DNA from: Turritopsis dohrnii
Lineage: Eukaryota > Cnidaria > Hydrozoa > Anthoathecata > Oceaniidae
Length of the DNA stretch: 64,000 nt
Assembly (NCBI GenBank): GCA_027922465.2
Contig: BQMF02000338.1
Coordinates: 1-64,000 of the forward strand
Direction: 5' to 3'
In this document: positions 1 through 64,000 of the stretch, in pieces
Layout: each line of letters starts with the position of its first letter
Numbering within the stretch: the first letter of the stretch is position 1
Notes under the pieces: generated by a model
Seen by the model: the letters and a program-made list of their open reading frames with translations, nothing else
Told to the model about the DNA's origin: nothing
Databases searched by the model: none
Made by a program: the position numbers and the translations under genes

Positions 1-108
1 TCTCAAGGTTTTATTTATTTGTGTGTTCGTGTGTGTGTTGATCCATACCATGTTGAAGAAATTCTCTTTTGATTACCACAATTCTAATGAAACGTTTTTT
101 TTTCATAG

Positions 109-1081
109 CTCCACCGAAACGTCGACGAGAGAGAACGACCTTTACTAAAACACAACTAGACGTGTTAGAAGACTTATTTTCAAAAACAATGTACCCAGAT
201 GTGTTTATGAGAGAAGAAGTAGCCAAAAAAATTAATTTAGCCGAAGCAAGAGTACAGGTAAGATAATCTACTATCCTTGCATAAGTACATTGTTAACATG
301 AAAACAAGAAAATGTAATCGAAGGGGAACTTGGATTGCCCTGATCACAAAACCTCTTAATCAATAAAGCGTCTTCTTGGTTGAATGTAGTCGGGGTTTTT
401 TTTGTTTACGTGGGAATGTTCTCGTTAACCAAAACAAAAATAACAAAGTTTCAGCTGTGAACTATCAGAAGGAAAAGTAAACAAGTTTAAGGATAGCTAA
501 CGAACGAAAATCTGTAAAAGCCTTTCGTTGGAAACTTTTGTTTAAAAAATGTTAAAGGCCTAGACACACTGTACATTCCTTTGCTTTTTCGTAGCATGTA
601 ACCTTTTTTATTCTATGTTTAGGTATGGTTCAAAAATAGAAGAGCAAAATTTCGGCGCTCGAGAGAAAGTCCCGGACGCCATTTCGAACATGCAAAGTTT
701 TTAGGACGAGAGAAGTTATTAACCGATGAACTAGTACGATCGTTTAAAACAGTCGGCGGTGCACCATTCCCACACCCATACCAAAACTCTAGTAATTATC
801 CCTTATGGAAATATCCGGGCACAGAACACAGCCCAACGTATTCCGGTAGTCCAGTACTAGACGATCCATTATATAGACAATCGAACCCGTACGGTTCACC
901 GTCGCCATACGAATATTCGTCGTATTCAAGCCAACGACAACCCTCGTATTTTCCGCCACAATCTTACTATAGCCCGACAGGTGGTAGTCACGATTATCTG
1001 AGTAACTTCGTGCACAACCGAGCACCAGTACAAACACGATATCCAGTCTATCGTTATCGCAAGAACATAAAAACGATCTAA
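109..1081 (+). CDS. otx: Otx-like paired-class (K50) homeobox gene, 3' part
   Basis: Two exons are visible: 109-257, after a polypyrimidine tract and AG at 107-108, and 623-1081, ending in TAA. The joined frame opens with [13 protein letters not shown] and contains a full homeodomain whose third helix reads [14 protein letters not shown]. Lysine at homeodomain position 50 (WFKNRRAK) is the bicoid-type specificity residue of Otx, Gsc and Pitx. The stretch QLDVLEDLF...[11 protein letters not shown] is closest to Otx. The intron falls between homeodomain residues 46 and 47 in phase 0, a site known in many paired-class genes. The tail of about 130 residues is rich in Tyr, Pro and Ser, as expected of a transactivation region, and I see no clear Otx-tail motif. 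Exon 109-257 starts in mid-codon, so at least one coding exon lies upstream of the window. Otx factors act in the nucleus in anterior and sensory patterning. The family call is strong; the exact orthologue is not settled. Confidence 0.9.
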
Positions 1082-1251
1082 CACTTCCCTTTCAATGGAG
1101 TAGCTCAGCAAATTATATGCCTGCTAACATGTGAGATCGCCCTCAAGCAAGACATTGAAATTATTAAAAATCAACTTTAATTGTTATTTTGTCGTGGAGA
1201 CTTTTATAGTGTGGAGGCGATGTGACAAGAGGAACAAACAAATTATCCAAT

Positions 1252-1257
1252 AATAAA
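1252..1257 (+). other. Polyadenylation signal AATAAA of the homeobox gene
   Basis: A canonical hexamer sits 171 bases after the stop codon in an AT-rich 3' UTR. No competing hexamer lies between it and the stop, so it is the likely transcript end signal. Confidence 0.55.
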
Positions 1258-1263
1258 TAGATA

Positions 1264-1319
1264 AAAAGGATAAAAACAAGATTTTACAAAAAAGGATAAA
1301 AACAAGATTTTACAAAAAA
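1264..1319. repeat. Two-copy 26-bp tandem duplication
   Basis: The unit AAGGATAAAAACAAGATTTT plus ACAAAA occurs twice, back to back and essentially identical. This looks like a recent local duplication just after the polyadenylation signal. Confidence 0.8.
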
Positions 1320-4300
1320 ACTCGAAAAGAAAAACAACAACTTTTCGACAGGAGAAGGAGATTTTAATTTTGTGTATAAAATACTTCTCATTTAGTTTTT
1401 CCCGCGACTTTTTTTACTTTTGCATACAAAAACTTTCAGTTCTTTTTTTTAGTTTCCACTGTTTCTTTTAACTTATTCTTACATATTGTTTGTAGATATT
1501 CGCTTCACCAGAGGTTAGAATGTACCTCGGGTTTTAAGAGAATGTACATCGGATTATGAGAACAGAAATACTCTACTTTAGAACCCGTGGTTTTTTTGTT
1601 TACTAACTATCATATTTTTGTTTTGCGTATGTTTGTTTTTTTGTGAATAGACATTGTATTGCCGTATTTGTGAAAAGCAACAGGAATAATTCTCATTTCC
1701 CTTGAAAGAGAAAAATATATCACAGTTACATGGTGGATGAGATTTTATTGATGATTTTCAAAACGGAAAAGTTCTACGTATACAATTTGAGGTGTAATAA
1801 TGAATAAACCGCCATCTTTGATATTTGCGTAATAACAGGAATGCCTTATTAACCAATAGCAAAGCTCTAGGCGTGACGCTATTGCCTATTGCATGGTCGT
1901 CATAGTTACAATCAGGTGTTATCGCGACGTTGTGATTGTAGCTTAATTTTATTTTGAAAATAAAATGTCTATTAACAATTTGGACAAAAAATACGTAGCC
2001 AAAAATACATCGCTATTTACTTAAGACGAAACCCACAATACACAATTCGAAAGTTCTTGTTTTTATAGTATTTGTGATTTAGTTATTTTCTTAGAGACTT
2101 CTTGCAAATTTAGGCTCCCGAACGTAGATGATATACGGTTCATTTATAGCATAAAGGTTTTCCTTGCTTGATTCATATCTAAAAGACTAATGGCTTTTAT
2201 TTTTGAAAATCTTCGTGTTGATGCACAGATGTACGAACGTGGCTACCAAAAGCATATCTTACGAACTTCAGTGTAAGACGCCTTTGTAGAAATTATCCAA
2301 TCCAACCTCTGCTGTTTTATTACACTTGAAGTTGTTATGGGATAATTTATGATAATTTTTATTGTCATATCACATCAAAATGAGGCGGGGTAGGATAGTT
2401 TGGTATTACATCGACGTTTGAAAAAATCTCCAGGTGAGATCTGAAAGTATCGTTTTAAACACCGTGTTACGGCATAGTCAACAAATACGGTCTCCCTTTT
2501 AAGACCTCAATGGCTAAGAGAATGGGAGGGTAAATGAATATAACTAAATAACACAAGTTATAAAATCAGCAAATTATCAAGATGAATAAAGCAAGGCAAA
2601 ACTGGATAACTGTGCAACAACATAATGTTTATACGGAAAAGTTTAAACTTTGAGTGCTGTATTAACACGAGTTCGTTATCATTCTTGCGTCTTAACAAGT
2701 TTTTTTTAGGTCGACATGAGGGTAAGATGAACAGTAAATGACTGCATTCACAACGTTAATTAGTCATTCAATATGACTGAGTGTGTGGAGTTTATGTTTT
2801 ACAATGCAGCTAATAATGGAACCATAGTAGCGACGTCGAATATCAAAAAGAAAAATATGTGAGCTTGATGCAGATTAATTAATTCTTTCACAAATGGAAT
2901 TAGAATGTTTTTTTATAAAAATATGAAGAGGGTTATGAATGGATAATTTGTATTCTTTTATAGTACCTTTTCATACAACTCTGCTGCAGTTTGGCGACGA
3001 GCACACAGCACACACACAATGAAACATGCCAGCGCAGTATTTAATCCATTTTTGATTTTTTTTTATGTAAATTATAATTAAACTAGTAGGTACTATTGTC
3101 AATGAAGTCTATGTGTGCCAAATTTCAATTGAAATCAAAAGGACAACACATTGGGCAGTAGGTCTTTTATAGCAATAGAATATCATATATGACTATAACA
3201 CGTTCGTCATCGTCATCTCTGCAAGACACACGAACGAATAACCGTCATGACATTTCACTACAAAATACCCTTTTGTACAATGCTTTCGATAAAGAATGCG
3301 TCATTCCATAGCCAATCCTACTTTTGCTGATGATTTGGGCTTGTTTACATGAAAATTTTATTATATTAAAAAATGCTTTCTTAGCAGTGTTGTGATTCTC
3401 GTTATGACGTCAGAGCAGTTGTTTCTTACTTCAATAACCATTGCGGAACTATGCATGTTAGAAAATAATGAGTCATCGTTACCTTTTCCACGAAAACGAG
3501 GCGAAACCTGCTACAAAAATTGAGTCAAATGACGTAATCGTTTTACGGAAATCAATATGTAGCTTTCAAAATCAAGAAAGAATGATAGCTATTGAAATTC
3601 GGACCCTCTCTCGAATCCTTTTCGTCAGCACTTGATTTTTGTGAGGAATGACTTATGTTTTTAAGTAATCAGCTTTCAAATATTTTATGTTTTGATAGAC
3701 TGGCAGCTTTTGTATTCTTCTTCTTGTTCTTCTCCTTCTTCAACTGATTTACGAACTGTAAAGTTATTCACAAACTATTGTTCTTTCAAATTGTGTTGAT
3801 TGTGAGGAAATTCAAGTCTGCGTTGCTTAATAATCTTTACATAGGCCCATAAAAACTATCAGCTAGTCACAAAAGTGAGCAGTCAATGTTTCCTTACAAC
3901 TAACTTCAACTCAAACCCATCCTCGAGCATTACAATGAACGCTAGCTCCCATTTACTAAGCAAGAGCATATTGTTTCCCAGTTCCCCCAATATTGTAAAT
4001 GTTTACTTTCATTACGTGAAAAACTACTTTTCAAAATAAACACTCGCGTGTGGAATGTTACGAACAAGTGTCAATCATAATGGCACCTTTTTGTATTGAT
4101 ACATATTGTCAAAACATGATAAACAAGTCGCAACAGAATCTTATCTAGCGGAAGATAATTTCAACAAGAACTCGTTGTTCTACAATAGAATCGCGAGATC
4201 GGAATTAGCAGAAGAAAATAAAATGGAGTTCTTTTAGAAATTGAAAATGAATTTGATCAACCTAAAGGAAAGTAAATTCCGAAAAAGTTCCATCCGAATA

Positions 4301-5096
4301 AAAAATGGGCGCCCATCTGTTTCCTTATGTGTTCACTTCACTGTTTATCACGTCCAGTCTCCACAAAATAGATTTGTTATCTTGCATTGTGAGAACTTAT
4401 TACATCGTTACAGTAGCATTAGAATTTTCTATAGAATGTCCAATTCATAAGAACGAAATACAATTTATATATATTTTTTTTTGTTTTTGTTTTCTGTAAC
4501 ACTGAGAATACTTTTTCCAATTGGTAAATTGTGGAAATGAATTTATTGTGATAAATTATTGCAAAAAATAGAAGAAAAAAAGTCGTGGAAATAGCATTTG
4601 GATAATTCATGAAGTCAAAACATTCTGAGCAGCTGTATTTCTTTTTCATCATTTTTTTTTATCAGGTTATTGTCTTGTTGCGTGTCGTCATAAGGACATA
4701 GACAATAACTCTCTTTGAGAAGAATATCCAAGCGGCTGTGTCTAACTAAATCTCATCATCCGTTCTGATTGTACAAATAGTAGAAATTTTCATTTTCAAT
4801 TCGACTTATTGACTTCTTCTTCATCCAAATGTTTCCTGATGTTTTGGCGCCGTAAAAATATTTTGATAGGAGAAAGCTCTTCTACTTTTTGATCATTCAA
4901 AAATATATATATTATAGAAACACAAGTGTAGCTATATGGAAAGTCAGTTTTGTATGTATGTCATATGCAACTTAAATTATCTGTTGGTAACGTCTATTCT
5001 AGTCCAATTTCATCAATTCATGGATGCTGACAATTACACCATTATAAATTGTTTCCAACGAAATCACAATCCTCCTGGTTATTCTTTGGAGGAATA
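1320..5096. other. Intergenic, no gene recognised
   Basis: All frames are short and show no recognisable domains. Bases about 2449-2640 look like a strongly diverged relative of the MITE at 5097-5329: they share TTTAAACACCGTGTTA near one end and a GGCAAAACTGGATAACTG-type segment near the other, in the same order. No tRNA-like or satellite structure was found. Confidence 0.4.
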
Positions 5097-5329
5097 GACC
5101 TTTCCCGAATTTCTGTTTAAACACCGTGTTATAACCTAGCTTCTAAGTTTCGCCTCTTTTTCAAACTTTAAATTACTTCTAATTATTCCACTGGGGAACT
5201 GAAAGAACGAGTAACTATTACTTACTGAAAACATTATGAAATTAAAAAAACAATAAAATATATAGAAACGAGGCTAAACTTGATAACTGAGCATTAACTC
5301 GACATTTAAACAGAAATTCGGGAAAGGTG
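5097..5329. mobile_element. MITE, Tc1/mariner-type, copy 1
   Basis: The 233-bp element has terminal inverted repeats of about 25 bp (ACCTTTCCCGAATTTCTGTT at one end, its complement at the other). It is flanked by TA at 5095-5096 and 5330-5331, the target duplication of the Tc1/mariner superfamily. It has no coding capacity. A second copy in the opposite orientation lies at 15149-15370. Confidence 0.85.
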
Positions 5330-5331
5330 TA

Positions 5332-7331
5332 TTGAAGAACGATAATGTTGCATTGGAGAGCCAAATAAAAAAATAATCGTTTATATCAAAGTGAAGTTCA
5401 CGGTAAATTTAAGGAATAATGGCGCACTATAACGTTTCTAGACCAAATAAACATTTCCCCCTATCTTTTAAAATGATCAATGTCATATTATCAAGAAACT
5501 ATTTTTATCTTTTTAGAAGGCTTCTAATTAAGAACTGCTCTCTGATGCCATGTTGACTTAAATCAAAATTCCCCTCTGTTTCATCGTTGTTACAACTCAA
5601 GAAACGGGTTAGTGGGATTTCATGAAAACAATCAAGCTCTCTGGTAACAATTAAGCGGAGGTAACATTCTCGTTGTAAAGAATAGATAGAAGATTAGATA
5701 GTTCACAAAATCATCAGTAAAATCGATTTGCAGAGAATCAACAATAACAACAATAACAACAACACAACACAAATTCAATAAAACTTCAACTAAAAAGGAA
5801 CAAAATAATAGCAGATACAACAAAAGACTTGAATGGCTAATTAATTTGTACTAATTAAAGAATTAAAAAACTACACAGCTTAATGACTTTCCTTGGTACG
5901 TGATAAAACCCCCCATTGGTGTGGGATTACTCGATGTCGAAACTCTTTCATAGTACTTGTCAATAATATCTTTATGTGAAATAAAAAGGTTTTTTTCCTG
6001 CTAATAAATGACAGCGGATATTTAGTTCGTGTTGACATACACATCCCCACTGAGGAGATAAAAATCAGTCTATTTTGGCAGAGATTTGAGATGTTAATTA
6101 ATCCTTTTCTGAGACATTTCGCATTTGACATTTGATCTTATTCTGCAGTTTTAATCCAATTTAGAAAGTATTGACTTTGAAATATTTGAAGAATTCTGGA
6201 TGAAGCAAACGGCAGTTGCGCTATTGAGATTAAAGAGATTTTAGCTTGAGATAAATGCTAATTAAAACGTATGATGAGAATCATTTTGTTTACTTAAAAT
6301 GTCTTTATTTTGACAGTCAATGAGAACATAGGTTTGCAATTATGAGGTGTTAACGATTTTTTATGAAATTTCATATCCTTTTTATTCGTGTCAATAAAAT
6401 TTGTTTCATTCCGTATTCTTTTGGGTTTTTTCCCTGAGTGCCGGTCGTATAATATTTAAAATCTTTTTCTTTTCTGAATCCCTACCTACAAGCATGCTAT
6501 TAACAAAGCCAAAATAAACTTTAAACAGCAGAAAATAAATTGTCATCATTACAAATTATTCTCAAGACAAGAAGATGCTTAAGGCGTTTCATCAAGGACA
6601 TTTTCTTAAATACAAGAACGAAATTATACATCGATATGAGGCTTACGTCGCAAAACTGATGACTGACGTTGCCATGACACTTGTCAGCAAAATTATCAAC
6701 GAATTAATTTCAAATCAGATTCGAAGTAAATATTGTCAATTAGAAAAAAAGTCAATACCAATCGAAAAAACCCAGCTGTTTTATTGCCCGTGAAATGGTG
6801 AAATCCTCGAGTGTTAATCCAAGGAAATTAATGAAATTTGATGTTCTCTTCAGAATTACATCGTAAATATCCATGTAAATAAAACGTTCGTTTGTTTATC
6901 TTAAAGAAACAACAAACTAACAAAACATGATAGCTAATTACGCTTCGGTGATAGCGCTATTTCTGTACTTATGATAGCTATCTGTCTGTATAACTCCGGT
7001 TTCATTTTTTTTTTCAATAAAAACAATTACTTCTCGTTACTTTGTTTACACTGAGGAAAACCCTTGGCGTTTTATAATTTGTTGTGATTTGTCATTAAGG
7101 AGGTATTCTTTCGGAGATGATATTCTTCTTATCATATCATCGAAGACTCTCTGTAATTAAGTACAGTCACGATACGCTTGTTGTTTAAATGGTCTTCGAG
7201 ATAATTGACGACCATTGGTGCCAGATCAAACGTTACTTGGGATGATCCGCCGTCTGTTGTCATGTCTTACCCATTACGCAACAAAAAACAGGCTGGTAGC
7301 TTTGAAAAACACGGATCACAGGCTTGTTTAC
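5332..7331. other. Intergenic, no gene recognised
   Basis: Only short AT-rich frames are present. The longest on the + strand (6575-6793, 72 codons) has no recognisable motif and no splice context. I see no repeats with clear termini. Confidence 0.4.
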
Positions 7332-7334
7332 TAA

Positions 7335-8350
7335 AGCTTGGTTTCCATTGTGAAATAGGTGAAATAAGGTGAAATAATTTTTGAGAATAATTTCTTATTT
7401 CATGTTATTTCACAGTGGAAACATATTCAACTCTTCTTATTTCAAGTTCACCAACGTCTTATTTCATGAAATAACGTGAACTAAATATAAAAAATTTTTG
7501 ATTTCAAGTTCACGTTATTTCATGAAATAAGAGTACATCAAAGGATAGCGTCATGCATATGTGAGTTGAAGAGGCTTCGATGAAAACTGTCAGTGTGTGT
7601 GTCGTAAAAAAAGTTGATATGGCAAGCATTTCTTTACGTGAAGAAGAAACTTTAGCAGAAAAAATAAAACCCTGTCTTATATGAGAAACAGTGCAAAGGA
7701 TATAAAGAGAAGGATGTAGTTAACAATGCGTGGTCTGCAGTAATTGTAAATTCTCCAAGTAGATAGTATGGTAAGGTTTGTTCATGACTTTCAGCTAATT
7801 TTCTATTAACTGGGACATGTAGGAAATCATCTTAAAACATTTTGCCCTTTCTGAATTTGCCAGAACACCACTGTCGTTGTTGGAACCGTCAAAAAGCGTG
7901 AAGCAGCAGTTCGCGACGCAAACAGCTATTAGAAAACACTAAGGAACTTTTTATAAGTTTAATAAAGTGTTCTGTTTAGTTTTCACTCTGTGTTTTCTAT
8001 CAATGTATCCAATGGCATTACCTGAAGAAATATTCCCTGTCTTCATTTACGAAGTTCCTTGATAAGACGGTGATATTCACCAAGTTCCTCCCTTTTTTGG
8101 AATATATTTCTTATCCAAAATCACAGTGAACTTTTTTCTGTTTTCTTCTTCGGTTTCTTCTTAGCAACAACATTAAGAAGACATCTTCTGGGATACTTTC
8201 CATATTATTAATGAGTTTCTTGAAACAACATGAAATAATAGTGAGTGCAGTGGAAACCTATGCATAATTAATTTTCTGTCATGAAATAAGAAATTATTCT
8301 CAAAAATTATTTCACCTTATTTCACCTTATTTCACAATGGAAACCAAGCT
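7335..8350. mobile_element. PIF/Harbinger-like DNA transposon, degenerate
   Basis: Inverted termini AGCTTGGTTTCCATTGTGAA and complement bound a 1,016-bp element. It is flanked by TAA at 7332-7334 and 8351-8353, the 3-bp TWA-type duplication typical of PIF/Harbinger. GTGAAATAAGGTGAAATAAT-type subterminal repeats extend the arms. The interior holds a broken MADF-type reading frame (separate entry), the accessory DNA-binding protein of many Harbinger elements. No transposase is visible. Confidence 0.8.
7619..7766 (+). pseudogene. MADF (Myb/SANT-like) domain relic inside the Harbinger-like element
   Basis: From an ATG the frame reads EEETLAEKIKPCL, then shifts by one frame and continues LYEKQCKGYKEKD and NNAWSAVIVNSPS before TAG. 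The pattern of acidic lead, CLY-K..KGYK.KD.V.NAW matches the first half of a MADF domain, a DNA-binding module. PIF/Harbinger elements usually encode such a protein beside the transposase, which fits the TAA-flanked host element. The frameshift and early stop make it non-functional. The match is by eye and covers only about 40 residues. Confidence 0.6.
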
Positions 8351-8353
8351 TAA

Positions 8354-8790
8354 TCGCTCAAAGAAACTTTCTAGAAGTCACCTAATCTCTATTGGAGAAA
8401 AATAAGTGAAATATCCTAAATACTTCTGCAAAAATTTTGATCATTTTGAGTTTTATTGATTGCAAAATGCTTTTTGTTATTTGTAATATAACTTTGTTCA
8501 AGTTGCTCAATCTTTTTCTCTCAACTATTGTGTGTTTAAGATAAAGCTCCAAAAATGGATGCCTCTTCCATCAAAGGTAAATGAATATTAAAAGTATTTA
8601 ATAATCATTGTTTTTATGTCACATTTGTGACTCTTCTTCACACTTCACAGTCACTCTTGAAACTCAGATTGTTTGATAGCAGACGCTGCACTGGTCCTTC
8701 TGTTGATTCCACCCCTTGCCAAAACTTTCGCTTCGTTAAGACCAGCTAATTTTCAAACGGCTTTAAGAGTAAAACAATAAGGCAACAATA
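8354..8790. other. Intergenic, no gene recognised
   Basis: Short AT-rich spacer between two mobile elements, with no recognisable coding frame or repeat. Confidence 0.4.
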
Positions 8791-8792
8791 TA

Positions 8793-10880
8793 CCGGGTGG
8801 GCCATAATAAACGCATCCAAATTTGGATTTGTTTTAATCAGATATTGGATAGATAAATAATAAATCTTTTAGAGGTAGATTCTACAAGGTAATGGGGAGA
8901 AATAGGCAAATTTTTCCTGCTAAAACCTCAGGAACAGCAATTACAATCGACCACAACATATCTTGATATCCTACAGAGTTACAACCTTACTCAACACATC
9001 ACTGAACCGACAAGAGAGGGGAAATCACTTATTGATCATGTCATGACAAACTTTCCATCAAAAGTATCTCAGCATGGTGTCCTCCCCGCTGACACAATAA
9101 GCGACCATGATGCACCGTTTGTTACAGCCAACATACGGAAAGAGCGACACGAACAAACAACAAAGATTCAAATATATACGCAGTGCAAGAAAAAATAAAA
9201 TTCAATCCGGAAGCGCTCAGAGATTATTACACCGCCCTTGCCGAATCAATATCCACCGTAAAAGAAGTACCAATAGATCATCTGAATACTCCCGACCAAA
9301 ACAACGCTTTCAAAATCAATCCTGTTACTACTAAGGATATAGAAAGAGAGCTTCAACAACTCCGTAATGACTGCTCCACTGGACACGATAATATACCAGT
9401 CAAGTTTCTTAAACCCGTTAAAGATTCCCTGGCATCACCAATCACTAACATCATCAACTACTGCATCGCCAAGTCAGTATTCCCATCCAATTGGAAAATC
9501 AGTCGAGTGTGTCCAATTCCAAAGGTAGAACATTCTCAAGCACCACAAGACTTCCGGCAGATATCGAAAATCTACAAGGACACGCAGTCAGGTTTCCGAA
9601 AGGGACATCTACAACGTCACTGTTACTAAGAATGAAAGACGATATTACGAAGTCGATGAAAAGAAGCGAAATCACCTTAGCTGTCCTCGCAGACTACTCA
9701 AAAGCTTTTGACACCGTACACCATCAGCTGTTATTGGTCAAACTTAAAGAACACAGCTTTGTCAACTCTGCGATTAAGCTGATAGAAAGTTATCTGTCTG
9801 GACGTAAGCAATTTGTTCAAATTGATGATATTAAGTCTACCACCAAGGATATCAACTACCACAGGGAAGCATTCTTTGTCCGATGTTATTTAACCTTTAC
9901 GTAACCAGTATGTCCAACCACGTCCGTAGTACGTGCCTTCAATATGCAGATGATACCAACATCTATCAGCACTGCAAGCATAAGAACATCAGAGATTGCG
10001 CACAAAGTCTCGAAGACGACTTGAACTCCCTTGCAAGCTGGTCAACAGAGAACAACCTTATCTTCAACCAACTCAAAACAAAATCTATGTTATTCGCCAC
10101 GCCTGCCATGTTCAAAGCGCACAACCTCGGTGATCCGAACACATATACCATTAATCACCTTGACCAGACAATAGAACGAGAGAAGACAACGAAAATACTT
10201 GGAGTCATCTTTGATGAAAAACTTCAATGGAAAGATCATATAAATAAGCTGTTGTCTTGCGGTTATTCGACGCTGAGAATGATAAAAAAAGTCTGAGGAA
10301 AAGTTTAGCTGAAATATTGATCTTCGCTAAACTTGACTACTGCAACATCCTATTCATGGAATCGCCCGAAGATTTGAAGAAACGGATGCAAAAACTTCAG
10401 AATGCAGCAACAAGTTATGTCACCAACCACTATATTAGAACTTCTAACACCGTCAACCTAAACTGGCTTCCGATCAAAGAAAGAATGAAGTTCTCAGCAG
10501 CAAAGATAGCATACAAATCCATCTACGATGAGTACTGGCCTGAACATCTGAAGAATCGATTTCGTGAACCAAATGAACGTCTACGAAATGCAGGAAATTT
10601 TAAACTGCCGACGTCAAATATCAAGAACTCATTTCTAGACGTAACTAGCAAAGTATTCAACGATTTACCATTGAGCATACGCAATGAAAGTAATTTTACA
10701 AACTTAAGAAGAGCTAATGTAATATTTGGAACTTGAGTTTTTATAAAACTCACTTAATTTTTGGTTTAAATAATGTCAAATAGCTTGTTCTAAAACCCAT
10801 GGAAATATGATACATAAAATGTGAATCGTCATAAAGAAATATGCGATTGAATTTTGGATGCGTTTTTCTGGGCCACCCTG
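8793..10880. mobile_element. Mariner-type TIR pair enclosing a non-LTR retrotransposon
   Basis: The left end CCGGGTGGGCCATAATAAAC and the complement of the right end CAGGGTGGCCCAGAAAAACG continue together into GCATCCAAA, giving about 28-bp imperfect inverted repeats. TA flanks both ends (8791-8792 and 10881-10882). Nearly the whole interior is a sense-strand non-LTR retrotransposon fragment. The simplest reading is a small mariner-type element that later received the retrotransposon. Confidence 0.7.
8908..10736 (+). pseudogene. 5'-truncated non-LTR retrotransposon (CR1/L2-type) endonuclease-RT relic
   Basis: The frames, read in order, give the end of an APE-type endonuclease (TREGKSLIDHVMTNF, SDHDAPFV) and the RT fingers (NDCSTGHDNIPVKFLKP, NWKISRVCPIPK). 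Next come QSGFRKGH and LADYSKAFDTVHH (RT block A, catalytic Asp), then LQYADDT (block C, catalytic Asp pair). The C-terminal part follows (TKILGVIFDEKLQWKDHI, LNWLPIKERMKF). At least three frameshifts occur, near 9590, 9880 and 10290. A deletion removes the segment between FRQIS and KIYKDTQ, normally the RPI...K.FE block. The 5' end is lost within the endonuclease, as usual for target-primed truncation. CR1/L2-type is an estimate from motif style. Confidence 0.88.
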
Positions 10881-10882
10881 TA

Positions 10883-11249
10883 TGATGTCGCTTTGTCGAT
10901 TTCCGTCTGATGTTCCATCATCTGTTGCATTTTGTGCGTTCAAATTTCTGGAGGAGGACCTAATTTTCATTTCACGGACCTTAAGGAATAAGGGCCAATA
11001 GACGAACAAATGATTACTGTAAACTTTGGATTGCTACTGAGGTTCATACGTCACTTCATCGACTTACACAGAATCGAAAACAAACGGTATTACATATTGT
11101 CACAAATTGTCAGGAGAATCGGCTCAAATTTTCTATAATCGATTTGTGTTTGACACACTCCAAAATATATGAAGCCACACATTTCTTTAAAATTCGCAAT
11201 ACCGAACCATAACAAAACTTTCACAGACAGCAGTCAGTCAAGAGTGATT
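10883..11249. other. Spacer, no gene recognised
   Basis: No coding or repeat signal was recognised in this stretch. Confidence 0.35.
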
Positions 11250-11699
11250 TACCGTATTTCCTCTAATAAACGCCGCGGCGTTTATTACAAATTCAAGGTT
11301 TTGAATACGGCGTTTAATAGAGGGAGGCGTTCATTAGAGGGCGGCGTTTATTACAAAACGAAAAATTGGACAGAAGCAAACTTAAACAACAATGTTTTTT
11401 TTATCCTAAAAAACGTTACAAAAGCTTGTGGGAAAATGTTTTACACAAAAGATGTATTCACGAAAATGTCAAAGAAGAGCAATATCACTGTCGCCGTTTT
11501 CTAGTATAAGATGAAAACTTTTTTGTAATTCTTGTTTAGCCTGTTTTCTAATAAACGCCGCTTTTCAAGATGCGGCGTTTAATAGAGGGAGGCGTTTATT
11601 AGAGGGAAGCGTTTACTATAAACGTTCGGATATAAATGCGGCGTTTAATAGAGGGCGGCGTTTATCAGAGAGCAGCGTTTATTAGAGGAAATACCGTAA
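11250..11699. mobile_element. Non-autonomous DNA element built of GGCGTTTATTAGAGG subterminal repeats
   Basis: Ends are inverted: CGTATTTCCTCTAATAAACG on the left and CGTTTATTAGAGGAAATACG-like on the right. Inside, the motif GGCGTTTA(T/A)TAGAGGG recurs about ten times in both orientations, often as back-to-back GCCGC/GCGGC palindromes. The middle (about 11350-11530) is unrelated AT-rich sequence. The dense subterminal motif resembles transposase-binding repeats. No target duplication could be fixed, so the superfamily is open. Confidence 0.65.
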
Positions 11700-12586
11700 T
11701 CAGGTTTTATTAATGAAAAAAATCAACTTAAGGGCCGAGTGATATCACACTGTGGTTGGCGTGACGCGGCTGGCATGAAGTGTGAAACTTCAACATCCCG
11801 AATGATAATGAATTTTCGTGATGATGATTTAGTGTTTCAAAGCCTCGGCGATGAAGTATTCAAACGTTGTTACCCACTTACTTAGTGTTTCGGTCAAACT
11901 GAGCATTTACGGATAACATTTACTTTACCCCCGTCTTTCCATGTCTTTGGCAAATCAATTGACCAAGTTGGTTCAAGAAAATTGACAAGCCCATGTGTTC
12001 GACATCTCTTCCCGCTGTCATTAAAAACGTTTTTATTTCTGCCGTAGTATATTGGAGCGCATGGTTTTCTTTGATGCTGTTCTTAAAATGTTCTTTCCGT
12101 GAAAAGGAGATCGATTAGTAGGCACTTTTCCACTTATTTGTTCGATTTTGGGCTAGTGGTGTGGTGTGGTGTGTAATGACTGCGTTTAGTTGAAACTGGA
12201 ATTCCCAAATAGCCGACGGAGTTGGTCTACTTATCTGTTACAAAAGTATATAGCATTTTGTATATCCGACACGATAACTGTTAGTTTCAATATGTTTTGA
12301 CTATGTTTTGAAATCATGTTTTGAAATTTTGCGAAGTCTATTCTAGTATACTTTCGAAGAACGTTTGCTTGATATTGTATCGTAAACGTGCTGTTTTTTA
12401 TATAGCCCTAAGTATCGATTTGTCCGTCCGACATAAAATAAGCATTTTTGTAACAGACCCTAATGCGAATTTCCCTGAGAGGATGGAATTCTATTGACTT
12501 TTCCGTTCTACCAATCTTTTATTTAACACTATGGATATCATACTTATCTATGCATCCACATTACACAAGCAATGCTTCCAGATTTG
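11700..12586. other. Intergenic, no gene recognised
   Basis: Short frames only, with no motif and no inverted repeat of note. Confidence 0.35.
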
Positions 12587-12843
12587 TCATTCCCGCGCTA
12601 AAAACTTTCCAGTATTTTCTAAAATTGCTATCCATCGCGCAATTTTAGTATTGACCTCTTAGTCCATCGCTCTTGAAGGAGTTTTGCCGACTTGATTAAA
12701 GAAGAAGAGAAAGAGGATTAGATACTTGCCTGTTAGTTCTCAAACAGGTTAAAACTTACCCTGCCATACCCTTGAACATTTCATTAACGAAGACTTTTCA
12801 CATTCAATTCGTCTTGATGATTATTTCTATAACAACTGTTATA

Positions 12844-13625
12844 CAGTGGAATCTCTATTAAGCGGACACTATATAAAGCGGACACCTCCTTAATACGGAC
12901 AGTTTATCTAGGAACGGATGGATCTACAGCCAAACTCTTATGAAAAAGTCTCTATAAAGCGGACAATTATAAAGCGGACACTCAATAAAGCGGACACTTT
13001 TTTCAGGTCCCAAATGAACTTTTAGCCTATAAAAAATCTCTCTAAAACGAACACGCATACAAAAACAATATTTCAAGTTAAGTAACCTATATTTTCTTGG
13101 AATATTTACTTTTCACAATGTTTTACTCTCTTGTCAATACTATGAATAACTTTTTTCACAGCATTTATGCCCAGTGAATAGCTTTGGCAGGTCCAAAAAA
13201 AATGAAATTCACAGAAATCTCGAGTTCGTAGTCAGCACCATGATTCACACGTTTTCCAATCATAGTATATTTTATTGTACAGTTGGCAAGCGTTAGAAAG
13301 TTATACAGCGTCAAAACATAAAGCAAACGCCAATAACATCATGTTTCAGGTGATTTCATCAACTGGAATATCAATATTATTGACTTTAACTTTTTGGTTT
13401 CAAGTGTGGTAGTAACATTTGACTTTTCATCTTTAGAATGGAAACTTTTTTCATTGCATTAAACGTGTTCTTCTTTGCCCTATGAAACCTGTTAACTTTA
13501 CAAACCTTTAGACCTTTATAAATCTTTAGAGACCCATTTTCGATTTATTTTTGCTAAATATTATTTTCATAAAGCGGACAATTCCTTTAGGTCCCAATGG
13601 TGTCCGCTTTACAGAGATTCCACTG
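12844..13625. mobile_element. Tigger/pogo-type MITE nested in the fold-back arm
   Basis: Inverted ends CAGTGGAATCTCTATTAAGC and complement of CAGTGGAATCTCTGTAAAGC continue with repeated AAAGCGGACA motifs. TA flanks both ends (12842-12843 and 13626-13627). CAGTGGAA(T/C)CTC followed by a repeated GGACA motif is the usual start of pogo/Tigger elements. The 782-bp element has no coding frame. Confidence 0.85.
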
Positions 13626-13887
13626 TAGTAAGAAAGTAGCGATTCTGAATATCGTCATCTCCTTCTTACTCAACATCGACAACGTGCCTGAAGTATAACC
13701 ACAACTTGGAAGAATACTTGAAAAATCCAGAATACAGAATGGTTTATCGTAATGGACGAAACCGTAGGGGTGGAAATGTGGCTACATGAATTGCAGGAAG
13801 ATATTAAACATAAAGAAAGATTTGAAATAGTTTTTAACACTTGTAAACTAGAAGGCAAAACAAAAACAGCATAATTCTTGTTGGAGT

Positions 13888-14097
13888 ATGCTATCAAAAG
13901 AATTTTGTAGCGAAATTAAATTTATGGCTAGGAAATTCAATGATTGGTACACACAGCAAGTTAGTGCCCAACTGGATAACAGTATACCTAGTGATGAAAG
14001 AGACATTAAATTAAGCTTACCTCTAATAAAACCTTTACACGCAGGGTGGCAGGTTGTCTTTTACTTCAACTTTCTTACTTCAACTTTCTTACTATAA
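13888..14097 (+). pseudogene. Possible transposase-derived fragment inside the fold-back element
   Basis: An open frame of 69 codons contains KEFCSEIKFMARKFNDWYTQQ, then DIKLSLPLIKPLHAGW. The second part resembles the strand before the last catalytic block of some DDE-type elements (DLRLS..KPLHA.WL). The frame runs into the right arm of the fold-back. No start, no partner exon and no complete domain can be seen, so the identity is tentative. Confidence 0.3.
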
Positions 14098-14348
14098 CAG
14101 TTGTTATAGAAATAATCATCAAGACGAATTGAATGTGAAAAGTCTTCGTTAATGAAATGTTCAAGGGTAGGCAGGGTATGTTTTAACCTGTTTGAGAACT
14201 AACAGGCAAGTATCTAATCCTCTTTCTCTTCTTCTTTAATCAAGTCGGCAAAAGTCCTTCAAGAGCGATGGACTACGAGGTCAATGCTAAGATTGCGTGA
14301 TGGATAGCAATTTTAGAAAATACTGGAAAGTTTTTAGCGCGGGAATGA

Positions 14349-14733
14349 TTAAACTTCATGGCTAATTGAATTGGACAAGTTGGACAAGTTATATTATATC
14401 TGATCAAAATATGATAACCGACGACTTTAATTTCAACGAGCTTGATAAAACAGTAGAATCTTTGACAAACTGGAGACGTATAGAGTAACAGTGCTTGTAA
14501 ATCAACCAACCAGAAGCGAGGTTAATAAACTAATTCGAGACATTTTCAGGCATTGAATTTGTAAAATACTTTGTATCATTACCACTTAGTATTGTTTATG
14601 GAGTCGTTTCAACTGATGACAAGCTTGATATGCTAAACTGAAAGGAGGAATTGCAAATCCTAACATTTAGTTTCTAGACTATTGCATTGTAGTTATGCTG
14701 TGTTGGTGCAGCTTTCATGCTGTGTATCTGTAT
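14349..14733. other. Spacer, no gene recognised
   Basis: No coding or repeat signal was recognised. Confidence 0.35.
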
Positions 14734-16015
14734 CTATGTATCTACTCTTGAGATTCCCAGGCTATCCTTAGTTACTTCCCTAATTACTTTGTTAGATAAA
14801 TTCCAATCTAAATTATCTCTTGCATTCCTAGACTTGCAATCTGCCATGTTATTCATTTTGCTTGGTAGATACTGTGCAGTATATGTTATCCAGTGGGACA
14901 GTACATAGTGCCAAATTGACTTGCTGATTTCTAAAAGGTGTTGGTTGTGGGTGTCCTCCATTTTTAGTAGATAGGAGAAAGTAGCCTTGTTGTCTATCTG
15001 AGTACATACGCGTAAACTTGCCTGATTTTTTGTAAAGGTTAAGGTTGCGACTTTAACCGGTAGAAGCTCCAGGACCACTCCCTCCTGTCAGTATCTCCCT
15101 AGGTTTGGCATCGGTTTGGCTAACTATCTTAGGTTTCTATACCTAATACACCTTTCCCGAATTTCTGTTTAAATGTCGAGCTAATGCTTAATTATCAAGT
15201 TTAGCCTAGTTTCTATGTATTTTTTTATTCTAATTTCATAATGTTCTCAGTAAGTAATAGTTACTCGTTCCTACAGTTCTCCAGTGGAATAATTAGAAGT
15301 AATTAAGAGTTTGAAAAAGAGTCGAAGCTTAGAGGCTAGGCTATAACAAGGTGTATAAACAGAAAAGGTCTATTGTTTTGCACAAGTTCATGTTTTCTGC
15401 CCTTTTTGTAGATCCCTTAGGTAACAAAAATTTATTAAGGCCTAGTGTAGTTCCTGACATTGTTACAGAACCTTTTTGATCTTTTCTTGAGTCAGACACA
15501 GGGACAATTTCATAGAGTCTATGTGTGAAGATCGATTTGTTTTTATTACCCACAAAATCCAGATGCTGTAGAAAGAAGATCACTGTGGTCCTGACTGCAA
15601 GAATTTCCTCGAACATTTTTCCCAGGAGAAAAATATCGTCCAGATATATGATCAAACTCATCAAAATTGTTGACACCTTTATAATCTTTATAAAGATCCA
15701 GGTGCTGGTCCCAAACCAAAATGCAAACAGAGAAATACATATCTTCACTACCCAAAGACATAACACATATTTCTGAGACTTGAATTGAAAAATATGCGTC
15801 TTTGAGATCTATCGAGGGTTGTAGTTTCCTTACAAAAGCTTTTGAAATGTTCGTATAGGAGAAATCCATTAAATGTTTTCAGATATATACAGGACGACTT
15901 CACCAACCTTTTTCTTTACCAGGAATAGTTTACTTAGAAATTCTCATGGAGAATCACTCTTCTGATGGTCCAACATTTCCCGAATTTCCTGGTCGACCAA
16001 TAAACACTTATCTTA
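14734..16015 (-). pseudogene. DIRS-like retrotransposon pol relic (RT and RNase H)
   Basis: On the minus strand, from high to low coordinates, the frames give LLVDQEIREML and FLSKLFLVKKK (RT entry), then LQPSIDLKDAYFSIQV (RT block A with catalytic Asp). YLDDIFLLG follows (block C), then an RNase H-like part with TQIDNKATFSYLLKM and QYLPSKMNNMADCKSR. The IDLKDAYFSI and YLDDI forms and the NMADCKSR end are characteristic of DIRS/Ngaro-type pol. Stops, shifts and a MITE insertion (15149-15370) break it. The tyrosine recombinase and termini of a complete DIRS were not found. A minus-strand frame at 16321-16527 may be more of its 5' part, without clear motifs. Confidence 0.78.
15149..15370. mobile_element. 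MITE, Tc1/mariner-type, copy 2
   Basis: This is the same family as 5097-5329 but in the opposite orientation. It begins CACCTTTCCCGAATTTCTGT and ends with a partly decayed complement. TA flanks it at 15147-15148 and 15371-15372. It sits inside the DIRS-like pol relic, so it arrived after that element. Confidence 0.82.
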
Positions 16016-16909
16016 TGTCATATGTACAGGTTTTGGTACTTTTTCTTGCACAAGAAGATAACTTAATAGAGTTTTGTTACCTTTTGTTACCTCTCTCTAA
16101 AGCTCTGATGAAGTGAACTAATCTCCTTCCAGTGATACATTTGGAATTGGTTTTGTAAATACATTACTTATAAGTAAATGAACACGTGTGAGGGTTGACA
16201 TAGGAATGGGGTCTGGAACTCTGCAAGAAGGTATCATTTCTTTCTTGTTGTAAAAGGTCACATTGTAGTAGACATCTCTTGTCACAATTTTTCAAACCTT
16301 TGTTCGTCTCTTTTTGGCACTCATTTAAACCTTGCTCTCCTTCGAGATTTTCCTTGAAGAAGATTTAGCTCCCTTGGGTTTTTCTCAATTTCTGAGTTAA
16401 CTACAACGCCCTGTCGTGTTGGCTTGTAAATCGAGTTAACTCCAGCTTCAAGCTCCTCGTGTTCATCAGAATTATGTTGGATGACTTCATGCTCTTCACG
16501 CTTTTCGCTTTTTGTGTACAGTTTCAAACAAAGAAAAAGAAGCTTCTAGAACCGTCTAGAATGTTCTCTTGGAAGAAATTGTGCGAAAAAGAACCAAATG
16601 CAAACCAATATCCAGCTGATCAACAGACGCTGGATAATTACAAATTTACGAAAATAACAAGATTGTTGAAATTGTGACTTTCTATCTTTGAAACAAGAAC
16701 GGTTTTGGTTGACCGGATCGTTTTGGTTTGGAAACGAAAACATGCACTTGCTTACCCAACACTGTATGTATGAGGCCAAAATGGAACATGTTACAGAAAA
16801 CGATGAAGTCATTGAATTATTTACAATTTTGTGAGCGGGAAATGTATGAATTACATTTACGAGAATTCTATTCTGCGGGGTTTCACCAGATATTTGCAAT
16901 CAGTATACC
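16016..16909. other. No gene recognised
   Basis: Several overlapping frames of 60-120 codons occur on both strands, but none carries a family motif. The first 300 bases may belong to the decayed DIRS-like element. Confidence 0.3.
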
Positions 16910-17056
16910 AGCCAGCAATTTTCAACATATGACGTGGATAACGACGCATACTATGGCAATTCCTCGGGAAGGTTTGGTAAAAGAAGGCTTTTAGTTTGCT
17001 GCATGTCATCGAGGATATATGACAGGTGTTTACATGAACGCACTTTCAAATTGAAA
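16910..17056 (+). pseudogene. Fibrinogen-related domain fragment
   Basis: One frame reads QQFSTYDVDNDAYYGN. A shifted frame just after reads FAACHRGYMTGVYMNAL with a preceding stop. The two match the calcium-binding loop (FST.D.DND...GN) and the following W/F..ACH....G.Y segment of fibrinogen C-terminal domains, as in ficolins and tenascins. The Trp-Trp region between them is frameshifted. No further domain was found on either side, so this is a decayed piece of a gene or processed copy. The match is short and by eye. Confidence 0.5.
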
Positions 17057-17538
17057 TACCTATGATAATGATACTCGAATTAAACAGTCTTCAACCAACA
17101 TAAGATGTAAGTATCACATCAGGGTTTGCAAAAAAAATGTGTCTTTATTCATGAAAGTATTAACGTATATTAATAACGTAGCTACGTGTTAAGTATTAAC
17201 AAATTAACATTAACGATGGGAATTTAACTTTCTCGAAATTTATTTTCTCATTATATGGTCCCTTGGGACATCAAAGCCGGTTTTTGCCAAGCTGGCAAAG
17301 CTGGGGAAAATTTTTTATAGGGTTTTCAATTGGGTAGGGTCATTGCCCTTAGAAAGTCGATTTTCGAAGTTCTTATTAAGCCAAAACTGATTGTAACATC
17401 AGATAGGGCTTGAAGAGTAGATCTCCAAAATGGGGTCATTTGTCTAATTTGGTCGAATTAGTCCCCCAGAAGTGGACGATACGTCTTTAAAAATGCAATA
17501 TTTTGTGCTGAAAAAGGCGATATGTTGACGCAAGAAAA
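17057..17538. other. Spacer, no gene recognised
   Basis: No coding or repeat signal was recognised. Confidence 0.35.
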
Positions 17539-18170
17539 CATGTCGGAAGCGTCTTTATAGATTTTAGCAAAGCCTTTGATAGTTTATCTCATGTTAAACT
17601 GTTACAAAAGCTTCCTGCTTACGCCATCAGAGATATCGAACTTCAGTGGTTTAGTAGTTACCTATTCAACAGGAGACAGTTTGTTACATACAACGGTGAA
17701 ACATCAATTGAAAAAATGATCAATCTTGGGACTGTTATTGTTCATCATTTTTGTCAACGACCTAGTCGACGTTCTGAGATATTCTAAAATAATCATGTAT
17801 GCCGATGACACGGTATTGTACACAGCTGACAGCGACATCCTCGTCATCAAACAGAATCTGTCTCTTGATCTTGAAGCGCTCTAGCAGCATGGTTTACTGA
17901 AAATGAGCTTGTGCTAAATTTGAATAAAAGAAAAACTAAATGCATGCCTTTTGGCATTGCGAAACGATTGGCAAGCGTTCCCAGATCCCACCCTCACATT
18001 CAGTAATCATCTATATAGATCCTATAAGAAAGCATCCTCTCGTTTAAGGATTCTGACAAATCTCCGCTACATTGCCCATCATCACCTACTGCAGTCTGGC
18101 CATGCCTCATTGTCAGCGAATATATATTTTACAGAATATACGATGAGTCGATACATGAACACGCATGCAT
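17539..18170 (+). pseudogene. Second non-LTR retrotransposon RT fragment
   Basis: It begins in RT block A (VFIDFSKAFDSLSHVKLLQKL region) and continues through WFSSYLFNRRQFVTYNG. After a frameshift come SILGLLLFIIFVNDL and MYADDTVLYTADS, carrying the YADD catalytic pair. A stop then interrupts before WFTENELVLNL and TKCMPFGIAKRL. The sequence differs from the copy at 8908-10736 and represents another family. Both the endonuclease part and the 3' end are missing. It lies tail to tail against the minus-strand R2-like relic. Confidence 0.85.
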
Positions 18171-18217
18171 AAGAATAGGCAATATAAATGTTCTTACAAA
18201 TGGTTTATCTAAAAAAG

Positions 18218-20100
18218 TCACTTCTCAATTTTCGTCAGCACATCCGTCAATTTCTGATCTTTCATGGTAGCTTGATCTGGAGTAAAGGAGCGACTTGATC
18301 GTTCACCTCTCAAGCAGGTCACAACTGATCTGATTAAAACGAATGATATCTTGCGTCTTAAACCAGATACGATCTCACTTTTGTGACATTTTTTCTTCTT
18401 AGCAAGTCTCTCCGCTAATTTACTCAAGAAAATGGAGCATTCACGGCCAATTCCACCAGTTGCACCAAATATCAGAGGGGTAAACGTACCCTTGTCAATT
18501 TCTTGTATCCTCTGGTTGTAGCAGCGCTTTTTTTGTTTTTCCATTGCTGATAACGTAGCAACAATTGATTTGTTACGGTAGCTAGGAGCGATAAGGTTAC
18601 ACACCTTCACGTCGAAAAATGCTCTTTGATACCGTTGCCAAAACCCATTTGCACTAACATCAGCTCTAGCTTCGGCTCCTTTGATGGATGGAGATGGCAA
18701 ATCACTCGATTCTATAGTGGCATCAACCAATGTTGGTTCCACTGAAACATCACGGCACACTTCTTTTAGCAGCAATGACATAACATCACGAATATTGTTA
18801 TGTCGTTGGATTGTGAATCCACCTAGGTGACAGGACAACGCATGATCAATAGTAAAATTTGCCAGACATGCGCATCTGATTGGCAATTTCTTTATCACCC
18901 ACGCATATCTTATGTATATCGCGTCAAAAAACTCTTGTTTGTTGAAAACGAAATTCTCGTCTTTCAATGGAATCGTGGTAACCCATGCTGAAGCACCTTG
19001 AGCAGCGGCGATTTCAAGAGCCTTCGCTTGCACTGAGGGCAGTTTCGTTCTGAATTCTTCAAACGTTTGTTTTTGTTGACCAGCTCGTTTCGCTTTCATT
19101 TCTTTCTGAATCTTTTTTGATGCCTCTGGTTCAATCCCATCTTCAGAGCTGGAGGTTGCCAGCCGCTTGCTGTATTTCATTTTTGAGGGATGTTGTTACA
19201 GCTTTGCCAACAATTCTTCTAAGAACTTCACCGATGCCAATTGGACATACACCAGGATTTTTATCCAGCGGGACTAACGTGCAAGCAAGAAAGACTTCCA
19301 TATCTCTGCCGTTCTCCTTGTTGCAAATATGTGTGCACATTATCCTGGTCATCCTCGCGATTGCTTTGCAGAGGTCGTTTGGTCGATTGCCAAAGTTTCT
19401 AGATAGTAGAATGCGTTGCCACATTTGAGAATCAAGCTGTGATGGTCCCGATGAACCTTTCGTCTTTGCTGCCATCTTTTGAATCAATACTTCGTCTATG
19501 ATCTCAAACATTACAGGGTGGACATAGTTGGCAGGACCTTGGACAAGGAGATCATCAAATTTTGGATTTGCCTCTGGGTGTTTTTGCTGCAAAACTTTGA
19601 TCGTTTCATCGTCGACTGATACGATACCAGTTGATGATTCGTTAGATAGTAGTTTTAAGGCAGCATTTATCTTTTCTTGAAACATAAGATCACTAAAGCG
19701 TTTGGCAACTGATGTGATTTTGTCAAATCTCGATTTCAGGAACTTTGATTGTATTGACCGGCATTCTCTTACCAAACCATCAAAATCACCGTCTTGCCAA
19801 AGGATCAATCTTCTTTCCAAACATTGCACGTGTTCTCTTGACTTCGAAGACTTACTTGGCTTCTGAAGTAAAAGCGACGGCATCAGAAACATGGCTTTCA
19901 TTGCATGGTTGGCCAGTGGTGATCCGTTATTCCACTCGTTTATCAGGCGTGTCATCTCGTCAATGAACTTCTTGCCGGCGGCACCACTTGGGATTTTGAA
20001 TAAATTCTTCCGCCAACGATTAACTTCATTATACGTTGCTGATAGGATTTGATCCAAGTCTAATGTTGAATGATCACCCCATAATTTTGGTTCGTTTCAT
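18218..20100 (-). pseudogene. R2-like non-LTR retrotransposon relic with the RT core deleted
   Basis: Two minus-strand frames overlap out of frame at 19143-19180. The first (19143-about 20100) ends with the RT fingers: LACTLVPLDKNPG, PIGIGEVLRRIVGKAV, NEIQQAAGNLQL. The second (18218-19180) has a CxC...DHALSC zinc-knuckle-like motif and RHNNIRD. It then has ADVSANGFWQRYQRAFFDVKV, in which the Asp and the FDVKV strand fit a PD-(D/E)XK restriction-like endonuclease. This order, RT then zinc knuckle and endonuclease, is that of R2-type elements. RT blocks A to E, including the catalytic YxDD, are absent, which points to an internal deletion at about 19150-19180. There are no other stops within either frame, so the copy is otherwise well preserved. 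Confidence 0.75.
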
Positions 20101-20450
20101 TGATCCTGGATGTCTAACAGTTTCTTGCAGTTTCATGTTCATGTTTCATGTTCATGCCTCATTACACCCCAACTCTAAACAAAAAAAATTTAACGTTCGA
20201 CAAGCGTGCCAAATGTATAGTCGGAAAGCCGTCTTGTGACCAACTTATTCCAAGTTCGTTTAAATGCCGTCGTGCCTGTATATTCGTTATACAGTCACTG
20301 GACCAGAACACCTGTGAGAACTTTCTTGAGTACTAAACATCGGTAAAACATACTATTGGGACTAGAAACGTGGGTTTTTCACTGAAACATCCTAAAGTAA
20401 GGACTGCATCTTGCCAGGAAGTCAGCTTTCTTTCGGCAAATTCGTAATAA
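20101..20450. other. Spacer, no gene recognised
   Basis: No recognisable gene. It ends in the T/A host position where the Helitron-like array begins. Confidence 0.35.
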
Positions 20451-21310
20451 CTAGCCGCCAAGGCGGCGTCGCTCGCCGCCCATGTCCACTGTCCATGTAT
20501 CACTGTATCAATAAACGTAAAATTTCCTTATAAACGGCTCGTACAACTTGTGTTCAACCAGAAGCAGATTCGAAGTCACAGCCTCTGGTAAAACCGATCT
20601 TTTATCAGTGTAAAACGTAGAGAGAGAAAACTTCAACTTTTTATTAGCTTTTGTTTTAAAAAAGTTACGCGCTAACATGGGTGCTATCAAACGTAAGGGG
20701 GAAAATGGTTTCTCTTCTTAAAAAGTTCACACGGAGGAGAGAAAAAAGGCACGCGCTAAATGAATAAATAGAACAAAAAAACGTTCGATTAGAACGCTTA
20801 ACAATTAAAAGAACAAATTAAATTATTAAAAGAAAAGCAAAAAAAAAAAAAAACATTTTGTTTTGATATGATACTCTTTTTTTACCTATCGGTTTTTAAA
20901 CATTTTGATTGCTCAAAAAAAATGTTCACCCGTCTCAGACAGTCAGGCAAGAGTCAGTGGCAAACCGAACATATGCTGCCACGTTCTGCCACTGCTGCTT
21001 TTTGTCCAAAATGTTTAATCAGTTAGTTTCTTTGTATTTAGTTAATGTACTGTTTTCAAAGCCAAGTCAACGTGGAATATAAAACTAATAATAATGATAA
21101 AAATAAAACGTTATTCCTATTAGTTCATCAGCCAAAAAAAGTCACGTTCGATTGGGGTTGCAATGTATTTGCTTCGAACTCACGTCGCACACAAAAAAAG
21201 AAATAACTTCGCTCACAACTTAATCTACCATTTTGCGTGACTTACAAACAAACGAACAAACAAACAGACAGACAGACAGACAGACGGAGAATCGACTATT
21301 AATATATAGA
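20451..21310 (-). mobile_element. Helitron-like unit 1 (860 bp)
   Basis: Outermost unit at the array's 3' (minus-strand) end. It has the (CAGA)n/(CAAA)n tract at 21240-21285 and the A-run at about 20837-20853. In subfamily features (GAACGCTTAACAATTAAAAG) it resembles units 2 and 5. Confidence 0.8.
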
Positions 21311-22079
21311 CTAGCCGCCAAGGCGGCGTCGCTCGCCGCCCATGTCCACCTGCTCTGTATCACTGTATCAATAAACGTCAAATTTCCTTATAAACGGCTC
21401 GTATAACTTGTGTTCAACCAGAAGCAGATTCGAAGTCACAACCTCTGGTAAAACCAATCTATTATCAGTGTAACAATACACTCAAAACGTAGAGAGAGAA
21501 AACTTCAACTTTTTATTAGCTTTTGTTTTAAAAAAGTTACGCGCTCTAACATGGGTGTTATCAAACGTAAGGGGGAAATCGTTTCTCTTCTTAAAAAGTT
21601 CACACGGAGGAGAGAAAAAAGGCACGTGCTAAATGAATAAATAGAATAAAAAAACGTTCGATCAGAACGCTTAACAATTAAAAGAAGAAATTAATTTATT
21701 AAAAGAAAAGCAAAAAGTCTCAGACAGTCAGGCAAGAGTCAGTGGCAAACCGCACATGCTGCCACGTTCTGCCACTGCTGCTTTTATGTCCAAAACGTTT
21801 AATCAGTTAGTTTCTTTGTATTTAGTTGATGTACTGTTTTCAAAGCCAAGTCAACGTGGAATATAAAACTAACAATAATAATAAAAACAAAACGTTATTC
21901 CTATTAGTTCATCAGCCAAAAAAAGTCACGCTCGATTGGGGGTTGCAATGTATTTGTTTCGAACTCACGTCGCACACAAAAAAAGAAATAATTTCGCTCA
22001 CAACTCAATCTACCATTTTGCGTGACTTACAAACAAACAAACGCACAAACAAACAGAGAATCGGCTATTAATATATAGA
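21311..22079 (-). mobile_element. Helitron-like unit 2 (769 bp)
   Basis: The shortest uninterrupted unit. Compared with unit 1 it lacks the segment from the poly-A run through GTTTTTAAACATTTTGATTG. Ends are intact. Confidence 0.8.
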
Positions 22080-23043
22080 CTAGCCGCCAAGGCGGCGTCG
22101 CTCGCCGCCCATGTTCAGCTTGCGTTGTATCACCACCTGCTCCAAATTATTGCACTTAAAACCAGCGATAAGACTTCCTTTGCTGCTGGCTTTATCGCTT
22201 AATAAAGCTCGTTTGCACGTTAAGAGAAATACGTTCCTGGTGTTTCAAATCTTGCATGTTATTAACTCAGCCGTTCATTGTCGCGGTCGCATTTAAAATG
22301 CTTTACACAATGCATTCCGAACGTGAACTTCACGTGGTTTTTATTTACGATTTTAAACCAATCAAGTATCAGTTTAACAATTCACTCAAAACGCAGAGAG
22401 AAAAAACTTTTCAACTTATTATTAGCTTTTGTTTTACGCGCTCTAACATGGGTGCTGTCAGAAGTAGGTGAAACAATGGTTTCTCTTCTTAAAAAGATCG
22501 CACGGGAGGAGAAAAAAATGCACGTGCCAAATGAATGAAGTGAATAAAAAACGTTCGATCAGATTAAAATAGATTAAAAGAAATCGATTAAAAGAAATTA
22601 AGAAAATATTTTGTTTCATGATTCTCTTTTTTTACCTACGGTTTTTAAACATTTTGATTGCTCGAAAAAAGTTTACCCGTTTCAGACAGTCAAGAAAGCG
22701 CTAGGATACACTGGCAAACCGCACATGCTGCCACGTTCTGCCACTGCTGCTTTTTGTCCAAAATGTTTAAAGAGTTAGTTTCTTAGTTGATGTATTGTTT
22801 TCAAAGCCAAGTCAACGTGGAATATAAAACTGACAATAATAATAAAAACAAAACGTTATTCCTATTAGTTCATCAGCCAAAAAAAGTCACGTTCGATTGG
22901 GGTTGCAATGTATTTGCTTCAAACTCACGTCGCACACAAAAAAAGAAATAATTTCGCTCACAACTCCATCTACCATTTTGCGTGACTTACAAACAAACAA
23001 ACAGACAGACAGACAGACGGAGAATCGGCTATTAATATATAGA
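22080..23043 (-). mobile_element. Helitron-like unit 3 (964 bp)
   Basis: The first 300 bases after the hairpin differ from units 1, 2 and 5 (GCTTGCGTTGTATCACCACC). The segment with ATTAAAATAGATTAAAAGAA is shared with unit 4 only. Ends are intact. Confidence 0.8.
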
Positions 23044-23993
23044 CTAGCCGCCAAGGCGGCGTCGCTCGCCGCCCATATCCACCTGCTCTGTGTATCACTG
23101 TATCAATAAACGGCAAATTACTTTATAAACGGCTCATACAACTTGGAAAAGATTCGAAGTCACAACCTCTGGTGTGCAGTCAGTGTTACATCAGTGTTAC
23201 ATTAACTATTTTTCAGGCTTTTCATTATGTGTGACTTATTTATTTTTTAAAACCAATCGTTGATCAGTACAACAATACACTCAAAACGTAGGAAGAAGAA
23301 CTTCCACTTTTTATTAGCTTTTGTAAAAAAGCTTTTTTAAAAAAGTTACGCGCTCAAACATGGGTGCTATCAAACAGGTCGAAAATGGTTTCTCTTCTTA
23401 AAATGTTCACACGGGAGGAGAGAAAAAATGCACGTGCTAAATGAATAAAGAGAATAAAAAAAAACGTTCGATCAGATTAAAATAGATTAAAAGAAATCGA
23501 TTAAAAGAAATTAAGACAACTATTACGACAAAAGCAAAAAAAAAAAACATTTTGTTTTACTTTTTTTACCTATCGGTTTTTAAACATTTTGATTGCTCAA
23601 AAAGAAAGTTCACCCGTCTCAGACAGTCAGGCAAGAGTTAGTGACAAACCAAACATGCTGCCACGTTCTGCCACTGCTGCTTTTTGTCCAAACTGTTTAA
23701 TCAGTTAGTTTCTTTGTATTTAGTTGATGTACTGTTTTCAACGCCAAGTCAACGTGAAATATAAAACTAACAATAATAATAAAAACAAAACGTTATTCCT
23801 ATTAGTTCATCAGCCAAAAAAAGTCACGTTCGATTGGGGTTGCAATGTATTCGCTTCGAACTCACGTCGCACACAAAAAAAGAAATAATTTCGCTCACAA
23901 CTTAATCTACCATTTTGCGTGACTTACAAACAAACGAACAAACAAACAGACAGACAGACAGACAGACGGAGAATCGACTATTAATATATAGAC
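23044..23993 (-). mobile_element. Helitron-like unit 4 (950 bp)
   Basis: Contains the extra segment around 23160-23280 (GTTACATTAACTATTTTTCA and onward) that is also present in the solo copy at 39797-40375. Ends are intact. Confidence 0.8.
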
Positions 23994-24806
23994 TAGCCGC
24001 CAAGGCGGCGTCGCTCGCCGCCCATATCCACCTGCTCTGTATCACTGTAAACGTCAAATTTCCTTATAAACGGCTCGTACAACTTGTGCTCAACCAGGAT
24101 TCGAAGTCACAACCAATCTTTTATCAGTGTAACAATACACTCAAAACGTAGAGAGAGAAAACTTCATTTTTTTATTAGCTTTTGTTTTAAAAAAGTTACA
24201 CGCTCTAACATGGGTGCTATCAAACAGGGGGAAAATGGTTTCTCTTCTTAAAAAGTTCACACGGAGGAGAGAAAAAAGGCACGTGCTAAATGAATAAATA
24301 GAATAAAAAAACGTTCGATTAGAACGCTTAACAATTAAAAGAAGAAATTAATTTATCAAAAGAAAAGCAAAAAAAAAAAAAACATTTTGTTTTGATATGA
24401 TACTCTTTTTTTACCTATCGGTTTTTAAACATTCTGATTGCTCAAAAAAAAAGTTCACCCGTCTCAGACAGTCAGGCAAGAGTTAGTGGCAAACCGAACA
24501 TATGCTGCCAGGTTCTGCCACTGCTGCTTTTTGTCCAAAATGTTTAATCAGTTAGTTTCTTTGTATTTAGTTGATGTACTGTTTTCAAAGCCAAGTCAAC
24601 GTGGAATATAAAACCATAGTCACAAGAAAGAGATAGTCTGGATACTCCCGCGCGCGCAAGCCAAAGCCAGCAATAATGTTGTGTTCCCGAATTTTTTAGT
24701 GCCCAGGCTACTTCTAGATGCATGGAAAGTAAGTTCGCGGGAAAGTTTGCACTTTCACAAGCATTTTCTACAGTACTTGTTTACTTTCCTATGCTCACAT
24801 TTCGTT

Positions 24807-27736
24807 ATGCCTGGCGCTAACTGCTCAATATTTGGTTGTCCAACTTCAAGAAATACTCGTGGAGTTTCAATATTTGGTATTCCTCAAGCAAATGATGAAT
24901 ATAATACAACATGGAGGGAAAAGTTGATCAACGTAATCACTAGAGATCGGGTTATTGATAAAAAGTTCAGAGCTCAGATTGATAAACGTTCTCTGCATAT
25001 ATGTGAAAAACATTTTTCCGATCAGCAAATAATTCAACGTAAGTATCTATTGATTTAACACAGTTTTATAATACTGGAACTCTAGAACACTGTTTGTATA
25101 CGATGACAGGACCTAGCTAAACATACATGGATCTTGTCATGTGGTATATCTTAGCAGTTATAAATATCCCTTCCATGTATATCTTAGATGAAAAGAGGAA
25201 AACATTGATTCCTGGATCTATACCATCATTAAATCTACCTCAGAAGAGCATCAATACTACAAGGTTAGAGTATAACCACAAAATAAACAACTTTCGGAGT
25301 AATTTCTAGATGTAGCTACTAACATAGTTACATAATGACTTTACATTTTCTTTTATAGCATTAGCACCAAACCAAGACAATCAGCTTGTAATATCTTATC
25401 AAAAAAAAGTTTGGTGTCACCTGAAACAAACACACATTTATTTTATAAAACATATGATGAATTTGTGAACAGAATCAGAAAGTTAAAGATTCCTGATGGT
25501 TGGCATATAGATATATCTGATGGCTTGGCTAAGATCTTTAGGAATGATGAGATCCATTCAATTCCACAATATGAAATTTTTGTCGATAAAAGTTTATTGT
25601 TTACAATTCGTGCATACACTTGGAGCCTTCCAGATGATCATGATATCTATAAATTGTATAAGCGATCATTCAGAAACATAACATTGTCACAATTAATCTT
25701 GGTGATATCAAGTTATCTTGTTTGCCCTGGAATATCAGATACCTCACTTTTACAGTCAACGTACATAAAAGTGCATGCTGCTCCAAAAAAATTCACCATG
25801 TTTTCTGATGACCAACCACTACAACAAACAGAGTATTACAGATCTCCAGATTGTATACTGTTGCAAAAGTCTGAAGTTTTATGTAAGCAATGTGACAGTC
25901 AAATAAAAAAAGTCTGTAAATCCATGAAACGATCAGCATCTTTAAAGGTTGTCCCAGCTAAACTAAAAGCTCCAATTTCTCTAACATCACCTGATCGACT
26001 AAAAGCAACAATACAAAATTATCGTCTCGAAAATAAAACGTTGAAGGCTGACATAGCAAAACTTCAGGAAGAATTGTCATCATCCTCTGTATCTGTGAAT
26101 CCTGATCTCAGCACCGATTTCATCACCATCATGAGTAACACTGATAAATCCAAAATATCTCCTTTTATGCAGTTTTTTTGGGAAGAGCAACAAAAATATC
26201 TCTCATCCTCAAAATCTGGAGTACGTTACCACCCCATGATAATAAGATATTGTTTATCGTTGGCATCAAAATCACCAGCCGCTTACGATGATATACGTTA
26301 TGACGAGAAATCTGGAACTGGGTTTGTTGTCTTGCCTAGTCGACGTCGTTTAAGAGATTATAAAAATTATATCCATCCGCAACGAGGATTTAACAAAGAC
26401 ATCGTCCTTGAATTAAAAAACAAAGTGAGGGAATTCAGTGACATAGAAAAGTTTGTAGTTCTCCTGTTTGACGAGATGAAAATCCAGCAAAACCTAGTCT
26501 GGGATAAACACTCTGGAGAACTCATAGGCTTTGTAGATCTTGGTGACATCAATCTAAATTATGCTACTCTGGATAAGGTGGATACATTAGCTTCTCATGT
26601 TCTGGTATTTCTCGTTCGAAGTATCGTAAATCCATTTAAGTTCAGCTTAGCCAATTTTGCAACAAATGGTGCCACAGCTAGTCAAATGTTCCCATTATTT
26701 TGGAAGGCTGTCAGCATATGCGAATTACAATGCCAACTGAAAGTAATTGCTGCAACTTGCGATGGAGCATCAGCAAACCGAAAGCTATTTCGTATGCATT
26801 CTCTCCTAACAAAAGCTGATGATTTAAACCCAGATGTTGATGTGACCTACAGAACTCTCAATTTATTTAGTCGTGAAAAACGTTTTATTTACTTCGTATC
26901 TGATCCTCCTCACTTGATCAAGACCTCCCGGAATTGTTTATCAAACTCTGGTGCTGGTAGGGGTACACGCTTTATGTGGAACGACGGTATGTTTATACTT
27001 TGGAATCACATTGCTGACATGGTTGAGGATGATCAAAGAAGTGGTTTAAAACTTCTTCCGAAATTATCAGTCGATCACATGAAATTATCATCATTTTCAA
27101 TCATGAATGTCAAACTAGCAGCCCAAGTTTTAAGCTCCACCGTCAGCACTGCATTAACTGAATATGGACCAGCTGAAGCTGCTGGTACTGCCAAATTTTG
27201 TTACATGATGGATGGTTTTTTCAATATCCTAAACATTCGGAATACACAAGAAGTCCAGAAGAAATTAAAGCCATTTCTTCTTCCTTTCTCGTCAGTCGAT
27301 GATGCACGTTTTGTCTGGTTACGTCAAGTTTTTTTGCAGTATTTTGAAGATTGGCAACAATCCATCGAAGATCGACCAGGTAATTTTTCTAAACAAGCAA
27401 AATCAAATATGTTTATATATATCATGGCAAACATACGAAGGTATTAAGGTTACAGTCAATTCTGTTATCGAGATAGTTCAGTATTTACTGAGCCATAATG
27501 TTCCTTATGTGCTTACTGAACGTTTGTGTCAAGATCCTTTAGAAAATTACTTTGGTCGTCAAAGGTCGATGGGAGCACGCAAAGACAACCCATCAATACG
27601 TGATTTTGGTTACAACGATAACACCATTCGAAACCAGAAGATCTTCAAACCAATTGTGCATGGAAACGTAGCTGACAATGCTGTGGTTGAATTCAGTGAT
27701 GAGCCTGTACCTTGCAGGAAGAGGTTTAAACGATGA
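24807..27736 (+). CDS. THAP9/P-element-type transposase, one frameshift
   Basis: Exons are 24807-25038, 25188-25263 and 25359 onward; phases agree. Exon 1 encodes a THAP zinc finger (C2CH: CSIFGC...HICEKHF). Exon 2 carries the linker TLIPGSIPSLNLP. Exon 3 has a coiled segment (about 26000-26080), then the RNase H-like catalytic domain. It contains LLFDEMKIQ with Asp codon at 26470, ATCDGASANRK, and FVSDPPHLIKT with Asp at about 26902. The C-terminal LTERLCQDPLENYFGRQ carries the likely catalytic Glu. At about 27410-27422 the frame is broken in a run of TA dinucleotides (TTTATATATATC). Downstream, the correct continuation SWQTYEG is in another frame and runs to TAA at 27734-27736. This single 4-nt-type slip is the only lesion I see. 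The enzyme would cut and rejoin the element's own ends. Confidence 0.9.
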
Positions 27737-28305
27737 AGTGACAAAAGAATTCTCCTAAAAAAACGGTTTTTTTTAAAGCCACACATTATTATTAAACATT
27801 ATGGCTAGCTAGCGAAGACTTTACTTGCTAAGAAAGTTCTTGCATCCACGGTATGATATAAATACCTTCAAAAGTTTAGCTAACATAGCTAAAAGTATCG
27901 AATTGTAGATAACACAACCTACAGGCTCGAACTTCCAACTTTCGTTTTAATTTTGTTTTTGTGTCACACGGCAGCAATTTAATGTGGGGATAATAAGACG
28001 GAGATAATAATAAAACGTTACGGCGCTGAACAAATGCCTTGTAATCTCTGTAGTACTCTTGTTATCTCCGTTATTAACAACCCGGGTACTTTGAGAATGT
28101 TAGGAATGTTGAATTTTGCGTAGAGAGGAGAGAGTGTTTGTTCTTTATGAATCTCTCTCCTAATTCTATAGTATCAATAGCAAATATAGTGGGAAATGAA
28201 AATAATAACAAATTATTTTTTAAAAAACAACACAATAATTATGCTCAAAGTTAATGTTTTTTTTAATGTGTAGCTATAAAAATAGCTGTTTTTATAAGTG
28301 TAGGT

Positions 28306-29560
28306 TTAACGACCTTGGTCCAAACTGGAAGTTTTCTGCTTTAACTGAGTACGTAGTGATCTTGATTTGCTTGTGTCAGATTTAAATAACTGTTGTTTAT
28401 CTTTGACAAATGAAAATGTTCTGACTCGTACATAAAGCATGAGGAGGTCTTCTAACAAGTTCAGTGCAACTTCTTTCTTTATTGACTCTGTGCAAAGGTA
28501 TAATATTCTTGAAAAATTAGCTTTTACTTCACAGTTCTTCAGGAGACATGAAACTATCTCCTTACTATCAATTTTATTGCAGCTTTTGTTGACACTTGAA
28601 CGAAATAGTGACTCGGCAGATGTATATAAAGATGAGTATAACTTCATTTGAAACCTTCCACAATCCACCACGATTCAAAGCATTCACCAATTTGTGTTGT
28701 GATAGATCTTTATGGTCATCTTCAGACAGTTTGCCAGCTAGTAGTATGCATGAATATTGACGATGATACAATTTTTTGGATGTTTTAGAGAATCGTATTC
28801 GGCGATACATCGTGCTAAAAACGTAGCCCCCAAGATAACATATGACTGATTTCTCTTTCTCCGAGAATTCGTTTAACTTTGAAGGAAATTCTACAACATC
28901 ATCCTTAAAAGTAGATCCTGATAGGTGACATAACACAGAAGTTGCTACTTCTAATCCTAAAAGTAAGCTGGAATCTCGGCCTAAACTGGCACCAAAGGGC
29001 TGTTCAGCATCAGCTATATCTTTCAAAAACAAAGGATAAAACTTCTCTGCATTCCCATCAAAAGATTTTATCGTTTCCTTAATAAGATGGTATGAATGTA
29101 ACACATCATTAAGGCTACCAACTTTATAAGACTTGAATTCATTTATGATCTCCTCAGGATACAACTCATCACCAGCTAACTTAATTACACATTTTTCAAG
29201 GTGTTTTTTATAATAAAGTGGGTGCATCATCTGTTCTGCGTCTTTGGTATCAGTATTGTTAACGACACTCTCTTCTCTATCTCTGTGTTTTGCATTGGTA
29301 TGGCGTGATAACCCTCTTTTCGTCAGGCAAACCTTTTTGCAAAAACCACAATTAAACGAATCTTTTGTATCTTCGGGAGGTATCTCTTCAATAGCAGCAG
29401 TTAGGTACACTTCAAAATCAATATTATTTTCTAAAACATCATCATCTATCGCCGCTAAAATAGCATCAAGGTCGTCTCCATATAGAAAATCCTCTTGCGT
29501 TGCAGCCATTTTGACGAACTTGATGCCCCTAGATTCCGGCCACCCCTCTGTTTTGAACAT
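28306..29560 (-). CDS. C2H2-containing accessory protein of the P-like transposon, one frameshift
   Basis: The minus-strand frame from 29560 (or the better-placed ATG at 29507-29509, giving MAATQEDFLYGDD) has an acidic N-terminus. A C2H2 zinc finger follows (FNCGFCKKVCLTKRGLSRH..AKH). Then comes a region of about 200 residues with SSLLLGLEVATSVLCHLSGS, EKEKSVICYLGGYVFSTMYRRIRFS and NRGGLWKV. The frame then shifts near 28617-28632, again at a TATATA run. The other frame continues TSAESLFRSSV to a stop at 28306-28308. The gene converges on the transposase gene and lies fully within the same inverted ends. I do not know a function. Similar GGLWKV-type proteins seem to recur in invertebrate genomes (recollection, not a search). 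Confidence 0.75.
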
Positions 29561-29884
29561 CGATTTGGTACAACCCGAAAATGACCGAGTACCCAGACTA
29601 TCTCTTTCTTGTGACTATGATAAAACTAACAATAATGATAAAAACAAAACGTTATTCCTATTAGTTCACCAGCCAAAAAATGTCACGTTCGTATGGAATG
29701 CCATAGCTGCCATAAGTGATCTTCTGATGTTCTGCGCAGTAGAAATTTCGTTATGCGCAGTAGTGATTTCATTTGGCGCTGTAATAAAAACATATTGCGA
29801 TGTAGTTTTTCAGTATTGCAAGGTGGATCTATTTGAAAGCGCAGTAATTTCCTTGACTTGCGCAGTAGACAAGTCATATTGTGC

Positions 29885-30181
29885 ACTACTTAAATCGTTA
29901 CGTGGTGGTAGATAAATCGTTAGGTGTGGTAGTTAAATCGTTACGTAGTAGATAAATCATTACGTGGTAGATAAATCGTTACGTAGTAGATAAATGGTTA
30001 CGTAGTAGATAAATCATTACGTGGTAGATAAATTGTTACGTGGTAGATAAATGGTTACGTAGTAGATAAATCGTTACGTGGTAGATAAATCGTTAGGTGG
30101 TAGATAAATTGTTACGTGGTAGATAAATTGTTACGTAGTAGATAAACCGTTATGTGGTAGATAAATCGTTATGTGGTAGAT
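29885..30181. repeat. GTTACGTGGTAGATAAATC minisatellite, left arm
   Basis: About 15-16 tandem copies of a 17-19-bp unit with GTAGT/GTGGT variants. It continues for one unit at 32287-32306 after the nested element. Confidence 0.9.
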
Positions 30182-32286
30182 CTAGGAGGATAGAAAAGAG
30201 AAGGAGAAACAACTCAAATTTAAAGCCTATTCAAACTATTCAAATTTTGCATTGTTTTTAAATTGAATAGAAACGTAAGCGCGATGCGCTCGTCCCAGTT
30301 TTTTCCGCGCAAAAATGATGAAGTTCTATTTTCTCCTAATTGAAGCCTATATCAAAAATATACTAATTTATCCCCTGAGAGACCACTATTAAGCTTTTAT
30401 CTATTGAAAATAGACCGATATGTCCCTCACTGTGGGTTTCAAAACATTCGGCGTCAAAAACCCGAGAGGAAATTTATAAAAATCGCCATTTTGACCTTCG
30501 ACAGGAAGGTGCATGTGCTCTCACTGATCATGTTTTTTTTTGAAGAAATACTTGTGCGTGTGTTTTGCGTGATTTATATAATCTTTCTTATGAATTTATC
30601 TGTCAGTTTCTTTTTATTTGAACAGTTTTGATGCAGGATTACGTAAGTTATAAGGATTTGTTTCACAGTGTTTTTACTGTCGTTTTCTTAATATATTTTG
30701 CATAAATTAACTTTCAAAAATTTTACTCAGTCAGCATTATGTTTTTACTTACAGCTCTCTGTAATGCCTCTCTGTTATTACTTTTGATTAATACTGTTTC
30801 TGTTCTCCAGGAATTCTTTTGAGAAATATTTGTTGTATATAGTTAAAAAATAAAAAGTTGGTTGCTCATGGATTTGTCACTTTTAGGTATTTCACTTTCT
30901 CTTGCTTGGTTAAATTCTTTGACTTTTGAACATAGTGTGTTGTTGCTAGCCACTGGCAACTTGGTATATTGTAAATGCATATTTTTCCCTTTCCTAGAGC
31001 ATATAATCTAGAATTGATATTGTCAAAAATTATTAAAAAAGAAGAAAAAAACGACCATGAAGGAGTGTTTTGGTGTAGTAGTTGAACATGAAGAACCAAA
31101 TGTGTACCCTCAGTAACCTCTGTAGTAGTTAGTAGCTTCGCAAGAAGAGTTCAAAGGATTGAATCACAACAACCTAAGTATGTTGGGGATGCTCCTGAAT
31201 TTTCAATACATGATGATTCGTGTGATATCTGTTTTGTGCCTGCTAAAACATCATTAAGATTAAGTGAGAATTAGTAAACAAACATAGCATTTCTACAAGA
31301 ACAGCAAGACCACGGAACTGGTGATTTTAAAATTGACTCAGAGGAAGAAATAACAATAGAGCCCCTGGATGAGTTTAACGAATTCGAAGAATTTAAGATA
31401 AAAGTCTGGACGATATTTTAGTGGAAGATTTTCAAGAGTAAAATCTGCTTCCCCTGAAATCACATTTATTGACGAAAAATATCGTGAAGTAGCTGGACTA
31501 CGAAACATAGTCACAACTGAGCTTGTGTGTCAATCGTGTGTCAAATGTTTTTAAGAAGAAGTCGTTCTTCGAAAAACATATTTGAGATGTGCTAAACTAT
31601 TTTATATAGCTATTATTTTTTTGCTAGCTACCTAGTGTAGTAGCTACCCACTATTATTTTTTTATTCATGTAAAAAAAGTTCTTCATTTAGCTAGGTGAC
31701 CTTATAGTGTTTTAGTTTGTTAATGATGAGGTCTCAAACTATGACTGTTTTAACCTTTCTTATATTTTACTGGTTCATCTATATAAATATTTTAACTCCC
31801 TACTAAGGTTTTACTTTCAACTGTATATATGCATGCTTAAAGGTGTACAGATTTTATATGTCCTGATGATGATTTTATTCGACGTTTTTATTTAAATCTT
31901 GTTATCTTATTTTACTTTGAATTTTAAAGTTTCCAAGATGCATAAATTCGGAATTGATTTCTTGTTATATGTTTTGAAACTATGATATCCATGATTATTT
32001 TAATAATATATTCCCCTCACTGTTAGGAGAAACAGTTTGTGATCAAAAACTATTACATCATGAGTTGGTGTAAGCCAATAACATTTCGCCCGGATTGTTT
32101 TTTGAAAAACCAATCGCATTGCTACTGCTTAAATTATGTTAAATTATTTCTTTGTTCAAAGAAAGATTATGCAGTTAACCGCTAATTTTAAAATTTAGAT
32201 TTGAATAGAGCCACACGCTAGCGCATCGAGCTTATTACAATGGAAAAACTAGAGTTGTTTCTCCTTCTCTTTTTCTATCCTCCTAG
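30182..32286. mobile_element. Element nested inside the minisatellite arm (2,105 bp, 7-bp duplication)
   Basis: Inverted ends CTAGGAGGATAGAAAAGAGA and complement match over about 34 bp with one length difference. Farther in, GATGCGCTCG/CGAGCGCATC-type segments also pair. GGTAGAT is duplicated (30175-30181 and 32287-32293). The interior shows decayed frames (for example around 31090-31400) without recognisable domains. A 7-bp duplication is shared with the neighbouring P-like element, which may hint at kinship. Confidence 0.75.
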
Positions 32287-33269
32287 GGTAGATAAATCGT
32301 TACGTCCCTCCTCCACTTATGTTTTCTCAACACTCTCCAGTGTGATATTCACATCCCAGAATACAATGCGGCGTAATTATAGTTTATGAGAAGCGAATCG
32401 CAAAGGTTTGTGCAGCAAATAATTTTTCTCTTAAAAGTATACGTGCTTAAGCAATGTTTGTAATGACGTAATTTATACAAAGGTTTATTCAAAATGGAAT
32501 AAAGACAAATTCTGACGTATGAAACAATTGCATCCACCTTTAAATAGAGAACAAAAGAAACATGTGGAAAACTATAACATCAACCAATCAACCTGCTGCT
32601 ATGATGGGTGTTGCTAATCTACGACACCAATCACAAGAAAACAAATAAAGTAACAATAAAGATAAGGAAACAAAATTTAAAGAATTCGTTTTGAATTTTT
32701 GGTGAAACTAACTTTTGTGGAATTTCTACGATGGCTCTGAAGGGTCATATATTTATCTGTGTATTTTCTGCAAAAAAAAAAAAAAATTCTGAAAAAAAAT
32801 AATAAACAAATTCTGAGTGATCATCGAGAGTGATACAAAAGAACCATTTAGAGAGTGATGTATTTAATCAAATTATACGGTCAAGTCCTTCTTAGTGTTG
32901 CGCGTAAAAAACCACGTAGAGGTGAGAGACTTTTTTAACGATTAGTATAAAAGCACGTGGTGTAATCGAACGTGACGTTTTTATCTCGGGAACCAATAGC
33001 GATAACTGTCGTTTTTTGGGGTCTGCGATACATGGGTTGGGGTGACGAAAGTTTTGGGTCTAAATGATATGACATCAAAATCTTTGATCGACAATATCTC
33101 TGTAATGATTGATCGTAGCGTTTTCCCCACGAAACGTAAGACTCCGTATGCAGTATGCATTATTGCAGTAAACGTTAACTTCCGTTCTTATCAAGCAAAA
33201 CGAATGCGGACAAAGACACGTCCTCTGGACGTCGGGATAGCTAATAAACGTATAAGTATAATAAGTTAA

Positions 33270-33610
33270 TAAGAAAGTCTGAACTGAGCTTTACTAACAA
33301 GAAAAACATCTATTTTCAAGTAACCAAGGTACATTCAGTACCATAAATAACTAAAAGTCCCAGTTTTATGTAGACCTATTTGGTTAATATCCATTCCTTC
33401 ATGAATTGTGATAAAATATCGAAGAAAAAGCTTTAGAAGTTTGAGATGTAAAACTTTTGAAAATTCAAAAGGCTGCGTTCTTTCATTAGAATTTATATTG
33501 AATTCATTGTGAAGTCTCACAGTCTCCAAATCGTAGACTAATTGCCATTCCGGCCGGAGTAGTAGTAGGAGGAGGAGTAGGAGTCCACGGGTGTTTTGAT
33601 ACTGTATCTG
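33270..33610. repeat. Dispersed repeat, copy A (inside the long-TIR element)
   Basis: Aligns in reverse complement with 51130-51545, sharing AAAAGTCCCAGTTTTATGTA, TTAATATCCATTCCTTCAT, AATCGTAG and CGGCCGGAG followed by a TAG/GAG triplet run, then GGGTGTTTT. No coding content was recognised. Confidence 0.7.
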
Positions 33611-33699
33611 CTTTCACTGCTAGTCTTTCATTTATGTAAAAACAAAGACGGTGAAGGGCTTTTTGCTCCTATTTTATTCTACGATGAAGGGACCCTCCA

Positions 33700-34060
33700 C
33701 GTAATGATTTATCTACCACATAACGATTTATCTACTACGTAACAATTTATCTACCACGCAACAGTTTATCTACCACGTAACAATTTATCTACCACGTAAC
33801 AATTTATCTACCACCTAACGATTTATCTACCACGTAACGATTTATTTACTACGTAACCATTTATTTACTACGTAACCATTTATCTACTACGTAACGATTT
33901 AACTACCACCTAACGATTTATCTACCACGTAACAATTTATCTACCACGTAATGATTTATCTACTACGTAACCATTTATCTACTACGTAACGATTTATCTA
34001 CCACGTAATGATTTATCTACTACGTAACGATTTAACTACCACACCTAACGATTTATCTAC
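33700..34060. repeat. Minisatellite, right arm (complement of the left array)
   Basis: About 19-20 copies of GTAACGATTTATCTACCAC in the opposite orientation to 29885-30181. The two arrays would pair as part of one large stem. Confidence 0.9.
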
Positions 34061-34467
34061 CACCACGTAACGATTTAAGTAGTGCACAATATGAGTTGTC
34101 TACTGCGCAAGTCAAGGAAATTACTGCGCTTTCAAATAGATCCACCTTGCAATACTGAATAACTACATCGCAATATGTTTTTATTACAGCGCCAAATGAA
34201 ATCACTACTGCACAAAACGAAATATCTACTGCACAAAACGAAATTTCTACTGCGCAGAATATCAGAAGAGCACTTATGGCAGCTATGGCATTCCATACGT
34301 TCGATTGGGGTTGCAATGTATTTGCTTCGAACTCACGTCGCACACAAAAAAAAAAATAATTTCGCTCACAACTCAATCTACCATTTTGCGTGACTTACAA
34401 ACAAACAAACAAACAAACAAACAAACAAACAGACAGACAGACAGAGAATCGGCTATTAATATATAGA

Positions 34468-35404
34468 TGAACGCATTCGGTGAAGTATGTACACGAGACC
34501 AATATGTAATTGAGCTCTGGCGGAACGAAAACATCTTTTTCATAAAACTTTGGTGACTTTCCTGTCTCCAAGAAGAAATTTAATTGTTGCGAGTTTTTAC
34601 TTTCAAGAATTTAAAACTAATCTCCTGTGAAATCTAAAAATCGAAGAAAATACATGGTTTACATAGGTGCGTCCGATGTCAGCAACATTGCTTTTTGTTT
34701 TTGTAAAGATTCCTTTATAGTATAGACGAGTTTCCAATGTTAATTACACTTTTATACCTTGTACATACTAAAAATCAAATACAATGTATGAAAATAGATA
34801 GGAAGTGCTAATGTGTATTGAAACTTTCTAATGTCGATTGTCTTTAAGGGGACTTCAGAGAACCAAATAAAGTGACAACATTTTGAAGTGTATAAAGAGA
34901 CTTTTATTTCCTGCGAGGCTGCGTGCGCATACTCACAGGAAAATGACTTGATTAATGATATTCTATGTTGCAATATACCGTAATTATCGAGCAAAGAACA
35001 TTGGTGTTTATAAACATTACGTCACTAAGAAAGAAACTCATCTATTAAAGAGAAACCAACACAACAACAACAACAACACACAAAGTTGGAGAGGTGTAGT
35101 AGAATATAATGATGCAACAGGTTTTGAAAAAAAAGTATTTTCAATATTCAAACAAGGAAGTGAAAGAATATTAAACTTCTTTGACAACAAGATTAACAGC
35201 ATTTTCTCTAGTATAATTTCTTTTTTCGTGATCGTTATGAGTGTAACGAGTAGCGTGTAACGTGTAGAATAACGAGTGTTTATGTTCTACGTACCAAACA
35301 CAAGGTAATCACCATCATCGCCCCATTATGGCAATAAAATATTTCGGCGTAACAGATTTTAAGCAAACTCAAAAACTCTGATGCAAAGAAATAACGTATC
35401 AGCG
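34468..35404. other. No gene recognised
   Basis: A 101-codon open frame (34955-35260) on the + strand contains an Asn run and a hydrophobic C-terminus but no known motif. It shares a segment (GAGCAAAGAA...ACATTACGTCACT) with about 39042-39070, which suggests an old repeat. Confidence 0.3.
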
Positions 35405-35407
35405 TAA

Positions 35408-37390
35408 GGGATCGTCTCCAAAATGTGTCAAATGATTTAGACGTTTTTAGACGTTTTTAAAACGTCCAAAAACTACCTTAAAAACGTCTAAATTTTAACC
35501 GATTAAATTTTAGACACGTTGTAGACGTTTGAAAACGGCAAAAACGTCAAAAGTTTATTGGATAAAACGTCTAAATTTTTTAAATAAAACGTCTAGTTCT
35601 TCCTTTCGCTTTATTATACGATTTTGCAAAACGAATCACCGAATAAACGAGCAGCTGTGAGTAACCGTCGTAACTTTCGGAAACGTTACCGTGACAACAT
35701 TCTTCAATTATATTAACTTGGATACGTGAACTGTTCACTCTTATTTCAAAAAGGTAAAACTTTAATTTTGTTACTACTCCAACACTTTACATCGGAAGAT
35801 TTTTCTATTACGAAACTATTCATAAAGGAAATGATCCTCACTTGTTAAACTCAGAGATAACAAATGATTTTTGCAAAATTGTCTTATGCGAACTTACATG
35901 TGACTATTGTAGATGAATGATGGAAATCTTCATTGGCTCTTTAAACCTGACAATGAAAGTCAAACAGCCTATGGTAGCCCTGCTATTCACGAAGACGTTT
36001 TAAAGCAAGCGCAAGGTTAGAATGTAATTTTCAAAATTAGCACATTTGAACAGCCACATTCATTTTAACTTTATTGAATTTTGTTATAGTGCAACACAGA
36101 AGGCGTGGACGACCCAGCATTTGCAGCCAACATCAGGACATTGTGCCTTGTGTATGTTCCTTCATTGAGCAAAGCTCTGCAGCTGCCCACCTTCGACGTC
36201 GGGACAACACCATGTATACAAATGGAGTTAGCCTAAAAGATGTCGCCCGCCATGTGAAAACCACTATGAACATAAATGTCAGCAAAAACACTGTACATCG
36301 TTTGATGCTGCCTCCTTGGAGAAAAACGCTGGCGGCAAAACGTTTCCGATGTCTAATAAATGCATGTGTGCCACCGAAACAAAATTGCAATCAACGAAAT
36401 ATCCATCCCGATTTCCACTTTACTTGCAGTCAAGTTAATATTGTAAATGAGATGGCTTATCTTTGTCGACAAAACACACTCTCTTTGTCTGTCGACAATA
36501 AAAACAAAGTAGAGGTCGGTATTCCCGCTACAAGTCGGCGAAGCAAAATTAGGACATTTTATTTGAGAGAAAATGCACCTAATTTTAATGATCATGATTT
36601 CCCGCATCGAGACGCGAAACTCGTTCCTGCTGGATACTTAATCCTCAGAGAAAAGCTAAGACGTAGCAGATCATTATCACCTCCAAGTAAAGTAAGATTG
36701 CCAAGAAAGAGAAATCTATCAGAAGGTCATGCTGATTCAGCACATCGTACCCCAGCCGCGAGAGACAAAAATGACAGAATTCAATGGCCGCGGTCTGGTC
36801 CTCTTCTGGTTCATCTTTATCCATCGCGACTAATCGAAAGCACCAATGTCTTACACACGCACCATCTACACACTTTAATTGAAAAAGAGAATTTCGGGAG
36901 ACAAATTCTCAATGTTGTGGCTATTGCTGACGGGGGGCCAGACTGGTCAGTGAAAGGAATTGGCAATTTCATGTCAATGGGGATGCTTTGGCAGAAGTTG
37001 CAGCTGGATACGCTCATCATCCAGTAAAAATGAAAAATGAAAAATGAAAAACTTAAACTTCTTATATTCGAAACTTTCTATAACTCAAAAAGCTTTGCAA
37101 TTAGTGAAGAATTGCTAGTTAGCGGCTACCCTTAAACTTTTAATGCAAACCATTCTTTCTCAAAATGATTCTCTTTTGACATATTTGACGTATTAGACGT
37201 TTTAATCGTTAGGCACTTTTGACGTTTTAGACGTTTTAATCGTTAGGCACTTTTGACGTTCTAGCCGTTCTGCGAAATGATAATGTTCTCTTTCGTGTAG
37301 ACGTTTGCAAACGGCAAAATAGAAAGCAGCCATTACAAAAATAGACGTCTTAAATTAGACGTTTCGTAGCCACATTTTGGAGACGATCCC
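35408..37390. mobile_element. DNA transposon with GACGTTTTAGACG-rich arms and TAA duplication
   Basis: Inverted ends GGGATCGTCTCCAAAATGTG are exact over 20 bp. TAA flanks both sides (35405-35407 and 37391-37393). Subterminal zones on both sides are packed with TAGACGTTTT variants (35440-35600 and 37185-37370). It carries one two-exon DDE-type transposase gene. The 3-bp duplication suits Zator or PIF/Harbinger; the protein does not look like PIF. Confidence 0.85.
35913..37027 (+). CDS. DDE-type transposase, likely C-terminally truncated
   Basis: Exons 35913-36015 and 36090-37027 join in phase (GT-AG intron of 74 bp) to give 346 residues. An Arg/Gly segment (HRRRGRPSI) is followed by an HTH-like region (VSLKDVARHVKTT...VSKNTVHRLM). 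Then comes LSVDNKNKVEVGIPATSR, whose Asp fits the first catalytic residue. RDAKLVPAGYLIL is next, then VVAIADGGPDWSVKGIGNFM, whose Asp fits the second. The frame stops 25 residues later, before any NP.E motif that would supply the third acidic residue. Such transposases normally continue, so the copy is probably inactive. Family: possibly Zator-like, from the TAA duplication; not certain. Confidence 0.75.
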
Positions 37391-37393
37391 TAA

Positions 37394-39796
37394 TAACGTA
37401 ATGGCGCGCAAGTCAATAAGTTTCTAATACACATCAATCATTAAAAATGTTTTTTGAGAAAGTAAATTTTGCTTCGTGAGTAAATTTTTCTTTCTTAGAT
37501 GAATGATGTAATTTGTACAGAAATTCTAATCTCTATTTTCCATGCGTTTGAAAAGGAACAAAAGGAAGAAAAAAATGTTGAATCTTTTTATATAAAATGT
37601 ATCAACCTGCTGTTGATGTAAAATATAAAATGATTGAAATGAATTCTGTTGAATAACTGTTTTTTGATTAAAAGAATAACAGACGATTGACTGAAAATGA
37701 AGAAATATTGCATGCGTGTATGTTGGAGTTGTTCGTGTATGTGAGTCTCCCTAAATATAAAAGTTTTATTATTATTTCTTTTGCAATTGTTAGTTGCATC
37801 TTATCGGGCTATGATCCGTGACTGCGACTGCATACGAGCTCACGAGCCGACGTTAAGTGATGAACGAAAAGAATTGATTTTAAGCAAAAAATGTGACTCG
37901 TAAAGCTTAAATACGCTGAACTTCCAGGGGCTTCGCCCCCCAGGTGCCATTTACACCCCTTTGGCTTACATTTCCATTACTACCCATGCCCAAAATAATT
38001 TTCAGGATTACCCCCTGGCTATATTCTGTTTTTCTTTTCCTTATTCCTTTATTGATAATATCGTGTTTATAAAAACACCAAAAAAATGAAGTTACATGTT
38101 CACAAGAACTTTGTGCAAAATTGATCGAAGTCACCCCGCTTTACGGTATTTTGTCTCTACTTTTTTGATTTGTATCAAAGTTAGTTGATTGAAAACATGG
38201 TATTTCTGACAAATTTGTCGGTTTTATATATATATATACTGTGTTTCTTAGATTTTTTTCAAAAAAGTTTTTTTTTTTGGTTACAATTCAATATGTTACA
38301 ATATGTTCGACTGACCGTATTTTTTGGGGCGTGGTATTTATTCCCGATATGAAACATTCATTTTTTTCGTGTTTTTATAAACACGATATTATCGATAAAG
38401 GAACAGTGAAAAGAAAAACAGAATATAACATTGAAGAACAGAATTTCTTTGAGGCATATCATAATTTTCTTTACATTCAGCCTCTATACTTCACATATGA
38501 AGCAAAAATGTCCATGCTAGACTTTTGAATACTACGTAGGATGACCAATGTTTTTGGTCTTTAAGAAAGAAATTGATTGATTGTTTCGCTTGGAAGACAA
38601 TTCTGATGATATTTTACAATGAGAATCTAAATGAAAATCTTAAAAAATGTGAAAAACGCACTTTAATTTCAGAGTTTTAACAGTTTATTTTTACTGATCG
38701 AAGTCACCCCGCTGATTGAAGTCACCCGGCTTTACAGTATTTGTTTTGCATATTTCGAGATTAAATGCTGCTACCATTTTGTGCTATGCTTCTTGCACTA
38801 TTTCATACCAACAGAATAAAGAATATTTCATATGATAATATCAGTTATGTTTTCATAAATTCCTAGGGAATGTGTGATCTAAAATGTAATATTGTGGAAG
38901 TCATTCAATCTTCAAGTTTCAAGAATGTCATAAATCTTTTCATGCTTCAGCTGATTTTGCAGAATTCCTGTTGGTCTGTCATCTTGTTGCAAGTTTATAA
39001 CCTGTTTAACTAATGTAATATTTATATTGTGAAGCAGCAAATATTGAGCAAAGAATACTAACATTACGTCACTTGGAAACTTGTATGTACACCACATAAT
39101 GTGGAAAAGCCTATATTTCCGAGCCTGACATTTCCATACAATACTTTGTAACATGTTTTAGGAAAAGAAAACATTAGTTTAAAGTCTTTTATGTCATTTT
39201 TATTTTGTAATAAATGACTGCCGGATCCAAAAGCTGGAATTTGTAAGGCACAAAAAGTTAAATATTTTCATGAAAAATATTTCAAGGATTTCCAGCCATT
39301 TTTTCTTGTTTCCGAAAAGTGAACCCTGAAGACTTACCCCCGTAGAAGTCATTGAATGCAGAAGGAGGTTGCTAGGGTGCTCGTGACAATTAATGCTTGC
39401 GACAAACATTTTTCGTAACTTTCGCGATTTTTTGTGCCTTTTTATGAAAATAGGGTATACTTGAAAGTAGTAATTCTTCCTTGTTACAGTTAAAAAAAAT
39501 TTGCATTTTCCTTTTTCAAAATTTTAGCCCATGTTCTTGAAGATTTACCATCAAATCAGAACTGTCTCATTTATGGAAATTTACCACTAGGTCTATAACA
39601 GAATCAGCATTATAACCTGAAGCAAGCATTATACACTCAGATTTAATGTTTTTGAAATTTTGTGTCTTTTTCAAGGTTTTTTCTCCTAAATCAGCTAGCA
39701 ATTGTCTTCTGATCAAGAGAACTCCAAATTAAGGGATTCTTGTTGTAGCGGTAAATTTCTCATACTGTAACTTCCACATTGATTTTTCCTTATACA
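37394..39796. other. No gene recognised; local repeats
   Basis: GATCGAAGTCACCCCGCTTT occurs at about 38123 and, in variant and partly doubled form, at about 38697-38745. Segments about 38018-38095 and 38350-38425 are inverted copies (GTGTTTTTATAAACACGATA), so this may be a small decayed fold-back or MITE. No coding frame was recognised. Confidence 0.4.
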
Positions 39797-40375
39797 TCTA
39801 TATATTAATAGCCGATTCTCTGTCTGTCTGTTTGTTTGTTTGTAAGTCACGCAAGATGGTAGATTGAGTTGTGAGCGAAATTATTTATAGTGTGTCATGA
39901 AACAAAATGTTTTTTGCTTTTCTTTTAAAAATTTAATTTCTTTTATTTGTTAAGCGCTTCTGATCGAACGTTTCTTTTATTCAGTTTATTCATGTAGCAC
40001 GTGCCTTTTTTCTCTCCTCTCGTGTGAACTTTTTAAGAAGAGAAACCATTTTCGACCTGTTTGATAGCACCCATGTTAGAGCGCGTAACTTTTTTAAAAC
40101 AAAAGCTAATAAAAAGTTGAAGTTTTTTCTTCCTACGTGTATTGTTGTACTGATCAACGATTGGTTTTAAAAAATAAATAAGTAATATATACATAATGAA
40201 AAACCTGAAAAATAGTTAATGTAACACTGATGTAACACTGACTGCACACCAGAGGTTGTGACTTCGAATCTTTTCCAAGTTGTATGAGGCGTTTATAAAG
40301 AAATTTGCCGTTTATTGATACTGTGATACAGAGCAGGTAGACATGGGCGGCGAGCAACGCCGCCTTGGCGTCTAG
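39797..40375 (+). mobile_element. Solo Helitron-like copy (579 bp)
   Basis: It starts A|TCTATATATTAATAGCC and ends GCCGCCTTGGCGTCTAG|T, with the same ends and A^T flanks as the array at 20451-34467. Orientation is opposite to the array. The interior is closest to unit 4 near its 3' part (ATGTAACACTGATGTAACAC) and to units 1, 2 and 5 in the middle. One hairpin base differs (GGCGTC for GGCGGC). Confidence 0.85.
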
Positions 40376-40560
40376 TAAGTTATATAAACAGCTGATTCAT
40401 TTTATAAGTATATATATAGAAGTATAAGTTAAGTTTTGTAATTTTTATGAATGCTGGTTCTGTTGGTGAAAAATTCAATTTATGGTTCTTGCATGATTAT
40501 TTGTAAATTTCTCTAAAGCAAACATTTATATACTTACTCAATACCGTGCTAAGCTCTAAG

Positions 40561-43500
40561 ATGTCAATGGATAAACCAGTCTATAGCGAATCATCATCAG
40601 ACACGGAAACAGAAGAAGAAGAGGATGAGGAAGAAGAAGATGATGAGGAAGAAGATAGTGATGAACATGATGAGTCTCAATCACAATCCGAATCACAAAC
40701 AAGTCTATCAACCAAACACAAGACAGTCGAGACAAAAACTCAAAAAATTGCCTTATCCATCCCTAAAAAAGATGGTAAGTTCCACTTTGTCTGCATTCTT
40801 AATGATTGCATTTTTGAATTTATCAATATTATTAACTCTATATTGCTTATAGATTATTTAAATAAGACTTCTTATATGGAATAGAGTTAATTCCATAGAA
40901 TTAATATTTCAATTTTTATCAAAAATATAATTATAGTGTCTATCGAAAATATGGTGCCATTGTCAATATTTTTCATAACTGTAATTTTTTGCGTGATTCC
41001 TGTTCCTATTAAGATTCCTGTTCATTTTTATATGAGTAGCTAAAGATAAGATCTTAGTATTTCTTCAATGGATACAAACAATTCAATCCCTACACCAAAT
41101 TCACTTCACTAAAATGATTGTTTTCAACTCCTCAGAAGCAATGGCTGATAGAGCCTCAGTTTCAGATATATCATACAGCCTCTTTTCAATTCTTTTCATT
41201 CTTATTTATTGCTACTCTCATTTATTGTAAAGTGACTTTGAATCAATAACAGAGTCAATAGAGCAAATCACCTTACAAAGAAGAGTTTATGGTTTCAATT
41301 CTCGATCAATTCTTGTAATTCTTCCACCAATTTTTAACTAGTTTAACTTTGCTATTAATAAAAGCTTCTTAAAGTCATCTGAAAGAAAGATACATAACCT
41401 AATACTGATCTCCACCATGGACTCAAATTTCAATGGTTCACACCACAAACTTATCTTGTTAGAATCCATGAACTGTATGTAAAACAGTACTACAAATAAT
41501 TGTACAGTTCAAGTAATTGTTGTGCCGACATGAATGATCCTTGGCAATTTTTAAAATCCAGCTTTGTTTATTCACTAAAGAAAAGCCACCAGCAACAAAA
41601 GAGGAAAAGAAAGATGTTGTTCAGAGTCCAGTTAAGAAAAGAGCACCTGGAAGGAGTTCATTAGTAACAGGAAGAGGTGTTACAACACAAATGCTTATAG
41701 ACGAGCAAATTTTGGAAGCAGGCGAGAAATGCCTTACTATAAATTACCTGGTATGTAGTTTATGCATGATTTATGATCACGTTTTGGAAAATGTAAAGGA
41801 GAACTAACAGCCAGAAAATGCCAATGTCTAAAAACATGTTCAATAATCTTCAATGTTGGGACCATCCACACTGATACGTAAAATCAAATCTGAGTGTGAC
41901 CAATGCAATTTCTTTACTTGATTTTTACTCAATTTATTTTGGAACTTAGCCTTTCAAACTTAGCGGTTGTAAAAGGGATAAGCAAGAAGAGTTCAAAAAT
42001 TTGTAACACATCTTTGATTTCTTCTTTCACTGTGTTGTTGCAAAATACGTTTTTCCCAGACTTTTTCCTATTCTTGTTAAGTAGATCTCAAAAGTGTTTG
42101 ACAAGTTCTGATACTGTGTTATTTCCAAACAAACCAAGATCTTTTATTCTTAACTTTAAGCTGAGTGAGATTTGTGATAAAGAAACTAAAATATAGTATG
42201 AGTGATAATAATTTTCATGTAGGAATTCAACCATCTTTTGAGAAAATCATATGAAAATCTATTCAATATTTTCAAATGATTCCATGCTATGACTGAGGGA
42301 ATGCACACGTATGAAAAATGCTTACAAAACCTTATTTCAAAAAAACATCATGAATTTGTTCTAAATAAACAGGATTCTGAATAAACAAGATTTGATAGTG
42401 AGAATGATATTTTTGTCAATTTCCGACTGCACCAGGTAATGTTACTGATACAAACTTAACAGAGTGATTTCTGAGATTAGTACGAACAATTTAAGATCAA
42501 TACGGTCGTTAGTTCTCCTTCAAATAGAAATAGTGCTTAAAGATTTCGACATTTCTTTGTTTTTTTAATTTGACTGTGTTTTGTTCATTTTATATAAAAC
42601 ACATAATGATTTTTAGTACATTTAAAAGGTCTTGAATAGAAAATGATTGCAAATATCATTTCTGTTTTTCCTATTTTGATAACTCACCTGAGACTACCTA
42701 TGAAGTTTTTCAATTTTCCTTGAAGGGCAGGAGATTTGTTGGTGACCTTAACAGAGATGGAACTATCAAATGCCATAATGTCAATTCAATATTTAGTTCA
42801 CCATCAGCCTGGGCCATGAACTGTAAAAAGCAAGTTAACCCTGACAAGAAATCTGGCTGTGGATGGGCGTCGGTTAGGTGTTTTGTTTCATATGTTATAT
42901 GATTGACGTAATTTATTAGCAATAGTACTAATTACTAAGTAAAAACTTTTACAGGTAAAATACAAGGGACGTAAACTAGACGAATTCAAATCCACATGGT
43001 TTCGTAAACAGAAACTTGCTCAAGCTGTTGCTGCATCTTCTGAGAATGATTCAATGGTAAAAAATCTTTTTATGTGTTTTTCTTTTATCTTCCAATGTGT
43101 GATACATGTTTTGATTGTCTTTTCTTAGATTTCAAATGACTTTTCTAAGGAAAGAAGACCAATAGATAAAAGACTTGAAATCAGAAGTCCGACTAACTTG
43201 TCGAAATCTGAAGCCTATACTCCACCGACTCAAAATTACCTGACATTCAGTGAAGCCCTTCGTGCAGTGCAGAGCAGCAAATCTGTTAATACTTTAGCAA
43301 AGAATTCATACCTCACATCAACACCCAGTGGGGGGACAAAGTATATTATGTTATATATAAATTACTTCTTTTATGTTGTGTTCGTTTCCATCAAATATTT
43401 ATTTAGTCCAGTATATCGAATAATACATAACCCGGTTGTGGTTTTTAGAAGTAAAGCTTTCACCGAACAATCAAATATCCTGTATCACCATCCATCACAG

Positions 43501-45596
43501 CAAAGAGGTCTAATTTCTTAGGTTCATTTTTTTATTACTCATTAGTTTTATGTTTTTTGAAGCTAAAATCTTTTCGATAGGTTACAAGAAGAAACCTCCA
43601 AAAACGCGTGTATCAGTCAAACATTCTACGATCCATCCTGACAGGTATGTATCCCTTCTTTAATTTTAATTCTTTGATGTTATTGGATAGCATTTTTTTA
43701 TATTCATCCTACATTCGACAGGATATCTTTCTGTTGATTCAGCCACATTTTAGAACAGAAATGTTGTTTGTCCTCATTATATACTTTCTGAAGAGAAATC
43801 TAGTTAAAGCCAGTTATTGTTTTAGCGAGCTAACAACGTTAGTCGAATGTGCTCAGTTTCAAAGTATTGGCAAGATTCAGCCATTTTCTATTAGTATTTC
43901 AACAAGTGTCCTCATGCTTATTGTAAGTACCTGCTTGCCATTTGAAGAAACATGTTAATACATTTCTGGATATCTGACATTTAAACTACATGATAATTTT
44001 GACAGGACTTTCATTGTCATTTGACCACACGAGAGGTATCTGGTTATTTTGCTGGGAAATGGGATCCAGGGCGACAGCGTAAGTGGAAAATCACTTTTGT
44101 TATGTTTTTTTGAAACATGAAAGCAGTTTTGATATTCACATAAATTGCTTTAGATTTACGTGCAACCAAGACCTATCCTCTGAAGACCTTGCCAACTACA
44201 ACTTTAGAAGATGGAGAAAAGGCGGAAAATCAAGTACTGATTTATCAGTCAGAGTATGGTTATTTTAATAGACCTGCTGTAATTGCTTTTGGTTTCATTT
44301 TTGCAGATTCGTGATGACATGGAGAGACATGGTTTGGTGTTGCTTGGTTGGTACCATAGTCATCCTGACTCGCAACCTGATCCGTGTGTTCGTGATATTA
44401 AAAGTCAGATGCAATACCAAGAAGCATTGCGTGACGGCCATTATGAACCATGTGTGGGTTTGATTATTTGTGAGTTTCTTTTTGTTTTTGTTTTTCCTTT
44501 ATCCTTTGTTTGATTCGTTGAAAAGTCATCGCTGTCTTTGTCACGGTTTTAATATTGATATTTATCGATATCTTCTTTTGTCTTTTGCATTAGCACCATA
44601 TGATGCATACAAGAAAGAATCATTGATCAACGCGTTCTGGGTCCGTCAACCAACCGAAAGTAGTGCTTCACAAGTGGGCCTGCCTTTATCAGTGAGGTTC
44701 ACAACACATCAGGACCAGGTCTTGACCCAAGATATTGTTAACGAAATGGTAAAACATTATGATCCTACGCATGCGTGTTTAGGCTAGATGGAGATGGTCA
44801 CTATACTTCTCAATGTTTTAAATTCCTAGGTATCTCTCGTAAACCTTTATCGATGCACATCTGATGTTATAAAATTCGCCGAAATGTGGTCTCCCGATTC
44901 AACGTACTTGGATAAACTTAAGGTTTGTCTCTGCGCCCTTTTTAGTTGTCTTTAAGCTAGTGGGTGACGATGCAAATTTTTGGGTGGCGCGAATGTTAGA
45001 ACTTGCAAAAAATTGCATCGTTGCCCCAAAGTTGGAGCCCCTTAAATGTTACAGTAGATTTTCAAGGTGAGATGAAAATTGAATTTCTTAAAGACTGGAT
45101 ATACCATTCAATATAAAACATACACCATTCAACATAAAACATATACCATTCCATCAAGAAAGTTTCGCTGTAAAATTTACAGAATCTACGAATATTGCAA
45201 GCTATAAAATTAAACCAATCGTGACAGTTTATGTGATAATCCAGGATATATATGTGTAATGTTACTCGAATTCAAATAACGATTTTGCTGTTTGCAAATG
45301 GTCAAATGGTTATGTACATCATATTTATTAAACTTAGAAACGAGGCGAGAGATGTTATGACGTAAATTTTGAAGAGGTATATTACTGCGAAAGTGTTTAA
45401 GCACTTTTAATTTCATTTGAAACTTTCGAGAGTGGGGTGATCAAAAGAAATTTTTTATTCCTCTGAGTGTGATTTTGTTGAAATATCCTCTGAATCTTAT
45501 TCGTAGCATTCCATTATTCGAAAATTCCCACAAGACCAAACTGATGGACGGTTTCTGGATTTCATCCACAAAATGTTAATGGCCGCCTGCAACTGA
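40561..45596 (+). CDS. mpnd: MPND, RAMA and JAMM/MPN domain protein
   Basis: Thirteen exons join in phase: 40561-40774, 41581-41750, 42726-42872, 42955-43056, 43129-43327, 43581-43644, 43826-43922, 44006-44078, 44154-44233, 44307-44469, 44594-44748, 44830-44922, 45507-45596; about 548 residues. The N-terminus is Ser/Asp/Glu-rich (about residues 10-55). A RAMA domain follows (about 100-205: RGVTTQML...GRRFVGDL...SPSAWAMNCKK..NP.KKSGCGWASV). The MPN domain starts near residue 305 (FSISISTSVLMLIDFHCHLTTREV) and has the JAMM zinc motif GWYHSHPDSQPDPCVRD near residue 400. The canonical JAMM Ser is Cys here (HSH-x7-C-x2-D). The exon 5 donor at 43328 (CCCA|GTGGGG) is chosen because the other candidate leads to a stop. 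In mammals, MPND has been linked to sensing N6-methyladenine DNA. Start ATG 40561 is the first in frame. Confidence 0.92.
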
Positions 45597-48500
45597 AACT
45601 TGAAAGAGAATCAAATTGTTCAAGTTGTTTCCAGACGAATAACTCAATAACGCGGTTCGAGTTGCTTGCAGTCTCTAGATACGATCAGCAGGGATTGGAC
45701 ATCACCAGACTCGCTTGTTGCTATAACAACGTTCGGCAGTTCGACAGTAAAAATTAACTATGACGTTATATGGTTCCTACCGTCGTGACGTCAGAGAATG
45801 TCATAATGACTCGTCACGTTTTTACAAACTAAGTTGTTTTATGTGGAGTTTGAAAGGATAAGCTCCAGTACGTGCGAACAGATTGAGGTTGTATTGTTAT
45901 GGAAACATAAATATTACTCCTTTTGCTGAAATTTCTGACACATTTTCAAGTGATAAGGACATCCTTTGGGCGCACCTACCTTTTTTAAAAAACTATCTAA
46001 AACTTTCTGATTCCCGCCCACATATGAATTTTAAGTCTAATAGTTTATAGTTGTAGATAAGGAGAAACTAAAGTCTTTTCATGTGCGAAATGTGTGAATA
46101 GGTTTTGTGAACATTAAGGATATACTAATACATTTGATCAGAATCTTAAAAAAATCTTTCAAAATTAGGTACATGGACCATGCTGAAAAGGTGACCTTTT
46201 TAAGTTGAACCATTTGGTTTTGTTGTTGGTTTTGGTGACTCATAACCATAACGACCATTTCCTTCTTTATGAGAAAAACAAAAATGAACAGATTATTTTG
46301 CCCCCAACTTAGAAGAATGACATCAAGTTCAAGAATCTCCGTTAAAAACTGCTCAATGAAGAAAAATCACTTTTTTCTATTGGTGAGGATTCTCTTTAAA
46401 AGCATATTTCGTATTCACTCGACACTGCGTGAGTTTAACAATGCTTTGCTAGTCTCAAAAACGTTGAAAATAATAAATCGTGTTTGCTGACCCTCAGTTT
46501 TATTTCAATTTAACTTTTAAAAAATTAATTAGTCCAAACTTCGATTTTGAATAATTTGCATGAAATGGACATCAATCCGTAACACTCTCCCATTCCAACA
46601 GTGAAAACTTCATGAACATTCCCATTCATGTTCTCATAAATACAAAACCACTCAGATGGAGTTTCGCCATATGCATTTCCATTTCTTTATTTCAAATGAA
46701 ATATATTTCTTGTCGTTTTACCACTTTCAAGGTGGGAAAACTTTGTTATACCAAAGTTTCTTATTTTTCTTCAATAATCTACGATCGTGACAGCTGTCTT
46801 TCGGGTTAGTTTTTCTTTTGGCTTGAACTAAAATCTTTTCAAGAAAGCAAGGTTTTCCGCCCACGAGAGAAACATCAGCTATTGTCGAAGGTATGCAATC
46901 TGTATGATATATCTTTTTTATTTCAAATTCTGTGTTTTTTTTAATTGTTTTTACTCGATATTACTTGGAAAGATCAACTATGCAAGGCGTCTGGAAAAAA
47001 GTAAATAAACTTTTATCTTAAAATAGAAATGCCTCGATAATTATCAAAGACGAAAATAATGTAAGGCGAATAGCTATGAAAGGAACGTCGGAATATTTTG
47101 ACACTCAACTTGCAATTCGGTTTTTTAATATCGTTGCTCATTTGACAGGGAAGAGAAAAACGCCAAAAATACTTTTGAAACTTCACGAATGAATACTCCT
47201 TTAGTAAAAACAACATTTGAAAAGATCTTCTGCAAAATATTTTCCATATAAAAGCATAAAATTGCAAAAACCTTTTAAGTTCGCCATGTTCGTGATGTGT
47301 TTAAAATGAACATTTTTGTAGCAGTTCGAACAGAAGCGCTGTAAGAAGACAGGTGTGTTTGCATGTCGAAATATAGCCAAAGTTTTGAAAATTTCTGCTA
47401 AACCGATTTCAAGAAACTCTAGCCATTGTGCAATAACATCATAAAGAACCCGATGAAACTTCAAACTCATTACAAAACACCCTTAGTTCATATAAAGCCT
47501 GGCTCACGTATATGGAGCAGAAGCAAATCAAATAAGAATGCGCTTTAGATCTCTGGAAAGACGTGAAGCAGGACGTGGTAAAACGTGCGCAAGACATTTT
47601 TATTGTGATTCTCATCCTGCTATTTTTTGCTTCCATTAGCAATTTCACACTACAAAAACCATGAAACAAAATATGAGGTTAAAAATGCTCTTCTCACTTT
47701 CGCTTCACTTGCTTTACATGTGTTCTACTTCATAATGATTAGAATATCAACCTTCTCCGGAAAGTTGACCAGTAAAATCGAAACTCCATAGAAACAAAAA
47801 GGTTCAAATTCTTTATAGGTGGGTAAAAAATACCTGCGCTTATTAGTAAGTAAGTAACGGGAGTTTTTAGTCCTTGGGCTTCCATTCGTAATGGTTGGTC
47901 CTTCCGCCCCCCGACTTGCAACTATTAGTTGACTTACCGCCAGAGATGCGTATAGCATTTATCTAACTTTCGCGAAGGTCAGTGTACAGTCTATATGATA
48001 AAAAATTAAAATGATAAAAAATTACGATCCGACTTTCAAAAGAATTAGCATTTTTAGGCCGACAGCGAATGGTCACGTGCCTAAAAACCTGTGTAGCAAC
48101 TGAGCTGAAATAAAAATTTTAAATTGACGTCAATTGTGTGACTACTGCTTTTGTGCCGACATAAAAGACGTCACGTCATAAAAGGAATAAACATTTTAGA
48201 AACAGCATGAATAAAGTGTTATTATCAGAAATAAAAAATAATGCATATCATCAACAAATCAATTTTTAATGACAGATAAAGAATTTAGTTGTTTTGCCCA
48301 GTGTGTACATAATCAAGTTTCATCAAGAAATACAAATTATAATAACAATACATCTCATCTAATAATTCCACACTATTAAACTATTCCTAATAGAGTTTGG
48401 AAGAACAAGGCAAATGTCGTTTATAAACTCAATAAACCAAACATAGTTTACAAGGTTTCCAGCATACACAAGTTTTGATGGTCCAGAAATGACAACTTTG

Positions 48501-48778
48501 TAGACAGTGACGTCATATTGAGGAGATAACAGACTACGCTAAGATACAGCGTTAAAACGTAATATGGAAACAATTACAACTCATTAAAACTGCACACATT
48601 TTCAGGTCTCAGATTATGAAAAGCACATTTTGTGTTAGGATATGCCAAGTTTTCATTTTAATTAGTTCAAAACCAATATTTTCTGTTTCCTAAAGAGATC
48701 TTTTGTTTAATTTTCCATATTTTCATTGTGAGTTCATCAAATTTTTTCGTTTTTCAGTGAGTCCTTCTTTTCAGAGAT
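45597..48778. other. Intergenic, no gene recognised
   Basis: AT-rich with short frames only. A truncated minus-strand SINE copy lies at about 47835-47990. CHT gene upstream sequence (48200-48778) has no TATA or other element I can defend. Confidence 0.4.
47835..47990 (-). repeat. Truncated SINE copy (3' part)
   Basis: The complement matches the 3' half of the SINE at 56840-57138 (GCAAGTCGG, GGCGGTAAGTCAACTA, GGAAGCCCAAGGACTAAAAA, then TTACTTACTTACT tail). The tRNA-like head is missing. Confidence 0.8.
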
Positions 48779-51191
48779 ATGGGAGCGAATATTCTCGGAG
48801 TGCTTGGGATCGTAATATTCTACATTGTCATCTTGGTGATTGGCATATGGGCGGCCAGGTCACGTGGTAAAGCCGTTAAAAATAAAGAGGACGCGGGAGG
48901 AACGAAAGAAGTCATTTTGGCTGGAAGAGGAATAGGCTTGTTCGTTGGAGCGTTTACAATGACAGGTACCTCTCTTTCAAAGCCATTCTTTCAAATGGAG
49001 TAGCCGGTGTTCACTGAATTTCTGAATTACTTTTTATTTCAGCTACATGGGTGGGCGGTGGATATATCAATGGAACGTCTGAAGCTGTTAATGAATTTGG
49101 GTTGCTATGGGCGCAGTCACCATGGGGATACTCCCTTAGTCTCTTATTGGGTGAGTCATATGTGTTGGTATTCTTGCGACTACATCTGTTTCGCTTTCTG
49201 TCAACCAAACAATTTATCCTTCATGTCTTTTTATTCAATATCGATGAGTACAAGAAATTTATTTTTGCACTAAAGAGGCTGACAACGCTTAATACATGTT
49301 TGTATAGAATCTATTGGGAAAATAAAAAAATGAGGGGTCTTTCCTTTAAATCTTTCTACACCATTTTATCTAGGAGGATTTCTTTTCGCTAAAATTATGC
49401 GTAAGCGAGGCTATGTCACCCTGCTGGATCCATTTCAAGAACGTTATGGTCGTCGAATTGGTGGTATCATGTATATCCCTGCATTTCTTGGAGAGTTATT
49501 GTGGTCAGCGGCAACATTGAACAGTTTGGGAGCTACAATAAGTGTCGTTCTGGATTTGGAGTTGAATGTATCCGTGATTGTATCAGCATGCATTGCGTTG
49601 TTTTACACATTCTTCGGAGGACTGTGGTCTGTTGCATACACAGATGTTGCGCAGCTCATTTGCATGTTCATCGGGATGGTACATAGTTTACACAGTCCCC
49701 TTCTAATCTAAATACCAGTATTTTAAAAAATTCCTCAAATGCTAAATTGAGTCTAATGCAGCAAGTCTACTGAATTCAGTTGCGGAAGACTCTTCTAATA
49801 GTGAACCTTGAAGGGACACAGAGCATTATGGCAGTCCCGGCCTCGTTTCTAAACATAATATGATGTAATTAGAACTGACAAACATTTTTCCCATTCTTAC
49901 GATTTTTTGTAAATGAAATGAAATGAAATGAAAGTGTTGAGAGTATATTATTATTGAGGGGTTCAAATGAGAACATGCTCAAAAGGAAAAATGAAGAGCT
50001 TGGTTCGTAAACTGTTCGTTAGTTCGTTAAAATATTCAGAAATTCGCAGTACTGATTGTTCACTGTTGGAAAGATTGCATAAAATCATGTTTTTCTATAC
50101 AAATTTTTTACCTCTTTGTTAGTGGCTCACAATACCGTTTGCGATTACCCATAAAGCTGTGAAAAGCATCTCGGTAACCATGCCGACTTGGACAGGAACA
50201 TGGGACACAAGTCGCTCTGGACTGTGGTTTGACTATGCATTTTTATTGGTAAGTTCAGTTCTCAAAGCTCAGCCCTCGTATTTCAGGATACGAATATAGA
50301 AAATGTTCACCCTTTTTCACAGCTGCAACATTTTCTGCCAGGATGGATTGTAGTTATTGATAAATATAAAAGAGGTTGTGTTTTTTCATTTATTCGGATC
50401 ATTTTAAAAGGCAATGTTCGGTTTTGGAATTCACCATCTTCACCTATTGTGATTTTTGTACTTTCATGATACAACTGCAATCACAGACATATAATATATT
50501 TACGCCCTCCATCATTAGATATTCGGTGGTATACCATGGCAAGTCTACTTTCAAAGGGTGCTATCAAGTAAATCGCACAAACGCGCCCAATATCTCTCAT
50601 TTGCTGCCGCCCTCGGGTGTTTGGTCATGGCTATACCGTCTGTTTTAATCGGAGCAATCGGTCACTCTACGGGTAAGCAATAGTTATATGATATTCGGAG
50701 AGGAAAATGCTGAATGTTATGACGTCATGTAAAATCGTGTTTTCAGATTGGACAATGACTGGTTATTATGAGAAATTCAAGAAAAATGGTACCATTAACT
50801 ATGGCCAAACGATGCCCCTAGTGCTGCAATATTTAACGCCGTCAGCTGTGTCTTTTATTGGACTTGGTGCCGTGTCTGCCGCCGTCATGTCTAGTGTAGA
50901 TTCGAGCGTTCTCTCGGCTAGCTCTATGTTTGCGCACAACATTTACAAGACAATTTTCCGACAGAGGGTAAGAAAGATGTTCATACGACTATTTCTATAT
51001 ATATAAAAAAAGGCTCGTTTGTAACATTTTGCAAAATCTCGAACATTAAAAGAAGAAAAACAACAATTCTACGACTAACCTAGTATTCGACAAATTTTCG
51101 GTGGCTTCAGCCATCGTGATCACGTCCATAATGCCGGGTTTTTTTATTACGGTAGCAGCGAAAGCGAATACCGTATTAAAACACCCTTGGA

Positions 51192-51230
<39 letters not shown>

Positions 51231-53142
51231 CTCCTCCGGCCGAAACGGCAGTTTTTAGCCTACGATTTAGAGTATGCGAGTCCCCACTAAAAACTCAATA
51301 TACATTCTAATGAACGAACGCAGCCTTTTGAATTTTCGAAGGTTTTCAATCACATACATTTAAAATACGTTTTCTTTGATATTTTATCACTTAATTGATG
51401 AAGGAATGGATATTAATCAAATAGGTCTACATAAAACTGGGACTTTTAGTTACTTTTATGGTACTGAATCAATGAACTTTGGCACTTGAAAATAGATATG
51501 TTTTTCGTGATGGTGTCAGTAAAGCACAGATCAGACTTTCTTATTACTTTCTATGTTTGTTAGCTATCTGTTCTGTCTTTGAACATCAAGGTTTTCAAAA
51601 ATAGAGTTAAAAAAAGGCAGTTATCTATTTGAATTCATTTTCGGTTTCAAAAAATTATAATTCAAAACATACATTTTTTTTTCGAAGAAACGCGTTTTTT
51701 TTTTCTACGTAAGCTCTTATAAAAAAAACGTACGTTATAAACAGCTCATGCATGTATAATTCTTTTGTCTTCTAATAAATTAAATTGCTGGTGTGTTGCG
51801 ATTAGACCCTATTTACACGAGTTAGTAATTTTAAACATTATAATATCGTTTATGCCTGTTTTCCACCAGTAAGATATCTCAAGAAATAACGTTTACAGAA
51901 CGTTTAAGAACTTTAAGTAAAATTTCAAATTTAAAAGTATTCTTGTGGCAAGTACTTTTGCTGCTACCGTTTTGCGCCATCTGGCTCTTGTTAAATGTTA
52001 AAAACATATCAGAAACTGACAACAATAAAACAAAGTATTCTAGGGTGATGATTTTATTGTTCTGTTAAGAGGACGTAGCCACTTGAGCTTAAGATCTTTA
52101 GAAGGGAAGGAAATACTGAGCCCACTGGAAGATTTTAACAGAAAGAAAATGTAACAAGGAACAAATGTAATAAATGGATAGGTTGAAACATCTGATCGAC
52201 TTGTTTTTCAGGCGAGCGATCGTGAAATGGTGTGGGTGATCCGGATTTCAATCATTCTTGTTGGTGCGTTGGCTACAACGATTGGATTGACTGTGAAAAC
52301 CATCTACGGGCTATCACTGCTCTGTTCCGACCTCATCTACGTCATTTTGTTTCCCCAACTTATCTGCGTCATCTACTTTCGATATGCGAATGGTTATGGG
52401 GCGTTATTCTCGTTCATAATCGGCATGGTATTGAGAATGTTGGGTGGTGAAAATCTGCTCAGTAAGAACCTCTTTCTTTTAAACCCCAAAAAAGGACGAA
52501 TAGCTACATAGAAAGCGATTCCTGAAGAGACAGAGTGCTTAATCGAAGAATTTTAATCATCTCTCTTCTGTCAGAAAAGTTGTTCATACTGAAATAGTAG
52601 AAGGTATTGAGAGTATCTGCAGAATCTAGCTTTCTTAACAGAACTGTTATTAACCCGGTGTAATGTTATACAAAGCTGTGTCACCTGCAAGCTTGAAACC
52701 CTCATATAACTATTTTAATCTGTTCCTCTATCGAATGTGATTTTTTTTTATTTCAGAGATGAACCCAGTGATAAAATATCCGTATTATGATGAGGAGAAG
52801 AACATTCAACTTTTCCCCTTTCGCACATTCTCCATGCTCGTGACAATAATTACTTTGTGGATATCATCAATTCTAACTCATTTGCTGTTTCAAAAAGAGA
52901 TCATTCCAATGCGTTATGATGTAGCAAATGCTTTTGCTAATGGAATACAAGATTTTGAGTTTGGAAAAATGTTTTCCTGCCGCGGTGTAGAGATGCCTGT
53001 TGAATTTCATAGCAATGGCAGATCAGAAGAAACAGAATTGATGGAAGAGAAGAGTAGAGGAAGTAATGGCGACATTATCAAATCAAATGTAAACGGAAAT
53101 AGTGAAAAAATGAATTTTTCCGGACCTATTGCTGACTTGTAA
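48779..53142 (+). CDS. slc5a7: High-affinity choline transporter-like, paralogue A (SLC5A7 family)
   Basis: Eight exons: 48779-48965, 49043-49150, 49374-49678, 50123-50248, 50519-50672, 50747-50967, 52212-52461, 52757-53142; 578 residues with no internal stop. The family is the Na+/Cl- dependent choline uptake carrier of the plasma membrane, classically feeding acetylcholine synthesis. SLC5A7 signatures in order: [105 protein letters not shown], then GGE in the predicted late membrane segment. Length equals the family norm (580 in human). The hydrophilic C-tail (about 90 residues, Glu/Asn/Ser-rich) is unlike the vertebrate tail. Intron 6 holds a dispersed repeat. The paralogue follows 5.7 kb downstream. 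Confidence 0.95.
51130..51545. repeat. Dispersed repeat, copy B (intron 6 of choline transporter A)
   Basis: Reverse complement of the family seen at 33270-33610. It includes a CTA/CTC triplet run (51195-51236) and CTCCGGCCG. It is non-coding, and the surrounding intron splices cleanly around it on paper. Confidence 0.7.
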
Positions 53143-53174
53143 GCATTCAAAACCTATAAAACATTTTCGTTGTT

Positions 53175-53180
53175 AATAAA
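53175..53180 (+). other. Polyadenylation signal of choline transporter A
   Basis: AATAAA 33 bases after the stop codon at 53140-53142, the first such hexamer downstream. Confidence 0.5.
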
Positions 53181-55946
53181 GCACAAAATATTTGACGCAT
53201 GCCTGTTGGAAACATCAGATATACCTAGTGAAAACATCGACAAAATGAACACGTATGGCTTTGAAATAAACAACTTTCTTGAACGATGAAGCACGTGGAG
53301 GTGGTCGACTGTCAAAAACGCTTTCGAAGTTAAACTGTCAAAAACGTTTATTGAAAGATATCCGATAGTGTAGGCAGCTATACTTATTTGCACGTATACT
53401 ATGGTAGGTAGCTGCTAGGAAGGTTTTTTCGAATGACAGTTCATTGACGAACAAAGTAATGGATAGACGTCATCTACATTTACAAACGAATGAAAAATAG
53501 TTTGGAAATTCAAATGATGCCCCTGAACATTTATTGATATTGTATCCCCATTTTTACCCGCGGAATGTTTTTGTCGCAACAGTCGGTATGGAAAAGTTAC
53601 AACGAAATGTAACTTCCACGTCATTGGTTAAACACAAATGAAACTTACTTTATTTGTTTATATTAGAGCACTTCACTTTAATCGATCTGGGTTGATCTTT
53701 TTATTTTTTGCTCATATGATTGCATTAACAAAACAATTTTCAGACCATCAAGCTTCTTAGATAAACTATCGTCATGAACTATAGGCAAGAGTGACTCAAC
53801 CATCCAGATGAATTTTACAAGGTTACACCATGAGCAGTTGATGGTCTGGAGTTGTCAAATAAACTGTCTTTATATCCCATGACAAGAATACGCATTTTTT
53901 GTATTTTTATTTGAGTTTCGCCCTAACTTCTTTAAAAACCCTGGTACTTTTGCCATCATCGTGAACCAGGCAAGTGTGACATCATCAGCGCGTTCGTCTG
54001 ATAACATAGATTAAACTATCTTTCTGATTAAAAGGATTTTATTCTCCATGAAAGATCGAAGCGTTTATGATGTTTGCTCGCTTAACCCAAACTGAAAAAA
54101 CAGTGTTTTGACCACAGTGATTGCTATACAAACCTATTGGCTTGTTTCGCAATCAGCTGCAAAACATTCTGTACCATCAATGTGTTTCCTTTTGCCGTTT
54201 TGCATTAGCTTAATTCAAAATGAGGCTGTTAGCGTGTAGTGATGCTGAGGAATTTTGTGCAAGTCAATTTAAAACACATTTTCTTGTGAATTTGTCGGTA
54301 TGTTTTTTTCACCTACCTCGAATTTTCGCATGACTTTTTTTCATGAAATTTGGTTGGCATTTCTATGCTTGTATGGTGAGCCGATCTCTACTCCGCATTT
54401 CGTGATCCTAGCACTGGAACACATTGAAGAGTGTATACCTTATTTAACGCACAATTTGTTGTAAATATCTTACTTATACTAGCTATCAAACTCCTAAAGT
54501 TGGCTTAATTATATACAATTAAGTATGCTATTTGTAGTTTGTCTTTCTATTATACTTGCCGTTAAACTTCTTTCAAAATTATTCTTAAAATGTTATTGTG
54601 TACTTTTTCTTTGATATTTTGTTTTGTAAAGGAATACTGCTAGCAGTTTGCTTTCACGTGGTCAAAGTAAGCACTCCTCAAATGGAGTGACAGGCAATAT
54701 TGATTTGAAATGTCCACAAAATACAGACAGGTGTAAATTACACTGTAAGCAATATTTTATGCAGTCAGTCTTCACCGCTTTCATACATCTTGTTTGGTAA
54801 CCTAAATGTTCTCGAACATATTTACGTTTTTTGTTTCCAGCTAGACAATAATGACCATGAGATTTTCTAGATCGTTGGGTTATTTTCATGCATTTTGTTT
54901 AATGTTTTGTTTCACAGTTCAACCTTATTGTAACTCTGCCTATGTAAAAAAAAAGACGAAACAACAAAAGTAAACAGACAAAGGTTTTAGAAGCTATAAA
55001 ATATTTATTTCCACAAACTTCAACCAAAAAGTAGTATGAAAAGTAAACTGGAAAAAGGTGAACAACGCAGGTGAACAACGTTAGACGGATCCTTTATTTA
55101 AACATTAGGGGATTTACGCAAGTACGATGGCAACGTGAGCAGCAATAGCAGGGCTCACACTCTTTTTCTAGCAATTTTTTGTCTCTTTTTTTGCCATTTT
55201 CACAGTAAAATACTTTAAAATACCATATTTTGCCACCAACTGTTTATTTTTTTGCTTTTTTCCACCAAATTTTCCTGAGATTTTTTGCTACATATACAGT
55301 ATTAGGAAAATGTTTAGCAATCTTACTATTCTTGTAGCTCTCGGGCTATTCATTGTAGCCTTGAATATGAAAATTTAAATAATTGAAAAAATTGAAAAAA
55401 TGAAAGTTACAGAACTGTTCAGAAAACATGAAACTTACAGGGCACATGTCTAAAGTAACTAAAATCTAAAATCCTACTGAGCGATATAGCAGAATATAAT
55501 GTTGTTTGTCTCTGGCATAATGAAACAAACTTTTTGAAAACCATATTCAAAACTTTTAGTTGTATTTGTCCAAAAATAAAATTGCTATCAGTTTTTAAAA
55601 TATAAACATAACTTTCAAATAAAACTTTAAAGTTATAAAATACAAAGTTAAGCTAATTGTTAGAACAAAATAACAAGAGGAAACTGCAAACGAACATTCT
55701 AGTCAAATTTCTAATTAAAATAACTAGTGGACATACTATATCTTACTACATCCGATGCCGAGAATTTTTTGCCTGTAACAAAATTTCAAACTCAAACGAT
55801 TCTCAGAAAATTCATTTGAACACTGTCAAACCTTACAACGAACCACATTTATCAATGGAAAACATTTTTTTACAAAAAGAACAATGTGCTTCCCGTTTCA
55901 TGTTGTATGGAGTTTTTCCCATCTTTAACTAATTTAAAATGTATAG
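53181..55946. other. Intergenic, no gene recognised
   Basis: No convincing coding region. The frame 55657-55932 (+, 91 codons) and a Cys-rich minus frame 54662-54889 have no assignable domain. Confidence 0.35.
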
Positions 55947-56214
55947 CTTAATGGTAGAAATTTTCACGCGATTATAGTTGACTAGTTTATATCAAACGTT
56001 AAACGATATACTTAATGACAAAAGAACGTTTTTCAAGTGACATTAAGTTCATAATGTCATCAATCAAATTATTCCGGGGGTCTAAAGGGTAAATAAATCT
56101 ACAAAAGCAGTGTTTTGCCCTTTTGCGCATAATTTTCATTATAATTTTAATGCATTTCTGCATTTTTGCGCAAATAGACAAAAATTAGTACACGTGAAAA
56201 TTTCTACCATTAAG
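55947..56214. mobile_element. Small MITE-like inverted repeat
   Basis: The ends CTTAATGGTAGAAATTTTCA and complement (22 bp) bound 268 bp of AT-rich sequence without coding capacity. No clear target duplication could be assigned. Confidence 0.6.
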
Positions 56215-56502
56215 GTATGTCTACGTTTACTTTAGAATCTGTTGAGTGGTCAGAAACATGAGCGCAACCGAGATAGTACAACGAAGTGAGGAAATGAGCT
56301 TGAGTATTTAGGCTACAACACAGAGCAACATATACAAAGTAACTCTATAAATCAACAAACAATAAATACAAAAAAACAAGAAAAATTAGTACACGTACGC
56401 TGGATAACATTGTTTTCACTATTTATCAACTAACTATTAACTAAAATACAATTGTGCATCAACCAAATATCATTGTCATATAAGAAGATTACATAATAGC
56501 AC
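56215..56502. other. Spacer, no gene recognised
   Basis: Probably contains the missing 3' end of the Tc1-like element, but no terminal repeat could be paired. Confidence 0.3.
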
Positions 56503-57481
56503 TTAATGCCCAATATAGCCCCCTATTTTTTCAGTTATACTGCAGAGTCTTTTATCGACTGAATTTGTCAATTTTTTGATGTTGTCTTTATCAACACGTT
56601 TTGCTGCATCCACTATTTCTTTCCAAAGCTCATCTAGTAAGCAATACTGCTTTCCTTCATTGTATAAGTAATTCTTTACGATTGACCATAAATTTTCAAT
56701 TGGGTTCAAATCAGGGGAAACAGCTGGCCATACCATCAGACGGTCGTCTACAGAACCACGTGAAGCTAACCATTGAATATCGAGAACCGTGAGAACTTGT
56801 GTTATCTTGCATAAATACAAAGTGTTTTCTTGGTACCTTGTGCAGCGATGGTGTAGTGGTTAGTACCTTTGAGTGCGACCGCTGCGACCCGTGTTCGAGT
56901 CCAGTTATGCCGTATCTCGATACTCCACTCCGATGCGCTTTAAAAGCAGCGTATCAGCCCATTAGGAGCCATCGACTGACTGCATACTGGCCTTCGGGCA
57001 AGTTAGAGCAATGCTATACGTATCTCTGGCGGTAAGTCAACTACTAGTTGCAAGTCGGCGGGCGGAAGAACCAACCGATTCGGATGGAAGCCCAAGGACT
57101 AAAAACTCTCGGTTACTTACTTACTTACTTACTTACTTTTCACCAAGGAAGAAAGTTCTTCTTTAAAAAACCACAATACGTTTCATAGTTTATTTTTACT
57201 CCATCTTCAACTCTAAAGGGGCCAACTAACTCGTCCTTGCTGATTGCAGCTCAAAACATTACACCACCGCCACCTTGCTGACGTCTTTCCATAGTTGGTG
57301 CTGAGTGGCCATCAACTTTCGAAAAATATAACTTATATATATACCTTTTGGCCCATTCAACCCTTTTTTCACGATGCTTCTGGGTAAGTGGTGTTTTTTT
57401 CTTTGACTTCTTCACCTTGGTTTCTTGCCTAAGTACTCTGCACTTTGTTGAACGAGGCATTAAATGTATAATGTATTTCAC
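56503..57481 (-). pseudogene. Tc1/mariner-type transposase relic, split by a SINE
   Basis: Minus strand, N to C: TPLTQKHREKRVEWAKRYI, then FSKVDGHSAPTMERRQQGGGGVMF and a frame leading to FLKKNFLPW at the SINE boundary. After the SINE come FMQDNTSSHGS (second catalytic Asp, in a shifted frame) and VWPAVSPDLNPIENLWSIVK (third catalytic residue Glu). The N-terminal paired-type DNA-binding domain is missing. The segment that should carry the first catalytic Asp reads FSKVDGHS rather than the usual FSDE. Frameshifts and the insertion make it inactive. Confidence 0.88.
56840..57138 (+). mobile_element. tRNA-derived SINE inserted in the Tc1-like transposase
   Basis: The head has RNA polymerase III-type internal boxes: A-box TGGTGTAGTGGTTAGTACC and B-box GTGTTCGAGTCC, at tRNA-like spacing. 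The body contains GGCGGTAAGTCAACTACTAG and CCCAAGGACTAAAAACTC. The tail is five copies of TTAC (57113-57136). A truncated relative lies at 47835-47990. Not a functional tRNA gene: the 3' acceptor half does not pair with the 5' end. Confidence 0.85.
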
Positions 57482-58833
57482 CCTTTAAACGATTAAACTT
57501 GTTTTGCTTGAAAATATTTTCCAAATTACTTTCATTGTTTGAATAGATCATTTCTTTTCATTCACCTGTAATGGACTTTTGTAAAGTTAATAGTGCGAAT
57601 CGTTGATAACAATTGATTTTTCTTCTTCCCTGATATTTTACACATTTGGAAACTTTAATTTTTGAAAGGTTTACAAAATTTCCTATCGAGTAAAATAAAA
57701 ATCAAGTTTATCACAACAACAAATAAAAAGTTATTCATATTCAAAGTTTGATGATATTTTTTCTGAAGACACACTGTATAACAGAAAATGAAGTTTCTTT
57801 ATCCTAAAAACAAAATTTCAACATGCTGCGATTAATCTCTCTCGAGATATTTGTAAAAATTAAAACAGATATTTTCATTTGCATGATAATTTGGCACGCA
57901 GTGTAATAAATATCGTAACTATTAAAATTATACCGAATGTATTAATAAGTTGCTAGAAAAAAAAGTGAGGAGAAAGCAAACATAAAGCAGGTTTCAAGTT
58001 TTAAATTCTGAACCATTTGATAATTTTTACTTTTTTTATCAAGAAAGACTACGTTTTTTTCAATTTTCAAAATGAATTCAAAATGGCCTTTTCTTTTCTT
58101 TTCATTTCCTGGTTTTTAAAAATATTTTGACTTTTGTTTTTCGCTGTTCCTTACAAAGCAGTTCTAATTTTTTTCCAGCCTAAAGTGTTTTTAAATACAT
58201 TGTTATTGTTTATGCGGAAAATATAATATTAATAAAATAGTATTTGAAGCGTTTAGTAACATTTGTTTCTGTTTCCTTCCTCTCGTTCATAATAGGGGGC
58301 AACAATACAGCATTTGTATATACGTATTCATTTTTTATTTCATAAAATGAAATGAATAAAAATCCGTAATATTTAATGCCATTATGGTACACTTAAAAGC
58401 GGACCATTTCACACGTTGTTGACATTTAACAACCCCAATCTCCATCTTAAAGCCTTTTCCCCCTTTCTTTCTCTAAAACAAAAGCCGTAAGTATGAGGTT
58501 AAATGTCCCCTCCTTCACTTATAAATAATAAATATTCATGAATAATGATAACAATCTCGGTCCTATAGACGTTTGTTCCTTTTTATTTTTGAGAAAACAT
58601 CCCTGAGTAAGAGGTTGCCTGACCCATGCTCCACGTTGTTTTGATAATTACTGGAGTTAATTCGTTAGAAAAGGTCAGTTGAAACAAAGTTGAATAGTCT
58701 AATTATTGTGCTGGTGTTGAATATAGGTGGCGATCTTTCTACAAATTGTACAACATGTTTTTATGTATATTTTCTCTACTTTGTAGATGAACTGAACAGT
58801 TAGTTCTGTTATAGGAAGATCTGTTTAAAAGTA
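57482..58833. other. Intergenic upstream of choline transporter B
   Basis: Includes a probable 5' part of the Tc1-like element (to about 57905, GCATGATAATTTGGCACGCA) without its terminal partner. No gene or defensible promoter element was recognised. Confidence 0.35.
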
Positions 58834-61800
58834 ATGGCTGCTAACGTCCTTGGAGTGCTGAGTATCATATTGTTCTACATCGTTATAATGGTGGTCGGTG
58901 TTTGGATCAGCAAAGCGCACGGTAAGAAACCGAATGGAGATGAAAGATGCACAAGAAATTTATTATTGGCTGACAGGCAGATTGGATTGGTTATTGGTGT
59001 GTTCACCATGACAGGTAAAAATCTCCTATCACGTCATTTTATATTTTCAATGCTGCATTTTCTTCAAGCTGGGACCCAGGGTCTATTACCTTTTATATAT
59101 AGACATAGGCAAATCCCAGGTTTAAAGTTGAGTTGATCGCGACGATCATGTAATTTTCAGTTACCGTTACCTGTTTAGCAACGTGGATTGGCGGAAGTTT
59201 TGTCAATGGAATACCAGAGGCTGTGAATTCATCAGGTGTGCTATGGGCTCACTCATCATGGGGTTACTCGGTTAGTTTGCTGCTCGGTATGTTCGTTTCA
59301 ATTGAACTATATATTCCCCCACTTATTACCTGCATAATATAATCAGACATTTTTCACAGGAGGATTCTTCTTCGCCAAAATCATGCGTAATCGTTCCTAC
59401 GTCACTCTGTTAGATCCGTTTCAAGAGCGTTACGGTCGCCGAATCGGTGGCATCATGTTTATCCCTGCATTTCTTGGTGACCTGCTGTGGTCGGCAGCCA
59501 CTTTAAACAGTTTAGGAGCCACAATCACAGTCATGTTATCTTTGGAAGTCAATATATCTGTGATAGTGGCAGCTTTTGTCTCTCTCTCCTACACGTTCAT
59601 CGGTGGGTTATGGGGGGTGGCATACGCAGATGTGGTACAGCTTACATCTATCTTGATAGGAATGGTAAGTTAAAAAGAGCGGAGAGAATCCTTGTTCCAT
59701 TCATCTTCGCAAAGACCCCTGAGTATTTATTATGTATACAGACACGATTATGGATTATTGATGTACAGACAAGAATATTCTGTGATTTACTACTTATAAA
59801 CCTTCTAGTACATCGTAATCGCTTCTATTTCCTACCATTACTGGTAAACAGCATTTTTGCGATGATTTCGGACAGGCTGGAATATTCGATGTCTTTATTA
59901 GATGATTAATGATTAACGATTAATGATTAGTGGACCAATTGTCGCTTTCATTTAGTGGCTAATAATCCCATTTGCTATATCCCATGAAGCTGTGACCAGC
60001 ATTGCTTCTACCGTAGATGGGTGGAAAGGAGTGATAAAGCCAAAGGATGCTGGCGTTTGGTTGGATCAAGCGTTTCAAATGGTTAGTACAATAAAGTATC
60101 TCAAGTGAAGGTGGCCTTAAATACTGGAAATTATAGATATAAAACTTTTTTGTGTTGCAGATGTTTGGTGGTATCCCATGGCAGGTTTACTTCCAAAGAG
60201 TCTTATCAAGTAAATCAAGCAGACGTGCCAAATATCTTTCGTTTGCGTCGGGACTTGGATGCTTATTCATGGCAGTTCCGTCAATAGTGATTGGAGCAGT
60301 AGCATTCTCAACAGGTAAAATCTTGACACTTACAATCACTTTCGGATTATAATCTACCGGGTGAGACAAAAAAAGTACCGTGTTTCAAAACAAATATCTT
60401 TAGATTGAATAATTATGGAAGATTTTATTTCTGATTAGAGGAATCCGTTAAGTTTATTTTGGTGTATTATTCTTATAATTTAGTTGCGTAGAAAAAACGT
60501 TATAGACAAAAAACTGGAAGGGGTCCTTGTAAAAATCTTCAAAAATGGACAAAAAACCGAGCAAAAAGTCTCGAAACAAGATTTATGTTTTTATTGCAAA
60601 CCATATGGGAATAAAACACACACACACGTAAGTGTGCTAAAACTTATTTTTCTTATTCCAAATAGTTAAGGTAAGTAAAAAGTTCAAACTTTTTTCAACA
60701 TTTTCTTAAAACTTTATTCCCTGAAACTTTTTATAAAGACTGTCTTGTAAAAAATATTGAGAAATGTCGCAACTCACAAAGAGTACGGTGAATAATGCTA
60801 CATAGGTGGTTAGACAATGGTATAACCGTTGGGCTAACGTACCTTATCTTACTCGTAGAACTGTTGTCAAAACTGTTCAAAAACTTCGCTCGGCTTTTTT
60901 CCAATTTCCGAAGATTTTTACAAGGACCGCTCCAGTTTTTTGTCCATAACTTTTTTTCTACTCAACCAAATTATAAGAATAATACACCAAAATATACTTA
61001 ACGGATTCCTCTAATCAGAAATAAATAAAACTATCTTTCATAATTATTCAATCTAAAGATATGTGTTGTGAAACACCGGTACATTTTTTTGACTCACCCG
61101 GTATATCCTACCAATAAAGTCTTTCTTTAGATTGGGAATTAACCAGTTTTGCTGAAATTGCTGGAAGGAAGAATGGTAGCATCTATTTCAAGAAAGGTGA
61201 AACGATGCCACTGGTTTTGAAGTACCTGACACCAAAAACTGTTTCCTTAATCGGGTTAGGAGCGATTTCTGCTGCTGCAATGTCAACAGTAGATTCTAGC
61301 GTTCTTTCAGCTAGCTCTATGTTTGCGTACAACATCTACAAAAACATCATCAGGCCAAAAGTGAGTATCACTATTAACTTTACTGTTTATTAACCAATAG
61401 AATGGTCAGTTGACATGTTTTGTTTTCAAATTTGATACAGGCAACCGATCGCGAAATAACCGTGGTTATCCGCATTTCCATACTGCTTGTGGGAACGTTG
61501 GCAACAACTATCGGATTAACTTTGAATACTATCCAAGGAGTTTCGACTCTGTGTTCCGATTTGATTTTCGTCATGTTGTTTCCACAGCTGGTTGGCGTCT
61601 TGTACTTTCGCTATGCAAACGGTTATGGTGCACTTATATCACTTGTTACAGGAATGTTCTTAAGAATAAGTGGTGGCGAACCAACGCTAGGTATATCTTT
61701 TTTCAACAAAAACAAATAAAAATGAATAATATTAAAAATATAACACCGAACACCAGTCTGAACGTCAGGAAATTCTGATAGAAAACTCAAAATTAAAAAC

Positions 61801-62432
61801 CGGGCAAGCTACTTTGTAGTCAGATCTATGTTATAAAACTTTCTACAAGCTTCTTTGATTTAAAGTAAGATCAGAGTTTCATGATATTGATAATACATCA
61901 AAGTTGCGTAGTTCATCTACCAACATAAGTTTCCCCTTGCTGTTACAACTAAACTGCTTTCATAGGTAACATGTGGTTCACTTGACGTTTGATTCAGATG
62001 TGACTAATCTTTTCATCGTTTTTGCTCATAATAATATCTTTAGGCATTGATGCATTCCTTCAATATCCTTTCTTTGATGAAGAAAGGAATTTGCAACTTT
62101 TCCCCTTCCGCACGTTCTCTATGCTCGTTACATTAATTACCTTGTGGATATCATCAATACTCATTCATACACTGTTTCAAAAAGGGATCATCCCAATGCG
62201 TTATGATGCAGCAAATGCTTTTGCTAATGAAGTACAAGATTTAGAAGTTCGGAAAATGTTTTCCTTTGGTAGTGTGGAGGTACCTGCAGAATTTCATAAC
62301 AATGATAAATCTGAAGAAACAGAATTGATGCCGAAAAAACGAGCAAATGACAAGAATGGAAAAAAATTATCTTCGAAATGCACGGCTGAAGATGAAATCA
62401 AAATGGAACTGTCTAATCACAGTAACATGTAA
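58834..62432 (+). CDS. slc5a7: High-affinity choline transporter-like, paralogue B (SLC5A7 family)
   Basis: Eight exons: 58834-59014, 59179-59286, 59360-59664, 59956-60081, 60161-60314, 61131-61360, 61441-61690, 62044-62432; 580 residues, intact. Exons 2, 3, 4, 5 and 7 are identical in length to paralogue A (108, 305, 126, 154, 250) and every intron phase agrees. Family signatures: [21 protein letters not shown] start, [99 protein letters not shown]. It differs most in the loop after exon 5 and in the C-tail. The residue after ATW is Ile instead of Val, and the GGGY of A is GGSF. A TA-flanked repeat sits in intron 5. Substrate is inferred from the family only. Confidence 0.95.
60357..61101. 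mobile_element. Long-TIR mariner-type non-autonomous element in intron 5
   Basis: Ends CCGGGTGAGACAAAAAAAGT and its complement begin inverted arms of about 200 bp, about 90% alike by eye (TTTAGATTGAATAATTATG, GAGGAATCCGTTAAGT, GACAAAAAACTGGA). TA flanks both sides (60355-60356 and 61102-61103). There is no coding frame. The first seven bases, CCGGGTG, equal those of the element at 8793. Confidence 0.85.
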
Positions 62433-62596
62433 CAAAAATACATATCGAGAACGTGGATTCCTTTTCAGACCATTACTGGCGTACCCGTCCTACAAGATGC
62501 TGGTAAAGTTATTGAGAATTATGTTCTGCTGACTCTTTCGTTCAACAAAACCGTCTTTACCAAGACATCATATATGATTGACGTTATGGAAATAAC

Positions 62597-62602
62597 AATA
62601 AA
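62597..62602 (+). other. Polyadenylation signal of choline transporter B
   Basis: AATAAA 165 bases after the stop; a second hexamer at 62671-62676 is an alternative. Confidence 0.45.
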
Positions 62603-62676
62603 TGATCCGATGGGATGACAACAAGCATGTAAAATTACTTTTATTTCATATAAAATGTTATTAAAGATAATAAACT

Positions 62677-64000
62677 GTTAAGAGTTTCGTAAAAAAAGTA
62701 GTCAGCTGTTTCCTACTAGAGAACTTCCGCCAGTGAGCTAGTCAATTGTTACCTCGTTTGTTTGCTGTTTTGATATTTGTCAGATACTCGTGTCCAGACC
62801 CATTTTTCATTGTTTCCACTGCTGACACTGCAACCGTCAGTTCTACTTTGTGACAGTTCGGTAATATTTTCAAATCTTATTTATGCTGCTATATCAAATT
62901 TGAAGTATATATTTTTTACAGAAGTGTACTCATTTTTATCTTAAACCGACGCATCTGATTTGCCTTTTCATGAATAGATAGATATTTGTTTTTGCGCACT
63001 AAATTGATTGTCAAGTAAAACGATATAAAGTATATTTTCTTCTGCGTAAGCTTGGAGCAACTTTGATTTGTAAATGTCTGCATGTATTTTGGTGTTAATT
63101 TTCTTTAGTTTGATATCTCATTGGTTGATGCATGGACCTAACAGATATAATAATCAAGAAAAAACTATTGAGAGACTAAATCACATTATTTACAAAGCTG
63201 TTATTTTCAATAAAGAATATCTTACAACACCTATGGTTTATTGAGCCTTCACCAAAGTCACGCTTCCTAAATTTTCGTATCAAAATTTCAAACCAGTACA
63301 GAAATTTTTGAGAGAAGTGAAGACAGAATAGTCGCAGAAAGGTATCTTCCACTTTCTGCACACATAAAACATATTTGAGTAGCTGTACATATGAAACACG
63401 TCTTAAATTCATTTTTTCTTGTCTGAGATTAAGCATTCCTAACCTGGCTATACATGAAACGTTTAAAGAAATCCTTAAAGTCAGATTTTTAACATTAATT
63501 TCATTTTTCATTTAGATTTAGCTAAAGACAAGTTTTTGTTTTTGTTGAATCATCTTATATGATTTTAGGAGTAGTCTTAATCTTTCTATTGCAGATTTCT
63601 CAGAATCATCTGTATTTTCGAGAAGTAAAAGGATATTCCTGAGCGCAGAAATTGACTTTGTTTCCAGGAAATTCTTAACTTGACAGATGGGCGGTTTTAG
63701 TTTTAGATCGTTCAGATGAAGATGTTTATAAGTATTTCATCTCTTTTCCTCTCTTTTGCAAGGTTAAATAAATCGAAGATGTTTTAAAGAAGTCCTTAAA
63801 GTCGAATTCACGGCTTGTTTTGATCACTGCATGCGCACACGTGTCTGTTTACTACCGTTCTGCTGACATTTTTAACAGCGAGTAGGTCCATTTCTGCTTT
63901 TTAGTGACGGAAAATCTGGGGCAGCGGAGCAAATTTAAAGTGGTGGGGTTGATGATTTAGTGTCATGTATCGACGTGTCGACGGTCAAGAAAATTTATGA
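62677..64000. other. Intergenic, no gene recognised
   Basis: Short frames only. The longest (63176-63511, minus, 111 codons) has no recognisable motif. Confidence 0.35.

Follow-up and report, generated by a model that had tools for sequence, protein, structure and literature searches.

The window analysed here, a 64,000-nucleotide stretch of Turritopsis dohrnii contig BQMF02000338.1, contains a P-superfamily element of 5,005 bp (24615-29619; Table 1). Its inverted arms are perfect over 27 of 27 bases and 97% complementary overall (32/33), and the terminal 27-mer occurs in the window at these two ends only, even when up to 3 mismatches are allowed. Shuffled sequences gave a mean of 0 such occurrences (100 shuffles), which rules out a chance inverted repeat as the origin of the ends. 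A first-pass annotation had described matching 27-bp ends and a 7-bp duplication that enclose a THAP transposase gene on the plus strand and a C2H2 gene on the minus strand, and this arrangement is confirmed by the arm comparison, the duplication and the domain matches. Outside the element, at window positions 29891-30181, a 19-bp unit (TAAATCGTTACGTGGTAGA) is repeated in tandem about 15 times with 87% matches, starting about 270 bp from the right end.

Table 1. Coordinates of the element's features in the window.
Feature	Position	Strand	Basis or remark
Left target-site duplication ATAAAAC	24608..24614		sequence inspection
Left terminal inverted repeat, 33 nt, first 27 perfect	24615..24647	+	inverted-repeat comparison
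Transposase exon 1, THAP domain	24807..25038	+	borders inferred from GT/AG signals and homologs
Transposase exon 2	25188..25263	+	borders inferred
Transposase exon 3, RNase H domain with GTP-binding insertion, RNase H end	25359..27736	+	frame broken once near 27.41 kb
Accessory gene, end SLRTQLKQKTSSLDQGR matching the conserved SLRT..LDQGH end of homologs	28306..29509	-	frame broken once near 28.62 kb
Accessory region equivalent to P0001 residues 220-391, predicted Drosophila P transposase CTD fold	28381..28873	-	placed via alignment
Accessory helical domain without clear structural relative	28874..29221	-	placed via alignment from P0001 residues 103-219
Accessory C2H2 zinc finger, C-x2-C-x12-H-x4-H	29285..29350	-	profile match, alignment
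Right terminal inverted repeat, 77 nt upstream of accessory start codon	29587..29619	-	inverted-repeat comparison
Right target-site duplication ATAAAAC	29620..29626		sequence inspection

The transposase begins with a THAP domain that scores above the family cut-off in a Pfam profile search (PF05485, E 1.1e-6), and continues with a TNP-like RNase H N-terminal domain (E 1.8e-31) and a GTP-binding insertion domain (E 2.8e-16). Predicted structures of transposase homologs span THAP, RNase H and the GTP-binding domain and then pass into a low-confidence tail; the model of homolog P0097 matches THAP structures. The ENYFG motif, which holds the catalytic glutamate, is followed by 64 residues to the end of the protein, the C-terminal tail of the P0097 model has a pLDDT below 50, and 0 of 120 transposase homologs match the accessory profile. 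On these grounds, a fused C-terminal domain (CTD) is predicted to be absent from the element's transposase. A search for fused transposase-CTD proteins of suitable size, made with an artificial-fusion query at a sensitivity limited by exact-word matching, yielded 20 candidates, none of them at E<=1.

The accessory gene, whose start codon lies at 29509 on the minus strand, encodes a protein with an acidic N-terminus, a single C2H2 finger and a long helical part. It has 65 homologs at E<=0.001, with a highest identity of at most 58%, and therefore represents a protein family rather than a chance frame. Alignment of the window protein with 26 homologs reveals conservation from the start (MA..EDFL.GDDLDA) to the final residues (SLRT..LDQGH). 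The zinc ligands are kept in 37/37, 37/37, 39/39 and 38/39 ungapped rows of a 45-row alignment. The N-terminus is strongly acidic on average (mean net charge -12), the basic last part is net positive in all 38 homologs of sufficient length, and the helical domain between the finger and the CTD-like part is well conserved. Named homologs of the element's proteins come from Hydra vulgaris and Dendronephthya gigantea, and no relatives were found in viral and prokaryotic contigs. An NCBIfam search gave no meaningful match, and the Pfam matches that the accessory protein and nine homologs give at E<=1 include no Kelch family, nor do the families listed (25 of 59). Of the 65 homologs, 35 carry the precomputed label PF22824; it may denote a THAP9-type C-terminal family, which is given no weight as evidence here, and it is neither among the Pfam families listed for the accessory protein and its homologs nor in the literature searched. 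Six accessory homologs (P0002, P0007, P0029, P0040, P0041 and P0050) lie on contigs of about 1.0-1.4 kb with little beyond the gene, as expected of transcript contigs, which hints at a separate accessory mRNA.

Both genes of the window copy carry one small frame-changing indel in a TA-rich run. A sister copy on another contig, which differs from the window copy by 10 substitutions and 3 indels over 5 kb, reads through both break sites, and so do homologs. The earlier picture of an intact element is thereby corrected: each gene of the window copy is frame-broken once relative to its sister. Copies without these two breaks exist, since the sister copy is open at both sites (exons 1-2 lie outside this check). 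A third transposase intron at 27380-27440 was considered and ruled out, because relatives and the sister copy have coding sequence there. The two indels, at about 27414 and 28623, are of equal length, and few other differences separate the window copy from its sister; slippage, the excision footprints of another element or an assembly error are possible sources.

The copies were surveyed in the 436 Mb genome that contains the window. The exact 27-mer end occurs 32 times (reversed control, 0), forming 11 inverted pairs 4.1-5.0 kb apart, with the remaining 10 occurrences single. Each of the 11 copies that have both exact ends encloses sequence of both genes, the transposase of C164 being present only as fragments and C158 being assigned by coordinates alone. 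Among 10 complete copies, the 7-bp duplication is exact in 8, has one mismatch in 1 and is missing in 1, and an 8-bp target duplication was seen in none. Recent movement is suggested by two copies that share an identical 4,666-bp sequence and sit at different sites, each with its own duplication.

A set of 21 loci consisted of the window and 20 loci chosen by similarity to the element's left 601 bp, with C134:646000 and C113:969662 left out of 23 places. Both genes were detected at 15 of these loci, the transposase only at 4, the accessory gene only at 1 and neither at 1; the pair is convergent in 15 of 15 two-gene loci, and at the transposase-only locus L022 a stop-ridden accessory match lies just beyond the examined stretch. 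Six loci of different subfamilies were chosen instead by the accessory gene; each has a transposase match in convergent orientation (6/6), which at L032 is only a fragment, and L029 and L031 lie within perfect inverted ends of 33-37 nt.

Across the genome, an accessory match lies 3' of the transposase within 8 kb in 44 of 66 transposase matches (69 minus three second pieces of listed copies), always convergent and with a median gap of 896 nt, whereas chance neighbour pairing would account for about 0.06. The genome counts are lower bounds, with at least 66 transposase matches (66 of 750 candidates) and, for the accessory gene, 101 of 650 and 105 of 562 candidates scored. The at least 101 scored accessory matches include a few cases in which one copy is represented by two pieces; 46 of 62 near-full-length accessory matches are stop-free. 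The 22 unpaired transposase matches include an intact set at 46-48% identity without a listed accessory gene. In two such deep-lineage transposases that were examined, a convergent accessory homolog stands just past the transposase stop (2/2); these homologs were missing from the list because they are too distant, at about 25% identity (HMM E 5e-49 and 2e-52). Accessory sequence is also present at the unpaired C443 and C375, and a convergent accessory match lies 10-14 kb off at C155, C324 and C421, uncounted because it is beyond the 8-kb limit; none was found within the 6 kb examined at C182:587874 (L013). Many copies, deeply diverged subfamilies among them, thus hold the two genes in convergent orientation between a shared pair of inverted ends. 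The first-pass annotation had named other copies without the minus-strand gene, or a captured host gene unique to this copy, as grounds against a two-gene system; instead, the gene is kept in all two-ended copies, in two-thirds of the transposase matches and in both deep-lineage cases, and its homologs occur elsewhere in the genome and beyond.

Two further arrangements were observed among these copies. At C791:75365-83326, two mirror-image gene pairs have accessory starts about 300 bp apart and are perhaps side-by-side insertions or an inverted duplication. At L034 (C225:244100-250200), an intronless 925-codon transposase frame stands beside a 409-codon accessory frame, and at least seven more matches have a 925-codon transposase frame, at 55% identity to the window.

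Evidence for the association extends to other genomes and to the evolution of the proteins. The upstream-extended starts of the accessory proteins P0012 and P0026 (44-45% identity) contain HSHK[KR]EIVW, which is the translated inverted end. Four contigs of exactly equal size recur in the listed homolog contigs of the accessory protein (64) and the transposase (115), against a mean of 0.27 and a maximum of 3 in shifted controls (n=400), which is indirect evidence of pairing in other genomes. Accessory and transposase distances correlate (Mantel r 0.595, 18 pairs, 0 of 5000 permutations), in a comparison from which the near-identical copies L009 and L020 were dropped and in which four pairs rest on the size-matched contigs. 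The dN/dS check proposed for the accessory gene gave values below 1 (0.17-0.43) in 7 of 9 within-subfamily pairs, those with dS >0.05, although these pairs share sequences and are non-independent; the other two had too few changes, L018/L020 showing dN/dS of about 1, and between-subfamily dS was saturated or not computable.

These observations bear on the idea that the minus-strand gene was captured from the host, or is a passenger that does nothing for transposition. Transposase-only loci in the 21-locus set and the 17 of 66 transposase matches outside the accessory check would fit such an origin, yet the abundance of accessory matches, their convergent pairing in divergent subfamilies and the homologs elsewhere with the same end upstream speak against it. 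A host gene captured privately by the window copy is ruled out by the genome survey, and the passenger explanation as a whole, already disfavoured, is very improbable.

The function of the accessory protein is approached through its predicted structure. Models of homologs comprise the C2H2 finger, the helical domain and a CTD fold whose last element is a long basic helix. In a fold comparison, residues 617-734 of TNP, the Drosophila P transposase, ranked top among 993 chains, with 115 of 118 residues covered, a result to be read with the caveat that helical folds match by chance more readily. The CTD had been named as the target before this comparison, a guess partly prompted by the presumed meaning of PF22824, and the count of the transposase tail came later. 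The part of TNP matched by the accessory CTD region complements the part matched by the model of the transposase homolog. A Foldseek search against PDB and viral models gave nothing at E<=0.001, and a sequence search of the accessory protein against PDB gave no match at E<=10, the CTD included.

The reading favoured here, with a probability of roughly 0.6, is that of a two-gene P transposon in which the opposite-strand zinc-finger protein would supply in trans the CTD that its transposase is predicted to lack. The accessory protein would dock from outside at the site of the fused CTD, its basic last part would lie near target DNA, and the finger would add a further contact to DNA, at the ends or at the target. 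The requirement for a second subunit would gate assembly and hence transposition. A more specific version, at about even odds, envisages a P lineage with a split transposase, in which a separate CTD protein with its own C2H2 finger makes transpososome assembly an obligate two-protein process and is able, through this finger, to steer the pairing of ends or the choice of target. Of the roles first suggested for the accessory gene, namely regulator, targeting factor or mobility helper, the general proposal is supported, and predicted structures appear to narrow it to a trans-encoded transposase CTD.

Two other functions compete with a trans-supplied CTD. The accessory protein could be a regulator, a repressor or titrating decoy that uses its CTD-like fold and finger to bind the transposase or the ends and limit transposition, like KP. 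A protein with a CTD-like fold could occupy the CTD site in competition, the strongly acidic N-terminus is compatible with such a role, and Drosophila P elements make shortened repressor proteins, as stated in the consulted part of PMC7776569; this is nevertheless unlikely, as the transposase apparently lacks a built-in CTD with which such a protein would compete, and a dispensable repressor would be expected to be lost often, yet the pair persists down to about 25% accessory identity. It is likewise doubtful that the protein plays a part like that of Harbinger's Myb-like protein, binding DNA as a helper or targeting factor, and that its CTD likeness is no more than a common helical arrangement. 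The conserved finger, the lack of a CTD match in the PDB sequence search and the ready chance matching of helical folds agree with a helper, but the top rank and coverage of a target named beforehand, and its complementarity with the TNP part matched by the transposase homolog, argue against it.

P elements have been described as one-transposase machines. The literature search turned up no account of P elements with a second gene; its scope did not include Repbase reports and most subscription papers, so that absence is unproven. If the split reading is true, the module that in Drosophila packs into the transpososome and extends to target DNA is made here as a protein by itself, and this natural split would show the CTD to be a separable assembly module. 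Transposition could then be switched by supplying one subunit, and the finger beside the helix that reaches target DNA would be a place where target choice might be set. The element would also add, in an animal genome, another transposase with a convergent partner gene alongside RAG1/RAG2-like elements.

Two-gene cut-and-paste elements are known in other superfamilies, with other accessory proteins, as in maize MuDR (mudrA/mudrB) and Harbinger (a transposase and a Myb-like protein). RAG-like transposons have a Kelch-type RAG2L accessory protein, a feature not seen among the Pfam matches of the accessory protein here; we take the RAG-like proteins to be unrelated to those of the element, whose accessory protein resembles a transposase domain. 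The likeness lies in the layout, RAG1L and RAG2L also being convergent inside one element according to the consulted part of PMC7204232.

By its domains, ends and duplication, the element belongs to the P superfamily. It has in common with the Drosophila melanogaster P element (TNP, cryo-EM 6p5a/6pe2) the THAP domain, the RNase H domain with its GTP-binding insertion and, as predicted here, the CTD fold, which is fused to the transposase in Drosophila but encoded by a separate opposite-strand gene here; the C2H2 finger is a further difference. The 31-bp Drosophila ends given in the consulted sections of PMC7776569 are similar in length to those of the element, whereas the Drosophila duplication is 8 bp in the portions consulted of PMC10983969 and PMC7776569, against 7 bp here. 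THAP9 and zebrafish Pdre2, as presented in the consulted text of PMC10983969, likewise have a P-type transposase with THAP, RNase H and GTP-binding domains, but as a single protein that includes the CTD, placed here in a separate protein by prediction, and with 13-bp ends and an 8-bp duplication, unlike the element. The element is accordingly not of the canonical Drosophila/THAP9 type, judging by its 7-bp duplication and by a fused CTD that appears from predictions to be lacking. Galileo, a P-superfamily transposon with long, internally repetitive ends and no second gene mentioned in the consulted part of PMC2775673, has 7-bp duplications too.
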